From: Gaeumannomyces sp. JS-464
Taxonomy: Eukaryota > Ascomycota > Sordariomycetes > Magnaporthales > Magnaporthaceae
NCBI GenBank assembly: GCA_002197995.1
Contig: NGZR01000006.1
Coordinates: 2,593,001 to 2,657,000 of the forward strand
Length of the DNA: 64,000 bases
Reading direction: 5' to 3'
Shown here: positions 1-64,000 of the stretch, in pieces
How positions within the stretch are numbered: position 1 is the stretch's first letter
Layout: every line of letters starts with the position of its first letter
Program-made: the position numbers and the translations under genes
The notes under the pieces: generated by a model
Told to the model about the DNA's origin: nothing
The model's database searches: none
What the model saw: the letters and a program-made list of their open reading frames with translations, nothing else

Positions 1-1155
1 CAGTCAACCAATAACAACCGGGCCCAAGACGAAATGGACGCCCTCGTGGCCAAGTACCAGGGGCTCGCCGCCCCCACCACCTGCTGCCTTATCGATGAGG
101 TCAAGCAGCTGCGCCTGGCCAACGCCGGGCTCAAGGCCCTGCTCGAGGCCCAGACCCGGGGCATGGCCAAGAAGACGGCGCAGATGAAGCGCGAGCGGCA
201 GCGCATCCGCCTCTACGCGCGCGAGGCCCGCGCCGCCGGCCGCGCCATGGCGACCGAGGTGCGCCGGCTGCGCCACAAGGTGAGCCACTTTGCGGTGCGC
301 GCCCGGGCGGCCGAGGAGAGGGTCGAGGAGGCCGAGGAGGAGGCCGAGGACGCCGCGGTGGCCCCGGAGGAGGCGCTGAGCGACGCGGCCGCGGGCGCCG
401 AGAGCGCCGAGCGCCTCAACGAGTACTACGACGCCGCCGCCGCCGTCGCCCGGTCGCGCGCCCAGTGGGCCGAGGTGGCGGTCGACAAGACCAAGCAGCT
501 CGCCGAGCAGCTGCGCGCGCGCGCCGAGAAGGCCGAGGCTCTGGGCGAGGAGACGTGGCGGCTGGTGGAGCAGCTCGCGGCGCGCGACGAGCTGGCCGTG
601 GCGGCGCTGGAGGAGTCGCGGCGGGCCGAGCACGGGCTTCGGTTGCGGGCCGAGCAGGCCGAGGAGGAGCTGGCGTGGACGCGGCGCGGCGAGGCCGAGG
701 CCCGCGCCTTCGGCATGGACATGTTCGAGTTCAGCCAGGCGTGGCGGGCCGACTACGAGGCGGCGCAGGCGCGCGCGGACCACCATGCCGACCGCACCGA
801 GAGGGCCCTCGCGGGCCTGGAGCGCGAGAGGGCGCGGGCCGACGGGCTCGAGTGCTACGTCGGCGTGCTCCTGGAGGAGCGCGCCGACAGGGCGGCGATG
901 GGGTCGGCTGCTGGGTCGCCAGGGCTGGCTAGTGGCGCGCCAGTCGGCAGCATCGCCGTTGAACTCGGCGGCCTGACCATCGGTCCGGAGGCGATGCAGC
1001 ATCGGCTGCAGGCCAGCGAGGACTCCACGGTGACGGTCAAGCGTCGCAAGGCCCGCAGCGAGGGCAGCGACGATTCCACCGGCTCGGTTGGCACAGTCGT
1101 TCACTACGAGATGGACGACGACTGGGTCCACGACTTCAAGCTGGCCCAGGAGTAG
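1..1155 (+). CDS. Coiled-coil protein, possibly 5' partial
   Basis: The frame is open from the first base. The first ATG is at 34 (373 residues), but the true start may lie upstream of the window. The protein is almost entirely charged, Ala/Glu/Arg-rich heptad-like helix from about residue 20 to 290, with runs such as EEAEEEAEDAA, so a long coiled coil is expected. The tail from about residue 300 is Ser/Gly-rich and acidic and ends in DDDWVHDFKLAQE. No catalytic domain, signal peptide or membrane segment is visible. I do not recognise a family; a structural or scaffold role would be guesswork. Very high GC at third codon positions matches the neighbouring genes, supporting a real coding region. 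Confidence 0.6.
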   Translation, partial: QSTNNNRAQDEMDALVAKYQGLAAPTTCCLIDEVKQLRLANAGLKALLEAQTRGMAKKTAQMKRERQRIRLYAREARAAGRAMATEVRRLRHKVSHFAVRARAAEERVEEAEEEAEDAAVAPEEALSDAAAGAESAERLNEYYDAAAAVARSRAQWAEVAVDKTKQLAEQLRARAEKAEALGEETWRLVEQLAARDELAVAALEESRRAEHGLRLRAEQAEEELAWTRRGEAEARAFGMDMFEFSQAWRADYEAAQARADHHADRTERALAGLERERARADGLECYVGVLLEERADRAAMGSAAGSPGLASGAPVGSIAVELGGLTIGPEAMQHRLQASEDSTVTVKRRKARSEGSDDSTGSVGTVVHYEMDDDWVHDFKLAQE

Positions 1156-1940
1156 GGCCGAGCTGAGCGACGCCGGTACTTGCTCCGGCTGATGGCCGTC
1201 GTGAAGGGAGTGGCTTCACCATCGTCTGGCCGCTATTGTGGAGGGGCGAGGGTCTGGTTCTGTGTTTGTTTCCTTGTACCTGTTTTGTTTCCTTGTCCTG
1301 CTTTTATTTCCTTGTCCTGTCTTTGTTTCCTCGTCTGTGGTTGTTTTGTTCTAAACTGTTGGGGCGTTCGGTTAGGATGGGAGATACCAGCGAGGTTAGC
1401 GATTTGCCAAGGGAAAGGGGTTTGTGGGGTTAGCGATGGTTGGATAGCTAGCGAATATATAGATAATTATTTTGTCCATTTCTTGCATCGAGAGAATCGT
1501 GAAACTTGGCTATCTGTCGTCAAAGGCTCCCAGATGTACAATGTTGGCAAGAGCCGATCTGATAGGTTGAACACACACTGCCAGATTTTCAGCGAAACCA
1601 AGGGATCCTAGAAACATGCATGGGGACTTGGAAATGGAAGTAAAAATCCGCGAAATTATGGCAGCCGTGCTTTGTCGCCGTCAATGCGTGTCAAATTGTA
1701 GCTTTGGGGGACGTGGAGGCAGAAAAGAGGAAGAAAAGGGGTGATCCTGCTTATGTAACCCAAAATCATCCGTCATACCCGTCCCACTCGACAAACCCCG
1801 CGCCTGGAAATCGCGAAGCGCCTTGCACCACAGCAACCGGGCCATCGACCTCGCTCAACGGCTACCGTCTAAGATCTATGTCACGGATGCGCCGTGCCGC
1901 CGCTCCGTCCAGGTAGCCCGAGAAACGCAGCCGAGCTACC
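1156..1940. other. Intergenic, no supported gene
   Basis: 3' flank of the coiled-coil gene and 5' flank of spc19. There is a T-rich stretch with repeated TTTCCTTGTCCTGT-like units around 1265-1345. Open frames here are short, lack good start context and match nothing I know. Confidence 0.5.
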
Positions 1941-2565
1941 ATGTCGCAATCATCAGCGACCCTGCAGACGTACGGCGACTGCGTCACCTCGCTGCGCGCC
2001 TCGCTCTCCTTCCTCGAGTCGTCGGTCCAGACCGTCGACGCCGGCGTCGCCGACTTCCCCCGCCTCATCTCGGTCCTCAAGACAGTCCGCGTGCGTCCCC
2101 GCTCTCCACCTACCCATACGTATCCATAGAGCCACCTCCCAAACCACTCACTAACGGTAACACCACGCATAGCACTACGAGCTCATCCCCGCCCGCACCC
2201 TCGCCGCAGCCGAGGCGTCGCTCCGGTCCGAGATCGGGCCATTCGTGGGCCTGCTGCTCGACCGCGCCGACGCCCACCTGGCCCGCCAGGCCCGCCGCAT
2301 CGAGACGCTCAAGGCCAAGGCCGAGCTGCAGGCCGGCCGGCTGTCGCACGACGATGATGGCGGCGGAGGCGGCGGCGGCAGTGGCGCGAGGAAGAAGCAG
2401 CAAGCCAGCAGCGCCGGCGACAGGAAGAAGCAGCTGAAGGGCGAGGCGGCGCTGCGGGCGCGCATGGCGCGGCAGCGCAAGGAGGCGCTCCGCTACGCCG
2501 TCGACCGCCTCGAGACCGAGGTCGCGCAGAAGGAGCGGGAGCTGCGGGCGCGACTCGGCGAGTGA
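1941..2565 (+). CDS. spc19: DASH complex subunit Spc19 (kinetochore)
   Basis: Exons 1941-2090 and 2173-2565 give 180 residues. The 82-bp phase-0 intron starts GTGCGT, has a CTAAC branch site and ends CATAG. The N-terminus reads YGDCVTSLRASLSFLESSVQ, followed by GVADFPRLISVLKTVR and, across the splice, HYELIPARTLAAAEASL. This is the Spc19 pattern: a conserved helical head and a Lys/Arg/Ala coiled-coil tail. A Gly/Asp run near residues 107-120 is low complexity. Spc19 is one of ten subunits of the DASH/Dam1 ring that couples kinetochores to microtubule plus ends. The open frame in exon 1 runs into the intron, so the protein is only recovered by splicing. Length fits the family (about 160-200 residues in filamentous fungi). 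Confidence 0.85.
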
Positions 2566-3447
2566 GGAACGGAGGCAGATCTTCTATCTGCGCTCACGCC
2601 TGTGCTGGCGAGGTCTGCACAGAGTTCTTGTTCCCCGCCAGGGCTTGCTGGGGCGATATGATCGCCACCTCGCACCAACGAGCGACATGAACACGAGTTG
2701 GAGAGCCCGATATGACATGATCATTGCCGATGCAATCAAGAAAGGGCCGGGTTGAAGTGCCGGATGGAGAGAGCCTCCCTTCGGAATCTCCTTTCCGTCA
2801 GAGCAGAGTTGGGCGTGAAGCTCTAGGTAGCGAGAACGACCCCTGGGTAGATGCACCAGATCCAGCAGCTCCCTCGCCCGAGGATGAGAGATGCCGATCT
2901 GCGCTGGCCCATATTATTCCCACGCCCGCATCATGCTGTATACTTGAACGGCAGATCCCTCCTTGGGAGGAGCGAGGGGTTGATACGCTCCCGCCTGCCG
3001 CGAATACCAGTATGCTGTCTACATTTTGAATGTGGCACTCATTTTTACTAGACTCATCACCTTGCCTGTTTCGCCTAGCCTACATGCTCTGGACTCCATC
3101 CTTCAGCCGCAAATCTCCGCCCTTCTGCATATCGACGAAGTCGGAGGGGTGGTATTTGGTTGGATTGGGTGGGGGTGACTGGGCCGATGGAAGCCGTCGC
3201 GGACCGCGCTTGCGATATCGGCGTTGATGGCGATGTTGCGCGATGACTCCTGCAAAGCCCCCATTGTCATCATATAAATGCGCGCGCATTTTTTCTCGCC
3301 GAGTCCAAGGCTAGGTTTAGAGCCCTTGGTTGGAATTGCGCGACCTAATATATATTCCTCACCTTTTCTTTCGCAACCATCAGACCGTGCCTCGTCACGT
3401 CGGGTTTCGCCCGACTTTTCTCTCGAGGCGAGAGAAACAAAACAAAA
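2566..3447. other. Intergenic, no supported gene
   Basis: Holds the 3' flank of spc19 and the promoter of the next gene. A TATA-like TAATATATATTC lies at 3345-3356, about 95 bp before the ATG at 3448. No open frame here resembles a known protein. Confidence 0.5.
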
Positions 3448-3812
3448 ATGTCCTGGACCCCCAACCTCTACGACAACCGCGTCTTCGCTGCGTCGTCCAA
3501 CTCGTCCAACGGCCAGGTCGGCGACGGCACGCGGTTCCGCTACCGGCAGGACGGCCGCGTCGTCTGGGCCGAGTACTCGGGCGGGACCATCGTCAAGGGG
3601 TTCCTGATCGCCACCGTCTCGGCCGACGGCACCGACTCGCTGGACATGCGCTACGAGCACGTCGACGCGTCGGGAGGGCTCATGACGGGCACGTGCCGGT
3701 CGGTGCCCGAGCGGCTGGAGGGCGGGGGCTGCGGATGCACGAGACGTGGAGGTGGACCAGCGGGGACTTGTCGGAGGGGACTTCGACGCTGGACGAGGTT
3801 GTGGGGGAGTGA
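3448..3812 (+). CDS. Small N-acetylglutamate-synthase-like protein (frameshifted)
   Basis: Starts at an ATG preceded by CAAAA. The protein begins MSWTPNLYDNRVF and continues NSSNGQVGDGTRFRYRQ, VVWAEYSGGTIVKGFLI and RYEHVDASGGLMTGTC. After the G run at 3724-3728 the frame breaks; the next frame supplies the expected ending LRMHETWRWTSGDLSEGTS and a TGA at 3810-3812. One base is missing. This about 120-residue family occurs in fungi and bacteria and is usually labelled N-acetylglutamate synthase by automatic annotation, though it lacks a GNAT fold that I can see, so the true role is unproven. The missing base in a G run suggests a sequence error. Confidence 0.75.
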
Positions 3813-4977
3813 GGAGGAAATAGGAGGGAGGGAGAGGGACTGCGCCCGGAATCGCCAGCACCGGGACGGCGGCAGAGCATCACAGGGCTCCTCACGTACT
3901 TGGTATGGAGCGTTGGGAAAGCGTTGCCTTGGTTGGTTGTTCCACCAGGCGCTGTGCTATTTTGTTTCCGTACCTAAAAAGGGCGAGTCAGATTGTCGCC
4001 TCCGTCGCACGGTCCGTCCGCGTTTGCACTCCCGTTTTAGCACGACGTCACCTTTCAGGTCACCCTCAACGCGTCCCCCTGCTTCAGGTTGGGGCAGCAG
4101 CAGGGCTGTGTTCGGCATTCATGGCTGGCTTTTTCACGACAACTGGTTGTTTAATCTCCGAAGTATGGCGTCTTCTCGGGACCCGGATACTTGGGCCCTT
4201 GTTGTTGTTTTTTTCTTTCTTACTTTTTTGACACCTCCCACCGCCGAGAGACCACGGATTTCGCCCATGGTTGTCGAGGTTGGGCAGTGGCAAGACGACT
4301 CCTGCTGCCCGGGCATGATTTGCGCAGACAAGACGGCACGCTGGGGATACAACCAGGCCAAGGAATTCGCACGGCGTGCCGACCGGCTCGACTGCCAAGA
4401 TTAGAAACAGGCACGAACCTCCGGCGGCATGAATGGAGGGCAACACTGGCGATGCTCCTATGCGCCACTTGACAGGGCTTGGCAGTCCATCGCGGCACCC
4501 GAGCGGTGTGGGCCGAGAAAGCTTGAGCAAGACGCAGGGCAGCCGGGCTTGGACGGGCACGGCGGCGAGGCCCCCCAAGTCCCAAAATTTCCATGGCATG
4601 TTGCAGCACGACTTCCACCGAAGGGCAGGGGGACTGAGCGGCGCCGGGGTCGCGATTCGTGATCCTTGGTGCCGCCGTAGCCGTTTGGCATGGACCGACG
4701 CTGGCGATGGCCTCGGCTCGCGCCCGGCGAGAGTGGCCAACAGCCAGTCCCGTCGACAGGTATATAACTGCCCGTTTCCTCCCAGAGATGCGTTTTCGTT
4801 TCTTCCTCCTTTCTCCTCACCCTTATAGGTTGTTTCCTATTGTGCATTTCCTTGTGTACTTTACTTTTTGCTTTTCTCTTTATCTTCAGAAACACACGGA
4901 GCCTTTTTGCATCATTTTTTTTTTGTACAGTCCCGGCTTTTGCATCTGCTTTTCTTGCATTGCAACAATCTTTCAAG
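3813..4977. other. Intergenic / promoter of the repeat-peptide gene
   Basis: No recognisable gene. The right end is a promoter: a TATA box (GTATATAACT) at 4760-4769 and a CT-rich leader from about 4790 to 4970 before the ATG at 4978. Confidence 0.5.
4760..4769 (+). promoter_or_regulatory. TATA box of the secreted repeat-protein gene
   Basis: GTATATAACT, about 210 bp upstream of the ATG and followed by a long pyrimidine-rich leader, the usual layout of strongly expressed fungal genes. Confidence 0.6.
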
Positions 4978-5505
4978 ATGTATGCCAAGTTCCTCCTTCC
5001 TTTCCTCGTGGCTGGCGCCATAGCCATGCCCGTCCTCAACCCCGCACCGAGCACGAGGGCAGCCTCGAGGCCCGCGCTTTTGGAAAGCAGGGTCCCCAAA
5101 GAGCGTTTACAACCCGAGCACCGTCAAGACCGACGCTTCTCCCAAGGGAACCAAGAAGGGTGGTAAGCGCGATCTTGAGTCGGCGCCTAAGGGCAGCCTC
5201 GAGGCTCGCGCTTTTGGAAAGCAGGGTCCCCCCAAGAGCGTTTACAACCCGAGCACCGTCAAGACCAACGCTTCTCCCAAGGGAACCAAGAAGGGCGGTA
5301 AACGCGACCTTGGGGAGCAGCAGGCCGAAAGCAGCCTCGAGGCCCGCGGTTCCGGCAAGCAGGGTCCTCCCAAGAGCGTTTACAACCCAGGAACCGTCAA
5401 GACCGACGCTTCTCCAAGGGAACCAAAAAGGGCGGCAAGCGCGACCTCGAGGAGGAGCATCCTGCCGAGCACGTGAGCGACGAGTCTGGAGAGGCCGACG
5501 AGTAA
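4978..5505 (+). CDS. Secreted Kex2-type repeat protein (three apparent one-base gaps)
   Basis: The start MYAKFLLPFLVAGAIAMPV is a clear signal peptide. It is followed by three copies of a 45-46 codon unit containing SLEARAFGKQGPPKSVYNP, then TVKTDASPKGTKKGGKRDL, beginning at nucleotides 5061, 5195 and 5333. Each unit ends in Lys-Arg, a Kex2 site, so the product may be cut into repeated peptides after export. The repeats lie in frames 3, 2 and 2, and the tail ending SGEADE (stop 5503-5505) is in frame 1. One base each is missing near 5048, in the C run 5094-5097 and at 5414-5415; comparing the copies shows exactly where. With these gaps the gene would encode about 176 residues. Role unknown: a KEP/dikaritin-like peptide precursor or a structural secreted protein. 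No UstY-type partner gene is visible nearby. Confidence 0.65.
5061..5470 (+). repeat. Three tandem coding repeats, about 135-138 bp
   Basis: Units start at 5061, 5195 and 5333. Spacing of 134 and 138 bp reflects one missing base in unit 1. Units 1 and 2 are almost identical; unit 3 has diverged (GSGKQG instead of AFGKQG). Confidence 0.8.
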
Positions 5506-7248
5506 ACATGCGTGCGAGGGACCACTTCATTGTGCCCGCTCTCCCGCCGTGTCGTCTGTCCTTTGCTTTCTTGCTGTTTGCCGTCGCTCTCCCACCTTCG
5601 CTCTCTCTGCCTTTGTTTTCGTCTTTGGTTGTGTTTTGGATTTTTGTGCGTATTTTGTCCACGGTTTTGGGAATAGGTTGTGTTTTGGAACGCGTTCTTT
5701 TGGCATGCATAGATTGATGTATCAATAGGCTCGGTGTTGAAAAAAAATTATAGACTGGTCATTTGGATCGTTCTCATCCTCTCCATGCTCGCAGAAAAAG
5801 CAGTGTAATATGTGCCCGCGTCTGTTTTGGGGGTTTGCACAGTAGTTTTGCGAACACGCTCGTCTACCTACCTAGGTTGATAGCGAGGATGAGCAAACGC
5901 GTGAGCAACTGTGGCAGAGCCTCTAACGGCCGGACGAATGGAACAAAGCACACGCAGGCTCCTTTGTAAACCTTTGCGTCTAATAGGAATAGGAGTTTAG
6001 CCCGCAATCCATCATCAACCCAGGACTGTTCTCCCGCAGCCTCGACAAACTAAAACACGTCGGGGCCGAGCTAGTACTTAGGTGGGCAGGTAATCACTAG
6101 GTAATCCTTGGTGTTGTTGTTGTTTGTTTTTTCCCTTCTTCTTTTGGTACATACAGCTAGATCGTGCCATTGCCCGTTTAAAGGCTGCCTGGCCGGTCTC
6201 CAGCCCGTTCACGGCCCAACTCCACGTGACCGCGCGGACAAACCCTGTGCTCAGGTGACCCCTTGGGGCCCATGACGGGGACCACAGCCAGCAAGCCGCC
6301 CAGGTAACATGGTGCGTCAGTCACAGCGCGTCATGGCGAGCTAGGACGAGACGGCGCCGGCGAAGGCGAGCCCGGCGTTTGCCGATGGCAAGTACGGGTT
6401 GACGTACACCATCAGGTAGCCACGCAGCCGGAGCGCGGGGTCGCCTCGACGGCGTAGGTGGGCGTCGCGGTCGCGGGGAGCCGCAGGGGATGGAGCTGGT
6501 TGCAGCGGCGTCCGAATGTCTGGCCGGGCGCGGCCTTCTCCGGCGGCACGCCCGGTCCGCCGACCTTCTCGAACATGGCGCCCTGATCCTTCGATCTCGG
6601 TCTTTGTCCATTGTGACCGTTCTTGTTGCGGCTGCTCTCCGGGGGCGGTTGGGAACGACTGAGGGAGGACGACGGGGGTGCGGGAACGGCTGTCGCGAGT
6701 CCGGGGAGACTGCTCTGCTGCTGCATCGATATAAGGGCTGCATCGCTCCGCCCCTTTTACACCTCTTTCCCAGGATGGCCCGGATGCTTCCACAAATTTG
6801 GATTGCGTGCTTTGCGGACGCAATCGTGGCAAGAGAGCATCCCTCTTCTGCAGCAACCCAAACCCCCGGTACCCGCCTGCCTAGGTATCTATCTATGCGT
6901 TGTAACCAACTGTCAGGGCATAGACCACGGTTCCCCATGGGGACGTACTGTGCTATCACTTGCGGGGGTGGGGCAGACCAAAGGCATCGATCGAGTGCTC
7001 CTGTAGGCATCTAGTTTATTGACCGGGGACGTTCGCCGACTACCGTTCTCCGAATCCCGACACCACCCCTTTTTCCCCCCCTCTCCACCTGCGCCCCCCT
7101 CACGGCAAGTTGTAGACAAGACAGGTGTGATGCTAGCCGGTCGATAGCCCCTGACGCAAAGCCGTGGTTCTTGATTTCCTGTCTGCAGCAGTGCTCCGCA
7201 AATCTAGGCGATGGCATTGGAGGTTTTTTTTCATTTTTTTTTTTTTTT
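5506..7248. other. Intergenic with an unassigned minus-strand open frame
   Basis: No gene is recognised. On the minus strand 6341-6730 has coding-like GC bias, with a fragment ending LMVYVNPYLPSANAGLAFAG before a stop at 6341 and another frame holding MFEKVGGPGVPPEKAAPGQ. Given the indels elsewhere this could be one small gene broken by a missing base, but I cannot name a family. A T-rich tract lies at 7227-7249. Confidence 0.3.
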
Positions 7249-8815
7249 TCAGTTGCATTTCAGAACAAAGGGGCCCGGGCGAGGGTGTATCGGCTCGTCC
7301 CCAATCTCGAGCATCTTGGCGTCGAGCATCCTGGTCATCCGCTCGACGACGTCGGCGTATTTCGGGTCGCCGTAGCAGTTGAACAGCTCCAACGGGTCCT
7401 CCTGGCAGTCGAACAGCTCCCACTCCTTCTCCTGCCCGCCGGCCGCGTGCCCTCGAGCCCGAGGTCCTCGTTGTACCAGTAGATGAGCTTGTACCGCTGG
7501 TCGCGCACGCCGTAGTGCGCGTACGCCTCGTGGATCACGTCGCGGTGCATCCAGTACCGGTGGTAGGCCACCTGCTGCCAGCCCGCGGGCGTCTCGCCTC
7601 TCAGCAGCGGGGCGAACGAGACGCCCTGCATGTACGACGGGACGGGCACGCCGGCGAGCGACAGGAAGGTCGGCGCAAAGTCGACGTTGCAGACGATGTC
7701 CCTGCACACGGTCCCCTTGGCGACGAGCCTCGGGAAGCGCGCTAGGAACGGCATCTGGAAGCTCTCCTCGTACATGAAGCGCTTGTCGAACCAGCCGTGC
7801 TCGCCCAGGAAGAAGCCCTGGTCCGACGTGTACACGACCAGCGTGTTGTCGGCGATGCCCTCGTCCTCGAGCCAGTCGAGCATGCGGCCGACGTTGTCGT
7901 CGATGCTCTGGATAGTGCGCAGGTACCGCTGCATGTATCGCTGGAACTTGAACTCGGCCAGCTCCGCCTGCGTCTCGAAGGTGAACAGCTCGCCCGTCTC
8001 CTTGCATCGGAGCTTCATCCTGGCCAAGCTTTCTTTGTCCTTGGGCGCCGGGATCTTCCGGTCGCTCCACCATGCCGCATCCATCATCTTCTCTCCCACG
8101 ATCGAGGCCGGGCCCTCGGCTGGACGAGCCCCAGGTCGCTGTACGTGATGTCGTCGGCGATCCTCATCTTGGCCACCTTTGCGGCCTTGGCGCGGTTCTT
8201 GTAGTCGTCGTTGAACGTGTCGGGCAGCCGGACCGGGTCTTTATACAGGTCCTTGTGCTTCGAGTCGTACTCCCAGCTGCGGTGCGGCGCCTTGTGGTGG
8301 CACATGACGAAGAAGGGCTTGGATTTGTCGCGCTTCCCCATGAAGTCGAGGCACTTGTCGGTGATGATCTCCGTGGCGTAGCCTGGCACCCTCGTAGTGC
8401 CCTCGGGCTCGATGAAGGCGGGATCCCAATACTCTCCCTGGCCAGGGACGACGCTCCAGTAGTCGAACCCGGTCGGCTCCGACGGCTTCCCCTCCCCCAG
8501 ATGCCACTTGCCAACCATGGCTGTCTGGTACCCGCCGGCGCGGAGCTGCTTGGCCACGTTGGGCAGCCTGCTGTCGATCTTGGAATTGAGAACCCTGACG
8601 CCGTTGACGTGGTTGTGCGTGCCGCACAGAATAGCGGCACGCGACGGGGTGCAGATGCTGTTGGTTACGTAGCAATGGTCGAAGCGCATCCCCTCGTTGG
8701 CCAGGCGGTCGAGATGGGGCGTCTTGTTGATGCCGGCGCCGTAACACGAGATGGACTTGGCGGCATGATCATCCGCCATGATGAAGAGAATGTTGGGCTG
8801 CTCCGGGGGCGTCAT
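7249..8815 (-). CDS. Sulfatase family hydrolase (two one-base gaps)
   Basis: The ATG at 8815 opens PPEQPNILFIMADDHAA, with metal-binding Asp15-Asp16. Cys55 in SICTPSRAAILCGT is the C-x-P-S-R signature in which Cys is oxidised to formylglycine. Further motifs are GKWHLGEG, then SDQGFFLGEHGW, then QRYKLIYWYNEDLG in the C-terminal subdomain; the protein ends VLKCN. The reading frame breaks near 8118 (LVQP then GEKMMDAAWWSDRKIP) and at 7440-7441 (GTRP then GQEKEWELFDCQEDP). Each needs one added base and gives about 522 residues, normal for arylsulfatase-type enzymes. No signal peptide is evident, suggesting an intracellular sulfate-ester hydrolase. An upstream in-frame ATG at 8884 would add 23 low-complexity residues; I prefer 8815. 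Confidence 0.85.
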
Positions 8816-9329
8816 GGTGGCCGTCTGATCGGAACTCTGTGCTGGCGGTGCTCGTTGGTCGTGGGCGCGAGGCGACAATGGCAAGAGGAATTGGGAGTAG
8901 TTGAGGGTATCCAGCGTTGGCTTTTGGGTAGGAAGTGGTCAGGAAGTCGCGCCGTTATTATTTGTGCCTTGAGCCCTCGGCATGCGTCACGCCGAGTGCG
9001 GAAAGCCGGCATTGGTGCGGACGCGAGTCTCCGCCAGGGGACCGCCTTTCCCCTCACTACCCTCGCTGTTTTCTCGGGGCGAAGCTGAGAGGGCCCCGGG
9101 GTAGCGACTCAACAAGGTACCCCAAGCAGGAGGCCCCTCATCCGCTACACAACGCCTTCACGGGCCGGCAGTCGGACAACCGACGATTCCCGACTACCGG
9201 GACGAGCCCCGCAGCAGGCCCTGCTGGCATAGCAGGGTCACATCCTCTTTGCAAGTTCTGGACTTGCGGCGAGAATGATCGGGTCTGGTTGGACTACTCT
9301 GCAATGCCTGGCCGAGGGCTCGGAGTGCA
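8816..9329. other. Intergenic, 5' of sulfatase and 3' of the Zn2Cys6 gene
   Basis: Both flanking genes are on the minus strand, so this holds the sulfatase promoter and the terminator region of the transcription factor gene. Nothing else was recognised. Confidence 0.5.
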
Positions 9330-9614
9330 TCATCCTAGAAGAAGTCGCCGTCGGTTTGCAGTCCCAATCGACGGGGTTGTCCCGCCCTGCGTCCACGAGA
9401 CCCAGGAATCCGGACTGCCGAATTGTGCCCGGCCCATCAGACCAAGATCCATTAGGGTCATCTGCTGTTCCCCATAGATAGGCAACTGCGGGTAGATGCC
9501 GGCGAAGGGGCCTGCGGGGGTCTGACCCAAGCTACCGGCCGTGACAGCTTCCCCGGTCGTCGGCTGCTCTTGCCGGTGGAGAATGCTGGCCAGAGCCAGA
9601 GAGTCTAGGGGATC

Positions 9615-9653
<39 letters not shown>

Positions 9654-11717
9654 AGCCGGCGGGTGGCTAACGATAGAAGCTGATGGCGGCAGGTCACGGC
9701 CCGCGACACCCGAGCGCTGGGCGGCCACGGCGCTGTCGTCGAGGAAGCGAGCATTCCTCAGCACGCTGTGGACGCCCAGGCCCTGCCGCTGCTTCGCCAC
9801 GCGGGCGTAGCGGGGCCGGCGGCGGCTCCCGCCGTCGTCATCCGAGTCCCCGGAAGAGTCGCGGCCGTGCTCGGGCCGGCCCGCGGCGAAGGAGTGGATG
9901 ATGCGTCCCAGCGCCTTGATGATGACCCTGTCCATGGCGGCGCCGGGCTTCTGCTGCGTGATAATGTCTAGGATCGATCGCGCCTGCGTCAACGCGTCCG
10001 CCTCGGCGATGCCCGTGTCTGGGGGGTTCTGCGCGGAGCTGCTGATGAATAGGACCAGGCGGGCCGCGTGGTAGCCGCAAATCGCCATGTCCGGAGGAGC
10101 AACCCGCAGGGGTGGGCTGAGTGCGTTGGCCTCGTGCAAGATTGCAATGATGGCCCTTGCGTGGTCCAGGCAAGATGCCACGGCGCTGGCGACGTAGGTC
10201 GGTGTGATGCCGTGCACGACGACATCAGGGGCAGCTTCTCTGTACCCATAGAGAAACAGCCGGTAGGCATCGCAGTGGCACTGGTGCCATGTCAGGTAGA
10301 CTACCAGGTACCTGGCTAGCCAGCGCGAGCGGGCGTATCGGCGCAGCTCGGCAGCAGAATATGGCCGGGGGAGTATCTGGTCCAGGGAGGCTGCGATGCC
10401 GTCGATGGTAGGGACGAGAAGAGGCGTCGGCTGCGCCATCATCTCCAGCTCCCGTCTCAGCCGTATCAAATCCCTCCGCACCTTGGCCAACTGAACATAT
10501 GTCGCCAGAAGACCGCCCTCGGAGACGCCGTCCAGGCCAGGATCCAGGGCTGTTGGATCGGTGTCCGGATCGTATTCCGCAGTGAAGGCCTCTTCGGGGC
10601 CTGGTAGTCGGAGACAGACGGTTTCGACGGGGCAGACTTCGCACTCGGGCAGCCCGGTGGCGAACCCGATGTCCACCGTGACCAAAGACCACATCAGTCT
10701 GCGCCGGATCTCTTGCGCCAGAGGCGACAGGTCAGTCCGCTCGTACATCAGCCGCAGCGCAGTGGCCGAGCGCGAGGCGAGCGAGAAGAGCATGAAGCCG
10801 CGCCCAAAGTCGCCATTCAGGACGCGGTACTGGATCGCCAGCAGTAGGGCTTGGATCTTGAAGATGGTCGGGTGCTCCAGGTTGGCCCAGACGGCGGTCT
10901 CGACCGCGGACACCCATGCGGACGTGGCGGCGGGGTGGTATCTAGTGTAGCCGAGAAGAAGGGCAGAAACGGCACAGATGGCTGAGACCAGGGCTTCGTC
11001 TATGGTCTCCTCAAGGCATCGCTGCGTGACGCTCTCCTCGTTCAAAAAGGCAAAAGACGGGAGCGGGTGCACGTGGCGGAAGAAGTCGATGATCAAATGG
11101 AGCCGGTCGCGCAGCGGCGGGAGCGGGTGTCCCCGGTCTGCTGCAAACGACCGAGCCGCCTCGTGCCGAGCGCTTGCCGGAGACATGTGCGACGGCTCCG
11201 CGTGCGCGGCAGTCGTCGACTCCGGGGTCCTGCTGGCCGCCGTCGCAGTCGGGGTGTCAGGGGCCGCCAACGGCAGGGGCAACTGTATCGCCGCGTGGAT
11301 GGGCGGGGAGGCCTCGGCCTGGCGTGCGGGAGCGCGCTTGGGCTCCGGGTACGTGCAAGCCTTGCCCCTGCGAAGACAGGCCGCGCAGCTGGGCAGCTTG
11401 CCGGTGCACCTGCTCTTCAGCGTGCGGCACTCTAGGCATGCTCGAGCGCCGCGTCTCATCTCCACCGCCGCCGAGCCGGACGCGGGCGCAGACGCGGACG
11501 GCAATGTTGCGGCGCCGCCATCGAAGCTGCAGGCAAAGTCGAGTCGCTGACAGTTTGCGCAAGGAGGAGGGCCGCCATGGCATCGAACCTTTGCTCTCCG
11601 TCAGCCAGGTCGACGACACACGTGGCAGGGCCGCGGCTGAGCCTGGGGGGCGCAATCAGGGCAAACCTTTCTTGTTCTGCACTGATTGCATGTTGTCTTG
11701 GATCTTGGCGCGGGCAT
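9330..11717 (-). CDS. Transcription factor with two tandem Zn2Cys6 clusters
   Basis: Exon 1 is 11717-11667 and exon 2 11588-9330, 769 residues. The 78-bp phase-0 intron begins GTTTGC, has a CTGAC branch site and ends CAAAG. Splicing joins CNQCRTRK to VRCHGGPPPCANCQRLDFAC, making a complete first cluster C10-x2-C-x6-C-x6-C-x2-C-x6-C37. A second complete cluster follows at C68-C95 (CLECRTLKSRC, CAACLRRGKAC). Residues about 170-480 hold a fungal_trans-like regulatory domain (LIIDFFRHVHPLPSFAFLNE, then RRRLMWSLVTVDIGFATGLP). A polyglutamine run lies near the C-terminus. The long uninterrupted frame begins at a TTG at 11504, so an annotation without the intron would miss the first cluster. Target genes are unknown; the adjacent sulfatase is on the same strand but no co-regulation is shown. 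Confidence 0.85.
9614..9652 (-). repeat. CAG microsatellite encoding polyglutamine
   Basis: A run of about 12-13 CAG/CAA codons inside the Zn2Cys6 gene (read as TGC/TTG on the plus strand). Such runs in activators are commonly length-polymorphic. Confidence 0.9.
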
Positions 11718-12865
11718 CTCCAGGATTTCGGAGGCATGGATGGATCCAAGGAAACAGCGAGGACCGAAACGTGATTGCCCGCGGGCGCGCAGCAGATGTG
11801 TGCGGATCAGCCTGTCACGTGTTCGGGCTGCCGCGCGCCAGGACACGGGCAAGGGATTTGGGATAAGCTGGTGATGCGTAAACGGCATGTAGAGAGCAGA
11901 ACGGCAAGGATTGTTCGATCTACAAAGCGCGAGAACGGTGAGAACGGTTCTGTTCGCCGGGACATAGTCGCATGAATGCTGTTTTCTAAGTGTTGAAGAT
12001 TGATATTTTGATACCAAAGCTGGTGGTGCCCTTGTGTGCACACAAAAAGCCCAGAAAGAAGAAAATCAAGACGCAAGAAGAGGTATGATGACATATCTGT
12101 GATAAGGAAAAGAACATGGTGATAGTGACATGGAAAACTCGATGAAAAAAAGACAAGCAAAGAAAGAAAAAAAGGTGAAGTTGAAGGGCAAGAGGGAAGG
12201 AGAAGGTAGTAAGAAAAGAGAGCCGCCTTTGCTTTACTCCGACACGATCCAAAAATGTAATATCCCCAGTACGAAGAATCCATGTTTCCCTGGACTCGTT
12301 TTTTTGTTTTCTCTCGGCGAGGTCAAAGAAAAGGGCATAAGCGGTTCAGCGACATTCTGCTCTAGAAAGCTGTGTGCCTTGGAAACTGTTGCCTTACACC
12401 GCTGACACCAAAAAGCAGCGAGAATATGTGCAGGTGCCGCTGTGCGCAAAATCCCCTATGCTCGCGCTTTCCCGCGCCGTCCAAGCAAAGACGCCATTCT
12501 AAACGATGGTACTATGCCGTAGGTTGTCGGTTATAGGTGGTGTGGTGTGGTGTGGTTCGGTGTCGTTCGAGGTAGACAATCTGGTTGGAGATGTCGACCT
12601 TTCCTCATCCCTACTCCAGGGCGGGAGTGCCGGGCGAACGTCGAGAGCAAACAGGGCCACAGAAAGAGAGGAGCCCACGAAGTATTTGGGTAATCGTCGT
12701 CATCATGCAGTCGGATTAGAGAATACAGAAAAAAGAAGAGATAGCGTAGCGAATAGGACGAGGGTATAACAGCAACGGCGAGCATTCGTCTGATCGATCG
12801 TGCGGGAGGTGGAGAGATGTTAATATGAGAAGACGGTGATACCTGAAGCAGGCACTCTAGCTGTC
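11718..12865. other. Intergenic between the transcription factor and sho1
   Basis: Promoter of the transcription factor gene plus the 3' flank of sho1, both minus strand. There is an A-rich purine tract at 12050-12215 on the plus strand. A short cluster of TGGTGTGG repeats lies near 12538-12558. No gene seen. Confidence 0.5.
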
Positions 12866-13990
12866 TCATAGCAGAATGAGGTAGTTGCTTGGGGCAATAC
12901 CCGTCTCACCAGTCTCCTTCTTCGCCTGCCACCACCTCCCGCTGACGTCGCTGACCTCAAGGATCTCGTGCTTGGAGAAGCTGATCTCATTTGCGTCATC
13001 CGGGTTGGCCTCGTAGCTGTAGATGGCCTTGGCCCGGTAAGGGTACTCGGTCGGCGGCACAATCTCGTCTGTCGCGGGACCCCGACGGCACCTTGAGCCG
13101 GCGGCGTGCCGCTCTTGCCGAGACCTGCTACGCCTCCTGCGCCGAACGCGGCGCCGCCGAGTGCCGAGTTGCGCTGGGCGCTGACGTTGGCGGGCGAGGG
13201 GTTCTCGAAGCCGTTGAGTTGGGCCGAGGTGTACATTTGAGGCGGCTGCACCGAAGTCGACGTCTCGGGGCGGCCGATGCCGTAGCCGCCGTTCATGGTC
13301 TGGCGGTTGCTGGTGGACTCCTTGCTCAGGGCAAACGAGTCGAGATAAGCGCGTGGCATGGCCGAGGGCGCTGAACCGAAGTAAAAGATCCAGACGATCT
13401 ACGAGCACCAGTGTCAGCATTGTCACGCCCGGGAGGATGTCAAGACGATCCAGCGTAGAAGACAAGATATTGTGATCTCACATACCGTAACCATAGACAG
13501 AAGGATGAAGCCGGCAGCGGCGGCCTCTTTGGCGCCGTTTGTCGAGTACACCAGTCCATTGACCGACGAGGTGGTCAGGACCAGGCCACATGCTAGATAG
13601 CCCACCAGCGCGACATGGTAGGTCTGGATGGTGTCCGAGGCGACCACGACAAAGATGCCAGGGATGAGGAAGAAGTAAAAGACGACAGACCACCATGTGT
13701 ACGTGGGAAAGTTGGTGACGGTCTGGACCTGTGCGACGACAGAAGATATGAAGGCGATGATCCACGCGAGCTGTGCAAAGAGGAGACGATCAGCAAAAAT
13801 GGACGACACACTATGGCTGGCGCCCGAAAGCCCCAAGAACTCCCTGCCTGAAGAGCTTTGATGGGGAGGGAGGGGGAGAACAAGAACATACAGCAGCGAT
13901 TGATAAGGTCGCAAGAGCGAAGGGGTCGCCGATAACGTTCCCGAGGCTCATGCCTCTGCGGCCTCCTCCGTACTGCCTCGAGTTCTCCAT
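12866..13990 (-). CDS. sho1: High-osmolarity sensor Sho1 (one-base gap before SH3)
   Basis: Exons 13990-13892, 13770-13486 and 13398-12866; introns of 121 and 87 bp begin GTATGT and end CACAG and GTAG. The start [19 protein letters not shown] is followed by four membrane segments (about residues 22-47, 58-80, 87-112 and 117-138), a Pro/Gln/Gly-rich cytoplasmic linker and a C-terminal SH3 domain: [40 protein letters not shown]. Sho1 is the plasma-membrane scaffold that binds Pbs2 through its SH3 and feeds the HOG MAPK pathway; in filamentous fungi it also affects growth and virulence. One base is missing near the G run 13076-13078 between the linker and [12 protein letters not shown]. Restored length is about 305 residues, normal for Sho1. 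Conservation of everything else makes a sequence error likely. Confidence 0.9.
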
Positions 13991-16900
13991 TTTGCGCAGG
14001 GATGGCGAATGGAGCGAGCCGTAGGATGGCATATGTAAGATCTCTCGGTTTCCTCTTTGTTCTCGGCCGTCCGTCAAGTCGGCCGATGGTTGCAGTGTTT
14101 TTTCCAGCGAAGAAAGGGCGGGATTGGATAGCAATCAAGCAGCGATGGAGGACATGCGAAACGGAGTGGAGCTGCGGTCGTTGAAACGGATGATTCTGAA
14201 GCGAATACAGGCGCAGGAATATTAAGCGCGGGTTTCGTCTTTGTGGCTGCTGTTGGGAGACGCTCGGAGCACGGGCGCTAGCTGACGTGTACGAGCCGGG
14301 TGAAGGGTCGGTGCTGTCGGCGGGCGAGGGAATCTAAAGGAGTGACAGTTGCGCGGGATGGCCGGCTGAAAGTTGTGGGCGACGAGGTGTGTCGGGGCGA
14401 AGGAGTAAGAGGACGGGAACAGCCAAGAGGGAGGGAGGCGATGCGGCTGGCGGATGGTGCGACTCGAGCGTTCACGAGTCCCTGGGCCTTTGTTCTGGTC
14501 GGGCGTCGAGCAAAGGCGGCTGGCAAAGTCGGGCGAGCGTCGCGACCTGGTTTGGATTGACGACGGGACTTCCCCGGCCCTTTTCGTATGTGCTCCTGCT
14601 CTCCTTCTCTTACAGAGCCCGCGGCTCTTTTCCGCGTGTCTCGATTACGCCTGCTCGAAAAACGGGCCGCAGTTCGCAATTGGGCGTGGGCGTGTCTCCG
14701 CGAGAACAGAAACGTCGCGCGACCGGGCGATGAATCCGAATCGCGATTTGCTCTTTGGTCCGATCGTGCAGCGATGCACGGGATTCTGGGTGCTTGTCGA
14801 GGAGCCGGGCCGTAAGGATTGAACCTAACAAAGGAAGAAGAAAAGCGAAGAAAAGAAAAGGTTGGGAGGCAGGAGTTGGTAAGTGGAGGGGACAAGGGCC
14901 AAAGAAATGAGGTCCGGGTGGGAAAAGAGGAGAAGGGGAGGCGGAGCACCCTGCTGGGTGTGGTGGGATGGAGTTTGGAGTGGTGGACGGACCCGCTGCT
15001 TGGGGCTGCCTGGTCGCTGAAATCTGAACGCGGAATTGCTAGGACGGGCCAGCGAGCACGCAGCGCTGCACAGTGGGAACACACAGTCCAATGGCGCAAG
15101 AGCTGATGTGATACTTTGCGATTGATACATGCGTCCAGGGTGCCTCCTGGACCTGAGCGTCCCCGTCGGAAACGGCCACCCCTCCTTGCTTGTAACTCCA
15201 GCCTGAACCCGTGGTCGGCAACAGGCAAAAAAAAAAAAACAAAAAAAAAAAATAGCCCCCACGAGAAAACCTCTCCCCTGCAACCAACAAGACCCCTGAT
15301 CTGTGTTGGATCGTGCGACCAGGCAGCGTCGACCTATCCGCATGATGCCCGCATCCCTGGGTCCGGGCGAGAGGTTCTTGTGCACGCTGAAGGATTCCCA
15401 ACGGGCTCCGGGCTGACGGATGGTGGGAGCCTGGCTGGACTCAGCTTCAGAGCGGGCGCGCGGACTTCCGAAGACAGGATAGGAGGCCAACTCATTCCAT
15501 GTCCGCGCTGCTTCTGGTCCTGGCCCACCCGAGCTCAGCACATAAGCTGTGGAATGAAGGCGGCCTGACGCGGCACTGCCCCCAGAAGACGGGACCTGGC
15601 CGCTTACATTCCATGCATGCATCGGATGGCCTGCGGCGGGCGAGGAAGCCTGTTCGTCTTCGTCATTGTCTGGACGCGAAGCCGAGGAACCAAGCCTAGA
15701 GAGAATAGTTGCACTGCCGTCAGATCCTCACCAACGGCCTGCTCTCTTCAATGCCTCCCTAACTCATTTGGCACTGTGTACATTGTGCACATTACGAAGT
15801 CTGCCATCCAGCTGGTCCACACACACGTCCTCTGGTGGATGCCCCTGACCTCCGCAGGGCTGGAGAGATCTGATGCTTGCCGAGCCGGGCCTGTCGCTGG
15901 ACGAACTGCATCTGGCCTCGCCACCTGCTCGACTCGCACATTAGGTCCCAGAACCAAGAAATAGGCCTCATTGGCGGGCTAAATGAGGCATTTTGGATTG
16001 ACTGGCGACTTTTGAGCTCACAATGTAATAGCATTTCAGCAACGTTCCCAGCAATGCGTTCGCGGCAGTCTGCACTCGGTTGGGCAGGATGTCCGCGAGG
16101 GATTCGACAGCGTGAACAAAAGCCGCCACGACCGCCAACAGGTTGGAGCGCGCCACTGTGCTTGGGGAAGCACGCACCCCCTGATTGTGCCAGCAGCAAA
16201 GCGACCCCCGCCAACCAACCCCGTCTTGTTTGAGGTGCGGCCCAGGGGTGCGGCAATGTGGGAGTAAATTGGGATCGCGCCGCGATTGGCTGCGCGCTTG
16301 ATTGGGTGCCAACCCGCAGGATCCCAGCCCTGTGCCTCCCTCTCCAAGGACTTTTCGCCAACCAATGCCATCACGGCCACTTTTCCTGACACGACCGGGC
16401 CACACACTGGGTACGATGGGTAGGTACTTTTTTCTCGTTCTTCCTTTCCTTCGGGGCCCCGTTCGATCTTGCGCAGCGCGTGTTTCACGGATCATTCCGG
16501 CGACAGGTCGGCGAGATAATAATAAAAAATAAAAAAAAATAAAAAGCGAGCAGTGAGCCCACCGCGCCAGGGCGCACGAGGCGGTCAAGCCATGTGCTGG
16601 TGACGCTCCCGACGCCAATCCAATCGAGCCCAGCCGCCGGCATTTGGGGGATCTGCTGTCGGCCACTCGGCCAGATCCAACACTATGGGGATGATGCCTT
16701 CGGGTTGGCCCAGGGGACTGACTGGACCTAACAAAACCACTGGCGACGGCGGCTGGAAGCGACTAGAGCCCGGGCGCGCGCCAGCACTGCACGTTGGACG
16801 CAACCTCCCCCTGACTTGTCCCAGCCGGCCGCTGCCGCTAAGGGCAAAAAACGGTGATCAAAGTCCAGGAATCACAGGCAAAAAGGCGGCCCTCGGACCC

Positions 16901-18408
16901 TGTGCCATGCATTGTAGCCGAAAGGCACAGCAAAGGCGCAAACACGCAGACAGCCCCTTTCTTGAGCCCACCGGCTCCATATTTTCGTCAAACAATGTCT
17001 CGTCTGCATCTTGGTTTGCATTGCGTGGCTTTTTGCAAAGGGAGACAGACGGTTCTCTTTTGATCGAGATGGACCTGGAGAGAGAGGCTGGAGTTTCCAA
17101 ACCATCGTCAGTGGCATGTCTTCAGCCCTTGTAGCGCCACCGTGTGGACTCCCCGCTTTGCCATGGCGCCCACAACGCCAATTCCGTCGTCAGTCAAGCG
17201 AAACAGGGCCACCCTTGGATCGACCGGGGAAGGGAAATGGCGCCCCAATGCTCGACTGGGCGCGTGCGTGCTCGTCTTGGCCCTCCCGGCAGAGAAGGAC
17301 AATCGGCGGCCGAGATCTCGCGCCACATGTGGCGCAGCTGACGTGGACTGGAACGTGGCATGCATCTGTCGGCTTTTGCACCTTGCATCGCAGATCTTGC
17401 CTGGTTGCAGCAATTGAGCGCAACTGGTCGTCGTCACGCCTTCTCGGAAGCGCCCCTTTTTGGTTTTTGTTCCGCTCGATGCCGAGTCAAGCAAACTTCC
17501 CCTGCAGGACTGGGGAGGCTGTTGTTGGGCGCTTTGTCTGGCTGGCAGCTGGCGATTGAGGAAATGCGTACGCAGCCGAGTTCTAGCTCCGTTTCTATGG
17601 CCGGGCAAAAAAAGTTCAGCTGGCATTCATGGTGTGCACGCCGACTGGAACCACGCAAGCGGCACCAAGCGTCGATCGCGCGGTCCAGAGCCGCACCTGA
17701 CATCGCGTGGAGGCGCCGGCCACTTGCACAAGCTTTTCGTTGCTTATTCTCGCGCTGCTGTTCTTTTTTGGCGCGCTTTTCTCCGTCCCTCTCCTGCGTC
17801 GTGCGTTTGGTGATGCTGTCAGGGCGAGACGCGGGGACTCCCGTGCCCTTGGAACCCTTTTTCTGTTTCACGCAGCCAAACAAGCGACTGCGACGTGTCT
17901 GGTTCTTCCTGCCACTCAACGTGCGCCGTTTAGCACCGTCCAGCTTCTCGCAGCCAGGGGGTTGCCAACCACTTTTTTGCAAACAAATGAAACACGGCCA
18001 ATTCGCCGCTGCCAACCCGCCCGCCTATTGCTGCCTCATCCATTGTTTTTCTCCTTCTCCTTGAGTGATTCCTATTCAGCGGTGAAAGCCCCGGGAGCCC
18101 GTGTCAAGCCTGGGCCACGCTCATTCTTCGACTGGTTCCCCGGATCTGAGGGGATTCCGATGTGGGCCAGGAACCGCTAGCCACTTCAGCCACCGAGAAA
18201 CGAACGTTGCAGCCTAGCCTGGACCTCCATCAACACCAACACTTTGCCTGCCATTGTCTGATCATCTGAAGAGTGGCTTTTTTGCCAAGCTCTTCTCTCG
18301 ACTCCCGTCTCGCTCCCGCGCCCCACCCATTTATCCACACCCGCCGCTTTTATCCAAGGCGCGGGCACAGCAGGGTCAGGAAGATCGGCAGGCCACGGAC
18401 TGCCCGCT

Positions 18409-18436
18409 TGCTCTCTCTCTCTCTCTCTGTCTCTCT
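18409..18436. repeat. CT microsatellite
   Basis: CTCTCTCT run interrupted once by GT. Confidence 0.85.
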
Positions 18437-18942
18437 CCAAGAAAAAAGACAGCGGCGCCGATTTGTTGAGGCCTGAAACACGGAGTCGCCCATCCCGATT
18501 CCCTGCGGCCGACCGCCCGCCCGCGCGCACGCTCCCCTCTTTCGGCACATCCCACGCAAGCGTCATCGTCTCAAGTATGCCGGGGCCGCCCTGCCGAGAC
18601 TTGCCTATGACGATGGTAGCGGGTAGATAAAGAGAGATCGCTTTGTTTGCCACGCACGGCCGGCCGCGACCAACAAAAGGACGACGAGTGGAGAAAGGAA
18701 AGCTTCCTTTGTCACCGCATCCGTCGCAGGGACGAGGTTAATTGATTGCGGCCGGGCATGGCGAAAGATCGTGTTTCGTGCCTGTCAAGCGCTAATCATG
18801 CCACATGACCGTCCCCGGGCGCGCGGGTTGAACCCACCATCGGATCGGGCGTGTGCTCCTGTGCTCCGGTCCGCTCAGGATCACCGCCGCAGGGAGACCG
18901 GCCCTGGTATTTGTCCGCTGTTGTGCTACCACCCATTCAGAG

Positions 18943-18968
18943 TTTTTTTTTTTTTTTTTTTTTTTTTT
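18943..18968. repeat. Poly-T tract (about 26 T)
   Basis: Uninterrupted T homopolymer in non-coding DNA. Confidence 0.9.
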
Positions 18969-19253
18969 CGTATCTGGCTCATGGAAAAGGCCAATGCAGG
19001 TCTAGTTTGACCCTACCACCTCGATCACGGCCGTGCACACTCGTGTCTTCCCCCGTCGCCAAGTCACCTCGGAGCTTTAGGGGCTTACCATCTCTCGACA
19101 ACACTGAGCGACATCCGTCCTCGTACCACTGGCAAAACGTATAGTAACTTCCCGCCAACATCTATCTATTGCTCTGATCATAGTCAGGATCGGGCAGCCA
19201 TGCTATGGACTCCTGCGACTATTTTGAACACATCTCCACCGCAGACTCCTGAA

Positions 19254-19276
19254 CCCCCCCCCCCCCCCCCCCCCCC
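19254..19276. repeat. Poly-C tract (about 23 C)
   Basis: Uninterrupted C homopolymer; its length in the assembly may be unreliable. Confidence 0.9.
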
Positions 19277-19397
19277 TTCTCCCTTCCCCCTCTTCCCCCA
19301 AGGACAGTCTGTCCACCACGCCACGCCAACCGGCTCGCACCAACTAGGCCTTCCTGCTGGAGGGCTACCTAGTGGCACTTTTTTTTTAATTTTTTTT

Positions 19398-20397
19398 TTA
19401 CCAGGGCAAAAGCTCCTGCCCATCCATGATCTCGCCCTTCTCGACGGCGGCGCCGTGGCTGCGGCCGATGATGCCGGCCGACGAGAAGGCCATGTCGACA
19501 AAGGGCCAGACCTTTGTGCCCGAGGGCGGCGTGCGCCAGTCGCGCATCAGCTCACCAAAGACGGCGTACGTCGTCAGGATCTGCACCCCCGCGTCGCGCA
19601 TGCGCGCATTGGCCAGCTCGCGCGCCAGCTCCGTCGTCGTGCCCGACGCCTCGCCGTTGGCGAAGACCTCGTAGCCCGCCTCCACCATGGAGAGCGCAGC
19701 GAAGGCCGTGCCTGAACGCCGCCGCAAGAACTGGGGTTACTGGATGCTCTTTTCTTTTCTTCCTGGGCTGCCCTTCTGCTCTTTGAAGGAGGGCCGTGTG
19801 CCAACCACTTACAGACGTCTGTGGCAATGCCGCCGATGATCACCTGGCTGCGGTTGGTTGCAGCTATCGCGTCGCGGAAGTCCTCGTTGTCCCAGGCGTT
19901 GACCTGGCCCGGGCGGGGGATGACCGTGACGTTGGGGAACATCTTTGTGATTTCCGCGATGGTAGGTCCGTTCGGGCCTTGACCATTCAGGGGTGGTAGA
20001 AACAAACCATCAGCGCCCCGTCCTCTGGGCCCACACAATGGCGATGCGCTTCATTGTCTTACCGGTCTCCGCCGAAGTGGTTATGACGACGGGCAGGTCA
20101 AAGGCCTTCGCGATCGTGGCGTGCGCGATGATGTTGTTCTTGAGCACGGTGGGGTCCATGTCTCGGACGAGGTGGAACAGGCCGACCTGATGATCGACCA
20201 CGGCGAGGACCTGATATGGGCCTGTCAGCTGTGATTCATCTACACGAGGCTTCCCGTCACTGTTGCAACCACCATCTGTGTGTCTTGGGGACGTCAGGGG
20301 GCTGCCGTACGGCCTTCTCCCGGTCGAGTCTCTTGTACTTGAACTCGGCGAGGGCTCCAAGAGCCATGGAGGCAATAAAAGTGGTCGAGAACTTCAT
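19398..20397 (-). CDS. Isochorismatase-fold cysteine hydrolase with signal peptide
   Basis: Exons 20397-20311, 20210-20063, 19977-19813 and 19711-19398 give 237 residues. Introns of 100, 85 and 101 bp start GTACGG, GTAAGA and GTAAGT. The N-terminus MKFSTTFIASMALGALAEF looks like a signal peptide. The core then reads VLAVVDHQVGLF (catalytic Asp), LPVVITTSAETGPNGPT, VNAWDNEDFRDAI and IIGGIATDVCTAFAALSM, whose Cys is the expected nucleophile. This is the YcaC-like branch of the isochorismatase superfamily, amidohydrolases acting on small amides or isochorismate-like compounds; the substrate cannot be read from sequence. Frame is intact across all four exons. The first acceptor (CATATCAG) was chosen because it gives the family sequence KAVLAVVDHQ; an alternative CACAG upstream stays in frame and adds six residues. 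Confidence 0.85.
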
Positions 20398-20532
20398 CTT
20401 GAAAGAGTCTTTTTCCTTGTCTTGTTGGGAGATGGCGATCTTGAGGTGCCTGGTGTTGTCGTAAAGGAAGAGACCTGTGAGCGATAGTGACTCCTAGGAG
20501 ATTCTCCCCGGGTTAGAGGCGCCACATCATGG

Positions 20533-20541
20533 CCTTTTATA
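20533..20541 (-). promoter_or_regulatory. Putative TATA box of the isochorismatase-fold gene
   Basis: TATAAAAGG on the minus strand about 140 bp upstream of the ATG. Confidence 0.5.
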
Positions 20542-20605
20542 CATGGCCCGTGTCGTCGTTGCGGAGAGGTCGTTGCCGCCCAGACGCCGGCGGCATGATA
20601 CCAAC

Positions 20606-20718
20606 CGAGAGTCCCTCAGTCATGTAGCTAGTGGTATATCCGAAGGATCATCGCTTGCAGGTCGCCAGCCACGGTATTGGCCGAGAGAGGCTCCGTCATG
20701 TAGCTAGTGCTATGTCCG
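20606..20718. repeat. Two 37-bp direct repeats, 76 bp apart
   Basis: Copies at 20606-20642 and 20682-20718 share CGAGAG, then GTCATGTAGCTAGTG, then TAT-TCCG with few differences. They lie 210-320 bp upstream of the isochorismatase-fold ATG, so they could be regulatory. Confidence 0.75.
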
Positions 20719-21597
20719 CAGGCTGCTTGCCACCATCACCCACCACCTACAAGCAAGGTCGCAAAAGCGCATCAGATAGCGCAAAAGACATCGTTTTATA
20801 CTCGCCCGACGCATTTACGCGGGCTGGGCAGCTCAGCGTTCTCCGCTCCCACGCACCCGGCGCGGGAATCTCTCTCTTGGCGTAAGCAATCTCTCGCCCG
20901 AGAGGCTTCCGTAATCGAACACCAGACCAACCCGAGGCTGGCCCCGAGTGCTTAATAACCCCCGCTTGCTTTTTTCCGCAGCCTGTCAGCAGGTTTGTCA
21001 TTGTGCCAAGCGAACAGCGTTTGTAGGCTGCAAAATGAGGGATATCTCCGAGATGGGAAACCTGGCAGCACTGCTCAATGCGGCAGCTCTGGCACGACGG
21101 GGACGGCCGCTTAGCCATGCTCCTGGTTATCTTGTCTTGGGGATTCTTTCCGCACACGCATTTGTGGTTGCTTCTGCTGACATTCAATCTTTCTCTAAGT
21201 TTGTTGTTCGGTGGTCTCGTTCCGCACTTTTACTTCCACGCTGAGCCGTCGTCGTCATTCCTCGATATTGTACCAGACTGAGCCATGGGCTAGTATCCAG
21301 CAGGTGCCAAAGTGACGTTACCCCAAAGGACAGAGAAAGAAGGAAACGAGGTAAAGGCGTGGCTTGCTGCACGCCTCTCTCTGTATGGGCCTGGAGGTGG
21401 CTCAGGGTCACCCCTGAGCCTCCAGCCCGTGATACCAGGACGAAGGGATCCTCGCATCGCCGGCATTTTTGTCTTTTTAAAAGCATTTCGAATCGACCTA
21501 CAATCTGGATCAGTAAAACTTTGCCTTGCCAGCCACAGTGACAAAGAGTCGCCCGGGAAATCACGTCCCAACGCCAAAAGCAGCCGCAGGCCACTGC

Positions 21598-23138
21598 TCA
21601 GACATTTGCAACACTCTGCCTGATCATGTCTGCCCCTTTCTCCCCAATCATGATGCTGGCGCGTTTGTGTTGCCTGATATTACGAGAGGCATGATGGACG
21701 CGTCAACCACGCAGACCCTGCACGCCGTACACGCGCAGCTCCGGGTCCACCACGGCCATGGCGTCGACCCCCATCTTGCAGGTCCCCGCCATGTGATGGT
21801 ACGTCACGCACGCACGCCGGATGTAGTCGCGCAGCTGCTCGTCCGTCTGCGCTTCTGGTCCGGGCCACACCTCGCGTCCGCGCCAGCCCGCCAACGCCTC
21901 GGCCTCGCCGATTTTGCGACAGAGCTTGACCGACGCCAGCAGGGCCTCCATGTCGGACGGCTGGGACAGGTAGTTTGGGTCGACGCTCGGCGGCGCGTCG
22001 GGGTCGCTGCTCGCCAGCTTGACGGACCCCCTGCTCGCCGGCCGGATCATGCCGGCGCAGAGCGTGTAGGCGTTCGCGGGCCCCTCGAAGCCGGGCGGGT
22101 AGTACGGGATGTGCATGAAGAGCGGCTGCAGGTCGGGCGAGGCCAGGCGCGGGTCGCTCTTCCAGAAGAGCTGGCTCTCGAGCATCTGGTGGTTCGGCGG
22201 CGGGACGTCCTGCCTGCCCTCGTATATCACGGCGGTCAGGAGGTGGTCCTGCAGGTTCTCGCCCACACCCGGCAGGTCCGCCACGACGTCGACGCCCAGC
22301 GCGCGCAGCTCCGATGCGTCGCCGATGCCCGAGAGCTGCAGGAGCTGCGGCGACTTGACCGCGCCTGCCGAGATGATGACCTCGCGCGTTGCGAACACGT
22401 CGTGCGTCGCGCCGTCCTTCTCGTAGCGGACGCCCACGGCGCGGGTGCCCTCGAAGAGCACCTTGTGCGCGTTGGCCCTGGAGTAGGCGGTGAGGTTGCC
22501 GCACTTGAGTGCAGGGTGCAAGAAGCACAGGGCTGTGCTGCAGCGCTTCCCCTCGGGCGTGACGGTCACCTGGGTGTAGTTGGCGCCCAGGATGTCCTCT
22601 CCGTTGCAGTCGTCGGTAAACGGCAGCCCAATCTCCTTGCAGGCCTCCACCGCCGCGGTGCAGACGGGGTTGACCTGCTTGTTGACGGTGACGTGCAGCG
22701 GCCCGCCGACGCCGTGGTACTTGTTGGCGCCCTGCTCGTGGTTCTCCGACTTCTTGAAGTACGGCAGCACCTCGTCGTACGACCAGCCGACGTTGCCAAG
22801 GTACGCCAGGTGTCGTAGTCAATCCGGGCGCCGCGCGCGTAGATCATGCCGTTGAGCGACGAGCTGCCGCCGAAGGTCTTGCCGCGCGGCCAGTAGTGGG
22901 ACCGGCCCGCCGTGTGCTTTTGGGGCACAGTCGTGACGGCCCAGTCGCTCTCGCTCTGGAAGGTGGCGGGCCAGCAGGAGGGCAGGTGGATGTTGGGGTC
23001 GTCGTCGGGCGCGCCGGCCTCGAGCACAAGCACGCGCACGCTCGGGTCTTCGGCCAGGCGGCTGGCCACGACGCTGCCCGCCGAGCCCGAGCCGACAATG
23101 ATGTAGTCGAACTGGTCGCGTTCCTTGTGCCCGTTCAT
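21598..23138 (-). CDS. GMC-family FAD oxidoreductase (three frame breaks)
   Basis: The ATG at 23138 begins MNGHKERDQFDYIIVGSGSAG, the FAD-binding beta-alpha-beta motif, then VRVLVLEAG. GMC signature 1 is RGKTFGGSSSLNGMIYARG; signature 2 is AGAVKSPQLLQLSGIG. The C-terminal active-site region contains TYHHMAGTCKMG (His) and ISGNTNAP (Asn). Frame breaks lie near 22807 (DTW then LGNVGWSYDEVLPYF; one base), near 21710 (GLR then VDASIMP; two bases) and near 21658 (NAPA then IMIGEKGADMI; one base). The restored length is 514 residues, stop 21600-21598. There is no signal peptide, so a cytosolic choline/alcohol-dehydrogenase-like role fits better than a secreted oxidase. The exact substrate is unknown. 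Breaks occur in short G/C runs as in other genes here. Confidence 0.85.
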
Positions 23139-23671
23139 TTTGCCCGAGGGACTCAACTGAGGAGTTGACCTGTCACTGACCTCCAGGGTCTTGGGTGCGC
23201 ATTCGGTTGAAGCATCCCGGAGTGTGCCCCTCCCTTGTTCGGTGGAATGGAAGCGTGTGTACGTAAGGGAAAGGATCGGCGATGGGAAGGCGTAAGCATG
23301 CGCGCGCGGGTGTGCCAAGTGAGAGCGAAAACGAGCAGGGTTCCCCTTCGGCGTTATCACTCTCAGAAACGGCAAATGCTTCCCTCCCATAGCGCAGAGT
23401 TTTCCCTCATGCATCATTTCTGGTAAGTTTGTAGACGGGATGAAAGGCAATATTGTTAGCTTCAGAAGCGACACCACTAGCATTTGGAGAAGTAAATGGT
23501 GTAAAATGGATACCTTGCCTGGATGGCACGTCCTTCATCAAGTTCAAAGCATAGGTAAACAGGTTCGGCGAGCACAAGTTAGAAACAATAGGTACCATCT
23601 CTGCGGATTGACGAGCTGTCGACAGGCAAAAAACGAGGTTATATAGATGTAAACACTGAAATTGGTCAGTC
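23139..23671. other. Intergenic
   Basis: GMC promoter and 3' flank of the HeLo-like gene; no further signal. Confidence 0.5.
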
Positions 23672-24537
23672 CTACGCCTTTCCACCAAATGTGGCACAGA
23701 TGTTGCCGTGGCTAACTCCTATTTGTTGCCCAGAGTTATGGCTTCCAAAGGTCACTGTAGTACCCTGGCTTGCCCGGGCATTTGCTGCTGCCGCTTCGAC
23801 AACCGAAAGCAGTTCTTCGAGCACTTGATGGGACTCGCCCAAGGCCTTCTGCTCCATCGCAACCTGGCTGGTGGCACTGGCCCTGTCGGCTTCCGTGTCG
23901 CCCTCACCCGGCCTTGCTAGGCAAAGGGCCCCCAGTTTGGCGCCCATCTGACTTAGTTGCTTGTCCATTGCCGCGAGTGTATCAGCAATCGCCGTCTCCT
24001 TTGTCGATATCGTTGTTTGGATCGCTTCGGCCGTTTGGGTTTGCTGGAGGGATATGCGTCTAGGACTCATTAGCGCCTATCCCCTATGAAGTCGGGCGGT
24101 TCCGCTTACAGTGTCGCAATGTTGGCTATAGAAGATAGTGTGACATGGCAGTTCCGAAGCTGATCCGAAATGGATTTGACGTGGCCCTGTTTGCAGATGC
24201 CAAGGGCTGCGCGGTCTCGCCAGGATAGCGTTCCATGCTTGCTGTGCCGGGTCCAGTGATTTAGCGAGGCTTTAAATCTTTCGCAGGAGTTTTTGCAGGA
24301 AGTTATCGCAGCCTCGGACTGTCTGGCGACGGGCTCGCCCAGAGACCTCCACTGAGGACTCGAGATGTCCCTAACCGAGGCGAGGGCAAGGTCGACGGAT
24401 TCCAGATCTTTGGTGAGTGCCTTGACAGCATCAGGCGCGTCGACAATGCTCCGGATGTCGTGTACCAGCTGTCTCACGCAATGGAGAGTTGGGGCGATAA
24501 TCCCCACGACTCCAGCGGCGATACTAAAGGGGTCCAT
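23672..24537 (-). CDS. HeLo-like cell-death effector with C-terminal PP amyloid motif (HELLP-like)
   Basis: Exons 24537-24110 and 24059-23672 give 271 residues; the 50-bp intron starts GTAAGC, has a CTAAT branch site and ends CCTAG. The N-terminus MDPFSIAAGVVGIIAPTLHC starts a helical domain (about 1-143) of the fungal PF17111 type (HeLo-like; PigL_N/STAND N-terminal). Residues about 150-240 form a coiled-coil linker (QTAEAIQTTISTKETAIA). The C-terminus carries TFGSHNSGQQIGVSHGNI: N251-x-G-x-Q-x-G with a QIG core as in RHIM-like PP motifs, though the final N of the palindrome is Ser259. In the known HELLP system the HeLo-like domain targets membranes and kills the cell once the C-terminal motif is templated into amyloid by a partner NLR. 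That partner is adjacent and divergent. The frame is intact. Function is inferred from architecture and pairing. Confidence 0.8.
23680..23760 (-). other. Amyloid signalling (PP/RHIM-like) motif of the effector
   Basis: Encodes TTVTFGSHNSGQQIGVSHG and NICATF at the extreme C-terminus. About 14 of 22 residues match the NLR N-terminal motif encoded at 24815-24880 (T-F-G-S-x-N-x-G-Q-Q-x-G pattern, then G-x-I-x-A-x-F). Confidence 0.8.
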
Positions 24538-24805
24538 CACGGCGCGCTGGTTTGAGGCCGCGAGAATCCGCGAAAACAGCCAGCACGCAAACGCCTGAAG
24601 GCTTAGGTTGGGCAGAAATTCCGCAAAGGAGCAGCTGAGGTTGGGCTCGAATCACGTGCAGCTGAATGGGCAGGCTGCTGCCTGATTGCGCCCGAGGGGC
24701 AGGCGGGGCAGCTTCAGCCAGAGACCTTTCCTGCTTTCACGACAAAACATCGCGACGTCGACTACTTCTGCAACAAGGAGCTTCAGCAACCACCGCAACG
24801 ACACG
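24538..24805. promoter_or_regulatory. Shared divergent promoter of the effector/NLR pair
   Basis: 268 bp separate the two ATGs, so both genes must be driven from this bidirectional interval. No clear TATA box was found. Confidence 0.6.
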
Positions 24806-27152
24806 ATGCAGTCCACTTTCGGATCCGAGAACCGTGGCCAGCAAGTGGGGCAGAACTATGGGACGATCAACGCAGAGTTCCACTGCGCGCAGCGTACGTC
24901 GACACCACCCATTCTCGCTGGAGGCTCAGGACAGCCGAGTTGCGCTGACATTTGATTGACGTTTGGCGCTTCCGGTTGCACCAGAACGGCCGGAGACACC
25001 CCCGCGGCCGTTCGCCTCCGTCCCCTTCTCCCGCGACCCCGATTTCGTCAACCGAGGAGACATTCTCGACCAGCTTCATCAGCGATGCACGCGGCCGGCG
25101 GGTCGTGCAGCTCTTCTTGGCTTGGGTGGCATTGGGTATGCGTGGTTCCTCCCTACAGCTGCCAGAAACAAGCTGACTAGAAGCAGCAAGTCGCAGTTGG
25201 CTATCGAATTTGCCTACCAAATGGACAAGGGACGGCCCAAGAGATGGATATTCTGGATCCATGCTGCCACGCAAGCCCGCGTCGAGGAAGGCTTCCGAGA
25301 TATTGCTAACGCCGTCAAGCTGCCCGGCCGGAACCAGCCCGACGCGAACATAACGCAGCTTGTGCACGACTGGCTATCCCAGAAACGGGACGCCCGATGG
25401 ACCATCATCCTGGACAGCGCCGATGACAACGACGTGCTGTACCAGGCAAAAAGTGACGGAGAAGGCAAACCATTGACAAGCTACCTCCCACAAAGCCCGA
25501 ATGGATGTATCGTTATCACGACCCGCAACCGAGACCTGGCGTACAAGCTCACCGGGAGCTACAAAGACATCATTGAAGTTGGGCCTATGGCGCCGGCTGA
25601 TGCGCTCCGCCTCCTGGAAAAGAGACTGGACTCGCGACCCGATCCGGAGGGGGCCAAGAGCCTGGTAGAGGCATTGGACTTTGTCCCTCTTGCCATCAGC
25701 CAGGCGGCGGCTTACATCCAGAAAACGCCGACAAGCTCGGTCGAAAGATATTTGGCGGACTTTCGCAACGATGAACGCAAGCGGAGTCATCTTCTCAGAC
25801 ACGACGCAGCCGAGTTCCGACGGGATGGCGCGGCATCAAACGCTATCCTTACAACTTGGCAGATCTCATTCGAGCACATCCGCTCGCAAAGACCTTCTGC
25901 GGCCGACCTTCTGTCGCTCATGAGCTTCTTCGACCGACAAGGAATACTTCTGTCGCTTCTCAAGCCTGTTTATTCGCGGGATGCGCAGCCAGGCTCGGAC
26001 CCCGAGTCTGGCACGAGCATCGCCGAGGCAGACGGCATCTTTGATGGCGATGTTTCAATGCTGCGAAGCTTTTGTCTTGTGTCCATGACCGAAGACGGGA
26101 GAGCGATGGAGATGCACGCGCTCGTGCAGTTAGCAACAAGAATATGGCTAGGTCAAACCGATGCGCAGCAGCAAAAATTCCAGCAGCAGTTTGTCGAACT
26201 GATGGCAGCGGCATTCCCTAGTGGCAACTACGGCACCTGGGAACAGTGCCGGAAACTCTTTGCGCATGTTAACGCCGCCGAAAGCCACGGTCCCGTCGAG
26301 GAGAAGGCGTGGGAATGGGGAAAACTCATGGGTAACGGCGGGTGGTATGCCTGCAACCAAGGCAACTACAAGGTAGCAGAGCGGATGCTGCGCAACGCCC
26401 AGACGAATTGTGAGGAGAGGCGAGGAAAAGATCATGGCTGGGCTTTGGGCAATATGGCAAGATTGGCGACAACTTTGTGGCGTCAAGGCCAGTTGCAGGA
26501 GGCTGAAAAGCTAGAAGTGGAGGTGATGGAAGTTCACAAAGCCAAACTCGGGGCCGACCATCCCGATACATTAACAAGCATAAACAATCTCGCATCAACC
26601 TTTCGGGATCAAGGCCGGTTGCAGGAGGCTGAAAAGCTGGAGGTGGAGGTGATGGAAACTCGCAAAGCCAAACTCGGGGCCGACCATCCCGATACATTAG
26701 CAAGCATAAACAACCTGGCGATAACCTTTCGGTATCAAAGCCGGTTGCAGGAGGCTGAAAAGCTGCAGGTGGAGGTGATGGAAACTCGCAAAGCCAAACT
26801 CGGGGCCGACCATCCCGATACATTAACAAGCATAGGCAATCTCGCATCAACCTTTCGGGATCAAGGCCGGTTGCAGGAGGCTGAAAAGCTGGAGGTGGAG
26901 GTGATGGAAACTCGCAAAGCCAAACTCGGGGCCGATCATCCCGATACATTAACAAGCATGAACAATCTCGCGTTGACTTGGAAAAGTCAGGGTCGTCATG
27001 CAGCTGCCCTGAAGCTGATGAGGGATTGCGCGCAGAGTCGACAGCAGATTCTGGGTCCACACCACCCGTATACTGTTGGTTCCTTTGCGGCAGTAGCTGA
27101 TTGGAGCAGTTATAATGAGGGACGGAAGGGCGAACATCGAGACCACTGTTAA
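24806..27152 (+). CDS. NLR: PP motif, NB-ARC, TPR (PNT1-like)
   Basis: Exons 24806-24893, 24985-25135 and 25187-27152 give 734 residues. The introns are 91 bp (GTACGT..CCAG) and 51 bp (GTATGC..GCAG, CTGAC branch). The second intron interrupts the P-loop; splicing gives LLGLGGIGKSQLAIEFAYQ. N-terminal residues 4-22 read TFGSENRGQQVGQNYGTIN, containing N9-R-G-Q-Q-V-G-Q-N17, an exact N-x-G-x-Q-x-G-x-N pseudo-palindrome. Then RPETPPRPFASVPFSRDPDF leads into NB-ARC with WTIILDSADD (Walker B), GCIVITTRNRDLAY, VPLAISQAAAYI and an MHALVQLATRIWL motif in the MHD position. Residues 516-683 are four near-identical 42-residue TPR units (LQEAEKLEVEVMETRKAKLG) plus a degenerate fifth. This is the PNT1 layout: ligand-sensing NLR that nucleates amyloid and activates the HELLP-type effector. 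The long frame also reads through intron 2 without a stop, which would wrongly destroy the P-loop. Confidence 0.85.
26493..26996 (+). repeat. Four near-identical 126-bp TPR repeats
   Basis: Units start at 26493, 26619, 26745 and 26871, differing at only a few bases each. They encode kinesin-light-chain-like TPR units; a fifth diverged unit follows. Confidence 0.95.
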
Positions 27153-27352
27153 ATAGGATGGTTCGCGGGTTTGGGGATTGGCTTCGCGAGGCTGGTCGGC
27201 GCAAATAGATTGTGGAATTATTTAGTTTACCTAGGTTAGATTTTGTCATTGTTTGTATTGAACCTGTTTTGCTTTTCCCTCTCACAATTGGCATCAGGAA
27301 TTTGCATTACATCCTGCATGTGAAATTTCTCTTGGGGGTTGTTGTTGTTGTT

Positions 27353-27374
27353 TGGGGGGGGGGGGGGGGGGGGG
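27353..27374. repeat. Poly-G tract (about 22 G)
   Basis: Follows TTGTTGTTGTTT; its exact length may be unreliable. Confidence 0.9.
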
Positions 27375-27668
27375 CTCTCGATGGTGAGGTGTGACCGAGT
27401 TCTAGAGCAATTACAGCGGGGAGCTACATAAAGGCGTCCGTGAAGCCCGCCTAGGCCCAAGGGCTGACCAGGCAGCAGTTCGAATACTAGCTCGCGAATC
27501 TGGAAGCACGATCTCGGATCTTCCCCGCCAGGGGGCATCGCCTGCATGGTTGACTTTCTGTGGGGGTCACGGCTCTGACAATATCGAGCGGGCGTGGGAG
27601 ACGAGAGCAAGCCCACAGTAGCAACGAGGGTAGAGGGACGGGACATATCTGTATGGTCCCGCGTGAGG

Positions 27669-27781
27669 CGTGAGATGATAGCTATCACACATCACACTAC
27701 CGTACCCCCCCCCCCCCCCCACCCCCCCCCCCCCCCTGAGGAGCGTGAGATTGATAGCTATCACACTCACACTACCGTACG

Positions 27782-27814
<33 letters not shown>
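27669..27814. repeat. Tandem 37-bp repeat each followed by a poly-C tract
   Basis: Copies at 27669-27705 and 27744-27780 share CGTGAGAT, the palindrome GATAGCTATC, CACACTACCGTAC, and are each followed by about 30 C (the first interrupted once by A). Confidence 0.9.
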
Positions 27815-27815
<1 letters not shown>

Positions 27816-28403
27816 AACCCCCCTTGCAAATGGTCCATCTTCGGCCCCTGCCCCGCGAGTTTGAGTGCCATGCTGGTTAGCGCGGCGCCGGGATCTCTGA
27901 CAAGATCGACGACACTCCGGCCGGCCGGCCAGATCGCGGTTCTCGATCTGGTGGGTGTCCTGCTGCCGCTCGCGCCACCAAAGCTCGTCTTCGGCGTCCA
28001 CGGTATCAAGCTTGCCGAGGGCCTGATGAGGCCGCGTCTTTTCACGTTAGTCAAGTCACTCCGGGGGCACGGTCGCATCGAGCTTGCTGGCAAAGTGTAT
28101 GATGGAGAAGGCCGACGTGCAGAGGCTGGCTCAGACTCGGTCTCAAACAGTTATTGAAGGGCTGGAGCAGCAGCTCGGAGGCTGGTCCAAGAAGGCGGAA
28201 GGGTAGCAAGGACGGAGATGGACAATGAGTGCGCCAGTGCTCCCTCAATTGTAGGGAGGAGCCGCTGTTGCAGATTCTGCTACTCATTGTGTGGTACTTG
28301 GTGCATCGTGTATGCCGCATTGAGAGCCACGCTACGACGGAGGAGAGCAGCAAAAACACGGCCCGATTGGCCATTCCCTCCGGTCTTCATTCACACGGCA
28401 AGT

Positions 28404-29331
28404 TCACAAACTCCTCCAGATCAGCAAGCAGGTCACGCGGGCACTCCAGGGCCTCGTGGCGTGCATGATGGCGTAGCCGATACCGTCCGTCTTGAACCTC
28501 TCCCAGCGCTCCGGCCCGGCCGCTTCCTGGGCTAACAGGCGCTCCTCAAATGGCGGCAGCAGGCCCTCCAGGCCCGGCGGTTTGGGCACGGGGCTGTAGT
28601 TGAGCAGCGCGCCGCTGCAGCTTGCGTACTGCGCGGCGAGGATGCGGCAGACGCGCGAGCCGATGTCGCCGCCCTGGCAGTGGTAGCGCGCCGTGCCGAA
28701 GCCGAGGGCCGCGACCATCAGGTTATCCATGATGCGTGCCACGTCCTCGAGGCCGAAGTCGCGGTCCAGCGGCGGCGAGCCCGAAAAAAGGTAACCGGGG
28801 AGTGACGGAACGACGACGTGGTAGGGCAGAGTGGCGGGGGTGTATTTGGCCGCGAGCTCGTCGAGCATCGGAGGAACTCGAGGAATGAGCCCGGCCAGCC
28901 GTGCAACAGCAAGAGTGGCTTGGCCGGCCGAGCGGCGCGCGAGAACAGGCCGACGAAGTGGATGTCGATCTTCCCGCCGCTCCCGGTTGGGACCTTGGCG
29001 ATGAAATGGCTGTGGCGGTTTAAATGGGCCTGCTGTTTGTCCCTATGAGGCACATTAGAGACAACCCTTTGGACGGCTACACGTAACAGCGCGCTCACCA
29101 GTCAAAGTGTGTCTCCCATCGCTTCTTGGCGGCGCCGAACCAGTCGCGCCGCAGACCGAACTTCCGGCTGCCGTCGGGCGGCGAGTTCTCGTAGCACGGC
29201 GTCGGGACAGGCGAGAGCTCGACCAGCGTCCGCATCCGTTCCACCTTGTCGCTGGCGATGTCGACGGTGTACGGCGCCACGACATCCGCGTCCGCCGTGT
29301 CCGGCAGCTGACCAAAGCTCTTGCTATCCAT
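28404..29331 (-). pseudogene. Epoxide hydrolase, 3'-truncated
   Basis: Exon 1 (29331-29099) encodes an EHN-type N-terminal domain: PYTVDIASDKVERMRTLVEL ending RRDWFGAAKKRWETHFDW. A 56-bp intron (GTGAGC..CATAG) leads to AHLNRHSHFIAKVPTG, the oxyanion HGWPGSFLEFL, a one-base gap near 28870, then VVPSLPGYLFSGSPP and the nucleophile motif CQGGDIGSRV. The family normally continues for another 100 or so residues with the cap end and catalytic His after the STRP-like motif; here the frame ends soon after YAIMHATRP with no such sequence in any frame downstream. The charge-relay His is therefore absent and the gene is probably dead. Intact relatives are microsomal-type epoxide hydrolases opening epoxides of xenobiotics or secondary metabolites. 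Confidence 0.75.
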
Positions 29332-29609
29332 GATGATATGTCAATTATCTAAGTTCTTTTGTCCGCAGTGTACAGGCACCCCTCCGTAGAGTTGGCCGGT
29401 GGATTTGGGTCAACTTGGGTTTTTAAGCTGGCCATCGAATTGGGGTCGTCGGCAAAGGTCCTGTGATGACGCCATTGCAGGCTGCAGTGCTGACGAATTG
29501 GTACCCCAGGGGAAACGCCCTGCCGGTGACAGCGTTGATGTACGCGGGATAAAGTAAACCCCCACGAGCCAGCCACCCACCGCAGAGATCGTGCGGGGCA
29601 TACACTTCT

Positions 29610-31177
29610 TCATCTACCAAACCAGACGCTCACCGTCTCCTCCGAGAAGCCCTGGTTGCTCGCCCCAGGTGGTTCCTTGAACGCGAGGTCCTCGCTACGT
29701 GCTCTGATCCTCTTCCCGAACCTGCACAGCACACGCGGCACCGGCACCAGCGCCACCGACACGAGGCCCACGAGCGTGCTCGCCCAGCCGACGCCCGGAG
29801 ACAGGAACATCTGCACCGCGAACAGCGGGGGCGCGCCCCCAAAGGCGTACCTTAACAGGCTGTTGGCGCTGAGCGCGCTCGCGCCGTGCAGGGACCCGTA
29901 CGAGTCCATGATGTGCAGCGCGCCGATGCTGTAGGCCATGATGTTGCCGACGGCGAGCGGTTCCGGCCGCGACGACGGGGCTGGCCCAGCCGAGCCAGGG
30001 GGGGCCGGCGAGGGTTGAGGGTGTTGCCAGCCATGGCGCCCTAGAGGCGGCGCTCGGGCGGCACCGAGCCGACGCTGTTCTTGGCCTGTGTGGCCGGGCA
30101 CGTGCGGCGGTCGATGGCCACCACGGCCGCGAAGCCGATGACGCAGCCCAGGGGATGGCGACGAAAGGTGGGGCCCTGCTCGCCGGGGTGAAGCCGTACC
30201 CGCCCCCAAACACGTAGGGCAAGGCGGCGAAGAAGCTGCAGAAGACGGCAAAGTTGAAGGCCATGTAGGTGGTCACGAAGAACACGATGAACTCGAGGAA
30301 GAGCATCTTGAAGGGCTTGAGTGCGATGCGCTGGATGATGGCGCTAGACGGGAGGGCGAGTTTCACCCGGCGGGACTGGGCGCTCCGCATCCGTCTTCGC
30401 CGCGCCTGCGCCTCTCGAAGGCGGTTTCCTTGTAAGTCTCGGGCTGCGGGAGCGCATACAGGCAGAGCATCATCCATTCCAGCCAGCGGGAACCCCCGGC
30501 CTCGACCAGGTATCCGCCGACAACGGGTGCTAGAAATATCAGCAAGGCGAGCCAAGGCGAGCCACGGCCATTCGTGGTTCTGTCTACCAAAAGCCGGCCC
30601 AAGGAAAGAGGACACTAAGTAGAAAGGATATACAAACCCGGCGGGCGCGAGCGGCCAGAGACCTGCGTTGGTTCCGCCGCCCACCGGCACCACGGCGCTT
30701 CCAAAGAAGCCGGCAAAAAAGCGACAGGCTACCAGCGTCGCAGGGTTTTGTGCCAGCCCCGAGTCCAGAATGAAGAGACCGAAGATCGGGACGGTGGCCA
30801 AATACACAACCCTCCGCCCATAATACTTGCTCACGGCGCCGCGATGGCGGCTCCGAGACCGAGGGCTCAGAGAAATAGAGACAGGCCCAGCGGCGAGGCC
30901 GTGTGGGAGACGCCGGGGTGTTTGGACACCCGCCGGCACCGGGTGTGACACGGAGGAGGCGAAGGACTTGTGTCCGATGGAGTCAGATATTAGTGGATCA
31001 CTGCGAGGAGGAAATGGCGGCTTGGGCCTACACGTTGATGCACGGGAATGCCGGGATGCTGGTCGTGTAGATGTGCTTCCACATCGACCAGTTGTAGGGG
31101 CAGTCTGGGTCATCTGGCCCTCGCCAATCGGTCGGGTCGCCGCTTGCTTGCGATGTCTCCTGTGCCTCGGTTGCCAT
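29610..31177 (-). pseudogene. DHA1-type MFS drug/polyamine transporter, multiply frameshifted
   Basis: The ATG at 31177 gives MATEAQETSQASGDPTDW, then CPYNWSMWKHIYTTSIPAF, the standard start of TPO/FLR-like transporters. Downstream segments fall in all three frames: VSKYYGRRVVYLATVPIFG, ACRFFAGFFGSAVVPVGGG, VVGGYLVEAGGSRWLEWM, KMLFLEFIVFFVTTYMAF and FAVQMFLSPGVGWASTLVG. A normal family intron (30587-30530, GTAGAC..TCTAG) is retained between GPAF and PVVGGY. At least five frame changes and internal stops are needed to pass through, many more than in neighbouring genes, so real decay is likely even if some breaks are sequence errors. An intact protein would be a 12-helix plasma-membrane exporter. 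Confidence 0.75.
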
Positions 31178-31796
31178 GTTGCCGCCGCGGCTAACGCCTC
31201 ACGGGAACGTGGACGTAGTAGACCCGGCGACCTCGCACAAAGGCGCGGAGTTCTTGCAAGGAGTGCGATTTACATCTATCTGCAAGGGGCGTCGGGCCCG
31301 AGAAGACCTGCTCAAAGCCCGGAGGACCATGTGATTCAACTTCTCGATGGCGGGACGTGCCCTCGATACTCGAGTGGGGTGTGCAAACTGGAGACGGAAA
31401 GAGTAAGGCCAGCCATCGGCCTGGACTTCCCCGTCGAGGTGGGTCTTCGCGGTGCGTGGGAGGACACGCGTGCTGGCAAGCACTGGACCTGGAACGGACG
31501 CTACGGGTGACAACGTTGGAAAGACCATAAACGCCGGATGCTTATTTGCTGAGCGGACTATGGGCCCATCTGATCCTCTATGACCGGGAATCGCGAGGGT
31601 TAGGTCTAGCGTCTAGAGTCTATAGAGGAGGGCTGCCGCTGCGAGAACCGCGAGCATAGCACGGGCCGCTCGCCTGTGGAAGGAGTGACGGTATGTGGGT
31701 ATGGGCGGGGCTTCCTGGGCAGTTCCCGCTTTACTCAGAGCCGTGCGATGTGGCCTCCTACCCGCCGCGGCCATGGATGGCACCGACCTGGACTTC
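31178..31796. other. Intergenic
   Basis: 5' flank of the broken transporter and 3' flank of the ankyrin gene; nothing recognised. Confidence 0.5.
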
Positions 31797-32740
31797 TCAA
31801 GCCAGCAGCCTCGCGCACTCGCCGTGCCCATACTTCTCGGCCGTCTCCTTGGGCGTCCTCCCGGCGCCGTTCCTGATACCCTTGTTGGCTCCCTTGGCAA
31901 GCAGCAGCTCGACGCACTTGACGTTCCCCTTGGCCGCCGCCCCGTGCAGCGGCGTGCCCCAGTACTCCTCGCCCAGGAAGTTGTCGTACTGACTGCTCGC
32001 AGGGATCTCGTCGATCAGCGCCCCGCCGGCGCCGTCCTGCAGCAGGACCTCCAGCACATCAGCCCGGTCCCCTTCCTCTGCGGACGCGGCCGCCAGCAGG
32101 GCCGCGCCCTCCCTAGCGTCGGCGCCCTTTCCAGTAGCAGGCGGACCAGGTCGAGCGGGGCCTCGGCGGAGCTGCAGGCCGTGCCGAGGGCCGTGGGGAA
32201 CATGGCGCCCGACTCGTTGAGGTTCGGGTCGGCGCCGTTGCGCAGAAGGAACACGGCGAGCGGGAAGAGGGAATATTTGATGGCCATGATGAGCGCGTCG
32301 CCCAGGTGGCCGGTGCTGCGGTTGATATCCCAGCCGTGCGCGAGCAGGCACTCGAACGAGGCCAGGTTGAAGCCGGTCTCGGGCTTGCAGCTGTGCATCG
32401 CGGCAGAGACGGCGTCTTTTTCGGGGTTGTCCTCGGTCAGCTGACTTGACTTTGTGCGTCTCTCCAATGGCAGGGAAAGCACCAGGGGACTGGGCGGGTA
32501 CTTACTCGAGTATGCCTTGCACCCACGGGTTAAGAGCTCGGCTGCGGCGCCGACGTTGGCGTTTTTGAGCGCGGCCTCGAGCGCCGGCCGCATGTCAAAC
32601 ATGGGGTCGGAGCTTGTGTGGCTGGCTGGCTCTCGCGGGGAGGACTGGAAGTCGTTCAAAACGCGCGTGAGGCCTTCGACGTCGTCCGCCTCGGCGAACT
32701 TGACGGCTTCGCGGACGAGATCCTGAGTGGTGGATGCCAT
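31797..32740 (-). CDS. Ankyrin-repeat protein (one-base gap)
   Basis: The ATG at 32740 starts MASTTQDLVREAVKFAEADD. Exon 1 is 32740-32506; a 90-bp phase-1 intron (GTAAGT, CTGAC branch, AAAAG) leads to exon 2 at 32415. Ankyrin units include LEAALKNANVGAAAELLTRG, GDALIMAIKYSLFPLAVFLL, RNGADPNLNESG, and the strong final unit YWGTPLHGAAAKGNVKCVEL with LLLAKGANKGIRNGAG. A missing base in the C run 32125-32127 shifts the frame between RLLLER and GADAREGAALL; restored length is about 284 residues. It has no other domain, so it is a stand-alone protein-interaction module whose partner is unknown. The intron length is a multiple of three, so read-through without splicing also stays open. Confidence 0.75.
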
Positions 32741-34026
32741 GATTTGGAGAGGCTCGATTGGCAGTTGCCGCACTTTGAGATTTTTCTTTTTTTCGTTTAA
32801 TTGGATGGAAAGATAGATGGAAGCAGTTGGTCTCGTCATTGAGAACCAGCGGGAGCAACGCAACTCGCGCCGGCGGGGTATTTGGGTGGCGGAGAGCCAA
32901 GAGGACGGATGGGAGACGGCGACTCCCGTCACACAGGCACGTGCATCAGGAACCGATCCGTCGTGCATTGCCAAGGTGGCCGCATGTTTGCTCGAAAGAG
33001 CGTAGACAGGGGGGAAAGCGCATGAGGCGGTGCAGACAGACGCAGTTAATATAACCTTCCCCTCAGCTGAAGATTCTATGGCGCAGAAGGATCGTGCATC
33101 ATGCCGTCTGACGATTTTCCATGCCACCAATAAGCGAGCGCCTCCCGGCCCGCCTTTTTTTCAGCTTGCATACCTGACCCGTTCGGATATATTGTGGGAC
33201 GACTTGATGATGGAGTTCAACCAGCCGACCTCGTAAAACCGTCGGTTTTGATAGGCCAGTATTTGGCGAGCGCCTCACTCGCGAGAAGTAGAGGCTTGTG
33301 GTGGCTGAGTATTCCAGTTCGCCGACCAGCTTCAGCTGTCAACTTGGTGGCCATGCCGTCGGCTTATTTGTTTACGCGATTTTAAACCAGCCATTTGATA
33401 GGCTGTGCGACACACACCAGCCTCAGCTATCGTGTTACCAGCGGCTGTTTCGATGGCCACACTCGCCATTTGTCCTGCTTCTCCTACACATGCACTCGGC
33501 TAAGCCATGCGCCACGATGTCTTCCTCTGACGGCGTTTCCGCGCGCAATCTAGTTCCGTACCTCGGCGTTAAGTGGGCAAGATCAGGCTAAGCTGTTCCC
33601 CTATCAGTTCATCTTTCCTTTCACGACAAGCGAAAGCACAGGTCGAGCCGAAGAGATCCACAGAACTTACTAAAATTACATTTTTGGGCTTCTTGAGTGG
33701 GGTTTCGTGCTGTGTTGTGGCAGGTCTTCAGAGAAGAGTAATCTACAGATCTAAACATGGTAAACTTGGGTTTGCATCGTGCCGAGGTCGTTTTACTGTG
33801 CTGGGCAGACATCATGGCGAATGCTTGGAGCACGAGGAGATGGAGTGCCATGGGTTCCATGACCAAGATATAAACTCAAAGCGACGGCTCGTCGTTATGC
33901 ATTCACCACCAAGTCTTTCCTCATCATCATCACCATCTAAACACCCAGAACAGCAACCACACAACTACATCATTCATAACATCCGTTTCCATCATTTTTC
34001 CTTACCTTTTCTACTCCATCTCTACA
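32741..34026. other. Intergenic, promoter of the secreted repeat protein at the right
   Basis: Divergent promoter region between the ankyrin gene and the secreted-protein gene. A TATA box (ATATAAA) lies at 33868-33874 and a CA/CT-rich leader runs from 33900 to 34026. No gene seen within. Confidence 0.5.
33868..33874 (+). promoter_or_regulatory. TATA box of the secreted repeat-protein gene
   Basis: ATATAAA about 155 bp before the ATG at 34027, followed by an untranslated leader with CATCATCATCACCATC and no G-rich structure. Confidence 0.6.
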
Positions 34027-35020
34027 ATGAAGTTCCACCTTGTTCTCCTCAGCACCACCATCTCGCTTGCTGCTGCGAGACCTTTGGGTCAGCCGGCCGG
34101 TGTTTCACTGGACGTCGCGCAGGATTTCCCCGCCGCCGGTTTTGACCGCCGCGGTTTGCCCGCCAAGACGAACACCAAGCGGGAACGAAACCCGGGACCA
34201 CACCGGGGGCTGGGCTCCCAAGACCGGAACTACGTCTGGGACTGGGGCACCCAAGACTGGAACCACGCCGGGGACTGGGGTTCCCAAGACTGGAGCCGCG
34301 CCGGGGACTGGGGCTCCCAAAACCGGAACCACGCCGGGAACTGGAAACCCCAAGACCGGGACGACTCCAGGATCACCCGGGACTGGGAACCCCAACACCG
34401 GCAAGCCCAAGTGCAAGCGGGGATCGCAGCACGGCAGTGGTAGCGGCAGCGGCACCGAGTGCGAGACCACCACCACCACCACCCGGCCGTCCAAGTCCCC
34501 CCCATGAGCCCGGCCGAGTGCAAGGCGCACCTGGACGCCAACGCGGGCTCCAAGCTGCTCTTCTGGTCGTCGGTCAAGAAGCAGGCCAACGCGGCGCTCA
34601 AGAACCCGACCGGCTACCCCCAGCTGGTCGGCTACAAGACGCTGGGCGACATCACGACGCCCCCGAACTACTACACCACGTACATGGACCAGATGAGGGC
34701 GGCCAAGAAGGCCAACGTCGCGGGCGCCATTGACGAGATCGCGGCCGACGCAAAGTACTGGAACGACTGCTCCTCAGGCCTTTGCCTCTCTCGCCAAAGG
34801 CACCGTATACGTGATGCTCCCGGCCAACGCCGGCTCGGGCGTCACCTGGGGCTCGCGCGCCGACTCGCACTGGGCCCAGCACGAGTTCCCCATCGTCTGC
34901 AAGGGGACCGCCGTCACCAAGCTGGTCCGCATCAACGCCGACAACGGGGTCGAGGAGGACATCACCGAGAAGATGCTGGATCTGCGCAACACTGGTAAGT
35001 GCCCGCCCCTTGGTGCTTGA
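34027..35020 (+). CDS. Secreted protein: Gly/Thr/Pro repeat linker plus conserved C-terminal domain (frameshifted)
   Basis: MKFHLVLLSTTISLAAARPL is a signal peptide. A linker follows of five or so units APKTGTTPGTG (frame 2, 34215-34400), then CKRGSQHGSGSGSG, Thr6, and in frame 1 a globular domain: SPAECKAHLDANAGSKLLFW, NPTGYPQLVGYKTLGDITTP, AADAKYWNDCSS. The remainder is in frame 2: AFASLAKGTVYVMLPANAG, then SHWAQHEFPIVCKGTAVTKL. Frame changes lie near 34181, 34212-34214, in the 7-C run 34497-34503 and near 34771; all but the last fit single missing bases. The domain resembles small secreted fungal proteins of unknown function with a conserved WN/CS core; I cannot name it. A GTAAGT at 34995 may be a donor, with a short last exon from 35053. 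Likely cell-wall or effector-like; unproven. Confidence 0.6.
34212..34400 (+). repeat. 33-bp coding tandem repeat (Gly-Thr-Pro linker)
   Basis: Repeated GGGACTGGGG-CCCAAGAC-GGAAC units encoding APKTGTTPGTG variants. Confidence 0.85.
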
Positions 35021-35409
35021 AGGGCGAGTAGGATTGGGACATACACAGCTGGGACGGATATCTCGGATGGTGAATAAGGTGCTTTCTGGGCCTGGGCAAG
35101 CTAGAGTTTTGGGTATTGGTTTGGAATCGGCGTTATTGGTTATCATTGGGAGCTTTGCATTGGGTTGGTTAGCATTCGACTTGTTAGCATTGGGCAGGTT
35201 AGACTTTTTTGATACTTGGGATACTTGGCTAGAAATTGACTTGGTTATTTCGAACTTTTCGCGATACAAGCTTGCTTGTTGTACCTGCCAACTTCCTTTC
35301 TGATATATTGCACGGGTTTCTTGTTGGTTCTCAGTGGTGTACTGAGCTGGCACTCGGCTTTGACCCAATATAAAATCGAGGCTAGTGGGCGGGTGGCGAA
35401 GAGCGGGGT

Positions 35410-36108
35410 ATGGGGTGCCAAGGGTGGGGAGCGTCCGCATCTCGCCAATTTGCGCCAATGTTTCGCGTCATCCATGTTCCAACATCCCACCGCCTGTTTA
35501 CACCAGACGATATGTTGAGGCCACCAGCGCCAGAAATCCCCAGGCGGCTAATAGAACCATCGTACAAACTAAAGAAAACCACCGCCGCCCCCGTGTCCGG
35601 CTTTGCCTTCGCAAGCTGGATCAAGTTCGAGATGGACGAGCCTGCACCGGGCGAGCAGGCCGCCGCCGGTGTGGCCGCCCCCACCATAAGGGATCTCCAA
35701 GGATGCCTATCACGAGAAGACGGCGCGGCCAGCCCAGGCAACCAGTCAGAGCCAGAGCCAAAGCTGGGGGATAACACGACCGACAGCGGTGTTTTCCCGC
35801 AATTCCCGCGGCTTCCGACAGAGCTCCGGCTCCGCATCTGGAACGAGGCCTGGGCCGTGGCCCTCGGGAAGCCGCGCATCCTGGACTTCATCATCAAGGG
35901 GCATGATGTCTGGCGCGCTGTTGCAGGCGACCTCCTCGCGCAGCGCGTCCGGGCCGCCATACGGCTCCTCAGCGTTAAGTCGGAGTACCCCCTGTTGGCC
36001 ACCCCCCCTGTTGGCCACCTTGCACGGGCCCGATCACCACCAAACCTAGTGCATTCAACTGCCAATTTCTACCTTTATTTAACTAACCTCGATACAAGAG
36101 TATACTGA
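35410..36108 (+). CDS. 2EXR-domain protein, probably truncated by transposon DNA
   Basis: The ATG at 35410 is used for the longest frame; ATGs at 35458, 35512 and 35632 are alternatives. The region FPQFPRLPTELRLRIWNEAW (about residues 129-148) is the 2EXR-type F-box-like motif found in many fungal proteins, preceded by an acidic Pro/Gly/Ala-rich N-terminus. Family members usually continue with well over 100 residues of globular sequence; here the frame degenerates after RAAIRLLSVKSEYPLLAT and ends in AT-rich DNA that overlaps the end of a pogo transposase on the other strand. The gene therefore looks cut by transposon insertion. Function of 2EXR proteins is unknown. Confidence 0.55.
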   Translation: MGCQGWGASASRQFAPMFRVIHVPTSHRLFTPDDMLRPPAPEIPRRLIEPSYKLKKTTAAPVSGFAFASWIKFEMDEPAPGEQAAAGVAAPTIRDLQGCLSREDGAASPGNQSEPEPKLGDNTTDSGVFPQFPRLPTELRLRIWNEAWAVALGKPRILDFIIKGHDVWRAVAGDLLAQRVRAAIRLLSVKSEYPLLATPPVGHLARARSPPNLVHSTANFYLYLTNLDTRVY

Positions 36109-36460
36109 TTCCTGATCAGAATTTTCCGCTCTTTCTGATGCTGTATGGAAATGCGCCGGATATTCACAAAGGTCTCGTTGGGATCCGGGGCCACCCTCCT
36201 TTTTTTGCGAGGCCGCTGTGCCTCCAATTCGGCCTCTAGCCGCCTAATTTTTTGCAGGGCCTCAGCTAATTCGAATTCACGCGCCTCGTAGCCTTTTTGG
36301 AGCTTCCGGAAGAAAAGTCGGGCCGTGGGGCTTGCCGGAAGCCGACCCCTGAAGGCGCTGATTTGGGAGGCCAACTCTCGACTTTGTTTGGGAGTCTCCC
36401 AGGGCATCCGGGACTGCAGTAAAGGGACCGTTGAACGTTGTTTAGCCCTGTCATCCTTTG
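36075..36460 (-). mobile_element. Pogo/Fot1 DDE transposase, C-terminal fragment
   Basis: The minus-strand frame 36407-36075 reads PWETPKQSRELASQISAFRG, then RLFFRKLQKGYEAREFELAE, ALQKIRRLEAELEAQRPRKK. This is the conserved coiled tail of fungal pogo/Fot1 transposases. The DDE catalytic part is missing and no terminal inverted repeat was found. Unlike the elements to its right it has no RIP-type stops, so it may be a recent fragment or too short to be mutated. Confidence 0.75.
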
Positions 36461-36900
36461 CAGATTGTTAAATTTGGGCTCGTCGGTCGTCTCGTTGGGA
36501 GTTTTCGAGTATAAGCCGGTTTATAAGGAGGCTTTTCCCGGCCACCCACCCTTTTTGCTCCCGCACGCACCCCCACCCCGATATCGGCCGCCATGCAATT
36601 TTCTATGGGGCGCCCATATAAATAAACATAGGCTTTAATGCGGGCAGGGGCTTAATCAACAGGAGGGAAGCAAATAAAAGTTGGGAATTAATGCGTGCAC
36701 ACACCAATCCTACGCACAGTAATCGTACGCACACCTCCGCCACGGCCGGTATCGTGGATTATGTGATTTTCTGTAGCGCTCCCATAAAAAAAAAACACAA
36801 GCTATTAACGCCAAAGGTAAAAAACGATGCAAAACAACGAAATAAAGCTATTTAAAGGTGAAAAATAAATAAATCGATAGCCCTAAATCTAGTTTATAAT
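36461..36900. other. Unassigned AT-rich boundary with a diverged 60-bp direct repeat
   Basis: Base composition falls sharply here. Segments near 36583-36630 and 36745-36800 resemble each other (ATTTTCT-T-G-GC-CCCATA, then A-rich) and differ mainly by transitions. No gene. Confidence 0.4.
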
Positions 36901-37602
36901 CCAGCGACCCTCCTCGTCCTAATGCCCGCACTCCATCTCCTTCCGGAACTCCTAATTAAAGCGGTCCTGTAACGCCTCCCGCACCTCCCGTGCCCTTTTT
37001 GCGGCCACCCGTTATGCAATTGTCTCTTTTGCAGCCTTTTTTTCCACCTTTGTAACCGGCAAATGCGCTTAAGGGTCGTTTAAATCCTCTCTTGCCAGCT
37101 TTGTAATAGCCATAATAATTACAAAGGCTGCAGGAAAGGCCGTAGTAGCCGCGGCAGGGGGGGTCCTAAAGTCGGCCTCGTTTGCAGCCTTAAGGGTAGC
37201 CCCTAACTCCCAGTGGGAGTAATTGCGTCTGGCAGTATTACGGATACCGTTAGCAGTTTTGCCGTGCGGTTTAGGACTTTCCGGCACCCTTTCGTCGTCG
37301 CTAAACGGCCTTTAGCCGCGTGGGCGACTTTTCCGAACCCCACGAAGGTCCAGTACCCCCCAATAAGGATCGTTAGCATTTTAAAGCACTGCTTGGGTTA
37401 CCCAAAAGTCGCCGATTTCCTTTAAGGCAAGGCCGGCCCGGGTGCTTTTTTTTAAGCCCTTAAAGACCTTTTAAATCTTATGGGCGCACGGCAGGCCAAA
37501 TTGCCAGCGTACCGACCCGTGCAAGCCGGCAAAGGTTTACAGGCTGGAAAAAAACGCGCCCGGCGTGCCTAGAAATGCAAAGCATTAAGGATATTAAGGT
37601 AC
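36900..37602 (-). mobile_element. Mutator-like element, C-terminal transposase relic (SWIM region)
   Basis: Read on the minus strand, the segment gives GSVRWQFGLPCAHKI, the SWIM zinc-finger region that closes MULE transposases, then GDFWVTQAV, DDERVPESPKPHGKTANG and NTARRNYSHWELG. Stops interrupt at former Gln/Trp codons. It appears continuous with the relic at 43130-44905; gypsy 1 sits between the two halves. Confidence 0.6.
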
Positions 37603-40600
37603 TATTACGACCAAAAAGCACAGGGGTGCGCTTGCAAAAAGGGGCGGTACAGGAAAAAAGGAGGGGCATTGCCCCGCACTCCCTTATCACGTAACCCGGT
37701 TTATTAATATGTCTAAAGCGGACATATTAGGGAAGGGGGATATGTTTAATATGTTTATATTAACGCTAAAATAAACCAAAACGGTTAAAACATTAACGTC
37801 GCCCAGTTTTAAAAAGGGGCCGAAAAGGAAATAGCCACGAGCGGACCGTTATCCGCGCTTATAACCCGAAAAACCAAAGGCAAGTGGAAAAACCAACGGG
37901 CTTTTACATTTTTCGACCTATTGGAATGTTTTTAAAACGTAAGGGTTTTAAAGTACCTTAACGAACCCCTATACTACGCTACCCTAGCGACGGAAAACGA
38001 TAGCCGAGCTTTATCGTGGTTCGAAAATAACCAAAAAGTCGTATACTTAAAAAGTAAAACCGAAAACGCGAACTAAAAGGAAAAACTCGCGTTACATTTA
38101 TTGGATTACCCAAGCGTTAACATAACGCACCCCGGTTATTTGTATTTGTTTTAGGCAAAATGTATCCATTAGGAATGCAAATTTCACTTTAAAACCAAGC
38201 TTAAATACGACTTTACTTTAAAAAAGCTTGGAAAAAGGCCGAGGTTTAAGCCACGGCTAGCGTTCCAGTTACCACGGTAAAAACCAACACGTATTAGCCA
38301 ACTCGCCGCCGTTTTTAAACCTAATAAACAGTACTTTATATTATACGTTATAAGGACGCTAAACTAGGGAAAGTGCGAAACCGAAAAGTGCAAAATGCAT
38401 ATGGCATATAAAGCGGAAACCTAGCATTAAGGGATTATTAGGACGTACGTTCCGTTTAACCCGGATTGAAAAACGAACGTATAACACCCGTTTTTTTTAC
38501 TAAAAAACTAAACGAACTACCCGAGCGGAAAGCACGGAGTAAAAAAAACCAAAAACCAATAAAAACCTTCGTAATAGTAAAATCGAATTAACCGTACAAC
38601 TTGTTAACGTTCCGGATGGAATATTAAAAAAAAAGGTTAAAATGATAATCGATTGCGGAATATAAAGCGATTACGTATCGTTATAAACGGTTAAACGGTG
38701 TAAAATCCCTACGAAGCGGAAAAACCAACCGTATTAACTAAAAACGGTCGAAAAAATACCCGTCGCTTATAATAAAAGATGGATCGACCAAAAAACACGA
38801 TTAGTAACATTACGCATTTACAGCGGGGAAAACGTTACTGTTATATTAAATAAGCTGGATATAAGGGGAAAAAACGTAATTTTTGGAATCTTTTGGTTTA
38901 AAAAGAATAACTTACGGATAAATTAGGCTAACGGCTAAGTTTAATAGGAAAAGCCATAAATAGCTAAAACGGTTTACCAATTACGAACCCCAAACCGTAA
39001 GCATAAAAAGCAATAAAAGGAGGTTATAACGGTAATAAAATTTAGCAATCCACCCTCGTATTTAACATCGACGAATACACGACTATCTAAAGTGGAAAGC
39101 GATTAAAACGACCAAACTAACACTAAAAAACGGCTCGCGAATATTCCGAAGGAATACCATATATACGAGAAATTGTTTAGGAAAAACCTAAAAACGGTGC
39201 TTTTTAAATATAAACCGTTCGATTTCGAAATTAAACTTAAGCCAAATACGCAGTTTAAATACTAAAAGTTATATTAGCTTAGCCCTTAGCAATAGGAGGT
39301 GCTAAAGGAATAGCTGGAGGAAAACCTGCGAAAAGGATATATTAAGCTTTCCGATTTTTTAATGGGATACGGGATTTTATAAAAAAAAAAAAAAACGGGA
39401 TAAAGCGAATGTGCGTCGATTACCGCCCGTTAAACGAGGTTATAATAAAGGATCGGTATTTATACCTTTTATCGACGAATTACGAAATAAGCTCGGAAAA
39501 GCTAAGTATTTTACGGCTTTAAACTTACGGAAAGCTTATAGCTTAATACGGGTTAAAAAGGGCTAAAAGTGGTTAACGGCTTTTAAAATAAAGCTTAAAT
39601 GCTATAAATCCTTAGTAATAACCTTTGGTTTTATTAACGCATTAGCTATATTCCAAAAGATAATTAACCATATGCTACGCGAGCATTTCGACCTTTTCGT
39701 TTTCGCGTATTTAAATAATATCCTAGTTTTTTCGGAAACGTTAAAAAAGTATAAACAGCATATGCATTAAATATTTTAAAAGTTGCTTAACGCGAAACTT
39801 TTCGTTAAACCCGAAAAGTATATATAGCACATATAGGAAATTGCTTTCCTAAAGTTCGTAATTACATTTAAACAAATTCGTATAAACTTTAAAAAAGTTA
39901 AAAAAGTTAAAAAGTGGCTTATATTTAAAAACGTTACGAAAGTACGGGGGTTTTAAAGGTTTTAAACTTTTATAAACGGTTTATTCGTGGTTATAGCAAA
40001 ATCGCTATACCATTTACGAACTTTACCAAAAACAACTATTAGTTTTATTAAGAAGGATAAAAATAAAAAGCTTTTAAATAGTTACGGGATGCCGTAATAA
40101 GCGAGCTAATGCTAGCATTCCTAAACCTAAAAAAACCTTTCGAAATCGAAATTAACGCGTTAAATTACGCGATCGAAAGTTAACTTGAATAACGAAACGA
40201 CCAAAAACGGTTGCACTTTTATGCGTTTTTTTCGCAAAAGTTAAATGGATTTAAGTTAAATTACCAAATTTATAATAAAAAACTTTTGGCAATTATCCAA
40301 ACGCTTAAAAAATGGCGACCATACCTTTATAAAGCTAAGCATTAAGTTATAATATATATAAACCATAAGAATTTAACACATTTTACTATTAGCAAAAACC
40401 TAAATAAACGATAAATGCGTTAAAGCGAATTTTTGCAAAACTACGACGTTCGGATTAAATATTAAAAAGGGTTAAAAACCGGCCGGGCGGATGTTTTAAA
40501 CCGACGCCGGATTATTAAATTGCAATACCTAAAGAAACACGGGTAATTTTAGCGGAAAAACCAAACGGGTTTTTAATCCCGGCATAAAGGATACTTGCTA

Positions 40601-42629
40601 AAACGGTTTAATAGGGAAAAGTTTAAACCCTAAAAAAAATCCAACAAATTTACAGCCAATTGGCACACGGCTACCAAAGCGTAAAAAAAAACGTGAAAAC
40701 GGCTATAATAACATTACGGGTTCGTAAAAACTCGGGCCGAAGTACAAAACGCAATAAAAAATTGCGAAAGTTATATTAAAAACAAAGCCAATAAGCACAA
40801 ACCATATGGGCTTTTGCAACCCTTGCCGGCATTTAGCGAAGCATGGTAAAAAGTTATTATAAACTTCGTTATTAAGCTCTTTTAATCCAAAAAACCGATA
40901 ACTGGAGTAAAGTACGATAATATACTAGTAATAGTGGATAAACTTACCAAATACGCCTTATTCCTACCGTATAAAAAAAGCAGCAACGCTACCGAGTTAG
41001 CGTACGTTTTTATTAAGCACGTAATAGCGGAACACGGCACGCCGAACCGCTTAGTTACGGATAAAAATAAGTTATTTACGAGCAAATTTTGGAAAGGGCT
41101 TACGGCTTTACTAAAAGTTAAACACTCCTTATTTACAGCCTACCACCTTTAAATAAATGGATAAATAAAGCGGACGAATTAAACTATGGAGCAATATTTA
41201 CGTTACTACGTTAATTATAAACAAAATAATTGGGTACGATTACTCCTTATAACCTAGTTCGCTTATAACAGCTTAATTTACAAAAGCACGGGAAAAACAC
41301 CCTTTTATACGAATTATGGGTTTACGCTTACGGCGTATAAGGAATTTAAAGCAGGAAAACATGCTTTAATAGCGGAAATACAAGTAACAAAGCTTATTAA
41401 ACTGTATAAACATCTTTAAATAAAGCTAAAAAAAGCTACGGCACCGTATAGCTATTTAAACAAACAAAAAAAGGATTAAAAAACCGACTTTTAAAAAGGG
41501 GAATAGCGTTTATCTTTTTTAACGCAATATTAAAATAAAGCGACTAAGCGATAAGTTAAACCATAAAAAACTAGGACCGTTTAAAGTATTAAAAAAGGTT
41601 TTAAACCTAAATTACAAACTTTAACTACCGCTAACTATAAAATCCCACCCGGTTTTTATATTTCCCTATTTAAACTAGCGTTACCGGGCTTTAAAAGCAA
41701 CGAGTTAATAAAAGTCGACCTAAAATAGGAGTACAAAGTAAAAGAAATCCTGGATAAAAATGTAATTAACGGGATTAAGCATTACCTGGTTAAATAGGTA
41801 GGGTACGAAATCGAAAAAAGCATTTGGGAAGGAAAAACCAACTTTAAAAAAGCGCCGGAAGCTTTAAAAAAGTACTAGCGAAAAACCCTAAAAAGAAAGT
41901 TAACCCCCGTATTAAAACTCGAACTTCGATTTAAAACACCCGCATTAAAATAAACTTACCAATCCGGAGTAAAGCTAAAAAATTAAGGTTTAAATTATTT
42001 ATAGGATCGGCTTAACTCGGAAATAGCGGAGGAAACTCGGGAATTGGCAAACTAAAAGGCCTAAAAAAAGCTAACGTGGCCGCCTTTTCGGCCTCCTCCC
42101 GCTCAATACGCTCCAGCTCCTCCACGAAGTTAATGCCACGACGAACCGCTCGGGTAAGCTTTTCGCGCTATTACTTTTTTTATTTCCGCAAACGCTTAAT
42201 TTTGGCATTAACGGAACAACGTTCCGCTTTCGCAGCTTTTAGCTCCTTTTTCGCGCGAAGGTGTTGGAAATTGTAATACTGGAAATGCTTAAAAGCAGGG
42301 CTTAAAATGTCGCACCGAAAACGCCTTTAGCGAACACACTTTTCGCAGCGAAAGTGGTTCGCAAAAAAAGCGTTACACCGAAAAAAACCGTCGGCCTCGC
42401 AATTGGAATAAAAAGGCATGGAAATAGCAGTACGAATAAAAAAAAAAAGAACGTTATTACAACGGAGGGTTAAAAACGTAAACGACGAAAGTTTTCGCTT
42501 TTAAACCCGACTAAACATTTTGTTAAATAAAGGGGTTAGTAATTAGTAAAAAAGGAAAGTACTTACTATTAACAAAAAAAAGGGAAAAAGGCGTGGCTAA
42601 AAGGACTTAGCTTAAAAAGGGAAACCTAA

Positions 42630-43129
42630 TGTTACGATTAAAAGGCATAAAGGTGCGCCCGTAAAAAGGGGCGGCATAGGAAAAAAGGAGGGGCATTGCC
42701 CCGCATTCCCTTATTACGTAACCCGGTTTATTAATATGTCCGAAGCGGATATATTAAAAAAGGGGGATATGTTTAATATGTTTATATTAAACATATTAAC
42801 TTAAAAACGGGGATATGTTTAATATGTTTATATTAAACATATTAACTTAAAAACGGGGATATGTTTAATATGTTTATATTAAACATATTAACCCGTCGCA
42901 CGGGACGGGTGGTTATTATAAAAAAAATGGTTTCCTTTTTGTCCTAAGTAGTTTTAACTAAGGCTTCGGCATTAATTAACCTAAGTTAGCTCCCAAGCAT
43001 CCCCTAAGGCAAGCAATTAAATTGTCCTTTTAAGTTACGTGTTCCCTTTTAAGTACTTAACTAAGCAAAACTGTTCTTTATACCTCCCCCGAAGTGCTTT
43101 ACTTTAAAAGCAAGCCTTTAATTATAACA
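42630..43129 (+). repeat. 3' LTR of gypsy 1 (TGTTACG...TAACA)
   Basis: 500 bp, starting TGTTACG and ending TATAACA. It is related to both gypsy 2 LTRs, especially over the last 200 bp, and contains a 46-bp tandem repeat. Confidence 0.8.
42763..42892. repeat. 46-bp palindromic tandem repeat in the LTR (2.8 copies)
   Basis: Units begin GGGGATATG at 42763, 42809 and 42855. Each contains TTTAATATG then TATTAAA then CATATTAA, so each unit can fold on itself. The gypsy 1 5' LTR copy retains one unit only (near 37737). Confidence 0.9.
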
Positions 43130-44905
43130 AGCACTAATTGGATACGTGCCGGGGTAGTTTTTTAAGCTACGCTTTATTGCTGTAGTTGTGCCGGATTTGT
43201 ATAGTAAAAAAGGTGCATTTTTCTTTGTATTTTTTATATTTATCCTCCGTTTAACGGTAAGCAGCCCGTTTAACGTCGTTTAAGGTTAATTTTCCGCTTA
43301 AACCCTGTGCTTTTATGGAAAAATGGCTCCCTTTTAATGCGAAAATGCTTGTAAATCCGTTATTAAAGTACATTTTGGTTAAATGGCAAGCCTAAAACGC
43401 TTTACGGGCTAGCCATTCCTCGAAATATTTAATAATTTTTAGCTGCCTTTAAAAGGTTTGCCGGACCTTTTGCTAAGCTTATTAATGCATTTTAAAATCC
43501 CGGGTAAAAACGACGTGCTTTTAAAGGTTAAACAGCTTTGTACGGCTGTATTTTACGGTTGTAAAGGCGTTATTAAAAACGGTTAAATTAACGCGGCGTT
43601 AGTAAGCGTAAACCAGGTTTTGTAAATTTTTGGTATTTTTAACGGCCGGATTAACGTCGGGCCGGGTTAGCGCTTTTACCGTTGGCATTTAAAAAGTCGA
43701 AATCTTTGTTATATGCCGGCGTTGTTTTTTTACCTCCTAGCGGTTTTAATGCTTTTTAATATATGCGATAACGTTTTTATTTAGGTGGAAAATGCAGTAT
43801 TGCAAACACAAATCGGGAAAAATAGCTTTTGCGCTAAAGCGGAAATGCTTATCGCCGTTTGTAATTCCGACCTTTAAAGCCGAAAGGCCCAAAAATTCGA
43901 AATAATCTTTTAAATGCCGGAATTACCACTTAAAAACCTCCTGGGTTTCGTTGTAAAAAAGCTTTTAAAAAACCGGAATAGTCGTTTTTTCCGGCGTTAT
44001 AACGATTGTAAAAACGAGGTGCATTTGGTATTTGTTAATCTTATAGGTAACGTTAATTTAAATGCATTTCCCTGCTTTTTTTTTTTTTTAGCTTTTTTAA
44101 GCTTTTCCAGTACGCTTAAACGTAAGCAGCCCACCTTTTTTGCTTTTTATCGATCCAACAAATCCCAAAGTAATTTATATCCCCTCGCTCGTTAATATTT
44201 AAGCATTTAAAAAAGGCTTGCGTTGCAAAATACCCATCCCGTTATTAGGCTCGTATATTAGCACGAAAGCGGTAAATTTCGGCTATAATCCAACGCCGGA
44301 AAAGCCATTAATTTGCTATAAAAGTGCGAATCGTTATAAAAGTTAGGGTATCGTTTAAAGCGGCCGTAATAAAAGCCCGGCGCTAAGGTATTATTAAAAT
44401 AACTAATGCATTTAGCTAAAGTTAAATGTATAAACTTTACTTACCCCGCACTACTTACCTTGTATTACTTACCTTATACTTTTATGGATATGTGCATAAG
44501 GTTAGCTTATAGCGTGCTATAGCGCTTAAATTAACCGCTGTGGGGCTATTTAATTTACCTACTTTACACGCGCTAACACAAAGGTGAAAAACGCACAAGT
44601 TAAATTTAAAAGCTTAACGCAAAAATGGCTTTGGTAGCCGTAGGTCGATTTTTTTAATTTCCTTATATAAAATAATTTTTCGGAAAATCGCGTGCGGCAC
44701 CAAAACCCTTTTAAACGGGGGGCCCGCGGGATCGATGTCGAAAGGTATATAAAAAAAAGCGACTATTAACGCCCCTTTTTTGCAATATAAGCTTATACCA
44801 CCCACTAAGCTTAAAGCCTTACCAGCATTGTTTATAATGCTTAATAAAACCCGTACTAATTAAACGTAACCTTATTAGCTACTATATATTACAATCGGGG
44901 GTTTG
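43130..44905 (-). mobile_element. Mutator-like transposase relic (catalytic part)
   Basis: The minus strand reads TNKYQMHLVFTIVITPEKT, then KDYFEFLGLSALKVGITNGD, then SAKAIFPDLCLQYCIFHLNK, NVIAYIKKH. This matches the MULE pattern in which the second Asp region is followed by LC-WH-NKNV. Stops interrupt repeatedly. The upstream part (44600-44820) has an open frame that I cannot place. Together with 36900-37602 it makes one element split by gypsy 1. Confidence 0.6.
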
Positions 44906-45386
44906 TGTTACGACTAGCATGTAAGCTTTAAGGCAGTAGGACGGGAAAGGCCCTAAATAATGCCCTTACCCCGCATTAAAACACGTGGAGCCACGTAACC
45001 TAAGTGGGATTTATAAATTTGTCATAACTAAAAAAACAAAACGACAAATCCAAAAAAAATCCGTGGATTTGTGGTAGCTAAAAAACAAAGCAATAAATCC
45101 AAAAAAGATTTACAAATTTATAATAAGCTAAAAATAAAACTACAAATTTAAAAGCTATTAAGGAAAAAGCAGCGTATATATAAAGGATGGATTTTTACTA
45201 TTTTAAATAGTTTTAATTAAAACTTCGTCATTAGTTAACCTAAGTTAGCTTTTAAATATCCCTTAAGGCAAGCAATTAAATTATCCTTTTAAATTACGTG
45301 TTTCTTTTAAATATTAAACTAGTAAAACTATCCTTTTTACTTTTCCCGAAATGCTTTACCCTAAAAGCAAACCCTTAATTATAACA
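44906..45386 (+). repeat. 5' LTR of gypsy 2
   Basis: 481 bp, TG...CA, preceded by GTTTG. Contains direct repeats of GATTTATAAATTT-GT-ATA-CTAAAAA-CAAA units around 45009-45145. Confidence 0.9.
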
Positions 45387-46201
45387 TTTTAACTAATCCT
45401 ATTTAATACCTCGTTAAAAAAAAGGATAATACAGCATAACAAGCAGTAATAAAACGCTTAAAAAGGGAAAAATTACGGTTTTTACCTTTAATAGTGTTAA
45501 GTACGACTTTAACAAAACCGCTAACACGGCTAGCTTTTTTAAACTTATAGCGAACGAAATCGCTAAAAGGCAAACCGAAGTAAAGCAGTTTATTACGAAG
45601 CTAATATCCTTCGAAACACCTATCGCAATTTAAACGTACAAATTCCCGTTTTTAAACTTTTACGAAAAGGAAAACGGCAAGTTTAAAACGTTTTTTACCA
45701 AATGCAAAAGCTATTTTAAATTTTACAAATAACAATTCGTAAACGAAAAGCAAAAAGTCGTTTACGCCGTTATTAAATTAAACGGTAAAGTAAAAAATGG
45801 TTTTAATTAACTTAAAGCGATTATTTTAAAAGGTATAAAAATAGCTAGGAAATTATTAAAGTTATTTTCGCTAACTTTAAAACTTTCGGAACAAAAGTCG
45901 GCGAAATGTTCGAAATAATCGACGAAACCCAAATCGCTAAAAAAGAACTGTTAGCTTTAAAATAGCGAAAAGCCGCAGTTAAATACGCAGCGGATTTTTA
46001 ACAAATTAGCATTAAGTTTAACTAAGGCGATACTACGTTAATGCTACACTTTTATAACGAATTACGCGAAAACGTAAAAAACGAATTCGCTAAATAAAAT
46101 CGCTTAAAGTTTTTTACGGATTACGTTAAAAACGCGGTTTAAATTAGCGATAAATTATATAAACGATAATAGGAAAAAAAAGATATAGTTTTAAAAGTAT
46201 A

Positions 46202-46244
46202 ACGTGGTCCATTACCGAATCGAACACATTACCAAATCGGACAC
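46202..46244 (+). repeat. Left terminal inverted repeat of the pogo element
   Basis: Matches the inverse of 48020-48062 with a few transitions. Confidence 0.85.
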
Positions 46245-48019
46245 CCAACCCCAACCTCCGGTTAATCGACGCGCATGCCAACCCAAAAACGCCAGTAATT
46301 CATTTAAACTATTCGGAACTATATACATCGGACATTTCTACTTCCTTTTAACAAATGCGCGCATTATGTCCGGTTTTGCCGCAAGTGCCACATCGCCGAC
46401 GAGTTGTTATCGCCCTTTTTTCTTAACCCTTATAATCGCGCATTTCTTGCTATAACTGCCCATTTAGCTCTTGCTAGTCCAAAACATTTTTTATCTCTTC
46501 GACGGTATGTAACCCTCCTTATCGGACACGTGTTTTTTTGGCCTTCCGGCGTTTGCTTAATGCTTCGTTCGCTTTGCGTAGCGAAGCAACTTCGGCCTTA
46601 AAAAGGGCCACTTAATGCATAATCGAACTCGTCCTTTTCGCAAGCTAATCCACAGCCGCTAACATGGGTAACGGAAAGCTACTTCGGTGATTGGAAATCC
46701 GAGTTTTAATGTGTTCGGACTGCGAAGTTGCTTCTTTAGCCGTCCGCGGCGTTTTAAAAGTCCAAGGTTCGGGGTTATTTAAAGGCATCCTCGAAGGAGT
46801 TAAAGTCCGTAGCCTTACATCCAGCTTTTCCAAAACTAAATCCGGATTAAAAAAAGCAAAGCTAACCCTTCGGAAACCTCTTTAAATGTTTCCTTCGGTT
46901 ATAAAGTCGAAAAATGCCGCTTTAAACGCCGAAAGGAACTCGACCTTAGTTACGTGGTTAACGTGCAATCTTATTAAATTTTCGATTTGTCGACCGTACG
47001 CTTTTTTTAGCGGGCTAAAGCATTTAACGTTAAGCGGCTAAAGGAAGTAAAACGAATGCGGAGGTATGCAAAGCGTAACGATGTTATGTTTTTGGCAGTA
47101 AAGCTCGAAATCCGTCGAATGGTAGCTTTCGTGGCCGTCCAGCACTAACAAACGATGGGGACCCCGTGGAACGAGCTGTAATGTGTTTATCGAAATGCCG
47201 AATCCATTTTAGGCCGAGTTCGTTCGTAATCCACCCGTTAGCGTTTATTGCGATAACCCAATTGCGTGGAAGGTCGGTTTCCGAATACCAATTGGCCAGG
47301 TGGTACTGCCTTTTAACGATAATAAAAGAGGGGATCGCTTAACCGCAATAGTTAACCTTTTAAATAATTGTAGCCCATTCCCGGTTGCCAGGCTGGACCA
47401 GCTTTGCTTTGCCACGGCCTTCCGACGTTGTAATAACTATAACGGCGGCGATTATGCCCATAAAAAGCCGGTTTCGTTAAAGTTGTAAATGTTATTATCC
47501 TGGATGCCATATTTGGCCATAGTATTTCGCATAAGGTCGAACCACGCAAAAACGAGCTTGGGATTTTCGCATTTGGCCTTTTGGTAGTCGTACTTTCGAA
47601 TCCAGCGCGTGCCGAGCTTTGCGCGGCGCTTAACGAATTTTTCGACCTAGCATTTGCCAACGGCGCCCGCGTCGCGTTCGGCGAGCAATCGGTTGGCCAT
47701 ATTTTTAACACCAAAATGCCGGGAAGGAAATGCGCGAGAATTCAGCTCGAGTATGTATTTAACAAGCGCTTCCTTTTTAAATTCCGTTAATTTCCAGGAG
47801 TTGGGCTTCCTATCGAGTCGAGCAGGTTTGCCGTGGCGTCGGTCGCTTAATGTAAAAATGGGACATTGTAAAGCTTTGCTGCAGCACGCATGCTAATTTT
47901 CGGATTATTTTTAATTGCCAGCAAAGCAAGGATCACTTTGGATTTTTTGGATTGCGAATTTATTGCGTAAGTGTCGAGATGTTTAGGTGGAAAGTTAACG
48001 CGCGCGTCGCGTCGAAAAA

Positions 48020-48062
48020 GTGTCCGACTTGGTAATGTGTCCGACTTGGTAATGGACCACGT
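48020..48062 (-). repeat. Right terminal inverted repeat of the pogo element
   Basis: Holds two copies of GTGTCCGACTTGGTAAT; this end is closer to the unmutated form than the left end. Confidence 0.85.
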
Positions 48063-49160
48063 TAACATAAAATAAAAAGCTAATTAAAAAAAAGGCTAAT
48101 TAGCAACTTATTACGGTTTATAAAACGCATTTAAATTTTATAAACTTTAACGCGGGAACCGTTTATTAATAATAAAGGTAGTAAAAAAGGTAAAAGCAGG
48201 ATTTAAAAAACGGAAAGTGTTTTAAATGTGGTTAAAACGGCCATTTTAAAGCAAATTGCCCCCGGCGAAACGACGACCGTTAAATAACTAATTTATAACG
48301 AACGCAAAAAAGCCCGGCATAAAATAGTTTATATCCCGGGTTAGCGTTTAGTTGGATAAACTGCTACGACGAACTATGCGCTACATATTAGTTCGATAAA
48401 AAGGCTACCGGATAATACCTTTAAAAATTACGAAATTGCGATATTTAAAGCTATTAAGGTTAAATATAACAGCGAAGGAAAATAACGGGTCGTTTTTAAT
48501 TCCAAAACGCGGGAAAAAAAAACGACGCCGCTTTTCGCTAAGCTTAAAAAAAGTAACTTTAAAAAGTAGTTCGGAAAAAGGATAAGCTTAAAAAAAACCT
48601 TTAAATTAAACACACCTTTTTTAAAAGTCGGAAAATTCCGATACCGACGCCGAAGTAAACCAAAACGGTTAAAATATTAACGTCGTTTAATTTTAAAAAA
48701 AGGCTAAAAAGGAAACGGCCACGTGCAAACCGTCGTTTAAACTTATAGCTTAAAAAGTTAAATGGAAAAGCTAACGGGCTTTTACACCTTTTAACGTTTT
48801 AAAATGTTTTTAAATGTTAAGGTTTTAAAATACCCCGACGGGCTTTTATATTATGCTACTTTAATAACGGGAAACGATGGTTAAGCTTTATCGTAATTCG
48901 AAAATAATTAAAAAGTTATATATTTAAAAAGCTAATCCAAAAACGCGAATTAAAAAAAAAAACTCGCGTTATATTTATTAAACCATTTAAGCATTAGTAT
49001 AACGCACCCCGGTTATTTATGCCTTTTTTAAGCAAAATGCATTTATAAAAAATGCAAATTCCACTTTAAAACCAAGTTTAAATACGATTTTGCTTTAAAA
49101 AGGTTTAGGAATAAGCCGAGGCCCAAATTACGGCTAGCGTTTTAATTACCACGGTGGGAA

Positions 49161-52100
49161 GCTTAAACCAGTCGATGCACGCGTTACGCGCTAAAAACCG
49201 GAAAAATATGCAGCAAACCCGATAAAAACTAACCCGCGAGCTCGAAAACCCCCAACTATTATAACAACGATGCAATTTGCAAAGCAGTACCTCCAGTCGA
49301 TTAGCGAGAAAAAGAAAAAAAACTACGGCCGCCGAAATTATCGCGAAACTCGTTTAGCACGTTTAAACGACCGACCGAACCACCGCGAAGCTAATAACCT
49401 TTATTATTAACCCCAAAGCGATACGAACGATTTTTTAAACCCTCGAACGTATTAAAACGATTATAAAAAAAAAAATATAAACGACCCCGAACACCCCGGC
49501 CGATGGCCGAATAAACGGATAAACCTGGGCTTAAGTAATAGGGGGGACCCCGGGAGTTAACGAGGAAGCTTACGCGACGATACCCAAGAAAACGACGGCT
49601 TTAACCATTAACGATAAGGTTTTAACCGTAACCGGCGAAAACTTAATTAAAAAAATGCAGCCCGATAAGATTAAACAACTGTGTAATACCATTTTAAATA
49701 AAGGATAGGTTAACGCGGCCTATTAATACCCATCCAGCGATATACGCTTTTATTTTCGGGATGTAAACACCTGGAAAAAAGCGGGAAAAAAAGCAAATAA
49801 ACTTTAAAAATGCGTAAAAATAAAAACGAGGCCGAAAAATACGAGTGGGAAATAATAAACGCCCTCGACGACCTCGCAAAAATGTACCCGTTATATTTGT
49901 AATACGCGCCTTTTTTAAAGTCCGGGATACCTTAGCACGCAAGCCGATTACGGCTAACCCGACCGACGATAACAATGGTAGCGACGGGACTTCCGGCGGA
50001 TAAACTGCGACCTTTTTTAAACGAAAAAGGAAAGGCCGAGTATTAATTTAAACTGGCAAAAAACTAAAAGGCCGAAAACGCGAACAAAAATATCGAGCGA
50101 GTAACGGTCGCAGCGTGGAAAAAAAGGGATAATAAAGATAAAGTGGCGGCTTTTATCCAAATAACGAGCTTAAAAGGAGCTATTAATATATAAAAGAATT
50201 ACTTCCGATAAAACGGCGTGGCGTATTAATGCCGTCCTTTTAACCCCGAACTTTCCACGGTATAATGCTTTAAATGCTTTAATTAAAAGCATAAAAGCTT
50301 GCAATGCAAGCTAGGAGTTATATGCGTTTAATGCGAAGGGAAAAACCACGACGATAAATAATGCCCGAAAAAGAAAAAGGCCGTAAAAAAGTTCCCGGGA
50401 AATATAAGCTAAGCTTTTTGCATCCCATATAACAAAATAAAACACCCGTCGTATTATTTAAAATGCCCGGTACGGAAGCAAACGTAATAACGAAGGAAAA
50501 AAGCGTGGCTTACACGTTTAACACATTACGAAAAACCCACGACCCCGCCGTTAAGGTCGCCGCGAGCCCTTTCCTTACTTATACCGAACCTTTAAAGCCC
50601 GAAAAAGTGGGACCCCGTAAAAAAAGTGGCTTTGCTTAACGAAAAAAACGAAGGTAAAAAACCATTAAAGGAAAAGGTAATAGCGGGGATAAATAAGCGA
50701 ACGAGTACGTCGAAAAACTATTACAAACGGGGTAAAAAAGGAGTTCCTAAGTGATTTATATAAAGGATAGCATTAAAAAAGGGCTTTACAAGCTTGTAAT
50801 AAAAGCGTATAACCGGCCTTGTATAGCTTTATGCAGTTTTACGGGACATTGGGAAAAGATAGCTTAACGGAACCAAAAGAGGAAATATTAAATACCGAAG
50901 TATTAAACGCTTTTTTAAAAACCTCGCCGCGAATTCCCATTTTAAACAAAAGCAATACGCTTATACGTTTACCAGCCCCCGTTTAACGCGAGGACGCTAA
51001 AAGGTCGAGGTCGACGTTATTACGACCTTTTCCACTAATAAAACGGAAAAGAAATTCCCCGGGATTAGCGGGTCGACCGGTAAAACGGTTAAAAAAAGTC
51101 TTATTAACCGACCATAATAATGTGGCGATTACCCGTTTTTTTTAAAACTAGCGAATAAAAAAGGCTTCGCAAACACTTTGCACCCCTTTTACGGCTCCCT
51201 CGGCGAAACCAGGATCTTTTGCGATATTAACCTTATTATTACCGTTTAAAGCGATGTTAGTAAAATTTAATTAAAACGAACCATTGTTATAAAGCGACCC
51301 GTCGTTATTAAGCATATAAATACGCCGAAAGGACGCGGAAAGCTTGGAAATACCCTATATTATAAAAGGAACTAATTTAAACGAAAACACGAATGCTTAA
51401 AGTGCTATAGTAAAATATAAGGAAAAAACTAAAAGTGTTAAACGCTTTGCTCGCAAAGGGAGGTACCCTGGACGTACTTGCGATTTAAAAGCTTTTAAAA
51501 AATATAAAAGGGAATGCTAAATGCCCGGCTTAAACCGGAAGAAAAATTATTTAACATATATATAAACCTTCCCTTTTACAACGCCGCGGAAAGGCGTAAA
51601 AGGCCACGCTACCACCGCGAGGCGAAAAAGGCAGGGCTTTATCCCTTTCCCCTTAACCCGAACCACCCCCACCGCTAAATAAAGCGGTAATATACGTAAA
51701 GTCGACGTTACGTATATTAAAGTACGAAGCGGAACCGGATTAGTGCAAGGTTATTATCGGAACGAAAAAAAAACATAACGATTTGGTCCGTTTACTTTCC
51801 AACGCTTAGGAGTACGACGGTTACAAATTGGCATACGTTTATTAATAACCTCGCGGAAAAACCCCCGAAAAGTTATAGCTTTTTAATAAGGGATTTTAAC
51901 CTCCATTATAAATTATGGATGTTTAAAAAACCAAACAATGCATCGATGCACGTAAAAGTACCTAAGCTAATGGGATTAACGAACGCATAAAGCATGCATT
52001 TATTAATTTGTAAAAACACCCCGACGAGGTTAGCACCCCGTTATAAGGATATAACATTCGACTTAATATGGGCTACTAATAATTTGCAAACTTTACCTTT

Positions 52101-55100
52101 CGAAAAGTGGCGATAAGGTGGTAGCGATTATACTGGGATGGTTACCACGATATACGAACCACGTTTAAAAATTTATATCCTAACGGAAAGGAAATAAAAT
52201 TGGAGGAAAATAAATAAAAAGCTAGCGGAAAACCTAGCGTTAAATAGGATTAAAAATTTACTTCGACCTTTTAAAACCCATAAGCGATCGATAATAAAAT
52301 AAACGAATTAGTTCGAATATTATTGGAAATCCAAAACCTTGCGGTTTTTAAACGTAAAGGGAAATAAGGAGGATACAACTGGTAAACCGAGGAAGTTTCC
52401 CAACTATTTCGCAAAAAATTTTAAACCGAAAAAAAATGGAAAGCCGATAGGTCGAACGTTAATAAAAACCTAATAAAAGAAATAATAAAAAAGAAAAAAT
52501 AAGCGGTACGAGTAGCAAAAAGGTACACGTGGCGTACCGCTATGCATAAAGCGAGCAAAGAGCAAAACGCAAAAAGCATATGGACGATCGCTAAATGGGT
52601 AAAGCATAAAAGTTACCAGCTTTTACCACTTTTATCGCTGCTAACTTTTAAATTACTTAACGGCGGGGTAACGGCGATTAAAAAGGCGAAAACGGAGGTG
52701 TTTAAGAAAAAGTTTTTCCCTATTTTAACGGCAAATATAACAAATGTACCGAACAACCCAAACACGAATTACATACCATTAAAAATTCGACGTAAAATTA
52801 GCAAAAAGAACGTTAAAAAGATATTGCGAAGTATAAAACTATAAAAGCACCGGGCTTAACGGGCATTCCTAGTGGAGGTTTGCTAACGATGGGATTTGCT
52901 TTGTTTAAAGCATTAGCGGAGTTGTTTATAACGTGCGTGGATTAAAAATACTTTTTCGCGAAATTCCGCCGATTTCGCACGATTATATTATAAAAACCAA
53001 ATAAAGATTTTAGCATAGTGGAAGTATAAAAACCCATCGCGCTATTAAAAACGATGGGAAAAATATTGGAAAAGATTTTAGCGAACCGTATACGCGATAT
53101 AGCCGAAAGGTATTAGTTATTTCCCGATAAACAAATGGGGAATAAATAGCATAGGTTAATAAAAACCGCTATGCGCTTGTTTACAAACGTAATAAACATA
53201 GCTTAAAACGCAAAAGCCGTGGTCGGCTTTTTGTTTTTGGATATTAGCAAAGCTTTTAATACGATATCGCATATACGACTTTTCGACGAACTAAAAAAGC
53301 ACCGTTTCCCGATATAAACTTTTAAGCTTTTAGGGAGCTTTTTAAAAGGAAGAAAAACGACGTTGCATTTCGACGGCGAAAACACCGAAAAGGGAAAGGT
53401 ATTTTGCGGGGTTCCGTAAAAATCCCCGATTTCCCCCATATTTATCTTTTATATTTCCGGCTTATATAGGAAATTAAAAAATGTAAAAAAAGTTGCGTTA
53501 ATAAAATTCGCCGGCGATATTAACCTAATTAGCTTCGACCGCAATGCTATTAACGCAGCGAAAAAGCTAAAAAAAGGCACACGACGTATGTTTAAAATGG
53601 GCGGCTAAATTTAAAGCAAAGTTCGATCCGGGCAAATCTTAACTTATTTAGCTTACAAAAAAACGCAAACTAGTATTAACTTTGTTATTACGTTTAAAAA
53701 AGGTTATAATAAAGCTAAAAAAAACTAAAAAGGGAGTAAAAGTTTTAAAGTTATAAATTAATTCCAAATTCGATTGGACTTAACATATTTAAAAAAATGC
53801 ACGAAAAGATGGAAACCCAAAAGCTATTTTTTATACGCTTAGCAGCGATTACGTGGGGCTCCTCGTTTATTAAAATTAAACATTTGTATTTAACGGTAAT
53901 TAAAACGGCGTTAAGCTTCGTAATACCAGCGTACTACAAGTTTAACGGCAACTTGTAGCGATTTAAAAGGGTGGTTAAAGCGTGGGCTAAAGTCCAAAAC
54001 GAATGTTTAAAAAAGGTAATAAAAGCGTATAAAAGTACGTTATAACGCTTGTTAAAGGTAAAACACACATGGCATTAGTTAGCATTTGGCTAAACGGCCG
54101 GATCGCCCACTTTAAAAGGAAATTACGAAATAGCGGAATGGTAGCAAAAATCGAAAGCGCGTACCGAAAAGTACAAAAACGCATAAAAAATAGGAGGAAA
54201 AAGCCGACCGCGGCAACCTCGCGAAGGACGAAAAGGAAAGACGAAACGGTAATATAAATCGAAACGAACGAATTAAAAAAAGCTGTTTTCGAAAAATAAA
54301 AAAGCAATGGGAAAAATATAAAACTTATACCCGACGTTAAGTAAAAGCAAACGAAAAACTACCCGACGAGGAGCGATTAAGTTTTTACCGCGATTTTTAT
54401 AAAGCCGAAAGCTTATTATTAATATAACTCCGCACGGAAAAGCTGGGATTGCGTAATTACCTAGCGTTACGGAAAGTTCCCGGCGTGGTAGCGACGTGCC
54501 AATGTAAATAAGCACTGGAAATAGTCGCATATATATTAAAACATTGCCTAAACCTACGGGAATAAAAAACGGAGCTTTTCCGGCTAATAAAAAACACGAC
54601 GAAATCGACGCTAAACCGCTTAAAAAAAGCAGCGATAGTAATTAAATGGTTCCTAAAAATAAGACGGCTTCCGAATTACGCGCTATTAAGCATTATAATT
54701 AAAAAATGAACGAGGAAAGTTAAGGAAAAAAAAAGCGCAAATAAAAAAAAGAACGCCGCGATAAAGCGGCGAGCTCGGAAGGGAAATAAAAGGCTTAACG
54801 GTTTTAGCTTCGAAAAGTTAAACCCATTTGGACTTCGCTAAAAAAGCCCACCTTTAAAAAACGTATTAACAACTAATATAACGATAATAACAACGCTTTT
54901 ACCCTTGCTAACAAACGACTATTAGTATTTAAAACCTATTTAAAATGTTTATAAAAACGGGATTTTATTAAAACGCTTAAACCTAACTTTAAGCCATCGC
55001 AAAAATCCTGGTCGAAAAAAGCTCGAAAACCCCCCGCAAAGGAACCCCCCCCCAGCTTTACCGGTAACGACTATTACTTACTTAATTTTTATCGCCGTTT

Positions 55101-56668
55101 TTACCGTTATCACTTTCCCTATTTTTAACGAGCTCGCCGATACCATTTAGGAAATTACGCGTATTAACGCGGAAATGGCTATACCGAATGGAATTGTTCG
55201 CTATGCTTTCGATTATAACATCGAGCTAATTTTTATCCTTTTACCGAAAACCTTACCGCGATTTATCGTACGGATCGCACCGAGGTTAACAACCGTAATA
55301 AAAGCGGTATTACTAAAAGCGAAATCGCGGAAAGCGGCTAAAACCTTAGGGTTATCCGAAGGGTAACGGGGAACTTTTAAAGCGTTCGCAGGGAAATACT
55401 TTTCGCAAGCGATTTTAAAAAATTCGTAAACCTCCTTTTTATAACTTTAAAACCAGTTTAACCACTTTTAAAAAGGTATTAGCAAGGTATAAAAAGGAGG
55501 AAAGGAATTATAAAATATTTACAGCTTTGTTATAACCCGTAAAATCGATATGCCAGTTATAATCCTTGCGATAAGCGAAGGATTCGGTATTTTTAAAAGA
55601 AAAGCGCATATCGATAAACTTTTTAACGAAGTTAACGAAACGGCGACCAAAAACCGAGGCGACCTAACCAGCGGTAAAAATGCATTAGCCGTTTTTACCA
55701 GCCTTTTTTTTAGTGCAACAATATATATACTTTTTAAATTTCGAATTTAAACCGAAAAAACGTATTAAAAGGGTATCGGATATAAAAACGAAAACATTAA
55801 AAAATAACAAATTTATTAATGTTTTATATGCAAACGCGGTTTAGCGATAGCTCGTTAAACATTATACGCAAATAAGTTATGCAGCTTTTCGGGCCGCAAG
55901 TAATATTAAGGGAGGTTAATAGGAGGTATCGGAAAAGGGGTGGAAAATACATTTATAACCGACGCGTTTTACGGCGCTTAACGTTATCCATCGCGGCGGG
56001 CGGAAAAAAACCGCGTTTAAGCATAGCGACGAAGCCCGTGGGTGCGCGTAGGTATACGTAAAGTATCGAAAGGACAGTTGGAAAAAATACGGGATTTCGG
56101 CAAGCAACGCGTTAAAAGGTTTGCGAGGTCGCCGTGTTTAAAAAAGTGCAAAAAGGGGAGGAATTTACCAATCGTTATTATTATTGTTATTATTAAGTTA
56201 AAAAGAGGAAAATTAAAAAAGGGAAAAAGGCGAAAGTAAAGCCCTTTTTATATTGGATTTAAGTTAACGAAAAGGGAAAGCATAAAAAAACGGGCAAAGG
56301 GATAAAAAAAAGGCGCGACGAAATCGCCGAATACGGGAAAAAGCGACCCAACCGATCGACCGCAAAAACGCTTCGAATTAACAGCGACCCCGACGAAAAC
56401 CACCAATTAAACCCGAATACCTCGCATCGATTAACATATTTTTCTTTTACAAATCGATTGGAAGTACGGTGGTAAAACTTTACTTTTAACAAAACTATAT
56501 ACAAAGCGGACGCGGATTCGAAAATACCTCGAATAAACCTTTTTACCCGACTTTACTAACGGCTGTCGTGCTAAAAGCACGGTTTTTGCCTTAATAGCTA
56601 CTTAAATTAAAAATTACTCTTTATGGTTTATTTAAGTCGAACAAAGTAAATAAATATATATATATATA
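49161..56668 (+). mobile_element. LINE (non-LTR retrotransposon) inside gypsy 2
   Basis: 7,508 bp between identical 14-bp target duplications TACCACGGTGGGAA (49147-49160 and 56669-56682). It ends in a TA-dinucleotide tail after GTAAATAAA. ORF1 has CCHC knuckles at about 50260-50370 (CFKCF..HKSLQC, CEGKNHDDK). ORF2 has an endonuclease region (FLIRDFNLHYKLWMF at 51880-51925) and reverse transcriptase: VEVYKPIALLKTMGKILEKI near 53020-53080, VGFLFLDISKAFNTISHIRL near 53220-53280, and FAGD in place of FADD near 53507. Layout is that of Tad/CgT1-like fungal LINEs. All frames carry RIP-type stops. Confidence 0.8.
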
Positions 56669-56670
56669 TA
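56647..56670 (+). repeat. AT-rich/TA tail of the LINE
   Basis: GTAAATAAATATATATATATATATA immediately before the target duplication, instead of a poly-A tail. Confidence 0.8.
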
Positions 56671-59600
56671 CCACGGTGGGAATTAACACGTATTAGCCGG
56701 TTCGCCGCCGTTTTTAAACTTAACGAACGGTACTTTATATTATACGTTATTAGGACGCTCGGTTAGGGAAAGTGCGAAACCGAGGAATGCAAAGTGCATA
56801 TAGCATATAAAGCGGAAGCTTAGCATTAAAGGATTATTAAAACGTACGTCCCGTTTAACCTGGATCGAAAAACGAACGTACGACATTTATTCCTTTTACT
56901 AAAAAACTAAACGAATTACCCGAGTAAAAAGCACGAAATAAAAGCAAAATATTAATAAAAACCCTCGCAATAGCAAAATCGAGTTAACTATACGACTTAT
57001 TAATATTTCGGATAAAATGTTAAAAAAAAAGGTTAAAATAATAGTTAATTACGAAGTATAAAGCAATTATATATCGCCGTAAACGGTTAAACGGTGCAAA
57101 ATCCCTATAAGCGGAAAAACCAACCGTATTAATTAAAACGGTCGAAAAAATACCCGTCGCTTATAATAAAAAATAGATCGACCGGGAAACATAACTAGTA
57201 ATATTACGCACCCAAAGCGGGGAAAACGTTATTATTATACTAAATAAGCTAGATATAAAATAGGAAACGTTATTTTCGAAATCTTTTAACTTAGGAAAAA
57301 TAACCCGCGGATAAATTAAACCACCGGCTAAATCCAATAGGAAAAGCCACGAATAATTAAAACGGTTCGCTAATTATAAACCCTAAACCGTAAGCATAAA
57401 AAGCAACGAAAGGAAATTATAACGGTAATAAAACTTAGCAATCCACCTTTGCATTTAGCATTAACGAATACACGATTATCCCAAATGGAAAGCGATTAAA
57501 AAAACCAAATTAACATTAAAAAACGACTCGCGAATGTTCCAAAAAAATACCACAAATATAAAAAATTGTTTCGGAAAAACCTAAAAACGGTGCTTTCCGA
57601 ATATAAACCGTTCGATTTTAAAATTAAACTTAAGCTAAACACGCAGTTTAAATATTAAAAGCTATACTAGTTTAGCTTTTAGCAATAAAAGGTGTTAAAA
57701 AAACAGCTGGAAAAAGATTTATAAAAAGGATATATTAAACATTTCGATTTTCTAATAGGATACGGGATTTTATTAAAAATGAAAAAAACGGAACGGAACG
57801 AATATGCATCGATTACCGACCGTTAAATAAAACTACGATTAAAAATCGGTATTTTTTTCTTTTTATCGACGAATTACGAAATAAGCTCGGCAAAGCCCGG
57901 TATTTTACGGCTTTAAACCTACGGAAAGCTTATAGCTTAATACGGATTAAAAAAGGCCAAAATAGCTAACAGTTTTTAAAATACGGCTAAATTGCTACGA
58001 GTTTTTAATAATAACTTTTAGCTTTACTAACGCATTAATTACGTTTTAAAAAATAATTAACCATATATTGCGAAAATACTTTAACGTATTAGTTTTTACA
58101 TATTTAAACGATATTTTAATTTTTTCGAAAACGATAAAAAAGTATAAGCAAAACGTATATTAGGTATTGCAAAAATTGCTTAATATAAAACTTTTTATTA
58201 AGTTAAAAAAGTGTAAATGGCATATATAAAAGGTCGCTTTTTTAAAATTTGTAATTACACCCGGATAAATGTGCATGGACTTTAAAAAAGTGGAAAAAGT
58301 TAAAAAGTGGCTTATATTTAAAAACGTTACGGAAATACGGGGGTTTTTAAGGTTTTTAAACTTTTATAAACGGTTTATCCGTAATTATAGCAAAATCGCT
58401 ATACCATTTACAAATTTTACTAAAAACAACTATTAATTTTATTAAAAAAAGCAAAAACAAATGGCTTTTAAGCAATTACGAGATGTAATAATTAGCGAAT
58501 TAATATTAGCATTTTTAAACCCAAAAAAACCTTTTAAAGTTAAAACTAACGCGTTGGATTACGCGATCGGCGGCTAACTCGAACAGCGAAACGATTAAAA
58601 ACGGTTGCACTTTTGCGCGTTTTTTTTCGCAAAAGCTAAATGGATTTAAATTAAACAAATTTACGATAAAAAACTTTTAGTAATAATTTAAACATTTAAA
58701 AAGTAGCGGTTACATTTTTATAAAACAAAGCATTAAGTTATAATATATACGAACTATAAAAACTTAACACATTTTACTATAAGCAAAAACCTTTATAAGC
58801 GATAAATGCGTTAAAGCAAGTTTTTACAAAACTACGACATCCGGATTAAATATTGAAAAAGGTTAAAAAACGGCTAAACGAATGCTTTAAGCCGACGACC
58901 GGATTACCAGGTCGCAATACTTAAAAAAACACGAGTAATTTTAGCAAAAGGACTAAACGGATTTTTAATCCCGGCATAAAAGACATTCGTTAAAACGGTT
59001 CGATAAGGAAAAGTTTAAACTTTAAAAAAAATCTAACAGGTTTATAGCCAGTTAATACACGGCTATTAAAGCGTAATTAAAACATGGAAACGGTTATAAT
59101 AATATCATAAGTTCGTAAAAACTTAAGCCGAAATACAAAACGCAATTAAAAATTGCAAGGATTGCGTAAAAAACAAAGCTAATAGGCATAAACCTTACGG
59201 GCTTTTACAGCTTTTGCTAATACCAAAAGGATTTTAGCGAAAAGTTATTTTAAACTTTATCGTTAAACTTTCCCAAGTTAAAAAACCCATAACCGGGTTA
59301 AGTACGATAATATATTGGTAATAATGGATAGGCTTACCAAATACGCCTTATTTTTACCATATAAAAAAAGCAGCGACGTTATAAAGCTGGCGTACGGTTT
59401 TATTAAGCACGTAATAACGAAACACGGCACGCCGAACCGTTTAATTACAGATAAAAATAAGCTATTTATAAGCAAGTTTTAAAAAGGGCTTACGAATAAG
59501 CTAAAAGCGGAACACTCCTTATTAAATAGTTTACCACCCCAAATAAACGGATAAACAAAGCGGACGAATTAAACTATAAAGTAATATTTACGTTACTACG

Positions 59601-60345
59601 TTAATTATAAATAAAATAACTAGGTATAATTATTCCCTATAGCTTAGTTCGTTTATAACAGCTTAGTTTACGAAAGTATAAGAATTATACCGTTTTATGG
59701 AATTACGGGTTTACGCTTACGGCGTATAAAGAACTTAAAGCAAAAAACTATGCTATATAGCGGAAATATAAATAACGAAGTTTATTAAACTGCATAAACA
59801 CTTTTAAACAAAGCTAAAAAAGTTACGGCACTGTATAGCTATTTAAACAAACAAAAAAAGGATTAAAAAACCGACTTATAAAAAAGGGATAGCGTTTATC
59901 TTTTTCGACGCAATATTAAAACAAAACTACTAAGCGATAAGCTAAACTATAAAAAATTAGGACCGTTTAAAGTATTAAAAAAGGGTTCGAAAGTAAATTA
60001 CAAATTCCAATTACCGCTAATTATAAAATCCCACCCGGTTTTTTATATTTCCCTATTTAAACCAGCGTTACCTGGCTTTAAAAGCAACGAGTTAGTAAAA
60101 ATCGACCTAAAATAAAAGTATAAAATCGAAAAAATCCTAAATTATAAGCTAAACCACAGGCTTAAAAAGTACTTAATTAAATAAAAAGGGTACGGCTACG
60201 AAAAAAACACGTGGGAAAAAAGAATTAACCTTATAAACTGCTAAAAAGCCTTAGCGAAATACCGGTAAAAGCGCTTACAAAAAGGTTAGTAAAAGGAAAA
60301 AGTTTTTAAAAAAAAAGTTTAATATCGTTAAACTTTTCCTTAAAC

Positions 60346-60415
60346 GGTCGTGCTAGGATTTAAACCCGAAACCTCGGTAAAAAAACCAAAGCTATACTTA
60401 ATGCGCCATAAAACC
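60346..60415 (-). tRNA. Mutated tRNA-like sequence in the 3' part of gypsy 2
   Basis: On the minus strand the 3' half reads CGGGTTTAAATCC (T-arm, normally GGTTCGAATCC) and ends TAGCACGACC; the 5' side reads GGTTTTATGGCGCATTAAG, like an acceptor and D-arm. Between them CTTTGG and CCGAGG can pair around a T-only loop (anticodon loop, one base too long). Differences from a normal tRNA are mostly C-to-T/G-to-A, as in the surrounding DNA. Pairing is imperfect, so this is a relic, not a working gene; the amino acid cannot be assigned. Gypsy 1 has no counterpart. Confidence 0.4.
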
Positions 60416-61126
60416 TAAAAAAGTTGTTAAAGAAATTACGATTTACCACGGTTAAAAAAGGCAAACAGGTTTAAATTAAAATTAACCCCGAACGCTTGCC
60501 AGTCGGGGAAAACGGCAGGAGCCCCGAGTGGTTTAAATTACGAAACGGCTTAGCAAGTCTTTCGGTCGGCCTCCTCCCGCTTAATACGCTTTAACTTTTT
60601 CACAGCGTTAATACTACGACGAATTGCACGCATTTTCTTTTTAAACCACATTTTTTTTTTGTTTTCGCAAGCGTTTTAACTTATTATTTAAAGCACGGCG
60701 TTCGTTATTTAAAACGCGACGTTCCTTTTCCACCGTTTTAACTTCCGCTTTTATTTGCTAGTATTGCAAGCTGATAAAACGGAGCTATTTAAAGGAAAAG
60801 CTTAAAATGTTACAACCTAAGCGGTTCCGATTAAAGCATTTCACGCACCGCGACGAGTTTTAAAAAAAGGCCTCGCACTTTTCACGCTTTAAAACCTCGT
60901 AAAAAAAGAATAAAAAGGCATTTTAATAAAAGAAAAAACGATTTAAACAAGTAAATCCTTACGTTAAAAGGTTTTTTTCGCAATAGGACGTTTTCGCATT
61001 TGATTAAACATTTTGTTAAAATAAAAAGGGGATAGGAAATGGTAAAAAAAGAAAGTACTTACTATTAATAAAAGGCGGGGCGATAAAATATGGTTAAAAA
61101 AACTCGGCTTAAAAGGGGAAACCTAA

Positions 61127-61607
61127 TGTTACGATTAGCATGCAAGCTTTAAAACAATAGGACGGAAAAGGCTTTAAATGGTGCTTTTGCCCCGCATTAG
61201 GACACGTGGAACCACGTAACTTAAATGTGATTTATAAATTTATAATAGCTAAAAAACAAAGCGACAAATTTAAAAAGGATTCGTAAATTTGTAATAGTTA
61301 AAAAATAAAGCGATAAATTTAAAAAAGGATTTGCGAATTTGTAGTAAGCTAAAAACAAAGCTATAAATTTAAAAACTATTAAAGAAAAAGCAGCGTGTAT
61401 ATAAAGGATAAATTCCTATTATTTTAAATAGTTTTAATTAAAACTTCGGCATTAGTTAACCTAAGTTAACTCCTAAGCATCCCTTGGGGTAAGCAATTGG
61501 ATTATCCTTTTAAGTTACTGTTTTTTTTAAAGTACTAAACAAGCAAAACTGTTCTTTTTACCTCCCCCAAAATGCTTTACTTTAAAAGCAAACCTTTAAT
61601 TATAACA
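61127..61607 (+). repeat. 3' LTR of gypsy 2
   Basis: 481 bp, same length as the 5' LTR; differences are mainly transitions. Followed by GTTTG. Confidence 0.9.
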
Positions 61608-61612
61608 GTTTG

Positions 61613-64000
61613 CTTTTAAATTCGTTCGCTTTGTTTAGCCGTTTGTTTAAAGGTAATAAGTTATCGATAAGAAGTATTCCGCTTTTAGCTTGTTCGTAAG
61701 CCCTTTTTAACACTTGCTTATAAACAGCTTATTTTTATCCGTAATTAAACGGTTCGGCGTGCCGTGTTCCGCTATTACGTGCTTAATAAAAACGTACGCT
61801 AACTTCGTAGCATCGCTGCTTTCCTTATATGGTAAAAATAAAGCGTATTTGGTAAACTTATCCACTATTACTAATACATTATCGTACTTAACTCCAATTA
61901 TAAGTTTTTTGGATTAAAAAAGCTTAATAACGAAATCCAAAGTGATTTTTTGCCAAAGTCTTTTTAGCATTAGCAAAGGTTGCAAAAGCCCGTAAGGTTT
62001 ATACCTATTGGCTTTGTTTTTTACGCAGTTTTCGCAATTTTTAATTGCGTTTTATATTTCAGCTTAAATTTTTGCGAACTTATAGTGTTATCGTAACCGT
62101 TTCCACGTTTTAATTACGCTTTAATAGCCGTATACCGGCTGGTTATAAACTTGTTAAATTCTTTTTAAAGTTTAAACTTTTCCCCATTAAACCGTTTTAG
62201 CGAATGTCCTTTTTGCAAAAACTAAAAATCCGTTTAGCCCTTTCGTTAAAATATTTATATTTTTTTAAATATTACAACTTAATAGTTCGGTTTTCGGCTT
62301 AAAGCATCCGCCTAGCCGTTTTTTAACCCTTTTCGGTATTTAATTCGAATGTCGTAGTTTTATAAAAGCTCGCTTTAACGCATTTAACGCTTATTTAGGT
62401 TTTTACTTATAGTAAAGTGTGTTAAATTCTTATAATTTATATATATTATAATTTAATGCTTCGCTTTATAAAAGTATGGTTTTCACTTTTCAAATGCTTA
62501 AACAATTGCTAAAAGTTTTTTATCGTAAATTTAGTAATTTAATTTAAATTCGTTTAACTTTTGCGAAAAAAACGCGCAAAAATACAGCCGTTCCTAATCG
62601 TTTCGCTATTTAAGTTAAGTACCAATCGCGTAATTTAACGCGTTAATTTCCATTTCGAAAGGGTTTTCCGGGTTTAAAAATGCTAATATTAACTCGCTAA
62701 TTGCTGCGTTTTATAATTGCTTAAAAGCCGTTTATTTTTGCTTTCCCTAATAAAATTAATGGTTATTTTTAGTAAAATTCGTAAACAGTATGGCGATTTT
62801 GCTATAACTACGGATAAACCGTTTATAAAAATTTAAAAATCCTAAAAACCCTTGTACTTTTATAACATTTTTAAATATAAACCACTTTTTAACTTTTTTC
62901 ACTTTTTTAGGATTTATGCATACCTGTCCAGGAATAACCATAAATCTTAAAAAAGCGACCTTTTATATATACCATTTACATTTTTCTAGCTTAACGAAAA
63001 GTTTTGCATTAAACAGTTTTTGCAATATTTAATATACGTTTTACTTATGCTTTTCCATTATTTTCGAAAAAATTAGGATATTATCCAGGTATATAAAAAC
63101 CGATACGTTAAGGTATTTTCGCAACATATGGTTAATTATCTTTTAAAACGTGGCTAATGCATTAGTAAAACTAAAAGTTATTATTAAAAACTCGTAGCAA
63201 CTAAGCCGTATTTTAAAAGCTGTTAGCCATTTTTAGCCATTTTTAACTCGTATTAAACTATAAGCTTTCCGTAAGTTTAAAACCGTAAAATACCGGGTTT
63301 TACCGAGCTTATTTCGCAATTCGTTAATAAAAAGCAAAGGATACTGATTTTTAATCGTAGCCTCGTTTAACAGCCGGTAATCGACGCATATTCGCTCCGT
63401 CCCGTTTTTTTTTTCTTTTATAAAATCCCGTATTTTATTGGAAAATCGAAAAGTTTAATATGTTTTTTTTATAAATCTTTTTCCAATTTTTTTTTAACAC
63501 CTTTTATTATTAAGGGTTAAGCTAGTACAACTTTTGGTATTTAAGCTGCGTATTTAATTTAAGTTTAATTTTAAAATCGAACGGTTTATATTCGGAAAGC
63601 ACCGTTTTTAGGTTTTTCCGAAACAACTTTTCGTATTTGTAATATTCCTCCGGAACATTTGCAAGCCGTTTTTTAATATTGGTTTGGTTTTTTTAATCGC
63701 TTTTTATTTGGGATAGTCGTATATTCGTCGATATTAAATGCAAAGGTAAATTGCTAAATTTTATTACCGTCGTAATTTCCTTGTTTTGCTTTTTATGCTT
63801 ACGGTTTAAAGTTTAAAGCTGGTAAACCGTTTTAATTACTTATGGCTTTTTTTATTAAACTTAACCGGTAGTTTAATTTATCCGTAAGTTGTTTTTCCTA
63901 AGCTAAGGAATTTCGAAAATGACATTTCCTTTTTTTATATCCAATTCGTTTAATATAATAGTAACGTTTTCCCCGCTCCGAATGCGTAATATTACTAGCT
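61613..64000 (-). mobile_element. Gypsy 3: inverted pol fragment, continues beyond the window
   Basis: The minus-strand read of 61690-61920 matches the integrase of gypsy 1 and 2; RNase H lies near 62230-62760 and reverse transcriptase at 62800-63480 (an integral piece with VCINPKKVKKVKKWF and FLGFLNFYKRFIRSY at 62756-62941 is open). It stops abruptly at the GTTTG target site of gypsy 2, just after the integrase GQTER-like motif. It is the oldest layer, into which the others were inserted. Confidence 0.75.

Follow-up and report, generated by a model that had tools for sequence, protein, structure and literature searches.

A head-to-head HeLo-like effector and PP-motif NLR gene pair in Gaeumannomyces, probably an amyloid signalosome of the HELLP-PNT1 type

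Results

The effector and NLR genes

A HeLo-like effector gene and an NB-ARC/TPR NLR gene lie head to head in the 64-kb stretch of DNA analyzed here (the window), which is located on contig 31 of the searched genome (53 Mb, 34 contigs). Their start codons, at 24537 on the minus strand and 24806 on the plus strand, are separated by a 268-bp intergenic region (24538..24805) common to both genes, exactly the spacing given in the initial annotation. Each protein carries one PP motif, at the C terminus of the effector and at the N terminus of the NLR.

The effector open reading frame, obtained by enumeration of GT-AG splice sites, runs on the minus strand from the ATG at 24537 to 23672 and encodes 271 amino acids with one intron. 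From the four workable introns listed, we picked a predicted 50-bp intron (24060..24109, GTAAGC..TCCTAG), which gives a spliced product collinear with the relatives. Exon 1 (24110..24537) contains the bulk of the HeLo-like domain, and exon 2 (23672..24059, stop codon 23672-23674) encodes the helical stalk and the C-terminal PP motif. Lack of a match to Pfam family PF17111 in the effector had been named beforehand as refuting the initial annotation; residues 1-204 of the spliced protein match it with 69.7 bits against a cut-off of 27.2, and exon 1 alone scores 53.2 bits in the genome search. PF17111 is named PigL_N in the Pfam copy used and HeLo-like in PMC9815663. A sequence search of the PDB found no credible match that would represent a solved relative of the effector, and comparison with PDB structures for an MLKL-like four-helix bundle gave no match clearly above the background of helical bundles.

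The NLR open reading frame extends on the plus strand from the ATG at 24806 to 27152 and, by the same splice-site enumeration, encodes 734 amino acids with two predicted introns, 24894-24984 (GTACGT..CACCAG) and 25136-25186 (GTATGC..AAGCAG). We chose this model because, of the 42 listed combinations, it is the only one to yield the P-loop GLGGIGKSQLAIE together with a linker as long as that of the relatives. Exon 1 (24806..24893) carries the PP motif; exon 2 (24985..25135) encodes the linker RPETPP, common to the relatives, and the beginning of the nucleotide-binding domain; and exon 3 (25187..27152) encodes the NB-ARC domain from the P-loop lysine onward, the region that follows and the TPRs. 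Annotated relatives with a linker of equal length support the predicted splice that connects the motif exon to the rest of the NLR. Both Pfam domains expected of an NB-ARC/TPR protein score above their cut-offs (NB-ARC, 29.9 bits, cut-off 23.5; TPR_10, 229.5 bits, cut-off 27.5), and the NB-ARC signatures are found at residues 75 (GLGGIGKSQ), 151 (WTIILDSADD), 187 (CIVITTRNRD) and 245 (FVPLAISQAA). The TPR region includes an array of near-identical repeats at 26483..26971, with a 126-bp (42-amino acid) unit present in 3.9 copies with 92% matches.

The initial annotation had described both genes as intact, unlike most of their neighbors. Both frames are indeed open, and the dinucleotide indices of the pair itself are not RIP-like; the neighbors were checked in part. 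To the left of the pair, a GMC oxidoreductase is split across two frames. Between 36 and 64 kb, the window is rich in AT and its dinucleotide index is RIP-like.

The shared PP motif

The effector motif, TFGSHNSGQQIGVSHGNI (23699..23752, minus strand), scores 43.6 bits with a profile of effector PP motifs and 19.8 bits with a profile of NLR PP motifs. The NLR motif, TFGSENRGQQVGQNYGTI (24815..24868, plus strand), scores 48.8 bits with the NLR profile and 36.3 bits with the effector profile. The effector profile was made from 21 different motifs and the NLR profile from 67, with 26 rows (those from Gaeumannomyces and Magnaporthiopsis and two close further ones) left out overall and Pyricularia retained. 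Among the 1805 six-frame segments of the window (98,066 amino acids), the runner-up scores 4.9 bits; across ten shuffled sets, the maximum is 10.5 bits. Both motifs, at 19.8-48.8 bits, stand far above this background; the absence of such a score had been named beforehand as a refuting outcome.

The two motifs are identical at 11/18, 12/20 or 13/22 positions, depending on the length compared, so that the match of about 14 of 22 claimed initially holds as a shared motif with a slightly lower count. The NLR copy conforms to N-x-G-x-Q-x-G-x-N, as had been noted, and the effector copy does so except at the last position, where Ser replaces Asn. This Ser had been put forward as possibly tuning seeding specificity. 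A specificity change unique to the window effector was rejected, since 10 of the 27 motif-bearing proteins among the 45 effector relatives also have Ser, the others having Asn (15), Leu (1) or Ile (1).

Pfam family PF17046 (Ses_B) matches exactly the two motifs, below its cut-off of 23.2 bits in both cases (22.8 for NLR residues 5-22 and 17.0 for effector residues 247-263). Judging from these match positions, we read PF17046 as the PP motif. Across the genome, PF17046 scores the NLR copy with its frame neighbors at 23.8 bits, above the cut-off, and the effector copy at 19.4, below it; the related Podospora pseudocomata protein P0013 scores 23.1, just below.

The motif was called RHIM-like in the initial annotation, and the resemblance holds in part. 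Both copies have the central Gln, the flanking glycines and one hydrophobic residue of the RIPK1/RIPK3 RHIM. Their cores, GQQIG and GQQVG, follow G-Q-Q-(I/V)-G; the RHIM core G-phi-Q-phi-G is matched only in part because the residue preceding the central Gln, at the first hydrophobic position, is Gln in both copies. According to PMC7885112, the core shared by RHIM and PP motifs has a hydrophobic residue before the central Gln, and PP and RHIM prions partially cross-seed. Gln at this position is found in 19/27 effector relatives with the motif and in 23/92 motif-bearing proteins among the NLR matches listed. A search of PDB chains with the PP profile gave no match at E ≤ 10.

Relatives and inheritance of the pair

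Searches identified 45 relatives of the effector and, with NLR residues 1-130, 441 NLR matches, 120 of which are listed. A recognized PP motif occurs at the same ends in 27/45 effector relatives and 92/120 of the NLR relatives listed; those lacking one include fragments and differing gene models. The closest effector relative is G. hyphopodioides RB595_010335 (81%), and the adjoining locus tag, RB595_010336, is a PP NLR. At least eight effector/NLR pairs with consecutive locus tags were found among the 45 effectors and the 120 NLRs listed of 441: in G. hyphopodioides, G. tritici (two), G. avenae, Madurella fahalii, Collariella, Monosporascus and a Fusarium. At least seven further pairs apparently come from one genome each. 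These counts do not draw on a profile search with the effector family, whose 69 rows include 36 new ones; many are 130-160 amino acids long.

Phylogenetic trees were constructed for each protein without its motif. The sister group of the window effector comprises P0001, P0002, P0004 and P0014 (clade 100/100, inner split 85/79); that of the window NLR comprises P0062, P0101, P0072, P0082 and P0093 (clade 100/100, inner split 100/99). In both trees the window copy is next to the same Gaeumannomyces group. The agreement of the trees, together with the consecutive tags, fits transmission of effector and NLR as a unit.

Motif similarity was compared for 15 pairs, consisting of the window pair and 14 others, seven identified by consecutive tags and seven by an apparent common genome only. 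P0025/P0071 (consecutive tags, but with an effector model that has no motif), P0013/P0108 (tags not adjacent) and P0015 and P0027 (several candidate NLRs, hence an ambiguous partner) were left out. Motifs are identical at a mean of 10.9/21 positions within pairs versus 9.6/21 across pairs (permutation p ~1e-4; 5e-5 by similarity). We rejected this co-variation as proof of coupling, since among the 15 pairs the link loses significance after control for HeLo distance.

A possible matched motif change in the sister group

In the sister group, a Phe lies four residues after the second-half Gly both in the effectors (GS(I/V)VF in P0001, P0002, P0004 and P0014) and in the NLRs (GN(A/V)(Y/H)F in P0062, P0072, P0082, P0083 and P0093), whereas its offset is six in both window proteins. 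The difference would amount to a single, matched change on corresponding branches of the two trees. The NLR shift is alignment-dependent, because the segment changes in length by one residue net, and the same sister-group NLRs also have Met in place of the Gln before the central Gln while their effectors are unchanged. An offset of four occurs in 5/27 effectors, including one from a Fusarium whose adjacent NLR has an offset of six, and in 9/92 motif-bearing NLRs among the matches listed (five from Gaeumannomyces and four C. globosum rows). Effectors with an offset of seven pair with NLRs at six. Given also the non-significant link across the 15 pairs at fixed HeLo distance, it is rather unlikely that the amyloid motifs of both partners were re-tuned together along lineages. 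If they were, nature would offer in the window pair and its sister group two close relatives that seed with different specificity, and these would show a signaling amyloid changing while keeping its partner.

Other copies in the genome

A collinear effector-NLR copy, head to head and in the same order, is located on contig 12 (~1.481-1.485 Mb). Its DNA is 65% identical to the window pair over 3357 aligned columns. Its three main matched stretches contain 18 TAG/TAA stops, a few of which may be intronic, and an extra NLR piece lies alongside. These stops were counted from six-frame matches, which may extend past exon borders into intron sequence; for this reason, even the effector match of the window contains one TAA. 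Relative to the window, C>T and G>A differences in the contig 12 copy number 419, versus 204 in the reverse direction. RIP is suggested, rather than proved, as the cause of the stops in this decayed copy, because the direction of change was read without an outgroup and the dinucleotide order is not the classical one: substitutions occur at the highest rate at CpT (and ApG), with CpA (and TpG) slightly behind.

Contig 34 contains a relic of an effector C terminus with a clean PP motif in a 70-amino acid open frame, and contig 1 contains further NLR pieces. Apart from the window pair, no pair with both frames open was found in the genome, and the copies and relics look like ordinary gene birth and death. 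Of the five scored PF17046 matches in the genome, two are the window NLR and effector, two are relics and one is an apparently spurious frame.

No PP-bearing lipase (SBP) was found in the 64-kb window, where the PP profiles match only the two copies described above. The alpha/beta hydrolase frame nearest the pair (28407-29042) has no PF17046 match, and by eye none of the five scored PF17046 matches in the genome looks lipase-like. The closest lipase, on contig 1, shares 86% identity with the lipase portion of G. hyphopodioides P0047; no PP motif was seen in the frame that was searched, and a PP exon further on is possible.

Discussion

The features of the locus make it highly probable that the pair represents a HELLP-PNT1-type (PP motif) signalosome, an amyloid NLR system of two genes. 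Signalosomes of the amyloid NLR kind have been described in PMC7885112, PMC5485727 and PMC9815663, and the HELLP-PNT1 type was experimentally demonstrated in Podospora anserina (PMC7885112). As in P. anserina, the two genes are adjacent, the HeLo-like effector has 271 amino acids and a C-terminal PP region, and the NB-ARC/TPR NLR has its N-terminal PP motif within the first 31 residues. P. pseudocomata P0013, the Podospora sequence that was compared, is likewise 271 amino acids long and 63% identical to the window effector. The Gaeumannomyces pair belongs to another lineage, and its prion behavior is predicted by analogy with P. anserina. The C. globosum system CgHELLP-CgSBP-CgPNT1, as presented in PMC7885112 and PMC5485727, also combines a HeLo-like effector with a PP NLR, but its three-gene form differs from the window pair by the PP-bearing lipase. 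HET-S/NWD2 and HELLF/FNT1 follow the same two-gene logic with HRAM motifs instead of PP, and the HET-s prion-domain family is absent from the Pfam matches of both window proteins at E ≤ 0.1.

In the proposed mechanism, a ligand would bind the TPR array of the NLR, upon which the NB-ARC domain would oligomerize. By analogy with experiments on the P. anserina and C. globosum relatives, the clustered N-terminal PP motifs would then fold into an amyloid nucleus and act as a template for the C-terminal motif of the HeLo-like effector, whose helical domain would move to the plasma membrane and kill the fungal cell. We infer amyloid formation and cell death by the window pair from its family.

An alternative that we consider improbable accepts HELLP-PNT1 ancestry but regards the pair as a silent or failing remnant, heading for the decay of its sister copy. 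The contig 12 copy with its 18 stops and the contig 34 relic show that such decay has a precedent in this genome, and the half of the window that is AT-rich and RIP-like starts ~9-11 kb from the pair. Yet both window frames are open, the NB-ARC signatures are intact and the dinucleotide indices of the pair are free of the RIP-like pattern, all of which speak against a remnant.

Somewhat less probable still is that the pair serves allorecognition (vegetative incompatibility), like het-s in P. anserina, rather than acting as an immune sensor. The near-identical TPR repeats are consistent with repeat turnover, and PMC7885112 reports 4 to 10 pnt1 repeats in wild isolates as well as synthetic incompatibility from HELLP; its authors, however, refrain from concluding that HELLP acts as a natural incompatibility gene.

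Chance or low-complexity resemblance of short motifs rich in Gly, Asn and Gln, or a recent copy between the genes, can practically be dismissed, as 0/5000 shuffles of both protein ends reach the observed motif score, profiles built from relatives detect the two copies independently, at the ends where most listed relatives have the motif, and the codons differ at 7/11 residues common to both motifs, which argues against recent DNA copying between the effector and NLR genes.

The signalosome reading thus makes the window pair, very probably, another, well-preserved instance of a type already described. A literature search of titles and abstract openings, with most subscription journals outside its reach, found no description of such a pair in the Gaeumannomyces lineage. 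What is new is modest: the decayed collinear copy and the possible matched motif change in the sister group. The pair would extend to the Gaeumannomyces lineage a necroptosis-like amyloid switch proven elsewhere, and it points to joint inheritance of effector and receptor. The intact pair, the decayed collinear pair and the sister group with altered motifs may together provide comparison material for the evolution of amyloid signaling specificity.

Genomic setting of the pair and its copies

The head-to-head pair of effector and NLR genes lies in the GC-rich part of the window, approximately 9–11 kb from the AT-rich border. Across positions 36000–64000 the GC fraction falls from approximately 0.6 to 0.28–0.43, and the dinucleotide index is strongly RIP-like in most bins. 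Beside the effector, a GMC oxidoreductase gene (21706–23534, minus strand) is divided between two frames, with the handover near 22.82 kb, reflecting a frameshift, an assembly error or an unmodelled intron. Directly downstream of the NLR, at 27668–27813, a 76-bp unit containing poly-C runs of approximately 32 bases is repeated almost twice over.

Elsewhere in the same genome, contig 12 carries a decayed, collinear head-to-head copy of the pair at approximately 1.481–1.485 Mb (matched loci L008, L014, L015, L020, L023, and L026), which contains TAG and TAA stops and is adjoined by an additional piece of NLR. Because its differences are AT-leaning, the sequence suggests that RIP acted on this copy. 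A relic on contig 34 (306211–306420; loci L007 and L016) represents the C-terminus of a paralogous effector, and its PP motif, QQVGVNSGTI, reads cleanly.

Domain arrangements among relatives

In several NLR relatives, including P0047 and P0048 (both from G. hyphopodioides), P0053, and P0067, a long N-terminal part precedes the PP motif. That of P0047 looks like a SesB-like lipase, scoring 19.9 bits against DUF676 (cut-off 20.3), and is followed by the PP motif (22.1 bits against PF17046, cut-off 23.2) and then by NB-ARC and TPR. P0047 would thus combine in a single protein, with the motif retained internally, the parts of SBP and PNT1, the PP-bearing lipase and the PP NLR of the three-gene C. 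globosum form. Among effector relatives, the Penicillium chrysogenum protein P0186, named cytochrome P450 in its source, has both PF17111 (HeLo-like) and PF17046 listed; an effector of this PP/HeLo-like kind may therefore occur outside Sordariomycetes.
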